64,000 nucleotides of DNA, taken from NCBI GenBank assembly GCA_028753945.1, contig JAPNXP010000003.1, positions 4,836,001 to 4,900,000 of the forward strand, read 5' to 3'. Below, piece by piece: positions 1-64,000 of the stretch. Position numbers and translations under genes: made by a program. Numbering within the stretch: the stretch's first letter is position 1; every line of letters begins with the position of its first letter. The notes under the pieces are model-generated. The model searched no databases and was not told where the DNA came from. It worked only from the letters and a program-made list of their open reading frames with translations. The DNA is from Hexactinellida sp. DTS-2022. Its lineage: Eukaryota > Porifera > Hexactinellida.

Positions 1-307
1 TATCCTCCCTGTCTACGGAGCTCCTTTCTCAGTTTGTGTCGGTAGCTGCAACGAAGCTATGCTTAGAGCCAACGAGCTGCAGAACCCGCATAGACTGGCC
101 AGCGTCGCCTGTGGGAACAGTGTACTAAACGCTTGCGAGGCTGACGAGTACGAGGTGAGCGGAGTCGCTACTGGCGGCAATAGTGCTGAAGCCCTGGCGA
201 ACGCTAACAGCTTCGTGGCAATCTACTCGGGAGCGGGATACCAGTTCCAAGCCACTTTTATATTTATCCTTCTATCCCTGGTCCTACTCTCACTACTCTC
301 ATACTAA
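1..307 (+). CDS. 3' end of an unidentified secreted or GPI-anchored protein gene (partial)
   Basis: The frame that ends at 307 is open to the first base of the window, so the internal ATG at 59 need not be the start. This is the last exon or 3' part of a longer gene. The visible 101 residues contain four cysteines in the upstream half (CVGSC, ACG, NACEAD) and end in a hydrophobic stretch, FIFILLSLVLLSLLSY, preceded by small residues (YSGAG). That layout, small omega-site-like residues then a hydrophobic tail at the extreme C terminus, fits a GPI-attachment signal. GC content is higher than in the flanks, which supports coding. The family is not recognisable from this fragment. It converges with CDC37, whose stop is 422 bp away on the other strand. 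Confidence 0.6.
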   Translation, partial: ILPVYGAPFSVCVGSCNEAMLRANELQNPHRLASVACGNSVLNACEADEYEVSGVATGGNSAEALANANSFVAIYSGAGYQFQATFIFILLSLVLLSLLSY

Positions 308-728
308 AGTATATGTCGCTAACAAATTATTTACAATTAGGTAGTCTAGCTAGTATATTCACTTAATAATATTTATTTTCGAAAGTAGTATTATTAAACA
401 TTTATATTCAATGTAAAACACAGCCATCAAGGGTCATTGAGTGCATGTAAGAGATCAAAAATGACAACAGTCAATTATAGTTTCAATATATCAAAAAGTG
501 TAATTATACGTATTCTGTCAATCGAATGAAAAACAGAAAAAGTTTTCAATAGATTAGGTCCAAATTAACTACTAATTTAGCTTGTCTTAGCTAATGTATA
601 TTATGTCTATCAGTTAAAACTTCAGGGTTGAATAACTACCAATATCAATAGCAACAATGAATTCGTTAGTTAGTAAGCCATAGGCATAGGTATATACATG
701 AGTTCATAGAATTCTCACAACAAACCAA
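308..728. other. Convergent intergenic stretch between the GPI-like gene and CDC37
   Basis: AT-rich, with no open frame that looks coding. It must hold both 3' UTRs. On the minus strand an AATAAA-like signal for CDC37 can be read near 370-376 (TTTATT on the plus strand). Confidence 0.5.
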
Positions 729-3700
729 TCAGTCCACTTTCTCATAATTTTCATCATCACTGTTCGATCCCTCGGCCACTTGAGCAGCACTCATGTGCTC
801 TGCTAGCAACTCCTCAGTGCCCGGGGCATTCTGCTGAATCTCCTCTCTCAGCTGATCGTTAGCTGACTTTAACCCGGCTGACCTAATAAATAGTACTGTC
901 ATATAAGGCTGGATATATTCACTGGAAAAGCGATCGAGAGATGCATCTTGTAAGCTACGTAATTACGGTAATACCACGAATTTAATGTGTTTGGCCAAAA
1001 GTCAATATACTTGCAAAATATAAATTAAATAATTAATAAATTAATTAATTCCGTTTATCCATACATTATATCGGAATTGTTCAATAACACTTAGTCACAA
1101 GTTTAATAAGAATTTCGGACAATTTGATGGTACCCTTTTAACCAGAGTCGATTTTTCTTAATTTGTTTAATGTCAATTAGAGAGAAACAATTAAAAAATA
1201 TAACTTATAAAACAACCATTTATTGTAGATAAATATTATAGTCAAACTGTCGAGACAGAATCACAAGATTGGCAAATGATGTTTAGTCTCGTTCGCCATA
1301 GCAATCCACCAGCTATGATGACACCTATTATACTACTACCCATAGAACTGATGCCAATAATGCAAATGTAATATATTTGTACACTTAAACCTTTTTGAGA
1401 TCCGCGTACTCACATACGGGCATTTAAGTTGAATGTAAATTAATTTACCCTGTGGCCCGTATAAGGACTGAAAAATCCGAAATTGGCCCGTGAATTAGAA
1501 AGGTTTGACACTGGTGTGAAGCCAAGCTAAATATGTATTCATTTTTAATGAAGTTTGATGACAAATTTCGATAACAAATAAATATCTTAAATTATCCACA
1601 ACCGGTTAAAACATCAGTTTTAACTTTTGAATGAATCTAGAAAATATGGATTAGTGATTAGTCACTTTGGGATTGCACATGTACTAGCCATTGTATTTCT
1701 GAGATCCGGGCAAATTCCGTTACGGGCACCCTCCAGACGATACGCAGTATAAGGGACGTTTGAGTATACGTATTTGCATTTTGTGATATTTCATTACTAA
1801 AGGTAACAGGAGATCCCGAAGTTACGTTTGTTCGTCTTGTTCGGTATTGCAATAATTTTTGAGGGGCGTGTACAAATATTGGCCGTGTTCGTACTTTGAA
1901 AATCTACAATATATTGTTTTACCATCTTATGATATAACAGTATTCGGAAATAATATCTCCAAAAATATATGAAACAAAATACAATTGAAACAAGACTCAC
2001 TTCGCATCAGCTACCCACAGTCCAGAATCCACACACCTCTTCATGTGGTACTCAGCATCCTCCTTAGACAATGCATTTATTACATGCTGTAGTTTGGCTA
2101 CACTCTGAGACTCGAAACATTCTTTCAATTCCTACAACAAAATAAGTACAGTACATGCCGGATATAAGAACATTCTACTGGGAAACGGTTGCCATGTACC
2201 CTACATTATTTATGACACTTATTAGAACATTATATGCAGTTCCCGACGATGTTCTTATAACCGGCATCCACCGTATACGTATATTTATATATATCAGATA
2301 TAGCGAGATTGTATTTCGAACATAAAATGATGACTATAAAATGTGAACTACTTGACCACTAGCTAATTGGGTTGAATTGGAAAAGAATTAGAAAAGGGAA
2401 ACAATATAACTACAAAGTATCAATGTATACAAGAATTAATTCTAGTGCTTCATGCTTGATAACAGGTGGATTAAAGAATCGTATATAAGTAGAGAGTCAA
2501 ATTACAAGAGTCAATTCAATTTATTGCTACGCTTAATATAACTAGATATTCAAGACTGTAAACCACTAATGTTAGTGAATACATTAAAGTCGGTGCTCAG
2601 TTAATTAAATAGCAATAATATAAATGCATATGATAAGTGGACTTCTAAAATAATTTTTAACCAGCCAGCGATTTGTATCTATACCGTGAAACCTCTATGA
2701 AATAATACCTAATTTCTAGTAATTTATTGATAATGAGTGTAATCAAATAATGTAATATTAACGAAAGGAAATTGGTTAATTAAATTTAATACACGTAGTA
2801 AGCAATTAAATCTATCTTGCAATGTCTAAATTTACTAAAGTAGATTAGCCACTGAATTGCTATTCGTTGTTATACAAAACTTCAAGGGTTACTTACCTTC
2901 GGTAGAGTTTCTATAACTTCTGCTGGATCCAGCCCTCCTGGCCCGAGTCTCTTCTTCTTTTCTTCCTAAAATGAAATCAGTCAATTTGTAAGCCCACAAA
3001 CTGAAAGAACGTACGTACATTCCAATTATTACTAATTTACTATATACAGTGGAGTTGCTGTATTAGCAACTCCCCTTATTAGCAATATTATATTGCTTTA
3101 TTAGCAACCGCTTTTCAGATCCCAAGCGTGACAATACTGTTAATTTAATTCCCCTATTAGCAACATCCGCCTATTAGCAACCACATTTAGTGCCAAACAC
3201 GGGTTGTTATTAAGCGAACTCCACCATATTCACTATGGGGGATTCCTCACCTCCTCATACTCCTGCATTGCTTTCTCAACTCTAATCCTTGCGCGTTCCT
3301 TTACGCGCCCAATGAACCCTTTCACCTCATCTTCATAAGCCTCAGTATAAGTCTTGTCGGCTGTTTTGATCCTAGACACAAAGAAATAATAATTCGTAGA
3401 TCATTTATAAGTAATACAACTTGATAAGCAAATGGATGAAATTAATATGCCAAGCATTAATATGTTAAGTACCCATAAGAGTAGAATTGGAAGCAATTAT
3501 AGCTAGAAATTAATAAAATATGTATTGTTCCAATGCCGATGAAGAGGAAATAGCCGCCCCAGTCTGAAATAATGACGAATGGCAATATACGCTATACAGA
3601 GGCATGGAGTATTTTAATTTTAATTAAACAAGCCAAAGTTGTATTCCTTAGCTATTATTAAGGATTCCAATGGATTCAAATCATAATCTAAATCCATTTA

Positions 3701-6700
3701 TGTATTACGATTTACGAATTATGAATTATCAAAATCAAAGTGCATCCTCAACTGACTTATAAATCCATAAAACCTTCCAAAATTCAAATCAATTATAGCA
3801 AAGTTGTATAATAGTAAAATACGTTACTTCCCCTTCTACGTAGTTTAAAGTATAACTGAAATAATAAGCTATTTAGAAGGTGAAATATATATTGCATTGA
3901 CGGGTAAAAGATTATAAAATGTTAGCTTTCACAATATGTAAACTGATCATAGGGTGTCGGAAATGGGCCGCCCGTCCTGAAGGCTCCGGGTCGGCCCAAT
4001 CGATTTCGGGGCCGCTACATTCACCGGGCAGCCGGGTGGGTCCGACGCCTATGAAACTGATTATTGAACATTAGAACTGTGCCGACAACTACGTATTGGG
4101 CTAGTATTGAAATAACTGCCTTGGATTTTTAATATTATCCACACAAATAAATACTATTTGATAGATCTTATATCTAAGAACATATTGTTTGTAAATTGTA
4201 ATATATGTGAGTCTATGTGACGCAGAATTTTATCCAGGAGCGCGCCATACGCCTAGAGGCGTATAAATTGTGATTCGTTTGCGTTTAGGAGCGGGAAAAC
4301 TGCCGAAAGTCCCCATATAGTAATACAAAAAACTAACCTTTTAGGCATACAAAATTAATACTCTAGTGACCTTAGGACAGTTAGGAGTGTTCAATTCTAC
4401 TCCTATATAATACCCTGATGTGACGCCATTTAACGTATAATACGTGAAGTTACTTCATATATATTATAAATGTTAATTACGTAAAATCGATCCGGGGCCT
4501 TGGGTATCAGTCTTCAACAAATTAAAAATGAATAATTTAAGCTGATTTTAGGGAATATAATCTGTTGGCATTCTGTTAGAATTAGCGTCTGAGTTAAAAT
4601 GGAATAGCCATTAGGACATCTGGTAGAAAGTAGAAATATTTAATGTAAGCATCCAGTTATTGAGTGGTAATATATACTACGTAGAAATTATCAAAATAGC
4701 TATATCGTGGGGTATTCAAATAATGTTATTCTACAAAGTAGTAATACGATAACATAATAAATATGATTTCATATTTGAATGCAATACAATTTGTAGTGAC
4801 GGCATGATATTAAAATTTTAAATATTGTTACACAAACACAATATAGTATATGACTGTATACCCCCCCAAACATATATAATATGTAAGGTTAGGTTTTACA
4901 TAAAACATATAATTATAAATATAAATAAACGAATAAGAATGAAATCTATTATAATAACAAGAAATGGCAACAAGCTTAGAAAGTTGTTTCAGGAAACTTA
5001 GGGATTCTGAGGCAAGCGTAATGTCCCTAGCAGCTAAGATAGGCGACTGGAGCACCGTATATGAGATACTGGGAAAGAGACCAGAATTAGTTAACTTCAT
5101 CCCAGAATATCGCCCTTGGGCCATACTGCATCACGCGAGTCATAGTGGAAATGAAAAGGCCATAATACAAATCCTATCTATTCCAGAATGCGATCCTAAT
5201 CTAATGAGCAGAGACAGACTCAGAGCAAACGAACTGACAGACAATCCTCGTTTGAAGGAAATAATCGAAGCAGCTCAGGCTGGCCGCCCAGTACAAACGC
5301 CAACTCAGAATTACATCGTAATAAAGGAGAGCTTTGAGGAACTCAAACAAGCTGACGCTGTTAATATAAACCAAATGAGCACAGCCTTAGAGAATGGCGA
5401 CATTGTCGAAGTGGCTAAGATAATTGACACCAACCAGCATCTGGTCAATGTAGTCCCTCCCGAACTAGGCTTAGGGCCTCTCCATCAAGCAGCGATAATG
5501 GGAGACGTGGACATAGTCAACAAGCTGCTCTACTACCCGGCTTCTAATCCGGATATCAAAACTACAGCCGCACAGTTTAACATCCATGGTCCAGGGAAAA
5601 CTGCAGAGGAACTCACGACTAGTCAACAAGTCAAAGAAGCGATAAGTTGCAAGAAACAACAACTAACACAGGAGTATTACGCCTGCCCCACTTACGTAGA
5701 CATAACAGACAGTAACCACATACTAATGGACTATGCATCCCATACGATAGAAGCACACAAGGGCTTGTTATGCTCTGATAGGTTTGATTCAGAGAATTTC
5801 AATGTTTTCCCTAAAATGGTCGAAGATGTGTTCCTCTACACGCACTACAGTTCCAAATGGGAACAAGCACGGGAAATAACCTGCAGAGATCTAAATGGCT
5901 TTGATAATATATTAGCGAAACAGATAATGGAACAGAGGTCTAGAGATGCCTTCTATATCAAATTAATAGAAGTGTACACCAGCGAGAAAATAAGGTTATA
6001 CACGAATTTGAACAGTGAACTGAGAAATCAAGCAATTAAAATGTACAAGTCAACTCGATTTAGTTCATACACAACGATCGTCAACGCAATTCTATTTGTT
6101 TGGGATCAGTTAGAGTCCTATTATGACGTCACCTATAGAGGAATGAACCTTAATGAAAAGGAATTAGACGATTACTCGGTTGGTACTGAATTCGCTTGGC
6201 TTAACTTCGTGTCAAGCAGTAGTGAAAGAAAAGTAGCACAGCGATTTGGAAAGAATAAGGACAAGTTCAAAAGTCTGTTTATATTCGATAACAAAAGGCA
6301 GTGCAAATGGTCTCCCAAATCAATTGAAAAGATATCCAACCACGAAAGGGAGAAGGAATACCTGTACCCGTGTGGAGCTCAGTTCAGGGTAACTAAAGTT
6401 GAAACCATGGGTGAATTCAGACACATCCACCTCGAATTAATCTGTGTTGTAGACCCCACGCCTCTCAGGTCTCTCTTTGACGAAACTGTAGCGAGAACTG
6501 AAAAGAACATTGAAACTATAAAAGAGGAAAGTAAACAGTTCGAAAAGGATTTGAGTCAACTAAAATATATTGTAGAAACAGCGAAAGATAATCAAATCGA
6601 GATGTACAATAACGATAATTATGAAGTGCACAAGGATGAAGAAAAAACAGAAAAGGTAACACTCCCCAAAGGTGTTTTCATCTACTCATGCATTTGGTGT

Positions 6701-9700
6701 AAAACGGTGTGTCACGACCCTTGTAGCCAGGAATGTGGGGATATCTGTCGAGTCGCAATCTCAGATGATCAGTGTACAGTTTGTTCGGCAAAATGTCCAT
6801 GGTCATTACATAGAAAATATCCTTTCCGTACAAAACTAGTTACGAAGAGAAAAACAAAGATTAACGAGAATATGAAAAGGAGATACGTGTCTGCGGAAAC
6901 TGAATACGTGGAATCAAAGGTTAGTATAGAGAACCTATCCTATACCATCGAGGATACTATGGCAAGCATGAATAGCAAATTGGGAGAAATAAAGGAGAGT
7001 ATCTCAGTTCTGGAGTTTATGTTAACAGCTGATGATAATAATGGGAATAATTCGTTAATTATTCCAGAAAGGTTTGAAGAGAAAAAACGAAAAGTAGAAC
7101 AGTTAAAGGATCAACTACCTAAAGTTAGTAAATCAGTCAAGATCGGTGAAAATTGTCTCTCCAAAGCTAAGGGTCTTGCTAAATTGAATGGGCTTCTTTA
7201 ATTAATTTGTGAATAATCGATGTGGGTATCTATTATTATTGTTTGTTTAGCTTGTTGTACATATATGTATTACAATACTAAATTGCAAGAATAAGTGTAT
7301 TGGGTTATTATTGTCCGTGATATTAAAACTCGTATAATAAGTACGTAGTAGTATTTCCTAACTAAAAGTGCATTTTTCCTAATTTCCATATTAACAAATA
7401 CCGTATTGCTTCGAATAAGCGCCCAGTCGCTTATTGTTTTTGCCAAAGTTACCAAAATCAATGTAATTACACTCAACTAATCAATTAAAGTAATACAATG
7501 ACTCATTGTAGTAGTAACAAATTGGTTGGTTAACCAACCGAAATCGTAGGAAACTATCGAGGTAGGTTAGCCAAATAACGGATTTGGCCAACTGGTAGAC
7601 AAATTAATCAAATGTAAAGAAGTTGAATCTATTAATGAACAATGGTTTTAAATTAAATTAGTTTGGACTGAATCAAAGCAATTTCGTACCAATTAGTAAC
7701 TAAATATTGTTCATACATTCAACACAGATGTAGATAAAATAACTACTCTTCATGTTTAAGTCATTTATAATAATACAAAATATCTCTTAAGAGTAAGGGC
7801 TGATTACCAACCCTGCACATAAGTATTTTGGGAATATAGTATATGAGTTTATGTTAATAATATTCTCAATACTAATTACTAGGTGATTTTATGTAGCTCT
7901 CCCCAGTGTAATTATTTTGTCTCACAAGGACGAAAGAAATTTGTCCATAATTATAGAATAATAAAAATTATTATTTTCGTAATCTCTTCGCAGTGTAGTC
8001 CATTTATGCAATAAACCATTTAGAGTAGACATTTATCTTGTAGACAATCTTTAATCATTAATTATGCAATATTATTCAGAACTTCATAAATAAAATCATG
8101 CACTTAAGATAAAAGCGAATCTATTCAATTAATTAATAATTAACTCTTAGCTAAACAAATATATTACGTTTTTGTAGTTAAATTAAATCTAGGAAGAGAC
8201 ATTTGCACTCAGTTAATATTTGTTGTTGAGAAGTCAAATACTCAAGAAAAGTTAGTCTAGTAATTTATAACAAATTCTAAAATTACATTGCAGATCTGCA
8301 TTTTAAAAACTCATCGTCTCAAAGTATGGATCCGTTACATGTTTTGGAGCAAAGGAAATGCTTAGGAACCTGGCACTGTAGTCATTTTAAATATTTATTT
8401 TATTGGTTTATCCACATAAATTATCAAGTAGGTATTAAATTAAAGAATTTACAAAATCAAGTGCTAACCTTACAATATTATAAAATATTACGTGGCAGTA
8501 GAGATATGATATGAATTGAAATTTCCAACTCGAATTAGCTGATAAGTCAATAATAATTAAATGAATTGAAAAGGCGATCAAATTAGTATAAATACCATTA
8601 AAATCTTCTTAAAAGACAAACAAACAAAACATGGCATCAAGTTCAGAACAAGATAAAGGTGTTAGCCAACTTCAAGGCAAAGAAGAGACTATCATACCAA
8701 TATCATTGCAAACAAAAGACTGGGCTACGATATTCGAGGTACTATTCAAGCGACCAGAGTTGGTTAACTGTATTCCAAGGGAAGCCATACCCAAGTTAGA
8801 GGACTACGCAAATAAAAATAGAGATGAAGTAGTTATCCGGAAAATGCTTGCGATTCTAGGATGCAATCGAAATCAGGAGAATAAAGTTGGAGAAAGCCCA
8901 ATCGGATTAGTAGAGGATCCCAAATCAAATAGTACCGAATTTCCCTCAAAAGATGTCCCAAGTCCAATAAAAGCAGAAACGGAAATAAACCTTGAGCAAC
9001 CAGAAGTAACAAACAAATCTCTTGTTAATGCAGATACCAGCAATGAGGATGAACAAACTAAAAACAAAGTTAGCGAACTTCCATCAAAAGATATCCCAAG
9101 TCCAATAAAAGCAGAAACGGAAATAAATCTTGAGCAAACAGAAGTGACAAACGAATCCCTTGTTAATGCAGATACCAGCAATGAGGATGAACAAACTAAA
9201 AACAAAGCTACTGAACTTCCCTCAAAGGATATCCCAAGTCCAATGAAAGCAGAAACGGAAATAAACCTTGAGCAACCAGAAGTAACAAACAAATCTCTTG
9301 TTAATGCAGATACCAGCAATGAGGATGAACAAACTAAAAACAAAGCTAGCGAACTTCCCTCAAAAGATATCCCAAGTCCAATAAAAGCAGAAACGGAAAT
9401 AAACCTTGAGCAACCAGAAGTAACAAACAAATCTCTTGTTAATGCAGATACCAGCAATGAGGATGAACAAACTAAAAACAAAGCTACCGAACTTCCCTCA
9501 AAGGATATCCCAAGTCCAATAAAACCAGAAGAGGGTACTCCTGCCAACGATTCACTTCCTGGTGATAAAGATAACGAAACAAATGATGACACTATTTCAA
9601 AGGATAACGATTACAAAGCTTTATTAAAGACTTATGAAGAACTTCGGGAAGCTGATTCCCTCAGAATAGATCAGATAAGCGATGCCTTAGAGAATGGGGA

Positions 9701-12700
9701 TATGCAAAAAGTAGTTAGCATAATCGACAACAACCAGCATCTGGTCAATGTAGTGCCTGCTAAAATAGGGATCGGTCCTCTCCATAAAGCAGCAATGATG
9801 GGTGACGTAGATCTTGTCAACAAACTGCTCTACTACCCGGCTTCCAATCCTGATATTGAGACTACAGCTTCCGAGAAAAACAAGCATGGTCCCGGAAAGA
9901 CAGCAGAACAATTGACAAGAGACGAAGGGGTGATTGAATCTATCTCTCAGAAAAAACGAAAGTTATCACAAGTATATTACGATTGTCCTACTTTCGTACA
10001 GATGAGTGATAGTAACACGATACTCATGAATTATACAGCCATTCCATTAGACGCGTATAAGGGCCTGATATCTTCTGAATTGTTTGCTTCTAGTAAATTC
10101 GAAGTCTTCACAAAAATGGTAGAAGACGTATTCCTATACACAAATCTAACAATAAAGTGGGAAAATGCGAAGGAGATAACATGCAGAGAACTAACTCGCT
10201 TTGATCATCCACTAGCGGAGACAGTGAAGAAATTTGACACAAAAGAAGCATTCTACAAAGGTATAATACGGATATATACCAGTGGTAGTAAAGCAATTTA
10301 TGGTGAATTGAACACGGAAATGAGAAATCAAACTGAAAATAATTCCATGATACGTACAAGATTCTGCAAATTCCGTTCATATGCAGCGATCATCAATGCA
10401 ATATTATTCGTTTGGGAAGAGCTTCAAACCTATACAGGAGATACCTATAGAGGAATGAATATTTCTGAAAAGATCCAGAAAGAGTACACAGTAGGAACTG
10501 AATTCGCTTGGCTTACCTTTATTTCAAGTAGCAGTGACAAGAAAGTAGCGAAGCGATTCGGACAGAAAAAGGTGGAACAGGAAAGTAAAGATAAAGCGGA
10601 AAATAAAGATAAAGCGGAAAATAAAAATAAAGCTGAAAATGAAAACAAAGAGGAAACGAGCAAATGTCTGTTCATATTTAATAACAAGACACAGTGCAAA
10701 TGGTCTCCTAAATCGATTGAAAGCATTTCAAAAATCAAAGAGGAGAAAGAATATCTCTATCCATCTGGAGCACAATTCAGGGTGACAAAGGTAGATGAAG
10801 CAGATGGCTTCAAACAAATACACCTCACATTGATAAATCCCATTGACACGTCAGCTCCTAGAAATCTGTTCGAAGAAGCTCAAATGCGATCCGAACAGGG
10901 CATGAAAAATATTAACAAGGAATTAAGTCAATTCAAAAAAGATTTGAGTGAACTTAGAGATTTAACAAAGAATATAAACGGTGAAAATAACAAAAAATAC
11001 GCAACAGACACAGAAGAAGAAATCAAAGCTATGGTAGAAAAGCTCAAAAGTAAAATTGGAGACGGCTCAAATATGAATACCTTACTGGATGAAATAACAG
11101 AGAATATCGGTATAATGGAATATGGGTTAACAGATGTAAAGTCTACTTTTAGGAGAATGAAACAAATGATCTTCCAAGATAATATGAAACAAAAGCAACA
11201 AACAACAAGAAGGCTAAGAGGGGAATTAATGGAGATAACGGGATCCCTAAATACAGTTGAGAGCAGTTTTAAGGAAACTATAGCATTGATACCAGGAGAA
11301 CAGTGATTGCAACTTAATGTCTAAGTTAATACTAACAATATTCTCAGAAATTGATTCGTTTACCCTTCCAGTGTAATCATTAAATGTGTTATTGATATAG
11401 GCCTGATTCTTCTGTTCATAATGTGTGCTAGATATGATTTAAAAACAAAAATTAATGAGTCTAATTTTTTGTATACAGTAGAACCTGCCTAATCGGACAC
11501 CGTTGGGATAGGGAAAAATGTCGGTTCTGCTCAAGGACTTATCCAGGACGCGAGACGATCCTTTTGGAGCATGATTTTTGGAAAATTTAGAATCCTCTCC
11601 TATACCGTAACATTAATTTGTGATTTAGGCGTATGAAAATTGAATCAGACCAGGAGCCTATTTACAAATGGTTGTATCATACACTGGTTCTGCTGAATTC
11701 CGGGTGATAGAGGCTCGAATTATGCAGGTAGTCCTGCATCAATTATAATGTTTTATGTTAATCGAGTATAAATAATTATTAACTAATCAAAAGGTAACCT
11801 CAAATATAATATACGTATATTGGTCGTGGGTAAGTATGGCGATTATGTTAACTTCAGTGCACTCCCAGTTTCATAGGAATATATTACGTACATTACTATA
11901 TTAGTCAACAATTTAAGGTGACAAGAGTTGAAAAACAAGGGGAAACATCTACCTCAAGTAAATAAAAACTATCGACCCTTCAAGCCCAATAAACTTTTTG
12001 ATGAAATGTAGAGAACTTAATATAGCATTTAAGCTAAAACGAGAAACGAACTACATTCAACGCAGTACGAGTGATAGGGACGAGAAGAACAAGGGGCACT
12101 AGAAAGAATTAAAAATATGGATTCATTATTGGAGGAAATAAATGAAAATATCCTAATACTGGAATCTGAGTTAGCAACTGAAAAAACCTTAAAGTTTACG
12201 GGAAAATTAAGCAATTTATTTTTAAAGAAAAAGTAGAAAATAAGCAACAAATAATAAATCGATTAAGAAGGAAAAGGATGGTATTAGTGAGATAGTAGTG
12301 AAAGCTAGAACTTCTTCAAAGGTCTTCAAAAAAATAAATAATTTTTTGTAGTACAGTGGATGCCGGTTATAAGCACATCGTTGGGAACTGCACTTAATGT
12401 GCCTATAACCGACATGTTCTTATAACCGACATGTTCTTATAACCGACATAAATTATGCAGGGTATATGGCAACCGTTTCCCAACATAGTGTGCTTATGTA
12501 TATCCGATATGTTCTTATAACCGGTGTGCTTATATCTGACATCTACTGTACAGTAAACATTGGATTTAACGATACTCGTTTGGGCAGGCTAAAAGGTCAC
12601 TAAATCCGATAGCTCAAAAAGCTTCAAATACTACTACGGACCTCTATGCAAAAAAGTTTTAAAAAAAGTAAAAAGTAAAAAAAGCCAAAATATGTATTTT

Positions 12701-15700
12701 AAAAAAGTATTTAAAAAAAGTCTTTATTAGCGATTTTTCGCTAAAGCCGATGTCGTTAAATCCTGTATAATATGTTTCGTTTGTGATAATTATGCTCTCA
12801 TTTGCATTAGTTGATAGGTTCAACACTTTGTACATTCATAACTGTTGTATCATTTTGTATAGGATTACTTTCTGAGGTATACTGTAATTAGAATATATAG
12901 TAGAACTTCGTTAGTAGGAACACCAGGGGACCGTCAAAATGCATTCGCCTTATCCGGAACTCGTATTAATGAATATCATTGGTATTGAAAAAGCTTTGAA
13001 GGGGACTGAAATAGTGTTCGTATTAATCGGAATTTCGTATTATCCGTGTTCTTACTAAAGAGGTTATACTGTGTGTGCTTCTGTCATAATAAAAAGTTAT
13101 AATTCAGTCTCATTTATATTTACACATAAAGAGATAGGAAAAGAACTCTCGATGAACAATCTTTTAGTAATACTATTTAAATTAGTATATTTATTTGAAC
13201 AAGACACTGTGTTGTTAGTTATTCTACTTAATAATTGCAGTACTCTGTTAGATCAATACACCAATTCAGAAATACAAATCCCTTGTAACTCTGAGATGAA
13301 CTAGTACTACTGTATATTAGCAACTTTCTAAGGAAATACGGAAATACGATTTAAATTATTGAATTCTTATCAAATTTAAAATATTAATGCCATTTCAACT
13401 ACTACTGGAATACAAATACGTACTAACAAGATATTCCCGTAACAGTCAACATCTTACGTTGTATAATTCTAATTTTCACTAATTTTCATAATTACTTATT
13501 GTTTTCAATTATAAATACAGTGGTGTTCACGTAATAGCATGTCGCATTTTGCACCAAATTTCCTTGCTAATAGAGGACAACAATATTATTAAATGCTCGC
13601 TTGGGGACTAAAAATAACTTGCTAGTAAAGCAAATATTACTGCTATTAGGCGAACATAACTGTATACATATTGAGAATTGGTCGAAATAAATTTGAATCC
13701 ATAATAAGTTAATAACGGAGTACACCAAATATTCACTTTTCACTGAACTTATAAATGTAAATGTAAATTTTATATCTACTCAACGTGTTCTAAAAGATAG
13801 ATTGTAAGAAGAAAAAACTTCCAGAGAAATTTGTCCAATATTATATCTGCAAATTGTGGGTAAAAAGCAGACTTGTCTGTACACAATACTAACTCTTTAA
13901 TTATAAGGATGAAAAGAAACATAATTTGCACTTTCAATAGATTTGCTGAAGTTCTTATCAACTACTACATAAATTAATTTTTGCGTAATTCTCATATGGA
14001 ATAGCAGATTTTCTATTCACTAAATTATAGATGCAAATAGATATCAGACCACAACACAGCCAGTAACATAAGTAATATACCACTGAAAATAGAAGGCACA
14101 TGCTAAGTATAAATATATATTAAATTCAGTAAACATTGTTTAGTTGTGGAGAAATAATAAAGTATCTAAAATGGCAACTGATTTAGAAAGAAAGTTTAGT
14201 AGACTAAGGGACCCAAAACAAAGCGTCCTATTTCTAGCAGCTAAAATAGGCGATTGGAGTACAATATATGAGGTACTGGACAATAGGCCAGATCTGGTTA
14301 ACTTTATCCCAGACAATCAGACATATGGATTATTGCATCACGCGACTATAAGTGAGAACGAAATAGCTATCATCAAGATTCTCTCAATTCAAGGATGCGA
14401 TCCCAACCTGATGGACAGAGATGGAATGAAAGCGAACGAATTAACAGACAATGAACATTTACAGGAAATTATTGAGGCAGCACAAGGAGGTGGTACAGTA
14501 GAAAGTTCGAATCAAAACAACCTAGAATGCAATGATAATTTTGAGGAGCCATTAGAGGGAATTGAAGGGCAGTGCTTAGCTAAAACTACAGCCGAGCTTC
14601 AACCGAAGGAAACTCTCGAGGCAACTGAAACAAACTATCAAACAGAAGAACTAATTCCAAATTACGAAACAGTAGGAAACCTTGCGGAAGAACTGGATGC
14701 GGACATTAACATTAATGATAGTTACGAACATAGTGCAAACGATTTAACAGATAAATTACATTCAAAGGAAGTAATCGAGTCACCGAAGGAAACTCGTCTA
14801 TTTGAAGATCCAAATCAGGACGACCAGATTATCATGGACAGTGCAGAGGAAGCCCAGGATTCCAACGCAAATAGAATCAATATTAGTTCAACTATTAGAG
14901 ACGAACTGAGTGAAAAACAGTTGACAGAGGAAATTCATACGAAGGGAAATACCGAGACAAACGAAGTAACTCGCTTTATGGAAACTCCAGAAGAAGGGTC
15001 TCCATTAGATAGAGCAAGTTTACAAGAACTACAGGAAACTACTACACATGAAACAGATCTCAGTCCGATCGGTGCACAAGAACTGAGTGCAAACAAATTA
15101 ACAGATGAACTACATGCGAGAGACAGCATTGAGTCATCAGATGAAGTTCGTCCAAAGAAAGTTCAAGACCAAAGTTACCAAAAGATAACAATTACATTTG
15201 AAGAGCTGCAGAACCGTGACGCAATAAAAATAAATGAAATGAGTCTAGCCTTAGAGAATGGCGACATTGTCGAAGTGGCTAAGATAATTGACACCAACCA
15301 GCATCTGGTCAATGTAGTCCCTCCTGAACTAGGCTTAGGGCCTCTCCATCAAGCAGCGATAATGGGAGACGTGGACATAGTCAACAAGCTGCTCTACTAC
15401 CCGGCTTCTAATCCGGATATCCAAACTACAGCCGCACAGTTTAACATCCATGGTCCAGGGAAAACTGCAGAGGAACTCGCGACTAGTCAACAAGTCAAAG
15501 AAGCGATAAGTTGCAAGAAACAACAACTAACACAGGAGTATTACGCCTGCCCCACTTACGTAGACATAACAGACAGTAACCACATACTAATGGACTATGC
15601 ATCCCATACGATAGAAGCACACAAGGGCTTGTTATGCTCTGATAGGTTTGATTCAGAGAATTTCAATGTTTTCCCTAAAATGGTCGAAGATGTGTTCCTC

Positions 15701-18700
15701 TACACGCACTACAGTTCCAAATGGGAACAAGCACGGGAAATAACTTGCAGAGATCTAAATGGCTTTGATAATATATTAGCGAAACAGATAATGGACAAGG
15801 AGAATAAGTCCCGAGATACTTTCTATCAAAAATTAATAACCATCTACACCAGCAAGGCAGTCATTAATTGGAATCTGAACAGGGAACTGAAAAAACAATC
15901 CGTGAGAGACAACGAACAATTATTCAAGTTCTCTTCATATACCGTGATACTCAACGGGATTCTATTTGTTTGGGATCAGTTAGAGTCCTATACTAAGGTC
16001 ACCTATAGAGGAATGAACCTTAATGAAAAGGAATTAATTGATTACTCAGTTGGTACTGAATTCGCTTGGCTTAACTTCGTATTAAGCAGTAGTGAAAGAA
16101 AAGTAGCACAGCGATTTGGAAAGAATAAGGACAAGTTCAAAAGTCTGTTTATATTCGATAACAAAAGACAGTGCAAATGGTCTCCCAAATCAATTGAAAA
16201 GATATCCAACCACGAAAGGGAGAAGGAATACCTGTACCCGTGTGGAGCTCAGTTCAGGGTAACTAAAGTTGAAACCATGGGTGAATTCAGACACATCCAC
16301 CTCGAATTAATCTGTGTTGTAGACCCCACGCCTCTCAGGTCTCTCTTTGACGAAACTGTTGCGAGAACTGAAAAGAACATCGAAACTATAAAAGAGGAAA
16401 GTAAACAGTTCGAAAAGGATTTGAATCAACTAAAAGATTTCATCGAAATTGCAAAAGGAAAAGATGTTCAGATGAAAACTAACGAAAATACTGAATCAAA
16501 CAAAGCTCAGATCGAAAAACTTAAGAAAACTATGGAAAATGGAAAGTCAAGCCTTAATTGCTTATTGGACGAGTTAAATGATAACATCTCAATAATGGAG
16601 AATGGATTAACAACAGAACTTCCTCCCAGTAGTCCGATTCCGCGAAAAGTGAGTAGAATATTCTTCCAAGACAAACCAAAGGATAAACAGCGACAATTTC
16701 AACAGTTGAGAGCTCAGGTCACAGAGATCAATAAGTCAGTTAGCAATGCTGTTGTTTCTTTCTCGGAGGTTTCGGATTATGCTAAACAAAATGGGCTTGT
16801 CTGAAAATATCCAAGGTATATCGTTATGTAAATGAGTAACTAGTAGGTTGTCAATAATAATGTGTTAATAATTGCTATCCCCTCATACTCTCTTGTATGT
16901 ATACTGATTGTGTTTCTAATGTTGTATATAATAGTTGATAAAATATTTCGTTAGAAATTAATGAGCTGGATGTATTAAAAAATAAAATGATTTGAAATCG
17001 CTCAGTTAATAACTATTATTGTAAATATAAAGACTCAAGTCTAAATTAAAGAATATTTGTTAATATTTTATAACTTCATCAGTTTTTTTAAAGATTTTTG
17101 TTTCACCCTTCTGCCAAAATTAGACCAGCGAATCCAAAATTATAACGTGAGTCATTATCCAATGTATACCTTGTCAATATTTGCATCTCTTAGTTATTGA
17201 AAATATTTATTAGTTACAAGTTTATAATTTATATTACTGAATTACAAAAGTAATCTACTGTATTTGAATTAAACTTGATGTTTGTTTGTATTTGTTTGTC
17301 CGAATTGTATCATAGTTATAGGGTAAATATATTTGTAATAATAGGAAGTGGCGGAATTACCATAGAGCTGGTAAGGTTAAAGCCCAGGCCAACTTCACTA
17401 TCAGGTCCAGTTTAGGTAAACTGACCTGGAAATGGGATTGATTTGGGAATAGAAACTAGTTTCATCTTATTTAAACAGAAATTTTAAGCACACTTGACTG
17501 TTTATTGAAAAAATCGTTGGAGGATTTTTGTAAAGAATTTATTCACTGTTCTGTATGGGAATAGTTCGTCTGATGCTGAAACAATTTTTAGAATACAATA
17601 TTTTTTCAAGGATATAAAAATAGGCCCAAATAACGACTTAGCATTAGGCCCACGACGCTCTAAATCCGGCACTGATAATAAGTAAACAAGTAATCTAATT
17701 ACGAATTTTCTTTTGTCAATAATTTGCTGTTATATTTGTGCAACTACATCATTTCCGAAATAATTGAATAATATGCCAATTGGGTATGTTGGTAAATAGA
17801 TCGCACCAAGTTAAGTTCTCGTATTGTATAAAGTTCAAGATTATATGGCGAGCTGTCCGCAATAATATTGATAAATCAGGCGCTAGGATTGTTGGCGATA
17901 TAGCTTTATTATGAACAATCAATTTATAAGAATAGCAGACTTATCGGATCTGTAAATCGGTAGAGCCAAGCGGGCTCATTCACTAGATCCGATTTGACAA
18001 AAAGTATTATTCGTAATATGTCCCAGACTTTCAGTCGAAGCTACGTAATTCGAGGTTTACCAAAGACTATTTATCAATGCTATATCTTCACAACCCAAAA
18101 ACGACATTGTAATTGGTATTGTAAACACAGTGTAGGGTAGGGGTTACATAATTGCAATCTTGCTAATAGGTAAAGTTGAAATGAGAGGAACTTAATTAAA
18201 CATATTAAATGTGATAATTAATATATAATGTAATACACCAAGATAAAATATTAAAGTCAGGTTCTTTTATTATGAACATTCAAGGGACCAAAAATTGTGT
18301 TCACATTAGAGACTTCATAAAAAGCGAAACTTAACACAAACCCTATGTAAGTTGTTAACTTGGGACCATATAGCTAATTCATAAATAAAAGATCTTCATA
18401 ATAAGCAGACGAAAAGTGTTCACAAATAAGCAGGCCTGACTAGAAGATTAGCCTTTAAATCAATCATAAAAAGTTATTTGTATTATTGATTACTATGAGA
18501 GTTCTAACTACTTTTTGTTATTTACATCATTCATTAGTCACAGTAGTACACAAAAATATAAAATAATAAACTATTACACATTAAATTAAACTCCTCACAT
18601 AATAACAGTTGTAAATATGTATGTACAATTAAAAAGAATGCTTTTGTAATGAGACAAGAAAGCTTACCTTTCAAAAAACTTTGGAACACAGTTTCTAGGA

Positions 18701-21700
18701 TCTATTTTGAGTTGCTTCCCCAGCTCCAGAATGTAATTGAGACAAATTGTCTGTCTGGCTACATGCTTCATGAGGGAGTGTTTCTAGCGCAGAGCAACAT
18801 ATATAATCCATTCACAGAGAATAGCGAAATAAGTTATCTCTATAGAGACCAGCCTAGAACTCTAATATATGGAACTGTGTATGTTGTGAGTATACAGCAG
18901 GGACCAAGGACACACTGAAGTTAATGAGATTGAATAATGTAATTATAGAATATAATACAGTAGAAAGTAACTTAATGTGTAGGAAACTTCCTACCACATA
19001 GAAACTATCATTAATACATTATTTTTCATGAATAAATACCAAATTTCACGTCTGAATGATAATCAATTTAACCATTGCTATATGCATGATGACTCGACTA
19101 GTCTTATCTCTATGAAATAATTAACATCCACTTACTTCCTCCACTTCTAAATTAATGCACCAAAGAGTAAGGTAGCCCGCTGTGTCGTCACTAACAAGGT
19201 CAGGATTTCGGACCAGAAAATCTTTGCTGAAATAAACACAAGTAACGATTTATCAGTACACGTACTAGTATACCTACATAAATGAGAAAATTGTAAATTA
19301 ACTATTTACTGACCTCGCGTCATAATCTTTAAACAATCCAAATTTTTTGATATTCTCTTCTTGTTTTTTCATGAACACTTGCTAAATACAAAGAAACAAA
19401 TCAAAGTACAATAAAGTGGTTTCAACATTGCTGCAAAATAATAGTTAAAAACTTTGTACTAATTTCATTCATATTCAGCTGGTCTTATTGTATAGGATAA
19501 TTGAGCGACATCCGATTTTGCAACCACTGCACAGCTCGATAAACAAATCCATTTATTGATGAGTCAAGAATTACGATTATTGTAAATTAGGTTAGCATAT
19601 AAAGTAACAAAGACTAATTCATGTTCAAAGAACACTACATACAAAAATAAGTGTAGAATTCATTAGTATGTGGGCATCATAATGTTAGCACAAAGCACAC
19701 CTGCGCCCATTCAGATTCAATGGAATATTATCGTGCTTAGTTACAAACAGATGCTAATTAATAATATTTAGGATTCTAAATCAATTGGCAGATTTAAACA
19801 AACAATCGGTAACTAACAGATTTCTTCATTCGCTCAGTTTCAGTCAGAGCCCGTTCTTCCTCCTTCTTTATGTTTACAATCTGAAATAAATAATTAGAAA
19901 TTTAAATGAAAATCAAACAAACAAAGTTTACCCAGATTTAGAATTTGTACGCTTTAAATGATGAATTTGTATTAGTCTATGCTCTATGGTAAGTGCTATA
20001 AACCAATCCTAATTTACGAGTTTGAATGAAAACTTGTGAACACCTGTATAAAGCATTACTAATACATTCCTATAGTTTGGGAAAATCAGGCTCAACAAGG
20101 CAATGAATTGCTCCATAATATGAGATGTATTACGAGGGATAACCAGACATAATTACTGGATAAGTTTAGCCTGCTAAGTACAGAGTACAAGGAGGTATAG
20201 AGGTGTAGCTTGAAACAGATTGGATAGCAAACATGAATACAGTACCAGGTGCAGTCCTGATAATACAGTGAGAGGTCTAAACTTTGGCAGGCAATATATA
20301 ATACACGAGTATCGATGTCATACGATAATATAATAATAATGTATACGCAATTAGCTGTGGTTTTAAGGACGGTTACAACAATCAATAGACTAACTCGTGA
20401 AGAAATTGAGATTTTAGGAGAATCCTATTTTGGATTGCGTTGTATTAAATCTATTCAAACAATACAAATATTAAACTCAGATTATAGAGCATATTATAAT
20501 TTAATTAGAATATAATTCAACCAATTAAATTTAATTAATACGTAGGAAAGCGTGCAAAGCAGTACCATTGACATTATATTGTACAGTTATCCAACACAAT
20601 ATGCGAACCAATTTCCACTCAATCATATTTATAACAGTATTATAAATATGTACAGTATTATTATATTGTAGTGCAAATATGTGTGTTAATTAATCTAACC
20701 GTAGAGTCGAACCCATCATGACACATTGTATCGATGTTCCATGGCTGAGATTTAGTCTGATTATCCAACTCAATTTCTTTCTCTTGCAAATCTCTATCCT
20801 AACAATGTTTCTCTTATCACACAAACAATTGGAGTATAACATAGGATAATACACTGAGCAAATCTACACATACTTATAATAATAATACAAACAAAATAAT
20901 TCCAAATATATACCTTCTTCTCCAACTCCCTGATGTACTTTTCGAGCTCAACCTTGTCCTCCTGGAAAAACCGAGTGTTACTCACAAAACATAATTTTTC
21001 CTTTGAAATTATGTAATCGAATGCCAGGTAGAATAGGGCAAACTTACAAGTGATCGAGATTTATTCTTGGCCTCCTTCAACTCATTTTTTGTACTAAATA
21101 ATGAATATAGTTAACTAGTTGTCACAATTTTTGGGTTGATTATCAAAGTTTAGACTAACATCCTAACTTGGTAGGATATGCTAAGGATTAATGACGCCAG
21201 GATAGCCAGAATACTCTAGAGCAGTGGTTCCCAACCTGGGCTCCACAGAATGTCTAATATACACTATAAGGGGTCCACGGTTTAAAATGGTTGGGAATCG
21301 CTGCTGTAGAGTAAACGTAGACACTATTTCATCAGAAAATGCAAATTTCGGAATCAAATTAATACGTAATTATAATTTCCATGAATAAATATACAATACA
21401 CTCTGCTTAATTGGTTCAATATTTCACAGGATTAACGAACATAATTAGAGATGCCTTGAAATATTTTCGGTTAATGGTAGTATATTGGGTTCTCAGCTTA
21501 GTTGGGTCAAACTACCCTCGATCAAAGTGACTAGTATTCCTATTTTTAGCTACACTATCGTGTTGATAATTTGCAGCAAAATCTACTTTTAACAAAAGTC
21601 ACCTGTAAAACATGAGCGTATGATAATGTTAACGTTAACGTACTCACTCGGGAATGGAAAATAAGTACGTATTATCCGAGTGTACGAACTATCCGAATTT

Positions 21701-22992
21701 ACTCTACATAGAAATACATACTGCTTTATAAACTGTGTTAAAATATATTAGCACGTATAAGCCGAAGTACGTTATAACTGAGTTATAACTGTATGTTACC
21801 TAGTTCGTTCTTTATCAAGCAAGCGTCGCTCAATATCCGCTTTCTCCATTCTCTCCACTCTGGCCTCGTGTTTCCACTTGAAGAGGGACGGAGTGTGGAT
21901 GTTGGGATGGGTGTCATCTTCATCGTCACTTATCTGAATAGATATTCATATTTTAATAACAGTAAACTCTCGTTATAACGAATTGCTTGGGTCCTGTAAA
22001 TTCCTTCCCTATATCCGGATATTCGTTATAAGCGGATAATAACTAATGCATTTAGTGCTCTGGGGGAAAAATCCCCATTTCGTTATATCCGACTTCGTTA
22101 TAACGGGAGTTTCTGTTAGAATTTTTTTATAGATTCTAATCATAGCCGATTCAGTTTTAAGCAAATTTTAGATTGAATAGATCCAGTACAAATTTAAGAG
22201 CAAAATGTCCGATAATTTTTAAATGAGCCACTTTTGGCTTCCTCCTTCTAAAATATATCAAAGCTTGACTACATATTTATATTAGGCTATGGATCTAAAT
22301 TATTTAAGTTTACATAAAATAAAATGAGATAATATTTTCTCCTCATTTGTGAACCATATGCTAACACAAATAAGTTACCAAAAGTTATTAAGAATTGAAT
22401 GGTTATTAGATATAATATGTATCTTGAACAGATTATAATGATTCCTTATCAGAACTGCCATAATATACAATTATAGATAATAATTCTAGGATAGAATCCA
22501 TTGAGCGACAGCAGACACTTAGAAAAGTAGATTTCAACTTAATTCCAATACAACACATAACTAATTGTAAGTCCGACAAAGTTCTCTTCTAGGAAGAGAT
22601 AATATCAGCTACCTCATGTTTATATGCAAATTATTTGACTTAATGGAAGCCTTGCTACTCAGTCTAACATACAGTACTACGTGGTACTTCAAATAGCTGG
22701 GCCACAATGGAATGCAGATAAGAGGAATAAATGAGGGAACAAGTTGGTTGGGTTATATTTGGTATATTTCCTTTGTCAGTATATTTCCTGGAAGTGACGA
22801 GATTTAGTCAAATTCTTAGTTGGATAGAATGTTGCAGACACTCAGGTTTAGAATATTTTAGTAACAAAATTGTTGTTGTTTTAGAGGATGTAATTTAAAT
22901 GTAGAATAAAAGCATCATTAATTCGTTAACTTATTGGAACAAATTTGCATTCAAATTACCTCGATATGGTCCCATTTGCTGTAGTCTACCAT
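729..22992 (-). CDS. CDC37: CDC37, Hsp90 co-chaperone for kinase clients (13 exons)
   Basis: CDC37 loads client kinases onto Hsp90 in the cytosol. I joined 13 exons with GT-AG borders and consistent phases: 22960-22992, 21800-21933, 21048-21093, 20914-20961, 20700-20798, 19818-19880, 19314-19381, 19136-19226, 18668-18783, 3251-3371, 2897-2965, 2001-2131, 729-882. They total 1173 nt (390 residues; human is 378). The start reads [11 protein letters not shown], then [11 protein letters not shown], the N-terminal kinase-binding region with the CK2-type serine. Further family matches are [26 protein letters not shown], the Hsp90-binding helices ([31 protein letters not shown]), [14 protein letters not shown] and [13 protein letters not shown]. 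The tail is acidic. Intron 9 is 15,296 bp and contains other genes on the opposite strand; the other introns run from 86 to about 1,100 bp. The exon joins are my inference, but the conserved motifs continue across them. Confidence 0.95.
2152..2272. mobile_element. Short TIR element in CDC37 intron 12 (CCGGYTATAAGAACAT family)
   Basis: Left end ATGCCGGATATAAGAACAT and right end ATGTTCTTATAACCGGCAT are inverted copies, next to CAGTACATG and CCACCGTA. The same family occurs at 12354-12548. It is short and noncoding, so a MITE. Confidence 0.6.
3047..3226. mobile_element. pogo/mariner-like MITE in CDC37 intron 10
   Basis: It begins TA-CAGTGGAGTTGCTGTATTAG and ends TTAAGCGAACTCCACC, with repeated TTAGCAA words inside. 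The CAGTGGA terminus at a TA dinucleotide resembles pogo/Tc1-type termini. No coding capacity. Confidence 0.55.
3372..4913. other. First part of CDC37 intron 9, upstream of ANK-ART gene 1
   Basis: AT-rich and noncoding. It contains a GC-rich inverted-repeat patch at about 3950-4052 (GGGTGTCGGAAATGGGCCGC against GGGTGGGTCCGACGCC) that looks like a small MITE. I see nothing else convincing. Confidence 0.5.
4914..4921 (+). promoter_or_regulatory. TATA box of ANK-ART gene 1
   Basis: TATAAATA starts 50 bp upstream of the ATG at 4964. The identical octamer precedes ANK-ART genes 2 (44 bp) and 3 (63 bp), so I read it as a core promoter with a very short 5' UTR and no room for a 5' intron. Confidence 0.6.
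4964..7201 (+). CDS. Ankyrin-repeat/arginine-type ADP-ribosyltransferase gene 1, with Cys-rich insert
   Basis: 745 residues, no introns, nested in CDC37 intron 9. Ankyrin-like repeats lie at about 20-105 and 135-225 ([19 protein letters not shown]). An R-S-E type ART domain follows at about 245-495: Arg392 in TYRGMN (NAD-binding strand), serines 417-420 in NFVSSSSE, and the E-x-E catalytic pair E463/E465 in [16 protein letters not shown]. Such enzymes transfer ADP-ribose from NAD to arginine. A coiled coil follows (about 505-550). Then comes a Cys-rich module at 575-620 with C-x2-C, CH-x2-C, C-x2-C and CPW..H spacing, probably metal-binding and like modules I associate with AIG1-type GTPases. 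A further helical tail ends in AKLNGLL. Genes 2 and 3 lack the Cys-rich module. There is no signal peptide, so it should act inside the cell. The target is unknown. Confidence 0.85.
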   Translation: MATSLESCFRKLRDSEASVMSLAAKIGDWSTVYEILGKRPELVNFIPEYRPWAILHHASHSGNEKAIIQILSIPECDPNLMSRDRLRANELTDNPRLKEIIEAAQAGRPVQTPTQNYIVIKESFEELKQADAVNINQMSTALENGDIVEVAKIIDTNQHLVNVVPPELGLGPLHQAAIMGDVDIVNKLLYYPASNPDIKTTAAQFNIHGPGKTAEELTTSQQVKEAISCKKQQLTQEYYACPTYVDITDSNHILMDYASHTIEAHKGLLCSDRFDSENFNVFPKMVEDVFLYTHYSSKWEQAREITCRDLNGFDNILAKQIMEQRSRDAFYIKLIEVYTSEKIRLYTNLNSELRNQAIKMYKSTRFSSYTTIVNAILFVWDQLESYYDVTYRGMNLNEKELDDYSVGTEFAWLNFVSSSSERKVAQRFGKNKDKFKSLFIFDNKRQCKWSPKSIEKISNHEREKEYLYPCGAQFRVTKVETMGEFRHIHLELICVVDPTPLRSLFDETVARTEKNIETIKEESKQFEKDLSQLKYIVETAKDNQIEMYNNDNYEVHKDEEKTEKVTLPKGVFIYSCIWCKTVCHDPCSQECGDICRVAISDDQCTVCSAKCPWSLHRKYPFRTKLVTKRKTKINENMKRRYVSAETEYVESKVSIENLSYTIEDTMASMNSKLGEIKESISVLEFMLTADDNNGNNSLIIPERFEEKKRKVEQLKDQLPKVSKSVKIGENCLSKAKGLAKLNGLL
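7202..8586. other. Spacer between ANK-ART genes 1 and 2
   Basis: Very AT-rich DNA with no credible coding frame. The 62-codon frame at 8326-8514 has no supporting features. No clear transposon ends seen. Confidence 0.4.
8587..8594 (+). promoter_or_regulatory. TATA box of ANK-ART gene 2
   Basis: TATAAATA starts 44 bp upstream of the ATG at 8631, matching the octamer before the sister genes. Confidence 0.6.
8631..11306 (+). CDS. Ankyrin-repeat/arginine-type ADP-ribosyltransferase gene 2, with 46-residue repeats
   Basis: 891 residues, intronless. After a short ankyrin-like start ([19 protein letters not shown]), residues about 105-300 are four and a partial copy of a 46-residue acidic repeat ([19 protein letters not shown]...[14 protein letters not shown]). 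Ankyrin-like repeats follow at about 350-440 ([19 protein letters not shown]). The ART domain has Arg607 in TYRGMN, serines 632-635 in FISSSSD and E705/E707 in [15 protein letters not shown], so the R-S-E triad is kept. A Lys/Glu/Asn-rich loop (about 645-678, [12 protein letters not shown]-like) interrupts the ART domain between the S motif and SKCLFIF. The C-terminal part is helical coiled coil without the Cys-rich module of gene 1. It is the most diverged of the three copies. The biological role is not evident. Confidence 0.85.
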   Translation: MASSSEQDKGVSQLQGKEETIIPISLQTKDWATIFEVLFKRPELVNCIPREAIPKLEDYANKNRDEVVIRKMLAILGCNRNQENKVGESPIGLVEDPKSNSTEFPSKDVPSPIKAETEINLEQPEVTNKSLVNADTSNEDEQTKNKVSELPSKDIPSPIKAETEINLEQTEVTNESLVNADTSNEDEQTKNKATELPSKDIPSPMKAETEINLEQPEVTNKSLVNADTSNEDEQTKNKASELPSKDIPSPIKAETEINLEQPEVTNKSLVNADTSNEDEQTKNKATELPSKDIPSPIKPEEGTPANDSLPGDKDNETNDDTISKDNDYKALLKTYEELREADSLRIDQISDALENGDMQKVVSIIDNNQHLVNVVPAKIGIGPLHKAAMMGDVDLVNKLLYYPASNPDIETTASEKNKHGPGKTAEQLTRDEGVIESISQKKRKLSQVYYDCPTFVQMSDSNTILMNYTAIPLDAYKGLISSELFASSKFEVFTKMVEDVFLYTNLTIKWENAKEITCRELTRFDHPLAETVKKFDTKEAFYKGIIRIYTSGSKAIYGELNTEMRNQTENNSMIRTRFCKFRSYAAIINAILFVWEELQTYTGDTYRGMNISEKIQKEYTVGTEFAWLTFISSSSDKKVAKRFGQKKVEQESKDKAENKDKAENKNKAENENKEETSKCLFIFNNKTQCKWSPKSIESISKIKEEKEYLYPSGAQFRVTKVDEADGFKQIHLTLINPIDTSAPRNLFEEAQMRSEQGMKNINKELSQFKKDLSELRDLTKNINGENNKKYATDTEEEIKAMVEKLKSKIGDGSNMNTLLDEITENIGIMEYGLTDVKSTFRRMKQMIFQDNMKQKQQTTRRLRGELMEITGSLNTVESSFKETIALIPGEQ
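8943..9533 (+). repeat. In-frame 138-bp minisatellite inside ANK-ART gene 2
   Basis: Four full copies and a partial one of a 138-bp unit encode the 46-residue repeat. Copies differ by only a few bases, so they are recent or homogenised. Because 138 is divisible by three, unit gain or loss keeps the frame. Confidence 0.9.
11307..11909. other. Spacer after ANK-ART gene 2
   Basis: AT-rich. From 11476 there is a truncated CAGTAGAACCTGCC end of a pogo-like element (followed by TAATCGGACACC). No gene seen. Confidence 0.4.
11910..12320 (+). pseudogene. Remnant of a fourth ANK-ART gene (3' part)
   Basis: Short pieces match the sister genes in order but with stops and frame changes. FKVTRVE near 11912 corresponds to the FRVTKVE that follows the E-x-E motif. 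LFDEM-stop-RT near 12000 corresponds to [31 protein letters not shown] near 12120 corresponds to the C-terminal [20 protein letters not shown] stop then follows LFLKKK, and more degraded tail ([10 protein letters not shown]) continues. I describe it as a decayed paralog; its 5' half is not recognisable. Confidence 0.7.
12354..12548. mobile_element. pogo-like MITE with repeated TATAACCGACAT words
   Basis: Termini CAGTGGATGCCGGTTATAAG and CTTATATCTGACATCTACTG are inverted and flanked by TA on both sides. Several TTCTTATAACCGACATG words lie inside. Same family as 2152-2272. Confidence 0.7.
12898..13071. mobile_element. pogo-like MITE (TCGTATTA family)
   Basis: Left end TAGTAGAACTTCGTTAGTAGG and right end CTTACTAAAGAGGTTATACTG are imperfect inverted repeats, with CGTATTAATGAAT- and TCGTATTATCC-like words between. 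A related right half lies at about 52840-52951. Confidence 0.5.
13518..13662. mobile_element. pogo-like MITE (CTAATAGCAA family)
   Basis: Ends CAGTGGTGTTCACGTAATAG and CTATTAGGCGAACATAACTG are inverted and flanked by TA. The family recurs at 39112-39283, where the ends match better. Confidence 0.65.
14108..14115 (+). promoter_or_regulatory. TATA box of ANK-ART gene 3
   Basis: TATAAATA starts 63 bp upstream of the ATG at 14171; same octamer as in genes 1 and 2. Confidence 0.6.
14171..16804 (+). CDS. Ankyrin-repeat/arginine-type ADP-ribosyltransferase gene 3
   Basis: 877 residues, intronless. I start at the ATG at 14171 (MATDLERKF), which lines up with MATSLESCF of gene 1. The frame extends nine codons further only through a TTG. 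Ankyrin-like repeats at about 15-110 are followed by an acidic linker (about 115-345) with recurring ELHSKE/ANELTDE-like phrases, then ankyrin repeats and the ART domain: Arg613 in TYRGMN, serines 639-641 in NFVLSSSE and E684/E686 in [10 protein letters not shown] coiled-coil tail ends in AKQNGLV. DNA from 15246 to 15796 is about 99% identical to 5384-5931 of gene 1, and 15954-16440 is nearly as close to 6091-6550. The roughly 160 bp between these blocks, N-terminal to TYRGM, differ strongly. That mosaic points to gene conversion or recent partial duplication. Confidence 0.85.
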   Translation: MATDLERKFSRLRDPKQSVLFLAAKIGDWSTIYEVLDNRPDLVNFIPDNQTYGLLHHATISENEIAIIKILSIQGCDPNLMDRDGMKANELTDNEHLQEIIEAAQGGGTVESSNQNNLECNDNFEEPLEGIEGQCLAKTTAELQPKETLEATETNYQTEELIPNYETVGNLAEELDADININDSYEHSANDLTDKLHSKEVIESPKETRLFEDPNQDDQIIMDSAEEAQDSNANRINISSTIRDELSEKQLTEEIHTKGNTETNEVTRFMETPEEGSPLDRASLQELQETTTHETDLSPIGAQELSANKLTDELHARDSIESSDEVRPKKVQDQSYQKITITFEELQNRDAIKINEMSLALENGDIVEVAKIIDTNQHLVNVVPPELGLGPLHQAAIMGDVDIVNKLLYYPASNPDIQTTAAQFNIHGPGKTAEELATSQQVKEAISCKKQQLTQEYYACPTYVDITDSNHILMDYASHTIEAHKGLLCSDRFDSENFNVFPKMVEDVFLYTHYSSKWEQAREITCRDLNGFDNILAKQIMDKENKSRDTFYQKLITIYTSKAVINWNLNRELKKQSVRDNEQLFKFSSYTVILNGILFVWDQLESYTKVTYRGMNLNEKELIDYSVGTEFAWLNFVLSSSERKVAQRFGKNKDKFKSLFIFDNKRQCKWSPKSIEKISNHEREKEYLYPCGAQFRVTKVETMGEFRHIHLELICVVDPTPLRSLFDETVARTEKNIETIKEESKQFEKDLNQLKDFIEIAKGKDVQMKTNENTESNKAQIEKLKKTMENGKSSLNCLLDELNDNISIMENGLTTELPPSSPIPRKVSRIFFQDKPKDKQRQFQQLRAQVTEINKSVSNAVVSFSEVSDYAKQNGLV
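16805..18667. other. Last part of CDC37 intron 9
   Basis: Noncoding and AT-rich. A hAT-like remnant is possible at about 17346-17674 (AGTGGCGGAATTACC at the left, AAATCCGGCACTG at the right). No intact gene. Confidence 0.4.
21222..21303. mobile_element. 82-bp hAT-type MITE in CDC37 intron 2
   Basis: Ends CAGTGGTTCCCAACC and GGTTGGGAATCGCTG are inverted. Flanking 8-mers are CTCTAGAG and CTGTAGAG (7 of 8), the target-duplication size of hAT elements. A related remnant in the other orientation lies at about 56306-56406. Confidence 0.75.
21960..22115. mobile_element. pogo-like MITE (CTCGTTATAACGAA family) in CDC37 intron 1
   Basis: Ends CAGTAAACTCTCGTTATAACG and CGTTATAACGGGAGTTTCTG are inverted. 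A related copy is at 58603-58759. The CDC37 exon 1-2 intron (21934-22959) otherwise shows nothing. Confidence 0.65.
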
Positions 22993-24000
22993 GTTGTAGG
23001 AATGCTATTCAAATATACAAACAGAATTAAACTTTTAAGATTAAACATAAAGGATTTTAATAAATGATACAATACATAATTATTTGTGAGGCAATAACTG
23101 CAATATTGTTCTCAGAAGATTAAAAATTTTTTAAAAACATTTATTAATATCTTAACTATGTACGATGTACCTATTAATTAAAATTACTCATTGAAATAGT
23201 AATTTAGTAAGTATTTTTGGAACAGGATATGGTTATGGGTGGAACTACCTTGAAAATGAAGTGTAACATTGGCAAAGTAATCTACAGGAAATATACTTAC
23301 ATGTAATTTACAGGAAATATATATAATGTAACAACATGCAACAACAGCTACAGCCTACAGGTTTGTACTATTGTTTGTCATCAGCTGGCGTTACATACGT
23401 ATAATCAATGATAATAACATTGCATTGTAAACAGATTATTGGGTGGATATTGTAGTTAAGGTTAGTTCAATATTTCCTTTTGTTCAGTCGTCAATAGAGA
23501 TAACATGTATCTCATCTGTTGGTTAAATTCATAACAGATCTGCATATATTAGCTATACACATTGCATACATTAGCTATGTTTTGGCCAATTGCTTTCTGA
23601 AGTGGTCTTATTCGTCACTACCAAATTCTTCAAATATTTGATAAAACTGCAAAGTTGAAAATTGGTAATGTTCATGTTCAGATTTGTCCATTTACAAGTT
23701 TACCTAATATATTGGAAAGTAAGTTGACCATACTGGTATTCATTAGATGACGTCATCTCTTGTTATTGCAGCTGTTCGCTCGAGTGAATAACAACAATAA
23801 ATAATGTCATCAATGTAATAATGTGTACACATGAAAATTTGTTCCGTACTTTATAATACAATTCTAGAGTAATAGCAATAATATAACTAATTTCCATTAG
23901 AAAGCCTGAAAACTGGGGATAAGAATGTATTATAAAGTTAAAGCAGAGTACGGTCTCATACACGAGTATGCGGGAGAGTATAAGAGAGGGCGGTTGGTCA
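22993..24000. other. CDC37 5' flank and Rab gene 3' flank
   Basis: About 1 kb with no coding signal. It should hold the CDC37 promoter and 5' UTR (reading leftward from 22993) and the Rab 3' UTR. I see no clear TATA box for CDC37. Confidence 0.4.
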
Positions 24001-25073
24001 TTAGCTGTTGCAACAGCTCTTTTCTTTCCCTGGGGGTGTGTCGTACCTCGCGCTCTGAGTCATGTCCCCGGGTATCTGCGTTATGTAGGTGTCTCCGTTC
24101 CCGACGCCCCTCTGTCGGAGGTGCACGGGCTGTGCCCGGTTGTCCAGAGAGATGATGCCCTGCTTGGTGGGGTTGGAGAGGGCAGAGTCGGGACTCATGG
24201 ACTTCAGTTTGTCTTTGTGTCGCTTTATCAGTTCCTGTGTTAGCTGGAGAAATGCCTCTTTCACTCCTGAAGACAAGTTGGAAAGTCATAATTGCATAAT
24301 GTTAGTTATTGCATCAGATCAAATATTTGGTGTTGCCATTAGGTAGAATTTTGTATAGGGGAACTAGATCGGATTTTATATGTGGAAATTAGGTTGAATG
24401 TGAGCATATTAAATTCGACATAAAGGTACAACTCTAATAGTTATCTGACCCCTCAAATAGGAAAATGTTCCTGTTCCAATATATTTCTCCTATAAACACT
24501 ATTACAAATGGATCTAAAGCTCGCTAACTAAGGAACACCACTCTATAACGAACAACTTGTGTGTCCAGTATATCAGTTTACTGTATAGCTATAGCTGGAT
24601 GCGGTGACTCTACCTGTGTTCTCCTTAGCAGACGTCTCTACGAATATAGCATTGATGCTCTCCGCATAGTTCTGTCCCTCCTCGGTGGTCACCTGTCTGT
24701 GCTCCTCCAGGTCGCACTTGTTGCCGATCAGACACAGAGAGATGGAGTGCTCCACGTTCTGCTGCAGCTCCTTAACCCAGTCCTTGGCCAGGTCCAGACT
24801 GGCGGCCTCTGTGATGTCGTACACGATGAGAGCCGCGTTCGCATTGCGGTAGTACATGGGCGCCATGGAGCGGAACCGCTCCTGTCCGGCCGTGTCCCAC
24901 AGCTGCAGCTGCACGCGGTAGTTCTCCAGGTTCATGCGGAACGTGAAGAAGGAGGCGCCGATAGTCGGGTTGACGTGGTTGGAGAACATCTTCCCTACGT
25001 AGCGCATGACCAGGGACGTCTTGCCCACACCCTGTGTGCCGAGACACACGACCTTAGCCTCCAGGTTCTGCAT
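24001..25073 (-). CDS. Rab-family small GTPase (two exons), Rab5/21/22-like
   Basis: Rab GTPases switch between GDP and GTP on membranes to direct vesicle traffic. Exon 1 is 25073-24614 and exon 2 is 24266-24001, joined across a GT-AG intron at a glycine codon, giving 241 residues. All G motifs are present: P-loop GTQGVGKTS (12-20), PTIGASF with the switch I Thr, WDTAGQERF (59-67), NKCD (118-121) and ETSAK (146-150). The C terminus ends in CCNS, a dicysteine prenylation motif like the CCSN of Rab5. PTIGASF, APMYYR and the CC tail favour the Rab5/21/22/31 endosomal group, but I cannot assign the subtype. The hypervariable tail (about 165-235) is long. Both exons are GC-rich compared with the flanks, which creates several antisense shadow frames. 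Confidence 0.92.
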
Positions 25074-25151
25074 AGTCTCGTAGTACAGTAGAGGAGCAAG
25101 CGGTGGTTATACGATATTGTGCTAACTCTAAACGAATAGGGAATAATTATA

Positions 25152-25305
25152 CAGTAGAACTCGGTTATAACGTATTAGTCAAGTGTAGGTACTAAACCGA
25201 GTTTAACCGACATAGAAATACATACTGTTTCATAGACTTTGTTATACAAATTAGTACGTATGTACTAAGTACTAAGTACTAACCCCGTATAACCGTATTC
25301 TACTG
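25152..25305. mobile_element. pogo-like MITE upstream of the Rab gene
   Basis: CAGTAGAACTCGGTTATAACG and CCGTATAACCGTATTCTACTG are inverted ends flanked on both sides by TA. Confidence 0.7.
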
Positions 25306-25369
25306 TATACTAGATATTATATAGCTCTGGGAGTGTATCACAAATATATTAGTAAATCATTTATTTATG

Positions 25370-25532
25370 CAGTAGATTCTCGTTATTTAATGAATACGAA
25401 TTTCAGAGGACCGTTGAAATTTGTTCGTGTTAACCAGAATTCATATTGACCGGAGTCATTTCCATGCATTTGTATAGAATAGGAGAATTAACTTTGTTCG
25501 CCTTATCCGTGTTCGTATAAACGAGTCTACTG
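25370..25532. mobile_element. pogo-like MITE (second copy type)
   Basis: Ends CAGTAGATTCTCGTTATT and CGTATAAACGAGTCTACTG are inverted. It contains TTCGTGTTAACC- and TTCGTATAAAC-like words. The rest of 25533-26177 shows no gene. Confidence 0.6.
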
Positions 25533-26177
25533 ACAAAACCCAGTTCGAAGAGGCTGTTCAAAGGATAAGTAACGTTCCAACCAAGACCATCCTTTTTGTA
25601 TTACAGATTGGTCACAAAGCGTGACATAGGGAGGGTGTCCAGTTTTCTTCAATTTTGCGTAACATAACGTTACAACGTGCCCTTATACCAATAGTCAATA
25701 GGGTGCGAGAGTTGATATTAGAATACCAAGAGTGCCTAAGTTAAGAACCACGGGATTAGAGAATAGTGCAGTGATTGTAGAGAATACATAGATAAGAATT
25801 GCGTAACAATTCTATAGGATTTCCATTTCAAGTAACTGCAAGGAAGAACCATGAATGCCAAAAGATAATTCTCGATACTTTGGATTATATTACTTAAGAG
25901 ATAAATATCTGAATGTGTTCACTGTTCACTAGACTACAGGGCAAATTATACTTCAAAATAATGTTGTACATCCGAGTTAATGGTATATGTCAGCAACCAG
26001 AACATAATTATTATCTGAATGAGAGCGCTCCAAATAATTAATGTGGGGTTTTCTTGAAGCCATAAAAACCAAAATAATCAGTGAACAAGATAGTTATTAT
26101 TGTTCTAAGGGCCAACTAACATAAATTCTATACAATATTGTCAATATATACATATGAATAAAGTGATAGACAATCCA

Positions 26178-28127
26178 TTAACCAAGATCTGGGACATCTA
26201 GGAAAGTGACAAACGCACCAGAAGATTTGGTACAGTTATCTGTCTCGAGTAATGTAATAGTATTGATGGAGTCTGTACTGAAGAGAACACCAGGAACATA
26301 CAGTGATAACTGGGGACCCTTAGCCGGCCAATAACGACCTAGATTAAACGTATTAATGAACACCTGTCCTTTGGAAAACGAGTCAGGATATATGTACACA
26401 TACGAGTCATTCTGTGAAAACGTTGTGTTCGGAAGATCCCCTTGGTAGAAACAGTATTGACTCATTTCTTGTGAACCAACTTTGAAATTCTTTAACAAAT
26501 CGGTATTCAATTCAGTCATTGGCAATGAGGTTATTTCCCAGCTGGTAATTAACTCACTTGTATTAAACTGAATTATTCCTTTCAGCTCCCTGTCGAACAC
26601 AGAATGTCCAGTCACCACTGGCCTAGACTCGTAGTTAACACGACCCATATTCTCAACAACCACAATAATGGTTTGTTTAGAAATACCACAGTTCTTGTAG
26701 AAACTAACATTATTAGATTTGCGGTCAAGAATGTCAATAAGTTCCTCATTGAGATAGAAGTGAGCTCTGTCGTGTATCGAGAGGTTTACAGTTGTAGACA
26801 CATTCTGTTTACACTCTCCGGTGTCGAACGCCGTGCTATACACGATATACCCGTAACTCTGGTTAACGTACTCCATTGGGAGAGGCTGTGTGTAACTATG
26901 TGACTCGAACAGTCCCAGATTACCCAATAAGCTTCCAGAATATTCTATCGAAACCTTTCCATAAGCCACCTTAACAGGGGCCGCAGGGGGGTCCGGAAGC
27001 GTTATATTCCGGTATTCGGAAATAAACTCGCGGATAGCAAAGTACTTATCGGTCAGATCGCCTCCCTCGGAAATTGGCGCGTCATAATCATAACTCGTAA
27101 TAAAGGCGCCGTATTCATCAGTGAGCTCAGCTCCGTTCATAAACCCGAAGTTACTCCCGCCCGAGAACATATAGAAACTCACAGACCCATTAGCGTCCAA
27201 CATTCCTTTGAGGGTGCTCAGTATCTGGGCAGTTGGTCTCGTCTGGTGCGTCCCTCCCCAGGTGTCCGGCCAGCCTGTGTAGAACTCGGAATTAACGAAG
27301 GGAGTTCCGTAGCTGTACATCCTCAGCTGGTCAATGGAGTGCGAAACGTTAGTTCCAATTCCGAAGTCTATCGTTGCCAGCAGGCTACTTGTTAGAGAAC
27401 CTCTTTTGAGGAGATAGAAGCTGTTCCCGTCGGTTGAGAAGAGTGGGACCTGTTCTGGCGGAATGACGTCATTAAAGTATGTGACGAGTTTGCTCAGATA
27501 CGATTTGCTGCTTCCGAAGCTCCCATACTCGTTCTCGTACTGCAGGAGTACTACGGGCCCGCCCTGCGAGTAGAGCAGCGGCTGTATCATGGGCAGGAGC
27601 CTGTCCAGCCAGCGGTACACATACCGCATGTACGTGCTGTCCGGGGACCGCAGCGTTATGTCCCTACTGGCGGCCAGTAGCCAGCTGGGCATAGCGCCCA
27701 GGTCCCACTCGGCGCATACGTAGGGACCCACGCGTAGGATGACCAGGAGACCGGCCTGTTGCGCCAGCTTTATGAACGCGACCAGGTCTCTGCCCCCTGA
27801 GAAGTTAAACTCGCCGGGACGAGGCTCGTGCAGATTCCAGAATACGTATGTCTGCACTGCGTCCAGCCCTGCGGCCCTGAGCTGTCGCAGCCGCAGCGCC
27901 CAATACTGGGGCAGGACACGCGGGTAGTGCAGCTCTCCGGAAATGTAGCGGTAGGGCTGCCCGTCCTTTAGGAAATATCTGTTGTGGAAGTCAGGCACGA
28001 ATGACCGGTCTGAGCCAGGAGGGTCTGTCGCTAGCTGATCTCCAAGCTCCACAGAGAGACAGCTGGTGAGATAGGGACACAGGAAGAAAGGGAAACAGAG
28101 CAGTATGAATATACTGGCAGGGGTCAT
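26178..28127 (-). CDS. GLB1: Beta-galactosidase, glycoside hydrolase family 35 (GLB1-like), intronless
   Basis: GH35 beta-galactosidases remove terminal beta-galactose, in animals mainly in the lysosome. The frame opens at 28154, but I prefer the ATG at 28127. It begins MTPASIFILLCFPFFLCPYL, a good signal peptide, and a pyrimidine-rich ..TTCTTATTAG lies just before it, suggesting a 5' UTR splice acceptor. The protein then has 649 residues (human GLB1 677). Numbering from the 28154 frame, the catalytic acid/base is E209 in QYENEYGS and the nucleophile E290 in NSEFYTGW. RYISGELHYPRV, YVFWNLHEP and RVGPYVCAEWDLG are further GH35 signatures. The C-terminal jelly-roll part includes FNLGRYWPAKGPQ. 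Many N-x-S/T sites fit a glycoprotein. Vertebrate GLB1 has many introns, so the single coding exon suggests retrocopying or intron loss. Confidence 0.93.
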   Translation of the reverse strand: MTPASIFILLCFPFFLCPYLTSCLSVELGDQLATDPPGSDRSFVPDFHNRYFLKDGQPYRYISGELHYPRVLPQYWALRLRQLRAAGLDAVQTYVFWNLHEPRPGEFNFSGGRDLVAFIKLAQQAGLLVILRVGPYVCAEWDLGAMPSWLLAASRDITLRSPDSTYMRYVYRWLDRLLPMIQPLLYSQGGPVVLLQYENEYGSFGSSKSYLSKLVTYFNDVIPPEQVPLFSTDGNSFYLLKRGSLTSSLLATIDFGIGTNVSHSIDQLRMYSYGTPFVNSEFYTGWPDTWGGTHQTRPTAQILSTLKGMLDANGSVSFYMFSGGSNFGFMNGAELTDEYGAFITSYDYDAPISEGGDLTDKYFAIREFISEYRNITLPDPPAAPVKVAYGKVSIEYSGSLLGNLGLFESHSYTQPLPMEYVNQSYGYIVYSTAFDTGECKQNVSTTVNLSIHDRAHFYLNEELIDILDRKSNNVSFYKNCGISKQTIIVVVENMGRVNYESRPVVTGHSVFDRELKGIIQFNTSELITSWEITSLPMTELNTDLLKNFKVGSQEMSQYCFYQGDLPNTTFSQNDSYVYIYPDSFSKGQVFINTFNLGRYWPAKGPQLSLYVPGVLFSTDSINTITLLETDNCTKSSGAFVTFLDVPDLG

Positions 28128-28546
28128 CCTAATAAGAATAAGATATTCAGTCAAATATAATTACCGTAGTCATTTGAAGGGATCTTATAGACTAGAAAAT
28201 AGACGGTTATCTTAGTCAGAATACAGGATACATAGCAAAAAGGGGTAAGCATGCCGGGAAATTAGGAATTTATCGGGCATACCTAATTTCAGATACCATT
28301 CCGATGTAAGCGCGTTTTAGGTATCCAGCGATTTAGGGATCCCCGTCGACCGTCCCAATATCGCTAGCGATTTAGGGACCCCATGGATCCCAAAAACGCT
28401 AGCGATATAGGGATCAATTCAGAGATATAGGGACCCCACCCAAGGCCACCCATATATAACCTATAAGCTCAAAAACGCTAGCGATTTAGGGATAAATTGG
28501 GAGATATAGGGACCCCACCCAAGGCCACCCATATATAACCTATAAG

Positions 28547-29328
28547 CAGGGGCGTGCCGTGACCATTTTGAGTGGGGGGGGGGTGTAAATTCTTGGTTTA
28601 CCGACCAACATGCATTCTTCCTATCGTGGAGGTAGATAGATAAAATATTTCACAATTTCCCTGACCCTGCAGTGCTGCAACTTCTAGCGTTACTAACGTT
28701 GACTGCATCGACGACACTAATAAATTATAATTCTGAAAAATTGATTCTAATCGATCGGTTTTACCGACGACACAGGAATTACCGACCAAATAAGAAAAAG
28801 TGGGGGGGTGTCACCAGGCTTGTCAAAAGGTCCCGCATTGTCAGGTCAGGTCATGGTGGGAAAAAAATAATACAGGTCAGGTCAGGTCAGGTCTTTCACA
28901 TTCTCAGTTCAATTTCAGGTCATTTTCAGGTCATTTCAGGTCATTTTCAGTTCATTTTCAGGTCATTTCAGGTCAATTTCAGGTCATTTTCAAGTCATTT
29001 TCAGGTCAATTTCAGCAGGGTTTCATGAGTCACCGAGTCATCTGACTCGTGACAAAATTCAGTGACTCGATGACTCGCGAGTCATCGAGTCAATCAAATG
29101 ACTCGTGAAAAGTCCTGAATTTCAGGTCATTTTCAGGTCAATTTCAGGTAAAAAAAAGTTCAGGTCAGGTCAAAATCATGCAAGATTAGGTTCAGGTCAG
29201 GTCAGGTCAGGTCAAGGCGTTCAGAAAATAGGTTCAGGTCACTCAAAGGTCAGGTCAGGTCAGGTCAGGTCATGACCTGACCTTTTGACAAGCCTGGGTG
29301 TCACACCCCCCCGCACGGTACGCCCCTG
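28547..29328. mobile_element. hAT-type non-autonomous element (outer), TSD CCTATAAG
   Basis: Ends CAGGGGCGTGCCGTG and CACGGTACGCCCCTG are inverted repeats. The 8-mer CCTATAAG stands immediately before (28539-28546) and after (29329-29336). The unoccupied site can be seen at about 28460 (ACCTATAAGCTCAAAAACG). It encloses a second element. Confidence 0.92.
28815..29296. mobile_element. hAT-type non-autonomous element (inner, nested), TSD GGTGTCAC
   Basis: Ends CAGGCTTGTCAAAAGGTC and GACCTTTTGACAAGCCTG are perfect inverted repeats, flanked by GGTGTCAC at 28807-28814 and 29297-29304. The interior is almost wholly AGGTC/ATTTTCAGGTC simple repeats around a central GACTCG/CGAGTC palindrome cluster (about 29020-29105). 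Confidence 0.92.
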
Positions 29329-30235
29329 CCTATAAGCTCAAAAACGCTAGCGATATAGGGATCAATTCGGAGATATAGGAACCCAAGTGCCAGGGTTGCC
29401 GTGGGAGTGGAATTTCCATTCCCATCCCATTCCCATATGAATCAATTGCAACTTTCCACACATACAAATAGGCTGCTATAACAATTCAGAAAAAATGTCG
29501 TAACTGGTCTAACGGCTTTGTATCACTTGTATTGTCAATTTGATATCCATAAGGGTTTCCTATGGGGATCCATATGGGTATCCCCACAGGGGAAATCTGA
29601 TTCCCATACCCACGGCAATCCTGGATCACCCCACCCAAGGCCACCCATATATAACCTATAGGCTCAAGGCATAGTCTTCTATATATTGCCCAAATCCTTC
29701 ACTATCTTTAGTTTGTGACTCAATTGTGAGTGAAAATAGAAAAATAGAAAGTTAAAAATAGAAAGAGGATCGATATATTTTGTAAATGCCGTACTCAGGA
29801 AGGAGGAAAAATGATACAATGTGTAGATTGTCAAGAATGGTTTTCACAAGAATGTATGTGGATCCCGATACTGGCGTGGACAGACCCAAACTATAAGTTG
29901 GCGAGTGAAATTTGCAAAGAAATGTAGTGTTAGTTAGGCCTAACGTAGGAAGTATAATTACATATCTATATATCATCAAGTAATCATAGGTACTTTAGAT
30001 AATTTAGGGGACAGAAACGAGGATACCCAAAACACTGGGGTACCTGTATCACTAGCGATTTAGGGACCCCACGACCACAAGACGCTAGCGATATAGGGAC
30101 CCTACTACCACAAAACGCTAGCGATTTAAGGATCCCCGTCCCTATATCGCTAGCGTTTTAGGGACCCAGAGGGCCCAAAACACTAGCGTTTTAGGGACGG
30201 GTATCCCTAAATCGCTGGATACCCAAAACGCGCTT

Positions 30236-30386
30236 ACACCGGTGTACGCGCGCTTTGGGGACCCCAGCGTTTTAGGGATCCCGTCCTCATATCGCTAAAT
30301 GTTTTAAAGCCCAGGGGGCCCTAAACGCTAGCGATTTAGGGACGGGGGACCCTAAAACGCTGGGGTCCCCATAACGCGCTTACACC
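30236..30386. mobile_element. Palindromic GC-rich MITE joined to the preceding repeat
   Basis: TGTACGCGCGCTTTGGGGACC at the left and GGTCCCCATAACGCGCTTACA at the right are inverted. The interior again carries GCTAGCGATTTAGGGAC. A further partial copy starts at about 30529 (CCGGTGTAAGTGCGTTTTAG). Confidence 0.6.
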
Positions 30387-30867
30387 GGAATATAAATGTA
30401 TCTAAATTTAATATGGAACGGGATAGCCAACCAAGATTTTGGTATATATTATAGACTTTAGTCTTGCATCCTGATATACAGTTTTGTACTAACTAAAGGT
30501 GTTAAATTATAAATATAAATTGAAACAAACCGGTGTAAGTGCGTTTTAGAGACCCAGGGACCGAAATCGCTAACGTTTTGTGTTATTGGGGCACTAGCGA
30601 CTAGCGATTTAGGGACACCACGTTTTGCATAGAGTGAGTATATGCTATGGATCTACGTATCAATTTTCTGTTGAACTATCCCATGAAGTAGTATCTATAA
30701 TTGACAATTTAGATAACGGATCGCTAACTTAAAATAAATTACAGGAGTGGTATTTAATTGGACTTTTCAAGAGTTCTAAGAGTTTCATATTCTATGTTGT
30801 TTTCCTTATACCATTTGTCAAAAGTCCATTAATTAACAGGTGAGGGTATTATATAATCTTTTCCCAG

Positions 30868-31258
30868 TGTTATGAGAACGTTACTAGACCTTCAGGAGTG
30901 CATGGGGTTGAGAGCCCTGTGTAGGTGGCAGTACGGGGTAATACGACTACAGGTCGTAGGAATAAACCCTTGGCAGTAGACTGGTACCATGTAGATAGGA
31001 CACATGAGCAGCACGCATGGTGGTCGAGGGTTACCCTCTTGATGAGTCCCTGAAATGGGACGAAACCACTCACACGACATCTCCATATGAGTTGGGATCG
31101 CCACAGCACCTAGTCATCATACTAGTGCTTGGCCTCATCTCATGACATAATTCTGTCATGAGATGCTTGAATCATACGACCCGTAGTCGTAGTAGTAGTC
31201 GTACTGCTACCTACACAGGGCTCTCAACCCCATGAACTTCTGTAATGTTCTCATAACA
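30868..31258. mobile_element. TIR element with about 60-bp ends
   Basis: TGTTATGAGAACGTTAC and GTAATGTTCTCATAACA are the tips. Further in, GCATGGGGTTGAGAGCCCTG matches the complement of CAGGGCTCTCAACCCCATGA. No convincing target duplication and no coding frame of note. Confidence 0.65.
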
Positions 31259-31534
31259 GCAGTAATCAGGCAAAAGTAAAAGCATTTGACGAGTACCAAG
31301 ACTAAGATTATGTTAATATCGCCAATCTCAGATTACTCACAAATGAAAGTGTTTCCTTTCACTATGGTCGTCATGCGCATCAGGAGAGGAGGCACATAAA
31401 CAGGTGCAATAGCCTACTCAGTTCTACCATCTAGCTCTTGCTATAAGATAAACTAATTCTTTAGTACTGAGAAACAACTTTCTTTTTGTATAAAAAATAG
31501 GTAACTTATATACGTTACGTCGTATAACAAACAA

Positions 31535-32769
31535 ATGGCCGATCGATTCCATAAATCGTTTCAGTATGTAGACCCTATCGAGTTGGAAATCAACAATTTA
31601 ATTGATTCCCTCATTATGTATCTCAATTAGCGACGAGATACACTCCTAACCACATACCATGAGACTTGCAACGAAATTGCATCTAAAGCCATAATCCGCA
31701 AGAGAAAAGAGGAAGAACTGATAGCACTGAAAGCTGATACCGAGGCTCGTCTCCAAATGAATGAACTAAGAGAGACCCAGGAGCGAATCTTAGCAGAAAT
31801 AGAACAAAAGCTAACACAGGTGAGGGTACTTAAACCCGAGACGCGTGTTGTATTCCATAGTAACTGTGAGCTCCTAAAGCAGGCTATTGCAGGTATGGGA
31901 GACATAGTTGAAGAGGAAGAGCCTGATACTCCCCAATATGGGCAAATGAAACCGATTGTAGCAGTCGGAAAAGGAGGGGTAGCTCCAGGAGAGCTTTTCA
32001 ATCCGTATGGTCTTACTGTTGATGACACTACTAATCTGATTTATGTCGCTGAAAGGTTGCATTCAGGTAGAATATCAATTTTCTCGGATACAGGCGAGTT
32101 CATAAAAACCTTCGCACATCATGACATGCGATGGCCCTACGGTATCGCAATACATCGAGACAACTTGTACTTGACGGACGCAGAAGTACACACTGTATTC
32201 CAATTTAAAATCGAGTCTGACATGCGTCTCGTTGCTAAACAAGGAAGTGAGGGATCTGGTATCGGACAGTTCAGTTACCCTTACGGACTCACCATATCTA
32301 CTAACGGGGATGTGTTCGTAACAGATCGCAACAATCATAGAATCCAAGTATTAGATGAATCCCTACACTTCCAAAGATCCATAACACATGAATCAATGAA
32401 ATACCCGCTTGAAGTTAAACTAACAAAAGATGAAATGTACGTGATTTGCTTTGTATCTCCATGTATACTCGTGCTCTCTCACGCAGGAGAGAGATACGCT
32501 CCATAATTACGTGTGGTGCAGGAATGCAGATTGGATTAACATACTTCTTTTGTTTGGACGCGTCAAATAATTTGTTGATCAGTGATTACTCGACTCATCA
32601 AGTCAAGGTATTCTCAAGGGTAGGGACACACCTCCACACAATAGGCGTACAAGGCAATGAAGTAGGAATGTTTGAAGAACCTAAAGGGATAGTTTTAACT
32701 AAAAATCTCAAATTAATAATTGTATCTAATAATAACAACTGCAAACTACAGATATTTTCTGTTCAATAA
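31535..32769 (+). pseudogene. NHL-repeat (TRIM-NHL-like) pseudogene with one stop and one frameshift
   Basis: Reading from the ATG at 31535, the frame meets a TAG at 31628-31630 and then stays open to 32506. The start of this stretch is a coiled coil (KRKEEELIALKADTEARLQM...ERILAEIEQKLTQVR). NHL-type beta-propeller repeats follow: GELFNPYGLTVDDTTNLIYVAE, MRWPYGIAIHRDNLYLTD, GQFSYPYGLTISTNGDVFVTDRNNHRIQVL. At the GA-rich run GGAGAGAGATA near 32487 the homology moves to another frame, giving more repeats (FFCLDASNNLLISDYSTHQVKVF, GMFEEPKGIVLTKNLKLIIVSN) to a stop at 32769. Intact relatives in invertebrates often carry RING and B-box domains upstream, and none is visible here. Both lesions could also be sequencing errors or polymorphisms, so loss of function is likely but not certain. 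Confidence 0.8.
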
Positions 32770-34113
32770 TTGCCTCTTCGTATTGATTACATTTTATTTT
32801 ATTTCATATTTATAATAGTCAGATTCTTTTAATTGCAATAGCGAAACTAGTGCTCTAAGCCTTTGTCACAATTCATTTTAGGCTCAAAAAAAAAAAATTC
32901 CAAATCATTTTTCCCCGATGATACCTCTAAGATAAATAACAACAACACACCAAACAGTATGAAATTGAATAAATAATAGTTTAATACTTGTAGAATTAGA
33001 ACTCCCAATATCATCGAACTGGCATGAATGAAACTTGATTATTCTACGTAGTTATGTTGGTAAAACTTATTATGTGTATTCCTGTCTATTCCATTGTGAA
33101 AGCAGAATCCGCCTTGGGGTATGTCGATAAGATAAAGATTCTTACTTTCTTCCTTAGTTGGAATCAGATTACTGAGTAAATTAAGAATGAGTCCCGCACT
33201 ATGCTGAAAGTGAAAGGTTTATTCTATTTATAGATTATGTGGAATGAATAAACTCAATTTAGGGGAATAATATGACTGAAATTGTTAGAAATACTATAAT
33301 GCATTACGTTGACGTTAACTTAAAGCTCTTTATTTGATCTTTCCTCTTTGTTTCAGTTACAGCCTAATGCAAGATTGAAAAATTGTTATTGCAGATTTTA
33401 CAAATGATCCTATGCTGATAGCTTTCACAGAAGTATCAAAACATACCTTTGTTCTTCAAGTCAGAGCATTGCCTCAACGACTTCGCTATCTTATCAATTG
33501 GAGAATGAATTGCAAGGTGTTTGGATTTACAAAAATGTTGTTCATATGTATTTTGCCAACAAGCATTGTAATCGGAGGAGAATTTTCATGAATTAGTTTT
33601 CTTAGATTTGTATTTACATCAAAGTTTATCGGTATGATATTTATTCAGCAATGAGTCCTAAACATTTTATAGAACTATGTAGTATATGTGAACATTGTGA
33701 AGTGAACAGCATTGGGATTTAACCAATTAACCGTTCATTGTAATTTATAGCGGAAATAGATGTAAACGACTCCTACCTTTTAGAACGTGTCTGTAGCCTT
33801 GTTTACAGATATCTGTTGATAAATAGCCATTATAATTGCTGTCATGATTCTTTTTCGATTGTTATTCAAATTCAATACCAGTCATATTGTGATCATGATT
33901 CTTTGACGATTCTTTTTCAAAAGTTTTATTAAGGGAACGGCTAAATTAAATACATACATCCAAATTCCCCACATAATTATCCACTAGTAGAAAGTTTTAA
34001 ATCCGAAATGTATGCATTGAAACAAAACGCTTGGTTCAGTTTGTGAGGAAATACATAAATAGCTATTATTTTACAATTCTTTCCCCGATGGATTGTTAAA
34101 TTTCTTCCCCGAC
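32770..34113. other. AT-rich stretch with one possible minus-strand terminal exon
   Basis: Mostly noncoding. On the minus strand, a good acceptor (CCTTTCACTTTCAG) at about 33204 opens a 53-codon frame to a stop near 33045 (HSAGLILNLLSNLIPTKEE...). The nearest upstream donor-bearing block (about 33446-33500) does not join it in phase, so I cannot build a gene. Confidence 0.25.
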
Positions 34114-34306
34114 TTGCCTTCCTAGTGCCACCCCTGAGCAGGAAATACTGGAACCAAAGGAAGTTGGTATAACCGGATTCAGAGCTCCGACAGAAGCTGA
34201 GTTTGTATACTACATTCCTCTGTAAAAGAAGAGGTGCACACTCGATGATGATGCATGGAAAGGCGTGTTGTTTGTTTTTGACATGTGTTTACTTTGTTAT
34301 CTAATA

Positions 34307-34564
34307 GGAAAAGACTCTGACGATATCGAGGGAGGGAAGTATCGGAAACCATGGCGACATAAGTAGGCCCGGAGTCCGGAGAACCCTCTCTACGACTAAG
34401 GAATATCTGGCCGATTTCCAGAACCCGCTAACAGACGATGAGGGAAGGGAGATACAGCTGCCAAGGCCCAAGGGACCCGTTAAGGGAAGTCGGGCTCGTA
34501 GGACTACAGAAGTAGGACTCTCCACAGGAGCAGAGGAGTCCTACCTGAACCAGAGTGCTAAATA
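34307..34564 (+). CDS. Possible 3' terminal exon of an unidentified plus-strand gene
   Basis: After TTGTTATCTAATAG (acceptor-like) a frame of about 85 codons runs to a TAG at 34562-34564 (TLTISREGSIGNHGDISRPG...EESYLNQSAK). The block is clearly more GC-rich than its surroundings. A possible upstream exon at about 34115-34230 follows a pyrimidine-rich acceptor (GACTTGCCTTCCTAG) and reads EQEILEPKEVGITGFRAPTEAEF; a GTATAC donor would join the two in phase. An alternative frame of the same block ends early (KPWRHK). The family is unknown and the exon structure is a guess. Confidence 0.35.
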
Positions 34565-36696
34565 GCACTTGTTATCTGACTATTATTAACTTGTAACTAA
34601 CATATTCCTACTAATCTCTGTTCTATTTGGCTTTCGTTAGTTATTCGTATTTATTTACATTTTTATAACTTTTGTATTTTGTATTTGTAATCTAATTGAC
34701 ATTAAATTTGATACCAACTCTCTATTGTGTTTCTTAATAGGGAACTGTACAGGGAATACTCACTCAATATATTCTTCAACAACAAAATAACAAACGGTTC
34801 CTATAGTAAGATTAGTCCCTCAAAGTATCCTTGACCTTCACAAAGCTCTAACTTAAACTCAATAGAAAATTGTTTGGTTGGTTAAAGAAGAAACCTACGT
34901 AAAAAGCATCAAAACCAATAAAAGAACTAAGGCCAATGTTAATGGTAATATTGTTTCAGCTCCACAAAGAGTTTATCTGACGATTCGCGAGGGCGGCATC
35001 TCGTTATCATTATCTCATTATTTGACGACGGCATAATTAATAATTATCTGAGCAAATATTTTAATTTGTAATTGCGTATTAATAAAATATGCAATCGTTG
35101 GGTAATAATGCTGGTCATAGTTTCTGATTTTGTTAATACGTAGTATTACGTACTAATTATAACTATTTTCGAGTGTGTTAACAGTTAATCCTACCACAAA
35201 ATAGTCAACGAAAAGTGGCCTTAATTTGAAATGTAGGTGAATGATGGAAATAATGACAATAATGACCATATTCGTGCGGCAGCGATCATTTGGGTCCATC
35301 CACGACCCAAATGAGGGGATCTTACATCGCCCTCCAGAACCCTTGCTAGGAATTTGGGCATCCTAAGAAACAAAATCGACTCCTTAGACTCCTTTCGAAA
35401 TGTCCACTTTTGTCCAGAATAGTTTACTAAGTATCGCACTTGTTAGGTTTTGGAAATTGGGCCAATAGCACTCTATCGTATCTGGCTACCAGGGGCTTAC
35501 AGCGCCCCCAGGCCCAGACCTCCAGCTGGTGAGTGTTTTGTAATTTATAAAATGGCAATCCCCCTTTTAACAAATCCTGGATCCGCCCCTGAATTGGGTG
35601 TTAAAATATTTCCAAATTTTTTTAATGAAAAATCGTGACCCATAGGAAGTGAAAAGACATGCCTAACCGACATAAAAATTAGTTAACAGAATCATACCTT
35701 GGTGAGAACTGACTAAGAACAGCTTATTAATGTTACTTTTGATTGTATTACATCACGATAAAGATGGGTAATGCAAGATAAATAGCTATTTAACATCACT
35801 GTATATCATACTAAGAAAATGCTATTAGAATGACTCATTCCAAAAGATATTATGGATTGGTTGACATCGCCATATATGATACATAGAAAATTCTATTAGA
35901 ATGACTCATTCCAAAAGAAATTAATCATCTTAAGATTATAAATGAGAGGAATCTCAAACTGGAGATAAACTTGAGTATCACTCTTGCATACTATTCTGAA
36001 ATTAAATCATCTTCAACTATCAGAAAAGATCTTAACCATTAAACCTATTGGACATCGTTGGTGAGTTGAAGTTATTACTATACTTTTATTTTAAATTAAT
36101 TGATTTTACAATCATTTCGGTTTTGATCAAGTCAAGACACATCCTCAACCATTAAGGATACTCGCTTTATTCATTCTTATTTAATTTTTACGAATTCGTA
36201 ACATTTACATCATAGCATTTTAGCCTCAACGTATATGCTAAATAAATTCGACTAAATACGTAGAATATTATTGCACTATTAACCTGCGTTAGCGTGGGCT
36301 CTGAAATATAAATACAGTTTCACTTTCAATTTCAATTCAATTAACTTTCAGTTTCAGGTTTCACATTCCGAGCCGGCAAAGTGGAACCCTTCACAACAAC
36401 CGCGAAGCGGTTGTTGTAAGTTTAACTGAGCACTCGTGCCTGGCTAAGGAGAAAACTATTAATTTTTCAGAATATTTTTTTGTAAATTTTGTATTATCAT
36501 GATGACGTGGTATTTTGACAATGAGTTAGCATATTCGTGATTTTGAGAGTGGGGGATATATTGAACTCTATTAATGTATATATTGTATTAATTTTAACGT
36601 TTCTATCTATGATGGATTGTGAGTTATAAGCAATTAGGTAGATTTTCACACTTTCCAAAAATGTGGCAATGACGTCATAATTCCATGGTCGGTATT
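34565..36696. other. Noncoding stretch with decayed repeats
   Basis: A hAT remnant is likely at about 35488-35594 (CAGGGGCTTACAGCG at the left, TCCTGGATCCGCCCCTG at the right, no matching flanks). A roughly 85-bp tandem duplication lies at about 35800-35925 (TATTAGAATGACTCATTCCA twice). A perfect hairpin is at 36393-36417. No gene seen. Confidence 0.45.
36393..36417. repeat. Perfect 11-bp-stem hairpin
   Basis: ACAACAACCGC and GCGGTTGTTGT are separated by GAA. It is GC-richer than the neighbourhood, and its role is unknown. Confidence 0.6.
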
Positions 36697-36945
36697 GTAG
36701 GGTTTCATTTGGGGGGGACTCCCCCAAATATGTAAACTTCAAAATATGTTTTGGGGGGACTCCCCCATTTTATACAACTGAATATATATTTGGGGGGGCC
36801 TCCCCAAATTTGGGGTAGTCCCCCCAAAATACCAACAGTAGCTCACTTTTGGGGGAAGTCCCCCAATATTTGAGGGAGACCCTCCCAAATCTTTGTTTTG
36901 ATTTCTGAAGTTTGGGGTTGCTCCTAGACTTTTTAATGCGCTTCC
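36697..36945. repeat. G-tract palindrome element, copy 1
   Basis: Serial palindromes of the form TTTGGGGGGACTCCCCCAAA. The whole block is repeated in inverted orientation at about 40905-41345, with the same inter-palindrome words (AAACTTCAAAATATGTTTTG, TACCAACA.TAGCTCACTTT). Confidence 0.8.
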
Positions 36946-37093
36946 TATACTTTAGTATTGATTTGAAAATCCATTGCACACTTCTAAAATGGAGATGTCC
37001 GGCAGGTTGGGCGGCCGTCCTGAATAGTGTTTAGGTGATAATACCTCAAATATTTACTAATGGTCTGAACATATTCGTGGATGTGACCTCAGT

Positions 37094-37880
37094 CATGGCC
37101 TACTTAATATACGGCTAGATATGTCACCGAGAAGGCCATAAAACGAGAAGGCCAGTTTCTAATTTTCATTTTAGGATAAACTATGCCTCCTATTGTTGTT
37201 ATTTGGGTTGTATATGGGGTAATCAACCATTGCGAGTCCATTAGAACCACTTTTGAGAATCTCAGATTTGTGGTTAAGCTGTTTAGGCGCAATTTAATGA
37301 TGACGGTAACAATTTATGGTAAAATGAAAAAATTTCAAATATCATAAATTTCAGTTTCTTCCTACTTTCTAATAATTTTATAATAGGAATACTACTATAG
37401 GGATATATTTCATACCCCAAAGGCTACTAAATCACAAAATGGCGACATTCTAAAAAAATTTAAAATTATTAAGCAACCACATGCTAAAATACAAGTAGTA
37501 TCCGAATTAAAACTTACTATTTTCGTACATAAAACGTATATAATTGCTGGTTTATATATATTTATTCTCATTATATATTCGGAAAATGTATTCTAAGTAT
37601 ATTAGCAAATTATTTTCATTTTCTCGCAGTTCTTTAGACTCGAATTTTATATTTTTGTATATTTGTGGTGTCATCATTAAATGGCGCCTAAACAGCTTAA
37701 CCACAAATCTGAGATTCTCAAAAGTGGTTCTAATGGACTCGCAATGGTTGATTACCCCATATATAACCCAAATAACAACAATAGGAGGCATAGTTTATCC
37801 TAAAATGAAAATTAGAAACTGGCCTTCTGGTTTTATGGCCTTCTCGGTGACATATCTAGCCGTATATTAAGTAGGCCATG
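37094..37880. mobile_element. Foldback element A, 211-bp arms, TSD CCTCAGT
   Basis: Arms 37094-37304 and 37670-37880 are near-perfect inverted copies around a 365-bp loop. The tips are CATGGCCTACTTAATATACG. CCTCAGT stands at 37087-37093 and again at 37881-37887, a 7-bp target duplication. The small frames inside are palindrome artefacts. Confidence 0.88.
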
Positions 37881-38076
37881 CCTCAGTGTACGATTTTCGA
37901 TATTTGCTAAATTACCACATTGACACAGCATTTTTCGATATATTGTTTTGTTTATTATACGAATATTATACACAGTATAAACTAGCTATTAGTACAAAAA
38001 GTGTTTAGTGATGTCTTTTAAAACCTTTTTCATTCCCAATCAAATCGAATCGAAAAATTGATTTCGTACTTATATA

Positions 38077-38290
38077 CAGTGGAACTCGCTTAGTACGTAC
38101 TCGCCATAAGACGTACTCTCGGATACTACGTACTGTTCTTGATAACCGATTTTTTCTCCTATCTGATCCATTCTAAATAATTCGGTAATACGTACTCGGA
38201 TAAGACGTACCAATTTCTATTCCAAGTAGTATATAAAATGTATTTATTTTAATTTGGTTAGTACGTACTCTAGAAAACTATCAGCAGAAC
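38077..38290. mobile_element. pogo-like MITE (TACGTACTCGG family)
   Basis: Begins TATA-CAGTGGAACTCGCTTAGTACG and carries repeated words (ACGTACTCTCGGATA, ACGTACTCGGATAAGACGT). The right end is near GTTAGTACGTACTCTAG and not sharply defined. Confidence 0.5.
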
Positions 38291-39111
38291 TTGGTTTGTA
38301 ATTGGTTTCAGTGAGTAAGTAACAACTAAAATACTTTAACCATATCGTTGGTATGTTAAAGACTTGAATACCCTACATCAGATTCATAAGATTTAACATG
38401 TCAGTATTTCGACCCAATAACTCTGCTGTATTCAACAGATGTTATTCAACAAAACAGGGTCGGGGCAATCCTCCTGTGGAGAGTGCCAAAATAATTTTAT
38501 AGGCTAATGGGAACGCCTTAGGTAAATCAATGTGATCTACTGAGTCCCTAAATATGAATTCCCATTTCCCATTCGCCAATAATAAATTTCATATGTACAA
38601 AGCTAACTGATGCGAGATCTTAACAATATTACCATATACGGAAAGGTGTGAACATCGCATAACTTACATTCCAAAATATTTCCGATAAAACAATATGGCC
38701 GTTGGACTCCAAAAATATGACTTCCTATACGACAATAATACATTTCCTGTGTCTAGCATTAGCGGATTACGGGATATCAATAAGTAACAATACTGTTTTA
38801 GGCCTACGCTAATTTGACCGTAAAACGAAGTCTACAGTCCCTATATAATAGAAGTCCCTGACCGATGTCAGCAACGGTTAGCCGGTTAACCGAATCCAGC
38901 CTTGAATGTAGAAGGTCGTACGTAGCTATCTAATCTATCGACAAATTAATCATACTTGGTAAAGAATTCAGTAATCCTTGACAAAACCTGGCATTATAGA
39001 GGATCGAATTTAGGGGGCAAAATAACCCGATGAAAAACACATTAATATTGTACATTTTGCATGATAAAGGTAGCAAAAAAACAGGCGGCAATAAACCTGA
39101 TTTCGACAATA
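38291..39111. other. Noncoding stretch between repeats
   Basis: No coding frame. About 38990-39470 appears to be one older repeat (GGCAAAATAACC, AACCTGATTTCGAC) interrupted by the MITE at 39112. Similar text recurs at 42900-43080. Confidence 0.4.
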
Positions 39112-39283
39112 CAGTAGTGTTCGCCTAATAGCAATTGCTCTAATAGCAATATTGCTCTATTAGCAAGTTACTTTTTGTCCCCAAGCGAGCATTTAATGTT
39201 AAATTTGTTCCTCTAATAGCAAGTTCGCCTTAAGGCAAGGAAATTTCGTGCAAATGCGACTTGCTATTAGGCGAACACCACTG
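39112..39283. mobile_element. pogo-like MITE inserted in an older repeat
   Basis: CAGTAGTGTTCGCCTAATAGC and GCTATTAGGCGAACACCACTG are inverted ends flanked by TA. Same family as 13518-13662. Confidence 0.8.
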
Positions 39284-39522
39284 TATATAAATTGTGTTAT
39301 GGAGAAACAAGGACATGCAAAGGGAAAATAACCAGGGGAGGCAAAAAATCCCAGCGGCAAAACCTGATTTCGACTGTACAATAAACAAAACTAGAATATT
39401 GCAAAATGATTCGTCATTGTAGTAATTTAGCATACAGAATATCGAAAATCGTATACCGAGGTGCACATCTAGTCATCCACATATATGTTCACACCTTCAG
39501 TAATAATTCAAGTCATTACCAC

Positions 39523-40814
39523 CACGGACTACTAGATACCCGGACGCGACAAAGCCAAACCACAGTCAAAAATGCGTAGGCTGAACATTGTATGACTGAA
39601 AATATGGTCAATTCTGTATTTTTAGTCACTAAATTTGGTATCTAACACAATCTTTGGGCGCTGAATTCAAAAATGACAATTTCAAGGTTCAAAAACTCAC
39701 TCCCCGCCCTAATTTTGGCAAAAAGGCGTGGTCACACCCAAATATGGTCAATTCCATATTTTTGTTCTATTACTTCATCATAACACTAAATTCGAAATAT
39801 CCTCTTAACTAGGAATGATATTGTTGAAAATATGATTAATAAATTGTTCAGCTAAATATATATTACTACGTTACGGTCGTGACCTTCGGTATACAAGGCC
39901 TGACTTGCTATAGCACCCTCCAGAATTGTGATATGTCATCATCTGATGACGTTATGGTAATTTTGGTTGCGTATTATCTTGTTTTTCTAGCATACTTTTA
40001 ACATAGTTAAACGCGTAATAAATGTTCAAAATTGGAACATGGTTATACCCAGAAGTAGTTGAATAAAATATATCGAAATTATAAATGGAATGTTGACACA
40101 TTCCTCGGTTGCCATGGAAAATGTATATTTCCTAAAATGTGCCATAACTCAAAAACTATGAATGTTATGTAAACTAGACTGGTACTGATCTGTCCGGAAT
40201 AGGTAACTTCCTATTCATCGATAATACATTTTCTATGCCTAACTCAATAATCTTTGAGATAATAAAATAATTAACACTTAATTTATTATTAGGTAATGAC
40301 TCACTATCTCAAAGATTATTACGCGTTTAACTATGTTAAAAGTATGCTAGAAAAACAAGATAATACGCAACCAAAATTACCATAACGTCATCAGATGATG
40401 ACATATCACAATTCTGGAGGGTGCTATAGCAAGTCAGGCCTTGTATACCGAAGGTCACGACCGTAACGTAGTAATATATATTTAGCTGAACAATTTATTA
40501 ATCATATTTTCAACAATATCATTCCTAGTTAAGAGGATATTTCGAATTTAGTGTTATGATGAAGTAATAGAACAAAAATATGGAATTGACCATATTTGGG
40601 TGTGACCACGCCTTTTTGCCAAAATTAGGGCGGGGAGTGAGTTTTTGAACCTTGAAATTGTCATTTTTGAATTCAGCGCCCAAAGATTGTGTTAGATACC
40701 AAATTTAGTGACTAAAAATACAGAATTGACCATATTTTCAGTCATACAATGTTCAGCCTACGCATTTTTGACTGTGGTTTGGCTTTGTCGCGTCCGGGTA
40801 TCTAGTAGTCCGTG
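39523..40814. mobile_element. Foldback element B, 498-bp arms, TSD TTACCAC
   Basis: Arms 39523-40020 and 40317-40814 are nearly identical inverted copies, both 498 bp, around a 296-bp loop that itself holds a small inverted repeat (CAATAATCTTTGAGATA). Tips are CACGGACTACTAGATACCCG. TTACCAC flanks both sides (39516-39522, 40815-40821). No long open frame. Confidence 0.92.
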
Positions 40815-40904
40815 TTACCACCTAAACTCTGTTCAAGACAGCGGGTACGGACGACCTGACATCACAATTTCAGAAGTGTGCACGTATACTATAGATTGGA
40901 TTTG

Positions 40905-41345
40905 AAGCGCACTTATTAGCCTAGGAGCAATCCTAAATTTCACAAAACTAAAGAAAAATTTGGGAGGGTTTCCCCCAAATATTGGGGGACTTCCAGAGAT
41001 AGAACCGGTCGGGATTTTCATGACCCGACCCGACCGGCCGGTCGACCGGTCAATCATAGCTAGCAATAATATATAAATAATATAAAACAAATTATGATAT
41101 TATGATATCGAATAGATCATATAGAGATCTCGACCGGCCGGTCAAGGTTCCGACCGGTACCCGACCCGACCCGACCGGTCGACCGGTTCCGTCTCTGGGG
41201 ACTTCCCCCCAAAGTGAGCTAATGTTGGTATTTTTGGGGGGACTACCCCAAATTTGGGGAGGCCCCCCCAAATATATATTCAGTTGTACAAAATAGGGGA
41301 GTCCCCCCCAAACATATTTTGAAGTTTACATATTTGGGGGAGTCC
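40905..41345. repeat. G-tract palindrome element, copy 2 (inverted, interrupted)
   Basis: Reverse-complement counterpart of 36697-36945, split by the hAT-type element at 40994-41197. Confidence 0.8.
40994..41197. mobile_element. hAT-type MITE of GACCGGTCGACCGG repeats, TSD GGGACTTC
   Basis: Ends CAGAGATAGAACCGGTCG and CGACCGGTTCCGTCTCTG are inverted. GGGACTTC stands at 40986-40993 and 41198-41205. The arms are built of CCCGACCCGACCGGCC-like units around an AT-rich centre. Confidence 0.92.
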
Positions 41346-41600
41346 CTGTAGGGTTTCATTTGGGGGGACCCCCCCAAATCTGCTAATTTTCAAATATATT
41401 TGGGGGGGTCCTCCCAAATTTGGGGGCCCCCCCCAAATTTTCCAACTTTCGTTTCATTTGGGGGGGTCCCCCCAAATTTTGGGGGAACCCCCCAAGTCTG
41501 CGAATTATCAAATTCATTTGGGGGGGATCCCCCCAAGTTTGGGGGTGACTTCCCCAAATCTATCAATTTTCCAGTACTTTGGGATGACTTCATGAAGGCT
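41346..41600. repeat. G-tract palindrome block 3
   Basis: Four or more palindromes of TTTGGGGGGGTCCCCCCAAA type, separated by TCTGCTAATTTTCAAATATA and CCAACTTTCGTTTCA. It is the inverted counterpart of 43250-43516. Confidence 0.8.
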
Positions 41601-41716
41601 CAGCTATATTTGAGGGTGGTTCCCCTCCAATTATATCCCAGCTTCGATAAATGAACTTGTAGTTGTTGTTTTTACATTTACTATATTTTGCTTCAAATTT
41701 CATGTTTATTACTTTA

Positions 41717-41885
41717 CAGAGATGCCAACTCTCACGGGTTAGCTGGTAGACTCATGGTTTTTCGAAAATCCAATCTCACGACATTTTTACTTCTCATCAG
41801 TACATTTTGATGCAGAAATTCCAAATCTCACGCCTTTTAAAAAGAAATCTCACGGCTTAGTGAGACGCCAGGTTGGCAACTATGA
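41717..41885. mobile_element. hAT-like MITE of TCTCACGG words
   Basis: CAGAGATGCCAACTCTCACGG at the left and GACGCCAGGTTGGCAACTATG at the right are imperfect inverted ends. CTCACG occurs four times inside. Flanks share ACTTTA but not a clean 8-mer. Confidence 0.55.
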
Positions 41886-42351
41886 CTTTAGTAAGCTCTC
41901 ATAATAAGGGAGTGTTCTTGTTATATGCAAGTAAATTTTGTTGAAATGCCTAGAAGATGGTAACAGATTTGTTGCCCTGTGTAAAATAAATATAGAACAA
42001 TTAGAGAAAAATTACCACATCGTGCATTAACAACAAACTATTATATGATGGCTACAGAAGTACTTTAACTTTCTAAATTGCATAAATATCTCTTTCTTGT
42101 TGCTTTAAGGGAAATTTATCCAAACAAAGTCATGTCACCTTAAACTACAGAAAATTTTCTATTGATTATATAATCAGCAAAACTAGATTCGAATGATTTT
42201 CATATACGTGTTAACTGTCACAATTTATATACGTGTTAACTGTTAAGATGCATTTTCACTTTGGTTATGCAATTTATAATAATTTAATCTTTAATCAGGT
42301 TGTTTGCGTAACTAACATTTTCGTGATCTACAAATTCCATCTGGTCCTTTA

Positions 42352-42551
42352 CATACTTGCCAACCTGACTGAACAAAAAAGCGGGACGATTGTAGTTTAG
42401 CGGGACATAGGATAATTTCGCATGTGGCGTATATGCACTAGTATGACGTTCAATATTCGGGACAAATCACGTATTTGCCAAGTTTTGGCGGGGCATTGAA
42501 CTTAACAGTTAACACACGTCCAAAAAATCGGGGCAGTTGGCAAGTATTTTC
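42352..42551. mobile_element. TIR element with ATACTTGCCAAC ends
   Basis: ATACTTGCCAACCTG and GCAGTTGGCAAGTAT are inverted. The interior has GCGGGAC words. No coding frame. The flanking 41886-42351 is plain AT-rich DNA. Confidence 0.55.
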
Positions 42552-42779
42552 CCTCTAAGGCGAGGTACATATTGTTCAATTACTTAGTTTTGAACGTGAA
42601 TTGTTTTTAATTCACAATGGTTTTAAATATTTAGTATAAGTCGCAATGGTATTATTTTAGTACAGAGATTAAAATTAACAGTAAATATTGTAGAACAGAT
42701 ATTTGAATATTAATTAGATACATACTCTGTTTGTGAATAATCTAACTAGCATTAATTATCTAACAACAAATAAATAGAA

Positions 42780-43249
42780 ATAATGTTAGAAACGCGAATG
42801 GCGTATAGAAACACGCCAAACGCGTTTGGCTGAATTAAAATGGGCCAAACGCGTTTGGCGTTGAAACGCACTTGGACTGCAACACATTGACTGATACCAA
42901 AGCTTTGATCCTTAGGTACAGTCGATATCAGGTGTTTTGCCTCCCCGATTATTTTGCCCCCTTGCACATACTTGTTTATCCATAACACAATTCATATACG
43001 TACAGTTGAAATCGAATTGTTTTGCCTATCGGGGTTTTTGCCTCTTTTCCCATGCATTTAGGGGGGGGGACGATTTCGCCTGTACTATCAATTTGATAGA
43101 GAATGAACGTCCCTTGAGTTCCTCTCGATTCTGCCTTGTGAATCGAGTATACTGACTTAAAATAATATCATCAACAATATTATCTACAGTCAACGCCCTG
43201 CGCCCAAGTCGGAAAGCTTGTAGGATCATAAATGCAATTTCGGTTATAC
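42780..43249. other. Noncoding stretch with GCCAAACGCGTTTGGC palindromes
   Basis: Two copies of the 16-bp palindrome GCCAAACGCGTTTGGC lie at about 42815 and 42844. 42900-43080 is a diverged copy of the older repeat around 38990-39470. No gene seen. Confidence 0.45.
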
Positions 43250-43560
43250 GAAGTCCCAAAAGTACTGGAAAAATTGATAGATTTGGGGAAGTCACCCCCA
43301 AACTTGGGTGGGTCCCCCCCAAATGAATTTGATAATTCGCAGACTTGGGGGGTCCCCCCAAAATTTGGGGGACCCCCCCAAATGAAACGAAAGTTGGAAA
43401 ATTTGGGGGGTCCCCCCAAATTTGGGAGGACCTCCCCAAATATATTTGAAAATTAGCAGATTTGGGGGGGTCCCTCCCAAAATTGGGGGGACCCCCCCAA
43501 ATGAAACCCTACAGTCCCCCCAAAATTTGGGGAGGCCCCCCCAAATGAAACCCTACAGGT
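43250..43560. repeat. G-tract palindrome block 4
   Basis: Inverted counterpart of 41346-41600, ending with two AAATGAAACCCTACAG units. Frames read here (for example 43026-43439 minus) are low-complexity artefacts. Confidence 0.8.
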
Positions 43561-43649
43561 ATGAATTTTCGTTCAAGACTCGAACTTGTCCGAGCCAGAC
43601 CCAAAATACTCCTGCATGCCAAAAATCAGCCCTGTGGGTATTATAGTTT

Positions 43650-46600
43650 CTTCAATCAATTCTGTACATACAAAAAAAAAACAAAATTGCAGCCTGTGCC
43701 GACGCATGTTCCTTTGGTGCCACTATATTTTGTTGGTTGTTTATTTATAGTGCCTCCAAAAGAACATTCTGTCGGCGCAGGCTGCAATTTTGGATTTTTT
43801 TTTCGCCATGTCATCATCACTATGAAGGTGTTAAATTATTTCAAAAAGGTGTTACAGAAGGCATCGACCCTTAGAGTGGTGGAAGTTTCCATTTAGTTCA
43901 TATAATTTTAGAGATATTCAAGTTTGAGTAGAATATAATAGCTGATGACTCAGCATTTTTTATGTGTGTGTTGGGTCATCACCCAACATCAACTAACCCA
44001 TTTTTAATATCGAATTAACAAAATTGTAAAAATACATTTTTTTGACGATGTCATAATCACCTCAAGGTGTCAAGACCCACTTGTATAGGTGGTACCTGGC
44101 ATAAGGACCAATTGATAAATTGAAAGTTTGTTTCTATCTTGTATCATCTCTGAGATTAATGAAATTTATCTAATTAGTATAAATATTTAATTTATTTATT
44201 TATTATTTAACACCATTATTATATACAGCAAAATAAATTAAGTTCAATTATTTGCAATTATTATTAATTTAAATTGAATTTCACTATAATATTTGAATTC
44301 CACGCACTCGATAACCCCAATAATCTATTTGGAACCATCTCTATACGGTAAACACAGAGCGAATTAATTAGAATTAAATATGTCAGTACATTAATTGTGC
44401 AAAAAGAATATTCTCGCCGAAATAAATATAATCACTTAATCTGTCGTTGTTGTGGAATGTAAAATCTTAACGGTTCTATCATAAACCATCTTTAGTTTAA
44501 TGCCATTCATTCATTACTTATTGATAAAAAATTAAATTATTAGTTATTTATTTTAGCAATGTTATCCACGGTGAGTTGAGTAAAGTCAACAAATTCCTTA
44601 TATAAATTAATTTAATTTAATCCATTGTATAGTAATGCACAATTAAATAGAAGCCAGCTGGAATTTATAAGTTGAATCAATATAATTATCGCAAGTTGAA
44701 TCACTAGAGTAGGATTTAACAAGTTAAATCAATATAATTATTACAAGTTGAAACAATGGAATTAGATTTAACACTTTTACTGAAATTGAAGTGTGAGTAA
44801 ACAAAGAAATTTCAACCCCCATTTATGGCAGAAATTATACCATTTATTGAAAATTTTCTTCACCCATCAAACGCAGAATTTTATGGTGAATCCAAATATG
44901 AAATAAAATTTGCGGGTTTAGTAAAACAATTTTTGAGTTATGGACCAGACAAAATTTGAAAGGTGTTAAAGATGTGTCAAAAATTTCTTAATCAAAAATC
45001 GTTACCCCAGGTGCAAATTAGACGGTCCCATCGCACCTACATGCAAAGTTTAAGCCCATCAACTATAAAGCTCTGGCCAGGGCACCGTCTACGGAGAAAA
45101 AAAAAATCCAAAATTGCAGCTGTGCCGACGCATGTTCCTTTGGTGGCACTATATTTTGGTGGTTGTTTATTTATAGTGCCTCCAAAAGAACATGCTGTCG
45201 GCGCAGGCTGCAATTTTGGATTTTTTTTTCGCCATGTCATCATCACTATGAAGGTGTTAAATGATTTCAAAAAGGTGTTACTGAAGGCATCGACCCTTAG
45301 AGTGGTGGAAGTTTCCATTTAGTTCATATAATTTTAGAGATATTCAAGTTTGAGTAGAATATAATAGCTGATGACTCAGCATTTTTTATGTGTGTGTTGG
45401 GTCATCACCCAACATCAACTAACCCATTTTAAATATCGAATTAACAAAATTGTAAAAATAAATTTTTTGACGATGTCATAATCACCTCAAGGTGTCAAGA
45501 CCCACTTGTATAGGTGGTACCTGGCATAAGGACCAATTGATAAATTGAAAGTTTGTTTCTATCTTGTATCATCTCTGAGATTAATGAAATTTATCTAATT
45601 AGTATAAATATTTTATTTATTTATTTATCATTTAACACCATTATTATATACAGCAAAATAAATTAAGTTCAATTATTTGCAATTATTATCAATTTAAATT
45701 GAATTTCACTATAATATTTGAATTCCACGCACTCGATAACCCCAATAATCTATTTGGAACCATCTCTATACGGTAAACACAGAGCGAATTAATTAGAATT
45801 AAATATGTCAGTACATTAATTGTGCCAAGAATATTCTCGCTGAAATAAATATAATCACTTAATCTGTCGTTGTTGTGGAATGTAAAATCTTAACGGTTCT
45901 ATCATAAACCATCTTTAGTTTAATGCCATTCATTCATTATGTATTGATAATAAATTATATTATTAGTAATTTATTTTAGCAATGTTATCCATGGTTGGTT
46001 GAGTTGGTCAACAAATTCCTTATATTAAATTATTTTATTTAATCCATTGTATAGTAAGACTAGAATTAAATAGAAGCCAGCTGCAATTTATAAGTTAAAT
46101 CAATTTAATTATCGCAAGTTGAATCAATAGAGTAAGATTTAACAAGTTAAATCAATATAATTATTACAAGTTGAAACAATGGAATTAGATTTAACAGTTA
46201 TACTGAAACTGAAGTGTGAGTAAACAAAGAAATTTCAACCCCCATTTATGGCAGAAATAAAACTCTTTATTGAAAGTTTTCTTCTCCCATCAGACGCAGA
46301 ATTTTATGGTGAATCCAAATGTGAAATAAAATTTGGGGGTTTAGTAAAACATATTTTGTGTTATGGACCAGACAAATTTTGAAAGGTGTTAAAGATGTGT
46401 CAAAAATTTGTTAATAAAAAATCGTAACCCCAGGTGCAAATTAGACGGTCCCATCGCACCTACATGCCAAGTTTCAGCCCATCAACTATAAAGCTCAGGC
46501 CAGGGCACCGTCTACGGAGAAAAAAAAAAAAAAAAAAAAATCCAAAATTGCACCCTGTGCCGACGCATGTTCCTTTGGTGGCACTATATTTTGTTGGTTG

Positions 46601-48250
46601 TTTATTGATAGTGCCTCCAAAGGAACATGCTGTCGGCGCAGGCTGCAATTTTGGATTTTTTTTCGCCAAGTCATCAACGCCCAAGGTGTGAAGAAGCATT
46701 TGTTAATTGGTCCGAGTCACAAGGAACGGTAGATAAATTTGAAGTTTGTTTCTATCTTAAACCATCTTGAGTTTGATGACATTCATTCATTATGTATTGA
46801 TAATAAATTATATTATTAGTTATTTATCTTAGCATTGTTTTCCACGGTTGAGTTGAATTAAGTCAACAAATTCCTTATATTATATTATTTTATTTAATCC
46901 ATTGTATGGTAAATTAAATAGAAGCCAGCTGCAATTTATAAGTTAAATCAATTTAATTATCGCAAGTTGAATCAATAGAGTAAGATTTAACAAGTTAAAT
47001 CAATATAATTATTACAAGTTGAAACAATGGAATTAGATTTAACAGTTATACTGAAACTGAAGTGTGAGTAAACAAAGAAATTTCAACCCCCATTTATGGC
47101 AGAAATAAAACTCTTTATTGAAAGTTTTCTTCTCCCATCAGACGCGGAATTTTATGGTGAATCCAAATGTGAAATAAAATTTGGGGGTTTAGTAAAACAT
47201 ATTTTGTGTTATGGACCAGACAAATTTTGAAAGGTGTTAAAGATGTGTCAAAAATTTCTTAATCAAAAATCGTTACCCCAGGTGCAAATTAGACGGTCCC
47301 ATCGCACCTACATGCAAAGTTTAAGCCCATCAACTATAAAGCTCTGGCCAGGGCACCGTCTACGGAGAAAAAATAATAAAAAAAAATCCAAAATTGCAGC
47401 CTGTGCCGACGCATGTTCCTTTGGTAGCACTATATTTTGTTGGTTGTTTATTGATAGTGCCTCCAAAGGAACATGCTGTCGGCCAGGCTGCAATTTTGGA
47501 TTTTTTTTTCGCCAAGTCATCAACGCCCAAGGTGTGAAGAACCATTTGTTATTTGGTCGGAGTCACAAGGAACAATTGTTGAATTTGAAGTTTGTTTCTA
47601 TCATAAACCATCTAGAGTTTAATGCCATTCATTCATTATGTATTGATAATAAATTATATTATTAGTTATATATTTTAGCAATGTTATCCACGCTTGAGTT
47701 GAATTAAGTCAACAAATTCCTTATTTAATTTAATTTGTTTTAATTCATTAAATAGTAATACTAGAATAAAATAGAAGCCAGCTGCAATTTATAAGTTAAA
47801 TTAATATAATTATAGCAAGTTGAATCAATAGAGTAAGATTTAACAAGTTAAATCAATTTAATTATTACAAGTTGAAACAATGGAATTAGATTCAATATAA
47901 TTATTACAAGTTGAAACAATGGAAATTGATTTAACAGTTTTACTGAATCTGAAGTGATGGGGAAATACAGGAGATTGGCACCCCAATTATGGCACAAACC
48001 TAGGCTAAGTTGAACATTTGTGAATTGCCAAAAGGTGTAGAATTTAATTCTCTATCCGTACATGTAAATTTTATCAAGCTCAATATTAATTATTTCATGT
48101 TATGAGCCATAATTAGTTTAAATAGGTGTTAAAATTATTTGATCAAAAATCGTAACCCCAGGTGCAAATTAGACGGTCACTCCGCAACTACATGCCAAGT
48201 TTCAGCCCTCAATGTATCAAGGTGTGGTCAGGGCACCGTCTACGGAGAAA
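43650..48250. repeat. Tandem array of four hairpin-bearing units
   Basis: Units start at about 43670, 45100, 46520 and 47375 (spacing about 1.43, 1.43 and 0.85 kb), with a last partial unit to 48250. Each has the lead GGTGCAAATTAGACGGTC...GGGCACCGTCTACGGAG (visible in full from unit 2 on), a poly-A run, and a hairpin. Units 1 and 2 share about 900 bp downstream; units 3 and 4 share a shorter, different version (CGCCAAGTCATCAACGCCC). No credible protein frame; the short frames listed by any ORF caller recur because the units repeat. Confidence 0.85.
43670..43803. repeat. Long hairpin of array unit 1
   Basis: Left arm AATTGCAGCCTGTGCCGACG through TGGTGCCACTATA pairs with TATAGTGCCTCCAAAAGAAC through GGCGCAGGCTGCAATTTTGG. 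Arms are about 55 bp around a loop of about 25 bp. Equivalent hairpins stand at about 45098-45228, 46517-46662 and 47370-47508. Confidence 0.85.
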
Positions 48251-48256
48251 AAATAT

Positions 48257-48522
48257 AAATAAAGGCAGTAAGATTAGAACTGGGCCACTATACTATAGTA
48301 TAGTCGGCACAGTAATAATAATAATAATAATAAAGGCAGTGATTCCAATACTGGGCCACTATACTATAGTATAGTCGGCACAGTAAAAAAAAAAATAAAG
48401 GCAGTGAGATTAGAACTGGGCCACTATACTATAGTATAGTCGGCACAGTAAAAAAAATAATAATAATAAAGGCAGTGATTCCAATACTGGGCCACTATAC
48501 TATAGTATAGTCGGCACAGTAA
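48257..48522. repeat. Four-copy palindrome array just upstream of the AIG1-Hint gene
   Basis: Each unit of 65-71 bp holds the perfect 18-bp palindrome ACTATACTATAGTATAGT (48287, 48358, 48423, 48494) inside CTGGGCC...CGGCACAG, which extends the pairing imperfectly. Units alternate between AAGATTAGAAC/GAGATTAGAAC and GATTCCAATAC types, so a two-unit block was itself duplicated. The last copy ends 66 bp before the ATG at 48589. Confidence 0.9.
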
Positions 48523-48588
48523 AAATATATATATATATATAAAGATTAATTGTGTTTTAATGTTATAGATTATAACTTATTAAAGCCA

Positions 48589-51240
48589 ATGGCAGACAAA
48601 TTTCCTCAAAGGGATCCGAAAGCGACAAAATTAAGCGAAAATGAAGCGAAATTCTATGACAACTTTCAAGAATACACAGGCTACAATAGATCGATATTCA
48701 TGATTGGAATCACTGGAGCAGGGAAAAGTACTTTCTGTAACTTCTTAGCAAATGCTAATGTGTTCGATGAAGGCTGTGGCTTTATTTCAAAAACTAAGGT
48801 AACAGGTGCTTGCAAGTTCAATTTCAATTCAGAAGATGTGCTCATCATAGATTGTCCTGGATTTTGTGATTCTAAGCGCCCTGCAGAGGATATTCAAGAT
48901 GAAATTTGCAAAGTAGGAGTGATGGCAAAAGATGGAACTGATGCCGTAGCAATTGTGGTTAATTCATTGGAAAGATTTAGTGACAATCATCGGAGCGTAT
49001 TAAATCAACTTGAGTTCTTAGGCGGGTCATTGTGGGAACATGCATTCCTTGTATTCACAAGAGAATCCAAGGTCATTAAGGAATTCACAGTGAAATCAGG
49101 TGAAAAGTATATCGAAATGATAAGTGCTAGCAGTGAATGTCCACCTGTACTAACAGAATGGTTAAAGAAGACACAAGGAAGATTCATTTGTGTTGAGAGT
49201 AAAAAGAAGTTTCAAAATGAACTCTATAGAAATGAAAAATGTACGAAAATATTTCAATTTATTGATGAAATTCGTGAAAAAACAAATAATGTAAGATACA
49301 ATAACTCATTGATGAAACAAGGCGCAAAGTTCTTCCGGGAAGTTGCAAAAGCAAGAAAAGCAGAAGAGGGCATGCAAAGGTTAGCTGCTCAAATGGAACA
49401 ACAGCGACAAGAGGATAGAAAGAAGCTAGAAGAGGCACAAATAAAACTTGAAGAAGCACAAAAAGCGGCCATTCAGAAAAATGAAGAGGATAGGAAAAGG
49501 TATGAAGAGGTACAGAGAAATTTTGAAGAAGCAAAAAAAACAGCTGATCTTAAAAATGAACAGGATAGAAAAAGGTATGAGCAAGCACAAAGAGAATTTG
49601 AAACAGCACAAATAGCTGCTGATAAAAAAAATGAAGAAGATAGGCAAAGGTATCAAGTAGCACAGGAAGAAATTAGAGAAATGGAAAGAAAACATGGAGA
49701 AGAAAGGAGACGAAATGAAGCAGAAAGAGAAAAATTACGTGACGAGATGAGATATTCTGACAAACAAAAGGATCTGGAAATTCAAAAGTTGAAAAATCAA
49801 TCAAAGGAATTTGTATCAGAATCTTCCAGTAGTAGTTGTTTCTCTAGGAAAACAAAGATATTGCTATCGTCAGGAGGATTAACGAACATCAGTAACATTA
49901 ATAATGATCACATGGTAGCGACACCCAACGGGCCAAGAAAGGTTGCTCTCCTCTCAAAAATCAAAAGATATCAAGATACCCTCTACAGCATCAATAGCCT
50001 GGATTTCAAATTCAACAGGTACCATCCATTTGTGGTTTGGAACGGGATTAACATGGAGAGAACGTCATTTGCAGTAATTGACGTCAATGAGTTCATAAAT
50101 TTCATGCCTACAATGGCTGCAAGAAATGTGAAGAGCTTGTATGACAAAAACACTAAACTAACTGGGTACTCAAATGAGGGACTGACTCCAATGTCAATTC
50201 ACTCTATTTCCAAAAGTTGTGAAGAGTTATCACCTGATTACGACATACTTTATGACGTCATTTTAGAACCAAACGGGACAGGAATCAATGAATACTATGC
50301 AGGGAATGGTAATGAGATGTTTCTCGTGTCGTCTGAAATTTCAACATATACTCTCGAAGCAGAAAAACAGTACATACCAGCATACATTGCAATTCTCTCA
50401 GTAATCAACATAACATCACAACAACAAGAGGCCATATATACCCATAGCTCGCTCAACACTGAAAATGACGTCATCAATTTCTTTGAAAATGAAATTGTTC
50501 AGAATGGAATCGGTTTGCTTGCGAATGCATTGGTGAGAATGTCACACTTTAAATCACTCAAACTGACAAAAGCATCGAAGAGTATCCACGAAATGGAAAA
50601 ACGATTCAAACAAACTCTAAGCTTCTTTTCGGGACCAAAGCCCATAGCAGTCACTACCCTATCTCTGATATATGAATATCTGCAGACACTTATCTGTCCA
50701 CTTCACATTATGATCAAGCTGGGGTGGAGAACATATGTGGTGCCCGAGGAGAGAGACATGCTGGCAATAGGCATTTCTGATGTCTCGTTTATTAGTGAGG
50801 AATGCTTCGCTAATCCAATTGAAGTACTTTTGATGATCAACACAGAACAAGAACCATACAAAATGGGAGAAAATGGAATAATTGGAAACCCTCGAATGAG
50901 ACAAATATGCGAATCAATCTATATTCCGTTCAATGGAATTCAAGATGACAAACTATATTTGATTGTGCAAGAGAAGAATACATCTAAAGTTATCGCTAGA
51001 AAGTGCATCAAACTCGAATCAGATTTTGTGCATGATTACAGATTGTTGAGATTATTCCCATACAATAGTGTTAATATCTCAGAAGTGAGAGTTAACATAG
51101 ACCTTAGGATTGTATCAAGTGGACAAATGAAACAGGAGATTGAAGCAAAACAAGATTGGAGTGAGGAATTCGAAATCCATTTTGCAGAAATATTTGCTTC
51201 AAAGATTGTTGACAGTTTGGTGGAAAAGGTGAAATCTTAG
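48589..51240 (+). CDS. AIG1/GIMAP-type GTPase fused to coiled coil and Hint-like domain
   Basis: 883 residues, intronless. I start at the ATG at 48589 (MADKFPQRDPK); 13 extra upstream codons depend on a TTG. The GTPase has the P-loop GITGAGKST (40-48), a G3-like DCPGF (88-92) and an FTRES stretch near the G4 position, as in AIG1/GIMAP proteins. These bind GTP, act at membranes and are linked to defence in plants and animals. Residues about 255-410 are a charged coiled coil with repeated EEDRKRYEEAQ phrases. At Cys417 a Hint-like region begins: CFSRKTKILLSSGG, then DHMVATPNG, the RYHPFVV block (His479), and a closing strand near YYAGNGNEMFLVSS (about 585). Hint domains in inteins and hedgehog proteins cut or rearrange the peptide bond before that Cys. 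The final 290 residues are unassigned. The Hint call is by motif and order only. Confidence 0.8.
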   Translation: MADKFPQRDPKATKLSENEAKFYDNFQEYTGYNRSIFMIGITGAGKSTFCNFLANANVFDEGCGFISKTKVTGACKFNFNSEDVLIIDCPGFCDSKRPAEDIQDEICKVGVMAKDGTDAVAIVVNSLERFSDNHRSVLNQLEFLGGSLWEHAFLVFTRESKVIKEFTVKSGEKYIEMISASSECPPVLTEWLKKTQGRFICVESKKKFQNELYRNEKCTKIFQFIDEIREKTNNVRYNNSLMKQGAKFFREVAKARKAEEGMQRLAAQMEQQRQEDRKKLEEAQIKLEEAQKAAIQKNEEDRKRYEEVQRNFEEAKKTADLKNEQDRKRYEQAQREFETAQIAADKKNEEDRQRYQVAQEEIREMERKHGEERRRNEAEREKLRDEMRYSDKQKDLEIQKLKNQSKEFVSESSSSSCFSRKTKILLSSGGLTNISNINNDHMVATPNGPRKVALLSKIKRYQDTLYSINSLDFKFNRYHPFVVWNGINMERTSFAVIDVNEFINFMPTMAARNVKSLYDKNTKLTGYSNEGLTPMSIHSISKSCEELSPDYDILYDVILEPNGTGINEYYAGNGNEMFLVSSEISTYTLEAEKQYIPAYIAILSVINITSQQQEAIYTHSSLNTENDVINFFENEIVQNGIGLLANALVRMSHFKSLKLTKASKSIHEMEKRFKQTLSFFSGPKPIAVTTLSLIYEYLQTLICPLHIMIKLGWRTYVVPEERDMLAIGISDVSFISEECFANPIEVLLMINTEQEPYKMGENGIIGNPRMRQICESIYIPFNGIQDDKLYLIVQEKNTSKVIARKCIKLESDFVHDYRLLRLFPYNSVNISEVRVNIDLRIVSSGQMKQEIEAKQDWSEEFEIHFAEIFASKIVDSLVEKVKS

Positions 51241-54200
51241 TTCACCCTATATCTTAGTTTTAGCAGAACAATAGGTTCATTAGTTTTTAGACCCTTAGTA
51301 ATGTGTCTACTAGAGACTTAGTACATGTGTGTGTATTAACTTCGGAACTAACTCTCATGATATTTTGTTAATAATACAATTGGAGCTCTCATATCGTCTC
51401 AGTATTAATTTAAAGTCTTCGCTAAAACATAATAGTGTCTTCAGATAGCTTTAAAAGTGGGCCGGCAAAATGGTAACTCCCGAAACTTCCGGATCGCTAA
51501 TTACCCAAATGATACTAAATAAGCAGTTGGAAGCAATAATATACGTAGCTGTGTACTCAGGGTTCATCCGGACAAAATATTCTGTGCCCCTAGATTTAGT
51601 TGGAGCTTACTCCAACGAGCCGAAATTACTCATTTTTGTATCACATACTATATGGGAGCATCTTCCGATTCTCGCGGCGCGCTTAGAAAAGTTTCTCCCA
51701 AATTTACGCGCCGGATGAAAATGTGTGTATGTTGCCATCATAGTGTCAGCGGTCGGCCTAAATCTTGTCCACCGGAATCCTGTCCTAAGTGGTAAGGGAA
51801 GCTAGTCCTAGAGTCATGAGTTAGGAGTTAGGGGTCTGGCTTCTACCTCTAGGCAAAGTATCATTAGTAAATTTTGAACTGTGAACAGGAATGAGTATGT
51901 ATAATACATACGAATATCCCTAGATTTTTGGGATTATTCTTCTGAATAATTAATCGGTCTTCCCTGGATTTCAATTGCAAATTACTACATAAAATTTTCA
52001 AGAAAAATAACATTATTTGTGCTCATGATGCATATTTGTTAAATGTTCTAGATTTGGTATGAACAATCTGAATGAACATGAACAATCTGATTCCAGGTAT
52101 CCGTAGAGTATGTGATGGATAGATATAAATTACTACTTCAAAGACATTTACGAAATATTAGTAGGAATTTACTGTTCCTGTTTTGCTCTAAATATATAAT
52201 TCAGATTCAATAGGAATGAGCGTCTCTTGAAACTGAAATTATTGAAGTAAGCATTCAAAAACTGTACCTCAACTTAAAGTAAACATCCTTAAATAGTTTA
52301 CGTAGCAAATTAAATTAATCTGAACTGAGGCGTTCATGGTATCTAGTTGAAATACTCATTATTGGTTACTATAAAGATATTCGTAGACAATTCGAAGTTT
52401 TCATTACCTACAGTTACATTTGGACAATCTAGCGGCTATTTGATCTACATAAGTGAGTTAGACCTACAGCTACATCTATCCTATTAATTTAATTTAAGCT
52501 AATCCATACTGGTACCGCGATAAACAAAGAGCAACTATAGTTGTGTCACTTGTGTGATGAGGGGATTTTAAATATTTAATCCATTGAGATATTATATCCA
52601 TTCTAGAATAACAATCACGAAAGATGTCACTTCAGTGTAGTGGAGTAAGAACAAAACAAGTTCGCCATGTACCAACCTTGAGTGCTAATACAATATGCAT
52701 GAACTGTTTCAATAATTGTCATATTGGTTGTAAAGGCATGGGGATTATTCTTCTGCAGGAGATTCACCTGGGGTATGAAATGCGATGTATGCAACTGTAA
52801 CTTTAGCTACCATCAGAAACATTTCGCCTCATCCGGAATTCGTATTAACCAATATAGTTTGCATTTGAAAGGCTTTGAAATGGGCTGAAATAGTAACCTT
52901 ATTAACCGAATTTCGTATTAACCGTGTTTTTACTTACGAGGTTCTACTGTATAATATTAAATCAGATTATTTCGAAGTTCGTTAAAGTGATAGATATTTA
53001 TAATATATATGCTGTTTAACTCATTAGGATTTAGACACATATACTTGTTGTTGAATGCTATCTAACCATGTTTGCGGTTGCCTGTGGCTGAAGATCAAGA
53101 TATCAAAACTACGTATAGTCTAAAGAAAACCATGCAAAATGTGTGCATAATTCACAAGCAAAGTGGAATTTAATGATATATTATACAACATTTATGTTAA
53201 TCTTTTAAGTTTACGTATAATTAATGTAGAAGTATCAATTAAACCACACATCAACCGCTTTTCAGTTGATGTGTGGTTGTGTTGCGAAGCACGCTCATTT
53301 AATCATAAAAAACGGATTATACATTAGACACCAATCAATGAGAATGTTTATAATTTACTTTAAAAGTTATTTTCTAAATAGTCATTTTATTATAATTATT
53401 AACATGTTTAGAGCACTACGTATATACGTACATACAGTGTATACGGGTAAATAATGTTGAACCTTTATATCTCAGGAAGAACCTCTCAGAAGAATATTGT
53501 AGTTCGGCACTTCTTATTTGGGGATCAAATTAGACATCTAATGAGAATAAATTGGCAGACGAAATGCAAACAATAGCGAGTTATCCAATACGCATTTGAA
53601 ACATGTATGGAAGGATGAACATCAGGCTTGCAAGAACAAACAATTCGGTTTTGAGATGGCAAAATGCAATAAAGTCTCGCACCTTTCCTGGAGTTAAGAC
53701 GAATTATCATATTTTCAAACGTAGTAAAATACAAAAAGTGTTAATTTCTCACACCCGTCAAGAGATAAAATATGAAAATTTAAGAGAAATGTAAATTAAT
53801 GACACGAACACATGTACATATCAAGAATCAAGATCTATCACTTTATGCTATTTCATTCTCAATTTTTTGGTCGAATAATCGCCTACCCCAAACAATCGAC
53901 CCTAAGGGAGGTTTAAATTAATAATCGCGAATAAATGCTAAATAGTTACCAAGGTAATATAAACCCGGGAATATAATATTATTCAACACCACACAAGTAA
54001 GTTAGAGGAGTTGGGGATAGATAAATGGTACGTAACTTATTTCCTAAAATAGCAAATAGTAGCTCCACTCGAACAATCTCGCTTATAAGGGCGGCTAAAT
54101 TAATCGCCTCCAAATTATTGTCTATTGCAATGATATTTAATTTTGCTACAAATCCCTAATATTCGAAAAAAGCAGGATTTTCATCGATATATCACCCAAT

Positions 54201-55114
54201 TAACTGATGTGTTGTCCCGATTAACCGGTTATAAAATACGATTCTCATTTAATTTTTCCCAATAATGCGGATTTCCCGATTATCCGGCTTCCACTGTAAT
54301 TAAACATATAACATACAAGATCTATTCTAGTTCAACACTCACACGATGGCAGTTCAGTACAGTGGATCGAGTGTAATGCAAGTTCATGTACCATACCATC
54401 CGAGAATTATAATGTAATACAGTATGTAGTAAGTGTTTCAATAATTCTCATATTAACTGTACATAAATTGGAGTTATATTCTGTAGAAGGTTCAACTGCG
54501 GTTTGACATGCACTGTATGCAACTGTTCTTATAGTAACCATCATCAAGTCAAATATGAGTACATGTAGAATCAATTTAATTTGCTGAAATTATTACTCCA
54601 AGCGTTATTCTCCAATAAATATGGGATATAAAGGTTGCCAAATTAATGATTTGTAAATTCTTTATATGTAATAATTTGGTTATTTTGTTGCAAACACAAC
54701 CCAGTTACGTATAGCCTATGATGAAACAACCATTTAAAATGAGATGAATCATTTCTATATAACTACTAAAAGGTGATGATAAATTAGAATATTAAAAAAA
54801 TGAGATTATATAATCTCCCAGAAAAGTTAAAAAGAAGTAATCTACCTTTAAATGAGGGCGTAAACAAATTCCTTAAAAGGATTGATGAAACAAAATAGAT
54901 CTTCTATAAAAGAATTTAATAAGTTATACAACACTTAGAAGATTTTACAGTGATAACGCCAGTCAACGACTTAATCAAATATACAAGGAATTTGAAAGTG
55001 TTTCTACAAGTTCAGTGGAGTAGGTATGTATCAGTTTATTTATTAGATCATTAAAAAAAGTTGAAACAAATCTATATCTTGAGAAACAAATTAGTAGGAG
55101 CGGATCCAGATGAT
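51241..55114. other. Gene-poor stretch after the AIG1-Hint gene
   Basis: It contains an 82-codon frame at 51470-51718 (MVTPETSGSLITQ...) of normal composition but no recognisable domain. A half-copy of the TCGTATTA MITE lies at 52840-52951, and a strong hairpin at 53242-53278. A pogo-like right end sits at about 54276-54298 (CGATTATCCGGCTTCCACTG). A short frame near 54801-54897 (MRLYNLPEKLKR...) may be a retroelement scrap. Nothing firm. Confidence 0.4.
53242..53278. repeat. Perfect 14-bp-stem hairpin
   Basis: AACCACACATCAAC and GTTGATGTGTGGTT are separated by 9 nt (CGCTTTTCA). Could be a transposon tip or a structured RNA; nothing else supports either. Confidence 0.6.
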
Positions 55115-55268
55115 CAGAGGCGTAGCCAGGGTGCGGTACTTGGGGAACAGGCCGCACCTAAAATATTTGTGCACACCAAAACGCCACTAGATAATATTAT
55201 AGTTCGGAAATGCCGGACCTATAATTTACAAGTGCTGCCACCTTCATGCAGGCCTAGCTACGCCTCTG
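55115..55268. mobile_element. hAT-type MITE, TSD CAGATGAT/CAGATAAT
   Basis: CAGAGGCGTAGCCAGG and CCTAGCTACGCCTCTG are inverted ends, a common hAT tip. The flanking 8-mers differ at one base. 154 bp, noncoding. Confidence 0.82.
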
Positions 55269-55783
55269 CAGATAATTCCATGTAAATATTGTAATTTGCA
55301 CTAAAGTTATTTTCTAAATTAGTCATTTTATTATAATTCATAAATCCCAATGGAGGATCATATTACCCCCACGCATGCCATAACTTAATCTAGATCCACT
55401 TATGGCAACGTTATATACGTCCTTGATGCTTCAATGTGATTACATTGGATCAGTTGGTAACTGTCACATATTGAGCAAATAGATTAACTGTTATAGAAAA
55501 ATGTGAAAGTTTATAAATAAAGTCAAGGGGTCATTTTCCAGGAACAGAACCAGCCAATAGAAGTTAATACTAAATATTTTCGCTTAATTGGGTCAGAATT
55601 ATGAAATATGGTTTAAAATTTGGTTTTTCCGGAAAGTTTTCGGTTGATTGGCTCAAAATTCCCTTTAAAAAGTTCAAAATTTCAATTAATCGGGTCAATA
55701 TTCTGTCAATTATGTCAAATTACGTGTGCAAAAGTATGTATACACGTACTATATAATATCACAAACGTACATATTATAGTATA

Positions 55784-55967
55784 CAGGTAAACCTCCCAAA
55801 GCGGCACCCATCGGGAGAATGATTTTGTGTCGCTTCTCGGAGGTTGCCGCTTTGGGAGGTTTCTCGTAAGGTAAAACTCCCATAGCGGCACCCATCGGGA
55901 GAATGATTTTGTGCCGCTTCTCGGAGGTTGCCGCTACTCGGAGGTGCCGCTTTGGGAGGTTTACCTG
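55784..55967. mobile_element. 184-bp TA-flanked MITE (CCTCCCAAAGCGGCA), copy 1
   Basis: Ends CAGGTAAACCTCCCAAAGCG and CGCTTTGGGAGGTTTACCTG are inverted and stand between TA dinucleotides. Inside is a direct repeat of GCGGCACCCATCGGGAGAAT. The second copy at 60071-60254 has the same length. Confidence 0.9.
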
Positions 55968-56512
55968 TACATGTAGTATGATGTATCCTATTCTAGCATA
56001 TAATTAAAAGATTTACCCTCAGAATAGCATAATTTCGGTTAACTGGGTTCTCCGCTTAATCGGGTCAAACTACCCTCGGAAACAAACTGTATAGTACAGT
56101 ATAAGCACTGAAATATAAAGTAATATACAGCAACAAATTATTTTAAATAAGAATATTATTAGTATAAATTAAGCAGCTAGTCTGTAGGTTTATTTTGAAT
56201 TTTTATAGATTTGTTTCTATATTTCGACAATAGCATTTTATTTCATATTCGATTTAGGTGTATAATCAAAATTCGTATACACATATCCGTTCAAAGTTTA
56301 GGAAAGCGATTCCCAACCTTTTCAAACGTGGACCCCTATAGTAAATATTAGACATTCTGTGGACCTCCTACATGCAGCCGTCCGTGGACCCCAGGCTGGG
56401 AACCACTGATCTAGTAAATGATATAATTCATTTCCGTAATTCCAATCAGCTCATTATGTATGGTCCGTAAAATTATACCTATACCTCAAATATTTAATTC
56501 TCTAGATATAAC
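55968..56512. other. 5' flank of the ubiquitin-like/PARP-like gene
   Basis: AT-rich. A hAT-like remnant at about 56306-56406 (CGATTCCCAACC to GGCTGGGAACCACTG) matches the ends of the 21222 element. No obvious TATA box of the TATAAATA type. Confidence 0.4.
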
Positions 56513-58399
56513 ATGGCCAGTGCAACAGCATTTGATAGTCTAGCGTTCGTTGCTGCTGCCCTTAGCGCTCTAACAGAAAAACATATCGTCACTAAAATAG
56601 AATACGACCGTATTAGCATTGAAGTAAAGAGTGGGGGAAATAAAGTGTACGTTTGTGCTGGCGAACTAAACGTGGTGGAAGAAATAAAGCAAACTTACGC
56701 GAAAACAGCTCAGTTAGTAGCACAGAGGCATAACCCAATTATTGCACGCAACACAATAGCATTAGCTGCTGGGGCAAGTGAGTGCAAAAACCCTGAAATT
56801 AAAAAATATCCAACTACAAATACAAAAGCAAACAAAGTACCAAGTGAAATAAAGAAGTCAGGAAAGAACAAAGACAAATTTAAGGGCAAACCAACCAAAG
56901 TTCCATCCGTGAAAACAAGCAAATGGTATAGTAGGCTAAATTTCAGGGGTCATTTTTCGCTATTTCCAAAAAGAAGAAATAAGAAAGAACCATACAAAAA
57001 GCCTAACTCTCGTCCAAATTGCCGCGATTATGAAAGAATGAAACAAAATTTTGAAATATCTGATGAAGATGTACCTCAGAAAAATGAGCCCCGAAAGAGA
57101 AGGCTTTATAGGAAAAAATTTAGTCCAACAGATGAATACCAAAGAATGAATGCCAATTCTTCTGATGAGGAGAGTATGTTTGTTGATAAGTCAACCATCG
57201 CAAGAAAGAGAAGAACCAACACAGCTTCACCAGAAGAGAACCAGGTTTATTCAGATGTAGAGACTAGAGTTAAATTAAGTAGTGTTAGTTGGAAAAACAT
57301 ACAACTACAGGGGAACAACGAGAAGAATAAATCATGCCAATACATTCATCAGATGTATCCAGATTTCGAAAAGGATACTAAACGGCAGACTGCGTTGTTC
57401 GGAGATATAGAAACTGATGAGAACCTCAACGATCCGGTGTTTCAAGCTACCTTTGACAAAGAACCTCTTCTAACAGAGAAACCAATTGGCAGAGCACGTC
57501 GTGTATCGAAGAAAAAAGAAAAAATTAACGATACATCTTCCAGCGAGGAAGACACTATTGGTGACACTTATAACATCCATCATTCCGATACAGAGGTAAT
57601 GGTAACAGACAAGTTACACTCATTATCCATTGCATCACGCAGAGTACAAATAACTGCAAAAACAATAGATTTGTTTGTGGTACTACCATTAGGCGGGACT
57701 TTAACAGTAGAAATGGAATCGACACACAGTCTAGTGACCAACATAAAGCACAAGATTAAGGAGAGGGTAGGGATAGCAGTGACGGAACAAGTGCTGCATT
57801 TCGGGGGTCATCTGTTGGAAGACGGAAAGTCGCTCAATGAATACAACATAAAAGCTAACTCCACAATCCACTTGAGCGTCAAAGGAAGAGGAGGAGCCAA
57901 AAAGCGATTGTTTTATATCGATTCTAAATACCTGGATCCTCGCTGGAATTATGACTTCACTAAGATATCAGATGGTAATACCCAATTCAAGAGGGGAGGG
58001 TATCCCTACTATCGACCTTGTGGGTGGAGAAGAATAGCTATTAAAGTGCTAGGGAAGTATCAGAATGATATTTGGTTGGGACAGACTGGTGACGGATCAA
58101 AGGGAGAGTGGGCAGTGACCTATCATGGAACTAATTCTAATGCTTTCAACAATATTTCTAATGAGGGTTATATTGTAGGTCCAAGGGCAGGATATGGTCC
58201 TGGAGTCTACTCATCTCCGAAAATTAAAATAGCAACTAGTTATGCATCTCGCTTTACCTACGAGGGAATGAACTACATTGCTGTGTTCCAGAACCGTGTC
58301 AATCCCAGAGGTGTGAATATTAAGAACAACGGAGATTACTGGCTTTGTCCAAATAAGAATGACATTAGGCCTTATGGTTTGTGTGTAAAAAAAGTATAA
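56513..58399 (+). CDS. Ubiquitin-like domain fused to a PARP-like ADP-ribosyltransferase domain
   Basis: 628 residues, intronless. The first 90 residues form a small Ala-rich folded region. Residues about 100-375 are highly basic and acidic in turn ([32 protein letters not shown]) and look disordered, with possible nuclear signals. About 384-459 is a ubiquitin-like fold: DLFVVLPLGGTLTVEM, KHKIKERVGIAVTEQVLHFGG, LNEYNIKANSTIHL, closing in KGRGG, which resembles the ubiquitin RLRGG tail but runs on. The C-terminal part has GEWAVTYHGT (His at about 537) and GYGPGVYSSP (Tyr at about 566), the H and Y of the H-Y-x PARP/ART fold, then NRVNPRGV and a closing NDIRPYGLCV. It may transfer ADP-ribose; whether mono or poly, and to what, is not visible. 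The third catalytic position is uncertain. Confidence 0.8.
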   Translation: MASATAFDSLAFVAAALSALTEKHIVTKIEYDRISIEVKSGGNKVYVCAGELNVVEEIKQTYAKTAQLVAQRHNPIIARNTIALAAGASECKNPEIKKYPTTNTKANKVPSEIKKSGKNKDKFKGKPTKVPSVKTSKWYSRLNFRGHFSLFPKRRNKKEPYKKPNSRPNCRDYERMKQNFEISDEDVPQKNEPRKRRLYRKKFSPTDEYQRMNANSSDEESMFVDKSTIARKRRTNTASPEENQVYSDVETRVKLSSVSWKNIQLQGNNEKNKSCQYIHQMYPDFEKDTKRQTALFGDIETDENLNDPVFQATFDKEPLLTEKPIGRARRVSKKKEKINDTSSSEEDTIGDTYNIHHSDTEVMVTDKLHSLSIASRRVQITAKTIDLFVVLPLGGTLTVEMESTHSLVTNIKHKIKERVGIAVTEQVLHFGGHLLEDGKSLNEYNIKANSTIHLSVKGRGGAKKRLFYIDSKYLDPRWNYDFTKISDGNTQFKRGGYPYYRPCGWRRIAIKVLGKYQNDIWLGQTGDGSKGEWAVTYHGTNSNAFNNISNEGYIVGPRAGYGPGVYSSPKIKIATSYASRFTYEGMNYIAVFQNRVNPRGVNIKNNGDYWLCPNKNDIRPYGLCVKKV

Positions 58400-58602
58400 C
58401 GAGGCTACTAAAGGTAATCTGTCAGTAATACGGCTCATACAATATTGTAGATTTTGTAATGATAATTAGTAGTTACTTGTAATGTTAGTGACCATATTTT
58501 GTATCTATTGTATCTATAAGTATTGCATGTGTAGTATTAAAAATGTGTTCCTTGTCTCAATTTACTTAAAAAATAGGATGCAGTACAAAATACGTACAAT
58601 TA

Positions 58603-58759
58603 CAGCCAATTCTCGTTATAACGAAGTGTTTGGAATCTGAAAATTCCTTCTTTATATCCGGATATTCGCTATACGTAAGCGGATAATAATTAATTAACAC
58701 ACTTAGTACTCTGGGCGTAAATCTCCATTTCGTTAAATCTGACTTCGTTTAATTTACTG
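58603..58759. mobile_element. pogo-like MITE (CTCGTTATAACGAA family), second copy
   Basis: Begins TA-CAGCCAATTCTCGTTATAACG and ends near GACTTCGTTTAATTTACTG. Interior words match 21960-22115 (CTTTATATCCGGATATTCG). Confidence 0.6.
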
Positions 58760-58859
58760 AAATATCCTGCTCCATCCAGTGGTAAGGCGAGTTTTGTATT
58801 TGCTCATCGTGACATACCTGTGGCGGTGGCTTGTCTGGCTGAATATTTGACACTTAATC

Positions 58860-59079
58860 CTAGAGTCTTGTATAATTCTCCTTAACCACCTGGGCCTGCA
58901 GACCAGCTATGTAGCTCTTCTTGAAGGCAGGAATAGCCAGGTTAGTGCGGTAGTACTTCATCTTAGTGACAATAGCGGTCTGTCTGCTGGTGAGCTCGGG
59001 AGGGACCGGCTTGCTCTTGCTCTTGAAGACTTCTTGGTTGCTGACAATCAGCTGTAGCTCTAGCTTGAGAGCCTCGATG
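58860..59079 (-). CDS. 3' terminal exon of an unidentified minus-strand gene
   Basis: A 220-bp GC-rich block reads 72 codons to a TAG at 58860-58862: IEALKLELQLIVSNQEVF, KPVPPELTSRQTAIVTKM, KYYRTNLAIPAFKKSYIAGL, then QAQVVKENYTRL. The acceptor would be ATACGCCCAG at 59080, directly after a long TAA/ATT microsatellite (59087-59149), so the polypyrimidine tract would be the ATT repeat itself. Codon use and composition say coding. I do not recognise the family and see no upstream exon inside the window. An in-phase CAG/GTGGTT donor and a 21-bp block at about 58820-58840 hint at an alternative 3' end. Confidence 0.55.
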
Positions 59080-59086
59080 CTGGGCG

Positions 59087-59149
<63 letters not shown>
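59087..59149. repeat. (TAA)n microsatellite
   Basis: About 20 uninterrupted AAT/TAA triplets next to the terminal exon at 58860-59079. Confidence 0.95.
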
Positions 59150-59283
59150 TTAGATGTAAAAGTGTTAAATTTTGTAAATTTATGAAATGTAAATTTACAA
59201 TAACTTTAATACTAGTTCCAAGTTAATAAGCTTAAACAGCAATGACTGTTCTGTTGTTGTTCTGTCATAACATTTCTCCCACC

Positions 59284-59793
59284 CAGAGCATTAAAGGAGC
59301 GCGCTCCAAAGAGCGCCGCTCCTGGTGCGCGCTCCATTTTTCAGGAGCGCAGGCTGGAGCGCTCTCTTTGTAAAATCGAGGAGCGGGAGGTGGAGCGCCG
59401 CTCCAATTATTGAGGAGCGCGCTCCTTTTTTCTTAGATTGTTGCAAAACATCTAGTACATTTATTCACAGATAATTTCCTAATTATGTCCATAATTCATC
59501 AAGATTTGAAGCAAAATGTGAATTGGAGAGTTACGAGATATAAAATTTCTGAAAATCACCAAATTTTATATTTTTGCCCTAAAAAGTACGTAATTCTGAC
59601 GATTTACATATTTTTTCATTTTGAAAGGTGTGAAAAAGGAGCGCAAAATGAGCGCGCTCCAATTTTTCAGGAGCGGGAGCGGGTGTGCGCTCCTTTTTTT
59701 CGGAGGAGCGAAAACAGGAGCGCCGCTCCTTTTTATGATTAGGAGCGCGGAGCGGGAGCGCGCTCCAAAAAACTAGGAGCGCTTAATGCTCTG
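59284..59793. mobile_element. hAT-type element of GGAGCGC words, TSD CTCCCACC
   Basis: Ends CAGAGCATTAAAGGAGCGC and GGAGCGCTTAATGCTCTG are inverted. CTCCCACC stands at 59276-59283 and 59794-59801. Both arms (about 130-150 bp) are dense in AGGAGCGCGCTCC palindromes; the roughly 220-bp middle is AT-rich and noncoding. Confidence 0.92.
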
Positions 59794-59939
59794 CTCCCAC
59801 CCCCTATAGAGTATTTCTGACTATTACACCGGATATACTAGCAAGCGAACAGAAACTAGCAAATAGCTATTTTTATAATACTAATACAGTGCAGCCAACC
59901 TAAATATATATATCTATATTAATAATAAATCTCGATTGT

Positions 59940-60052
<113 letters not shown>

Positions 60053-60070
60053 TTTGTCCGGATTGTATTA

Positions 60071-60254
60071 CAGGTAAACCTCCCAAAGCGGCACCCATCG
60101 GGAGAATGATTTTGTGCCGCTTCTCGGAGGTTGCCGCTTTGGGAGGTTCCTCGTAAGGTAAAACTCCCAAAGCGGCACCCATCGGGAGAATGATTTTGTG
60201 CCGCTTCTCGGAGGTTGCCGCTACTCGGAGGTACCGCTTTGGGAGGTTTACCTG
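60071..60254. mobile_element. 184-bp TA-flanked MITE, copy 2
   Basis: Same ends, length and internal direct repeat as 55784-55967, flanked by TA. It sits 20 bp after the TG microsatellite. Confidence 0.9.
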
Positions 60255-60309
60255 TAAAGTGATGGGGGAATAGAAACCGCATTTATATATGAGATAGAAA
60301 CTAACTTCC

Positions 60310-61030
60310 AAATGTTATAGTAGGTAAACAAGTATGCTGAACACGAATTTCGCGTTTATAAATTTCTCATACAGTATTAATATTTGTTGTTGTTGTTTAC
60401 ACAAAATAGGTAAACAAATTAATGAAAATTCAAAATCAGCCTAGAAGTTAGCTTTCAGGATATTATAGGTTAATAAGTATGCTGAACATGAATTTCGCGT
60501 TTAAAAATTTATAATATGAATATTTGTTGTTGTTGTTTACACAAAAAGTGAAACAAATTAATGAAAATTCAAAATCAAACCAGAAGTTAGCTTTCAACGT
60601 GTATTATAGGTTAACAAGTATGCTGAACACGAATTTCGCATTTACAAATTTATAATATGAATATTTGTTGTTGTTGTTGACACAAATAGGTAAACAAATT
60701 AATGAAATTCAAAATCAACCTAGAAGTTAGCTTTCAACGGGTATTATAGGTAAGCAAGTATGCTGTACTCGAATTTCGCATTTCTAAATTTATAATATGA
60801 ATATTTGTTGTTGTTATTGACACAAAATAGGTAAACAAATTATTGAAATTCAAAATCAACCTAGAAGTTTGCTCTCAACGGGAATTATAGGTAAACAAGT
60901 ATGCTGAACACTAATTTCGCGTTTATAAATTTATAATATGAATATTTGTTGTTGTTGTTGAAACAAAATAGGTAACAAATTATTGAAATTCAAAATCAAC
61001 CTAGAAGTTAGCTTTTAACGGGTATTATAA
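60310..61030. repeat. About 141-bp tandem satellite, five copies
   Basis: The word AGTATGCTGAACACGAATTT recurs at about 60331, 60475, 60617, 60757 and 60898 (last ones slightly changed). TATTTGTTGTTGTTG and CCTAGAAGTTAGCTTTCAAC lie at fixed places in each unit. AT-rich, noncoding. Confidence 0.9.
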
Positions 61031-61084
61031 GTACGTCACAGCCTACGTAACTATAGCCTATTCACGGTAGGAATTTTACCTCAC

Positions 61085-64000
61085 CATGGATTACTTCAAG
61101 TCTATTTTATAAATAAACCATAATGTTTGAAATTAATTTGACTACGATAAAATGCAATGTATAATATAGGATAAGCATCATTGTTGTAGTGTATTCCCTA
61201 GAATCCCTACAATATTTCATACATTTTCTTCCTAATTCCCAATTTATTCATCCACACGTACATTTTCCTTAGCAATATGCCAAATAGGTGTAGTGTAGCC
61301 AACTGCTGCTCCAATTACGACGGCACTGATTACGTTCCAGTGTTTGAAATGTTGAATCATTGGTCCAAAGAAATACAAGATGAATGGCGAAGGTTTCTCC
61401 ATAGAGATGATGCATTGAAATTGGCGAGAGTCTTCATCTGTGCGAGACATTTCTGTGACGAGGATATACTACTTCACTTCGATATTCCCCAGGGTGACGG
61501 TACAGTGAAGAAAGTTTCCAGAAAACCTGGTCTTCGGAAAAATGCCAAGCCCTTCAATCTTCCTAATTGCCCTTCATATCTACAAGGATCTTCTGAACAC
61601 CCAGAACGTTTGAACCGAGGTGAAATTGATATCCGGCATTTTCATCAAGCTCTTGAGTTGAGTCGTGCGGATTATAAAAAGGAAAATGACAGCTTTTCAG
61701 TTTCTGATATTGATGAAATCGAGCTGAAGTATTCGACACTAAATCTATCAGAAAAATGGATCTATATTCGCTCAAGCCAAACTACCTTGCATATATTCAA
61801 GAAGATTCAATCTGGCCCGTTATTGATTATGTCTCACCAGATCTGTATTAACGATACATTGCATGTGAGATGTTTTCTAGATGAAGTTGATATTCCAACC
61901 AAAATCACTTCTATAACTGATATTCGTCAAATTTATCAGTTAACTCAAGAGCTTGATACATATCAACGAGATGATATTGAGATTGGTATCAATAAGGCTA
62001 TTTGTTCGGTTAGATCTACCATAGAGAAGTTGACAGCCTGCGAAGAAGGAAAAAAATTCCAGGGCATCTTCAATCAGCTACAGTTTATCCTGTGCCAACT
62101 TGAAAATTTGAAGGTTTCAAAGAATAACCGTCGATATAATGTCTTAACCTTGGTTCTATCTCTCAAAGCCCAACTAATCTCTTCAGGTTGCTATCGTTAT
62201 TTGCAATCATTAGAATGTCTCTCTCTGCCTCATCCATCCACTCTCCGGAGGCTGTATTCGAACATTGGCTTGGACACAAATTTTATTGATTACCTGAAGG
62301 TTGCATCCCAAGACTTCAACAAATTCAAGAAACATGTCCTCCTACAGTTGGACGAAATTCACGTAAGGTCAGACTACACTTATAAAGGAGGTAAAATCTT
62401 TGGTTCCTCTTTTGTCAAAACTGATTCAACAAATCCAGAAAACAACAATTCTTCTGAATTTGATCCAGCTAAGACTGTTTTAGCTTTTCAAGTTACAAGC
62501 CTTTTCACAAAGTGGTCAGAAATTGTGAGACTTCTTCCATGTTGCAATGCTAAATCTTCTGACTTGCTTCCAATAGTAAGGCAAGTTATTATTGACATCG
62601 AGAAGTGTGACCTTAAAGTAATAGTTATTTGTACAGACGATTATCAACTAAACGTGAGCTTATTCAAGTCTCTAGCTGGTAGTACAAGTTTACAACTAAC
62701 TTGTCCAAACCCATCAGACCCTACTAGATCTATTTTCTTGATGTTTGATCCAGTTCATATCGTGAAGTGTATCCGAAATAATTGGATAAATCAAAAGGAT
62801 ACCAATACAACATTTACCTTTCCATCAATTGATCATTACTTTAGTGAAACTTTTCCTTATCACCTTTCAAACGCTTCATTCAAGGATCTCAGAAATATTT
62901 ACAAGTCCGAACAATATTCAAACGCTAAGATCGCTCATAAATTAACATCCAAAGTTGTTTGGCCATCAGTTCTTGAAAGACAAAGTGTACCTTTGGCTCT
63001 TGCGGTTTGGGATCAGTCAACATACAATGCAGTACTGTTGTATAATGAAAAGAATTGTATTTCCAACCAAACCTATCAATTCATTTCTCTCATAACCAGA
63101 TTTTGGAAGATGTGTAACATACATAGTCCAGGCAAAGATATTCGCTTACGTGATCCTGATTTAAAGGTTTTCAAGCTTCAAGATGACCGTTTTGTGTTTT
63201 TTTCCAAGTTTGTTTCTTGGCTTCAGGATTGGAAGACCTTTAGTTGTAGCGGTAGAGCAGGAAAACTTAGCCCACAAACTTTTACCAGCTTAATTCACAC
63301 CTGTCAAGTTATACCAAAAATTGTCAACTATTTAACCAGTGATGACTGTGGATTTTCTTACGTTCTAACAGGATTTCTACAAAACGATTCTCTAGAAAAA
63401 CACTTTGGTGTTTACAGATTAATGTCCGGTTGTAATTACAACATTTCTGTGTGCCAAATTCTTGAGAGTGAACGTAGAATTAAACTTTCTAACATCTTAA
63501 AATTATACCGAGCTCAAGACAGCAAATTTGAGACTTCGCTAAAGGAATTTGTTGGAACTTTCTCGTGTGACATGGAACCTGATAACGCTGCAACTCTACC
63601 AACAGACCTGAGCGCTTACTCTTCACTTCTTCACCAAAACTTTGATTTTTCACCAATGACAGAAATTCGCCAATCCTTGGCTTTCATTGCTGGATATGCT
63701 ATACATGGTATTTGCAAGTCAAAGTTATATTCAAAGAAATTTCTTTCAAATGCCACCACTTCATTATGTTCCCAATGCTTGTCTTTACTCACTCATAATG
63801 AAAGCTTTGCCCTGGAGTGTGAAGAATCTGACTTGATCTTAATTCACTTAGCAGACCGAGGAGGACTTAAATATCCTTCTGATGAAGTTTTAAATGCAGT
63901 CACAGCACTATGGAAGATCCTTTATAGAATTGAACAGAACAGTTGCTTAATGAGACAATTTGTTGCTAGTACCAGCAAAACTATACTTATTCAACTCTCA
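61085..64000 (+). mobile_element. P-element-like DNA transposon, left part (runs off the window)
   Basis: Proposed left tip CATGGATTACTTCAAG at 61085, by likeness to the tips of foldback elements A and B. The flanking 7-mer is ACCTCAC (61078-61084). 192 bp later the THAP transposase frame begins. The right end lies beyond the window, so the left border is inference. Confidence 0.6.
61277..64000 (+). CDS. THAP-domain P-element-type transposase (THAP9-like), 3' end outside window
   Basis: The frame starting at the ATG at 61277 stays open for all 908 codons to the last base; a stop-bounded ORF search would miss it. Residues 1-85 are a THAP zinc finger with C-x4-C near the start (RCSVANC) and C-x2-H later (ICARHF), the DNA-binding part of P-element transposases. 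The middle is helical. An RNase-H-like catalytic core can be traced: Asp359 in LQLDEIHVRSDY, Asp491 in FDPVHIVKCIRNNW, and Glu707 in DSLEKHFGVYRLMSG, the usual D-D-E landmarks, with an insertion domain between the last two. A CSQCLSLL stretch follows near the end. No internal stop or frameshift, so it may be active or recently active. It could instead be a host-adopted THAP9-like gene; the adjacent TIR-like motif favours a transposon. Confidence 0.88.
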   Translation, partial: MPNRCSVANCCSNYDGTDYVPVFEMLNHWSKEIQDEWRRFLHRDDALKLARVFICARHFCDEDILLHFDIPQGDGTVKKVSRKPGLRKNAKPFNLPNCPSYLQGSSEHPERLNRGEIDIRHFHQALELSRADYKKENDSFSVSDIDEIELKYSTLNLSEKWIYIRSSQTTLHIFKKIQSGPLLIMSHQICINDTLHVRCFLDEVDIPTKITSITDIRQIYQLTQELDTYQRDDIEIGINKAICSVRSTIEKLTACEEGKKFQGIFNQLQFILCQLENLKVSKNNRRYNVLTLVLSLKAQLISSGCYRYLQSLECLSLPHPSTLRRLYSNIGLDTNFIDYLKVASQDFNKFKKHVLLQLDEIHVRSDYTYKGGKIFGSSFVKTDSTNPENNNSSEFDPAKTVLAFQVTSLFTKWSEIVRLLPCCNAKSSDLLPIVRQVIIDIEKCDLKVIVICTDDYQLNVSLFKSLAGSTSLQLTCPNPSDPTRSIFLMFDPVHIVKCIRNNWINQKDTNTTFTFPSIDHYFSETFPYHLSNASFKDLRNIYKSEQYSNAKIAHKLTSKVVWPSVLERQSVPLALAVWDQSTYNAVLLYNEKNCISNQTYQFISLITRFWKMCNIHSPGKDIRLRDPDLKVFKLQDDRFVFFSKFVSWLQDWKTFSCSGRAGKLSPQTFTSLIHTCQVIPKIVNYLTSDDCGFSYVLTGFLQNDSLEKHFGVYRLMSGCNYNISVCQILESERRIKLSNILKLYRAQDSKFETSLKEFVGTFSCDMEPDNAATLPTDLSAYSSLLHQNFDFSPMTEIRQSLAFIAGYAIHGICKSKLYSKKFLSNATTSLCSQCLSLLTHNESFALECEESDLILIHLADRGGLKYPSDEVLNAVTALWKILYRIEQNSCLMRQFVASTSKTILIQLS

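Follow-up and report, generated by a model that had tools for sequence, protein, structure and literature searches.

An AIG1-type GTPase of a glass sponge with an internal Vint-like Hint domain and a C2 fold, a candidate self-cleaving precursor

Several proteins have been described in which an AIG1-type GTPase is followed by a domain of the Hint superfamily. The coral Acropora millepora has four transcripts for AIG1 with a C-terminal Hint (pfam01079), for which splicing was inferred (PMC3723955); AIG1 with a C-terminal Hint is also reported from the snail Biomphalaria glabrata (PMC7053062), and CARD-AIG1-HINT proteins from lancelets and a few fungi (PMC12373286). The sections on these proteins in the coral, snail, lancelet and fungal accounts describe no test of processing. 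GmGIN1 of Glomus mosseae consists of an AIG1-like GTPase followed by a domain that is described as a bona-fide Hog and has the motifs J and K, and VWA-Vint proteins are thought to be processed intracellularly (both PMC2362128). In the glass sponge Aphrocallistes vastus, AIG1 genes are expanded and clustered, many of them having a single exon (PMC10282587). Hence, the pairing of AIG1 with Hint, in which an earlier note on the present locus had seen a possible new way to switch a GIMAP-like protein, is already known as a fusion, and what we did not find in print is its form in a glass sponge with an internal, Vint-like Hint and a C2 fold. In the open-licence PMC literature, no paper on such a glass-sponge AIG1-Hint-C2 variant was found, AIG1 and Vint occurred together only in the 2008 Hint paper and AIG1 and hexactinellid only in the A. 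vastus genome paper, and no papers since 2018 were found for 'Vint domain' with Tetrahymena or HINT fold. A word search of the main text of the genome paper of another glass sponge, Oopsacas minuta, returned no words on AIG1, hedgehog or MACPF.

The gene lies in a window of 64,000 nucleotides (the whole stretch that was analysed, C12:4836001-4900000) of a hexactinellid genome that was searched as 112 Mb on 18 contigs. The features of the gene are the following:

48589..51240, plus strand: whole gene, AIG1 GTPase - coil - Hint - helical - C2-like, 883 residues in a single frame, stop included
48691..49320, plus strand: AIG1 GTPase domain (residues 35-244), with the P-loop GITGAGKS at 40-47 and DCPG at 88-91
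49339..49821, plus strand: charged, coiled-coil-like stretch (residues 251-411, by sequence and alignment), its length varying between homologs
49834..49839, plus strand: proposed cleavage junction Ser416-Cys417, with the Cys codon TGT at 49837-49839
49837..50343, plus strand: Hint domain, Vint-like (residues 417-585, C-terminal limit approximate), by profile, hhalign and fold matches
50014..50034, plus strand: block B NRYHPFV (residues 476-482), with His479 present and Asn476 instead of Thr
50248..50304, plus strand: block-F-like stretch LYDVILEPNGTGINEYYAG (residues 554-572, by alignment), with no His-Asn after it
50344..50742, plus strand: mostly helical region in the model (residues 586-718), block pLDDT mostly 28-40
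50746..51135, plus strand: C2-fold domain (residues ~720-849), from the model

The choice of start codon matches homologs that open with MADK, MASK or MAEK in the alignment. As the earlier note had claimed, the GTPase and coil are joined to a Hint-type domain at Cys417 within one ORF of 883 residues, and CFSRKTKI, DHMVA and RYHPF are all found in the order that it gave. Immediately upstream of the gene (window 48284-48522), a unit with tgggccactatactatagtatagtcggcacagta is repeated in four copies.

Residues 35-244 match AIG1 (PF04548, Pfam) at 83 bits (cut-off 27) and an E-value of 2.4e-23, and the GTPase resembles by sequence the solved GIMAP4, 7, 2, 5 and 1 (PDB, e.g. 3lxx, 3zjc and 2xtp); residues 251-392 match SH3BP5 chains weakly (E 0.005). 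The last ~290 residues, in which the earlier note had recognised nothing, are not featureless: structure model and fold search show residues ~720-849 as an eight-stranded C2 sandwich. C2 domains are common lipid binders. The match lists of the first fold search were filled by C2 and were uninformative about the Hint. As in the coral, snail and lancelet proteins, the AIG1 GTPase precedes a Hint domain in an animal. Unlike the coral Hint, which is C-terminal and of the Hog type, that of the sponge is Vint-like and internal, and is followed by the helical region and C2, a contrast that is drawn by descriptions only. GmGIN1 likewise has its AIG1-like part upstream of an autoprocessing-type domain and no signal peptide; it differs in the Hog domain with J and K, and its description mentions no C2 (PMC2362128). 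AIG1 genes are shared with A. vastus, and section 2.2 of PMC10282587 mentions neither Hint nor C2.

By profile, the nearest Hint type is that of the VWA-Vint proteins (PF14623; Tetrahymena Vint structure 8r2c); Pfam finds no VWA or Vwaint domain upstream of the Hint in the window protein. The comparison with Hint profiles proposed in the earlier note gave a divided result: Vint starts at residue 416, from profile position 1, and passes its cut-off of 27 bits in four of the ten homologs (P0001, P0004, P0005 and P0007; top score 35.3 bits), three of these four being near-copies of each other across the Hint part, whereas the window protein stays below it with 22.3 bits (residues 416-481), as does its 204-residue piece alone with 25.3 bits. 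NCBIfam gave nothing above its cut-offs, the matches all being weaker, PF01079 (Hog) gave none at E 1 for the protein and none at E 10 for its pieces, and a PDB sequence search using the Hint profile gave no match. In hhalign, the 11 Hint segments aligned with the two Vint domains of the same genome with a score of 37.9 over 70 ungapped columns, Cys over Cys and His over His, while 100 column shuffles reached a maximum of 24.5; the score against Hog was 27.7 (ten rows, L030_3241 excluded). The predicted model of the Hint region is of low confidence. When the Hint-only model was used in Foldseek, the first 29 matches were all Hint-family structures, and 35 of 47 Hint structure alignments begin with Phe418 on chain residue 2, so that Cys417 falls on the position of intein residue 1.

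C417, K459, D463, N476 and H479 are identical in all 11 sequences (window counted), and Ser416 and Cys417 are present in all of them; the conservation of Cys417 and His479, on which the earlier note had staked its proposal, holds in every homolog compared. Block B is TxxH in inteins and hedgehog. It is also TxxH in L014 and L015, the proteins with the two Vint domains of this genome, and NxxH in all 11 family members. Thus, of the traits of the Hint superfamily, the first-residue Cys and the block-B His are present and the block-B Thr is lost. With Cys417 taken as residue 1, Asp463 is residue 47 and adjoins hedgehog residue 46 (PDB title 'Hedgehog autoprocessing mutant D46H'), and the Hog domains of this genome have a His in its column; because this invariant Asp lies so near hedgehog D46, a candidate general base is present. 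Lys459 in place of the hedgehog catalytic Asp was considered and rejected, as the alignment column is that of Asp463. Hence, the sponge Hint is like the hedgehog Hog domain in its Cys start, its block-B His and an Asp about at D46, and unlike it in giving no PF01079 match, in the lost Thr and in the other region behind it. Judged from these residues, N-terminal cleavage at Ser416-Cys417 stays possible, with predicted products of 48.6 and 53.3 kDa.

The explanation that we favour, and to which we give about an even chance, is that the gene encodes a self-cleaving GTPase precursor with a processing and tethering C-terminal half. It is favoured by the invariance of C417, H479, K459 and D463, by the Vint matches over cut-off in homologs and the hhalign score above that of the shuffles, by the Hint-family fold matches with a C2 fold behind the Hint, and by the existence of Hint-less GTPase-coil relatives, among which P0011 equals the predicted product. 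We infer catalysis, and with it a trigger, membrane binding and an immune role. An intracellular GIMAP/AIG1-type GTPase would be produced as a precursor, and its Hint would attack its own backbone at Ser416-Cys417 by an N-S acyl shift, after which hydrolysis, or a thiol or another small nucleophile, would release the GTPase-coil (48.6 kDa) from Hint-helical-C2 (53.3 kDa); the C2 part would anchor the precursor, either at a membrane or at a ligand, and may set the timing of cleavage. Should the Hint be active in cutting, irreversible self-cleavage off a C2 tether would switch a GIMAP-type GTPase, a kind of GIMAP control of which we know of no case, and one AIG1-Hint member tested for processing would inform corals, snails, lancelets and fungi alike.

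Alternatively, the Hint may be a retired enzyme that performs no cleavage and is retained between coil and C2 for a structural or binding role, which we regard as unlikely. The change of the block-B Thr to Asn in 11 of 11 sequences points in this direction, and the genome holds seeming precedents in the Hint-like stretches that start with GFP or GYP before Hog in nine of ten GTPase-MACPF-Hog ORFs; however, the Cys is gone from these apparently retired stretches, while Cys417 and His479 are retained throughout the present family. A hedgehog-like ligation, in which a sterol, lipid or other nucleophile would resolve the thioester and stay on Ser416 to give a membrane-anchored GTPase, the helical-C2 part having a sterol-recognition role, would agree with the extra conserved region with a C2 fold behind the Hint, with GIMAPs being frequently membrane-bound, and with Asp463 adjoining hedgehog residue 46, which serves to activate the sterol. 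Nevertheless, ligation is improbable in view of the missing PF01079 match, the greater hhalign nearness to Vint than to Hog, the loss of the block-B Thr and a known sterol-recognition region not being seen.

Intein-type splicing, which the earlier note had also considered, would join the GTPase-coil to the C2 half and would suit a protein with conserved regions on both sides of its Hint, but the alignment has no His-Asn plus Cys/Ser/Thr at the block G site. His-Asn after block F is absent from all 11 alignment rows, the window reading NEMFLVSSEIS there, so neither intein-type splicing nor C-terminal cleavage is expected; as the residues at the block G position do not fit, splicing was rejected and we consider it extremely improbable. 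It is just as hard to believe that the Hint match is due to chance and that residues 417-585 form an unrelated domain: the window's Pfam score under the cut-off, the low model confidence and the lack of a PDB sequence match would be in line with it, yet four of the ten homologs exceed the cut-off, hhalign beats every one of the 100 shuffles, and the fold lists are topped exclusively by Hint proteins, Cys417 coinciding with residue 1 of the inteins.

Ten proteins match residues 412-883 at 61-82% identity, so that the search for the same fusion in sponge proteins suggested by the earlier note was successful; the named homologs are the hypothetical proteins LOD99_12366 and LOD99_15641 of O. minuta. 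All ten have an AIG1 domain and a Vint match at the Hint start (E 0.1 or better), the beginning of the GTPase being missing from three records (P0003, P0005 and P0009). The protein searches, by a method that needs shared 5-residue words and is length-limited, gave just this family and three Hint-less GTPases. When searched against the genome of the sponge itself, residues 412-591 with the Hint matched themselves and one stretch at chance level (E 1.23), and residues 592-883 matched themselves and two stretches at chance level (E 0.158 and 1.36). The whole protein has at least 11 matches there, the 10 others spanning the GTPase or GTPase-coil only, and AIG1 has 17, of which 16 are over the cut-off. 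GTPase-coil relatives without Hint are L002 of this genome, P0012 and P0013. P0011, recorded as an AIG1-coil protein of 416 residues, ends just before the Cys position, where there may be a stop codon or the annotation may break off, and is the nearest to the window protein across GTPase and coil (79.1% over 416 residues; the next, P0002, 75.3%). Past the window end lie AIG1-like fragments with stops (C12:4901377-4901551) and a 637-residue AIG1/septin-like ORF (C12:4902852-4904765). The genome encodes two VWA-Vwaint-Vint proteins, L014:1486-3378 (minus strand) and L015:118-2007 (plus strand), which contrasts with the statement in the 2008 Hint paper that Vint genes seem to be lacking in Metazoa. 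A VWA-Vint protein searched against prokaryote genome contigs gave 24 pattern-matching stretches, none of them confirmed.

P0004, P0005 and P0007 probably lie on one contig of 258,219 bases. Their identity is 93.7-98.9% across the Hint and 97.6-99.3% across helical-C2, and 65.1-88.4% across the GTPases and 33.8-71.4% across the coils; aligned ungapped from the Cys, two to three of the ten residues that precede it agree, and eight to ten of the ten that begin with it. The remaining homolog pairs are without such a step, and compared with the window protein, every homolog but P0005 has a GTPase likeness that equals, approaches or exceeds its Hint likeness. Hog (PF01079) has 18 matches in the genome, many in C11:14.69-14.77 Mb. 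When 17 of the 27 listed ORFs were scanned for Hog, MACPF and GTPase at E 0.01 (some ORFs being partial and some GTPase and MACPF matches sub-cut-off), nine had MACPF and Hog, and five of these nine a P-loop GTPase match too. GTPase-MACPF-Hog ORFs form a cluster at C11:14738241-14772675 (L030-L033) and occur scattered (L035, L036, L038 and L039); no paper on MACPF, hedgehog and Hint domain together was found in open-licence PMC.

Among seven cluster ORFs (21 pairs), Hog is 95.0-98.3% identical and the heads 25.4-43.7%, with one pair at 75.5%; in L030_3241, also of the cluster, Hog is less alike at 76-82%, and L035 and L039, which lie outside the cluster, diverge further. In the DNA of eight Hog copies (L030-L033; 28 pairs, ungapped), mean agreement is 0.41 in the 15 bases before the Cys codon and 0.98 in the 15 that start with this codon, where the likeness sets in, staying at a mean of 0.95-1.00 per 15-base bin across the first 285 bases, with 0.27-0.41 per bin in the 150 bases upstream. 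The Hint-like stretch before Hog in L030-L033 and L039, found with a pattern that allowed Cys or Gly at its start, has GFP or GYP for CFP in nine of ten ORFs; at E 1, Pfam Hint matched five of eight such segments, exceeding its cut-off in one, and did not match those of L035 and L039. This arrangement is perhaps a retired Hint directly before an intact-looking Hog. From the AIG1-Hint-C2 copies P0004, P0005 and P0007 at the protein level and the GTPase-MACPF-Hog cluster at the DNA level, we tentatively propose, with some doubt, that Hint and Hog may serve glass sponges as exchangeable cassettes. The cassette would stay nearly constant, the defence-type GTPase head in front of it would diverge, and the two would meet at the cleavage Cys. 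The cluster supports this proposal, yet it is another family, and simple homogenisation, reaching as far as the sequences resemble each other, would leave an identical picture. If true, cassette sharing would make a common mechanism available for releasing or modifying each new head, and the pattern would offer an idea of how early animals diversify defence-type proteins.

Elsewhere in the window, three similar adjacent ORFs (4964-7201, 8631-11306 and 14144-16804) match ADP-ribosyltransferase (ART), and two of the three also have ankyrin repeats. An ORF at 56513-58399 has a ubiquitin domain (residues 394-457) and a C-terminal part to which no domain was assigned. Three short ORFs in 44963-47665 share SHRTYMxSxSPSTIKLxPGHRLRRK and are probably an interspersed repeat.
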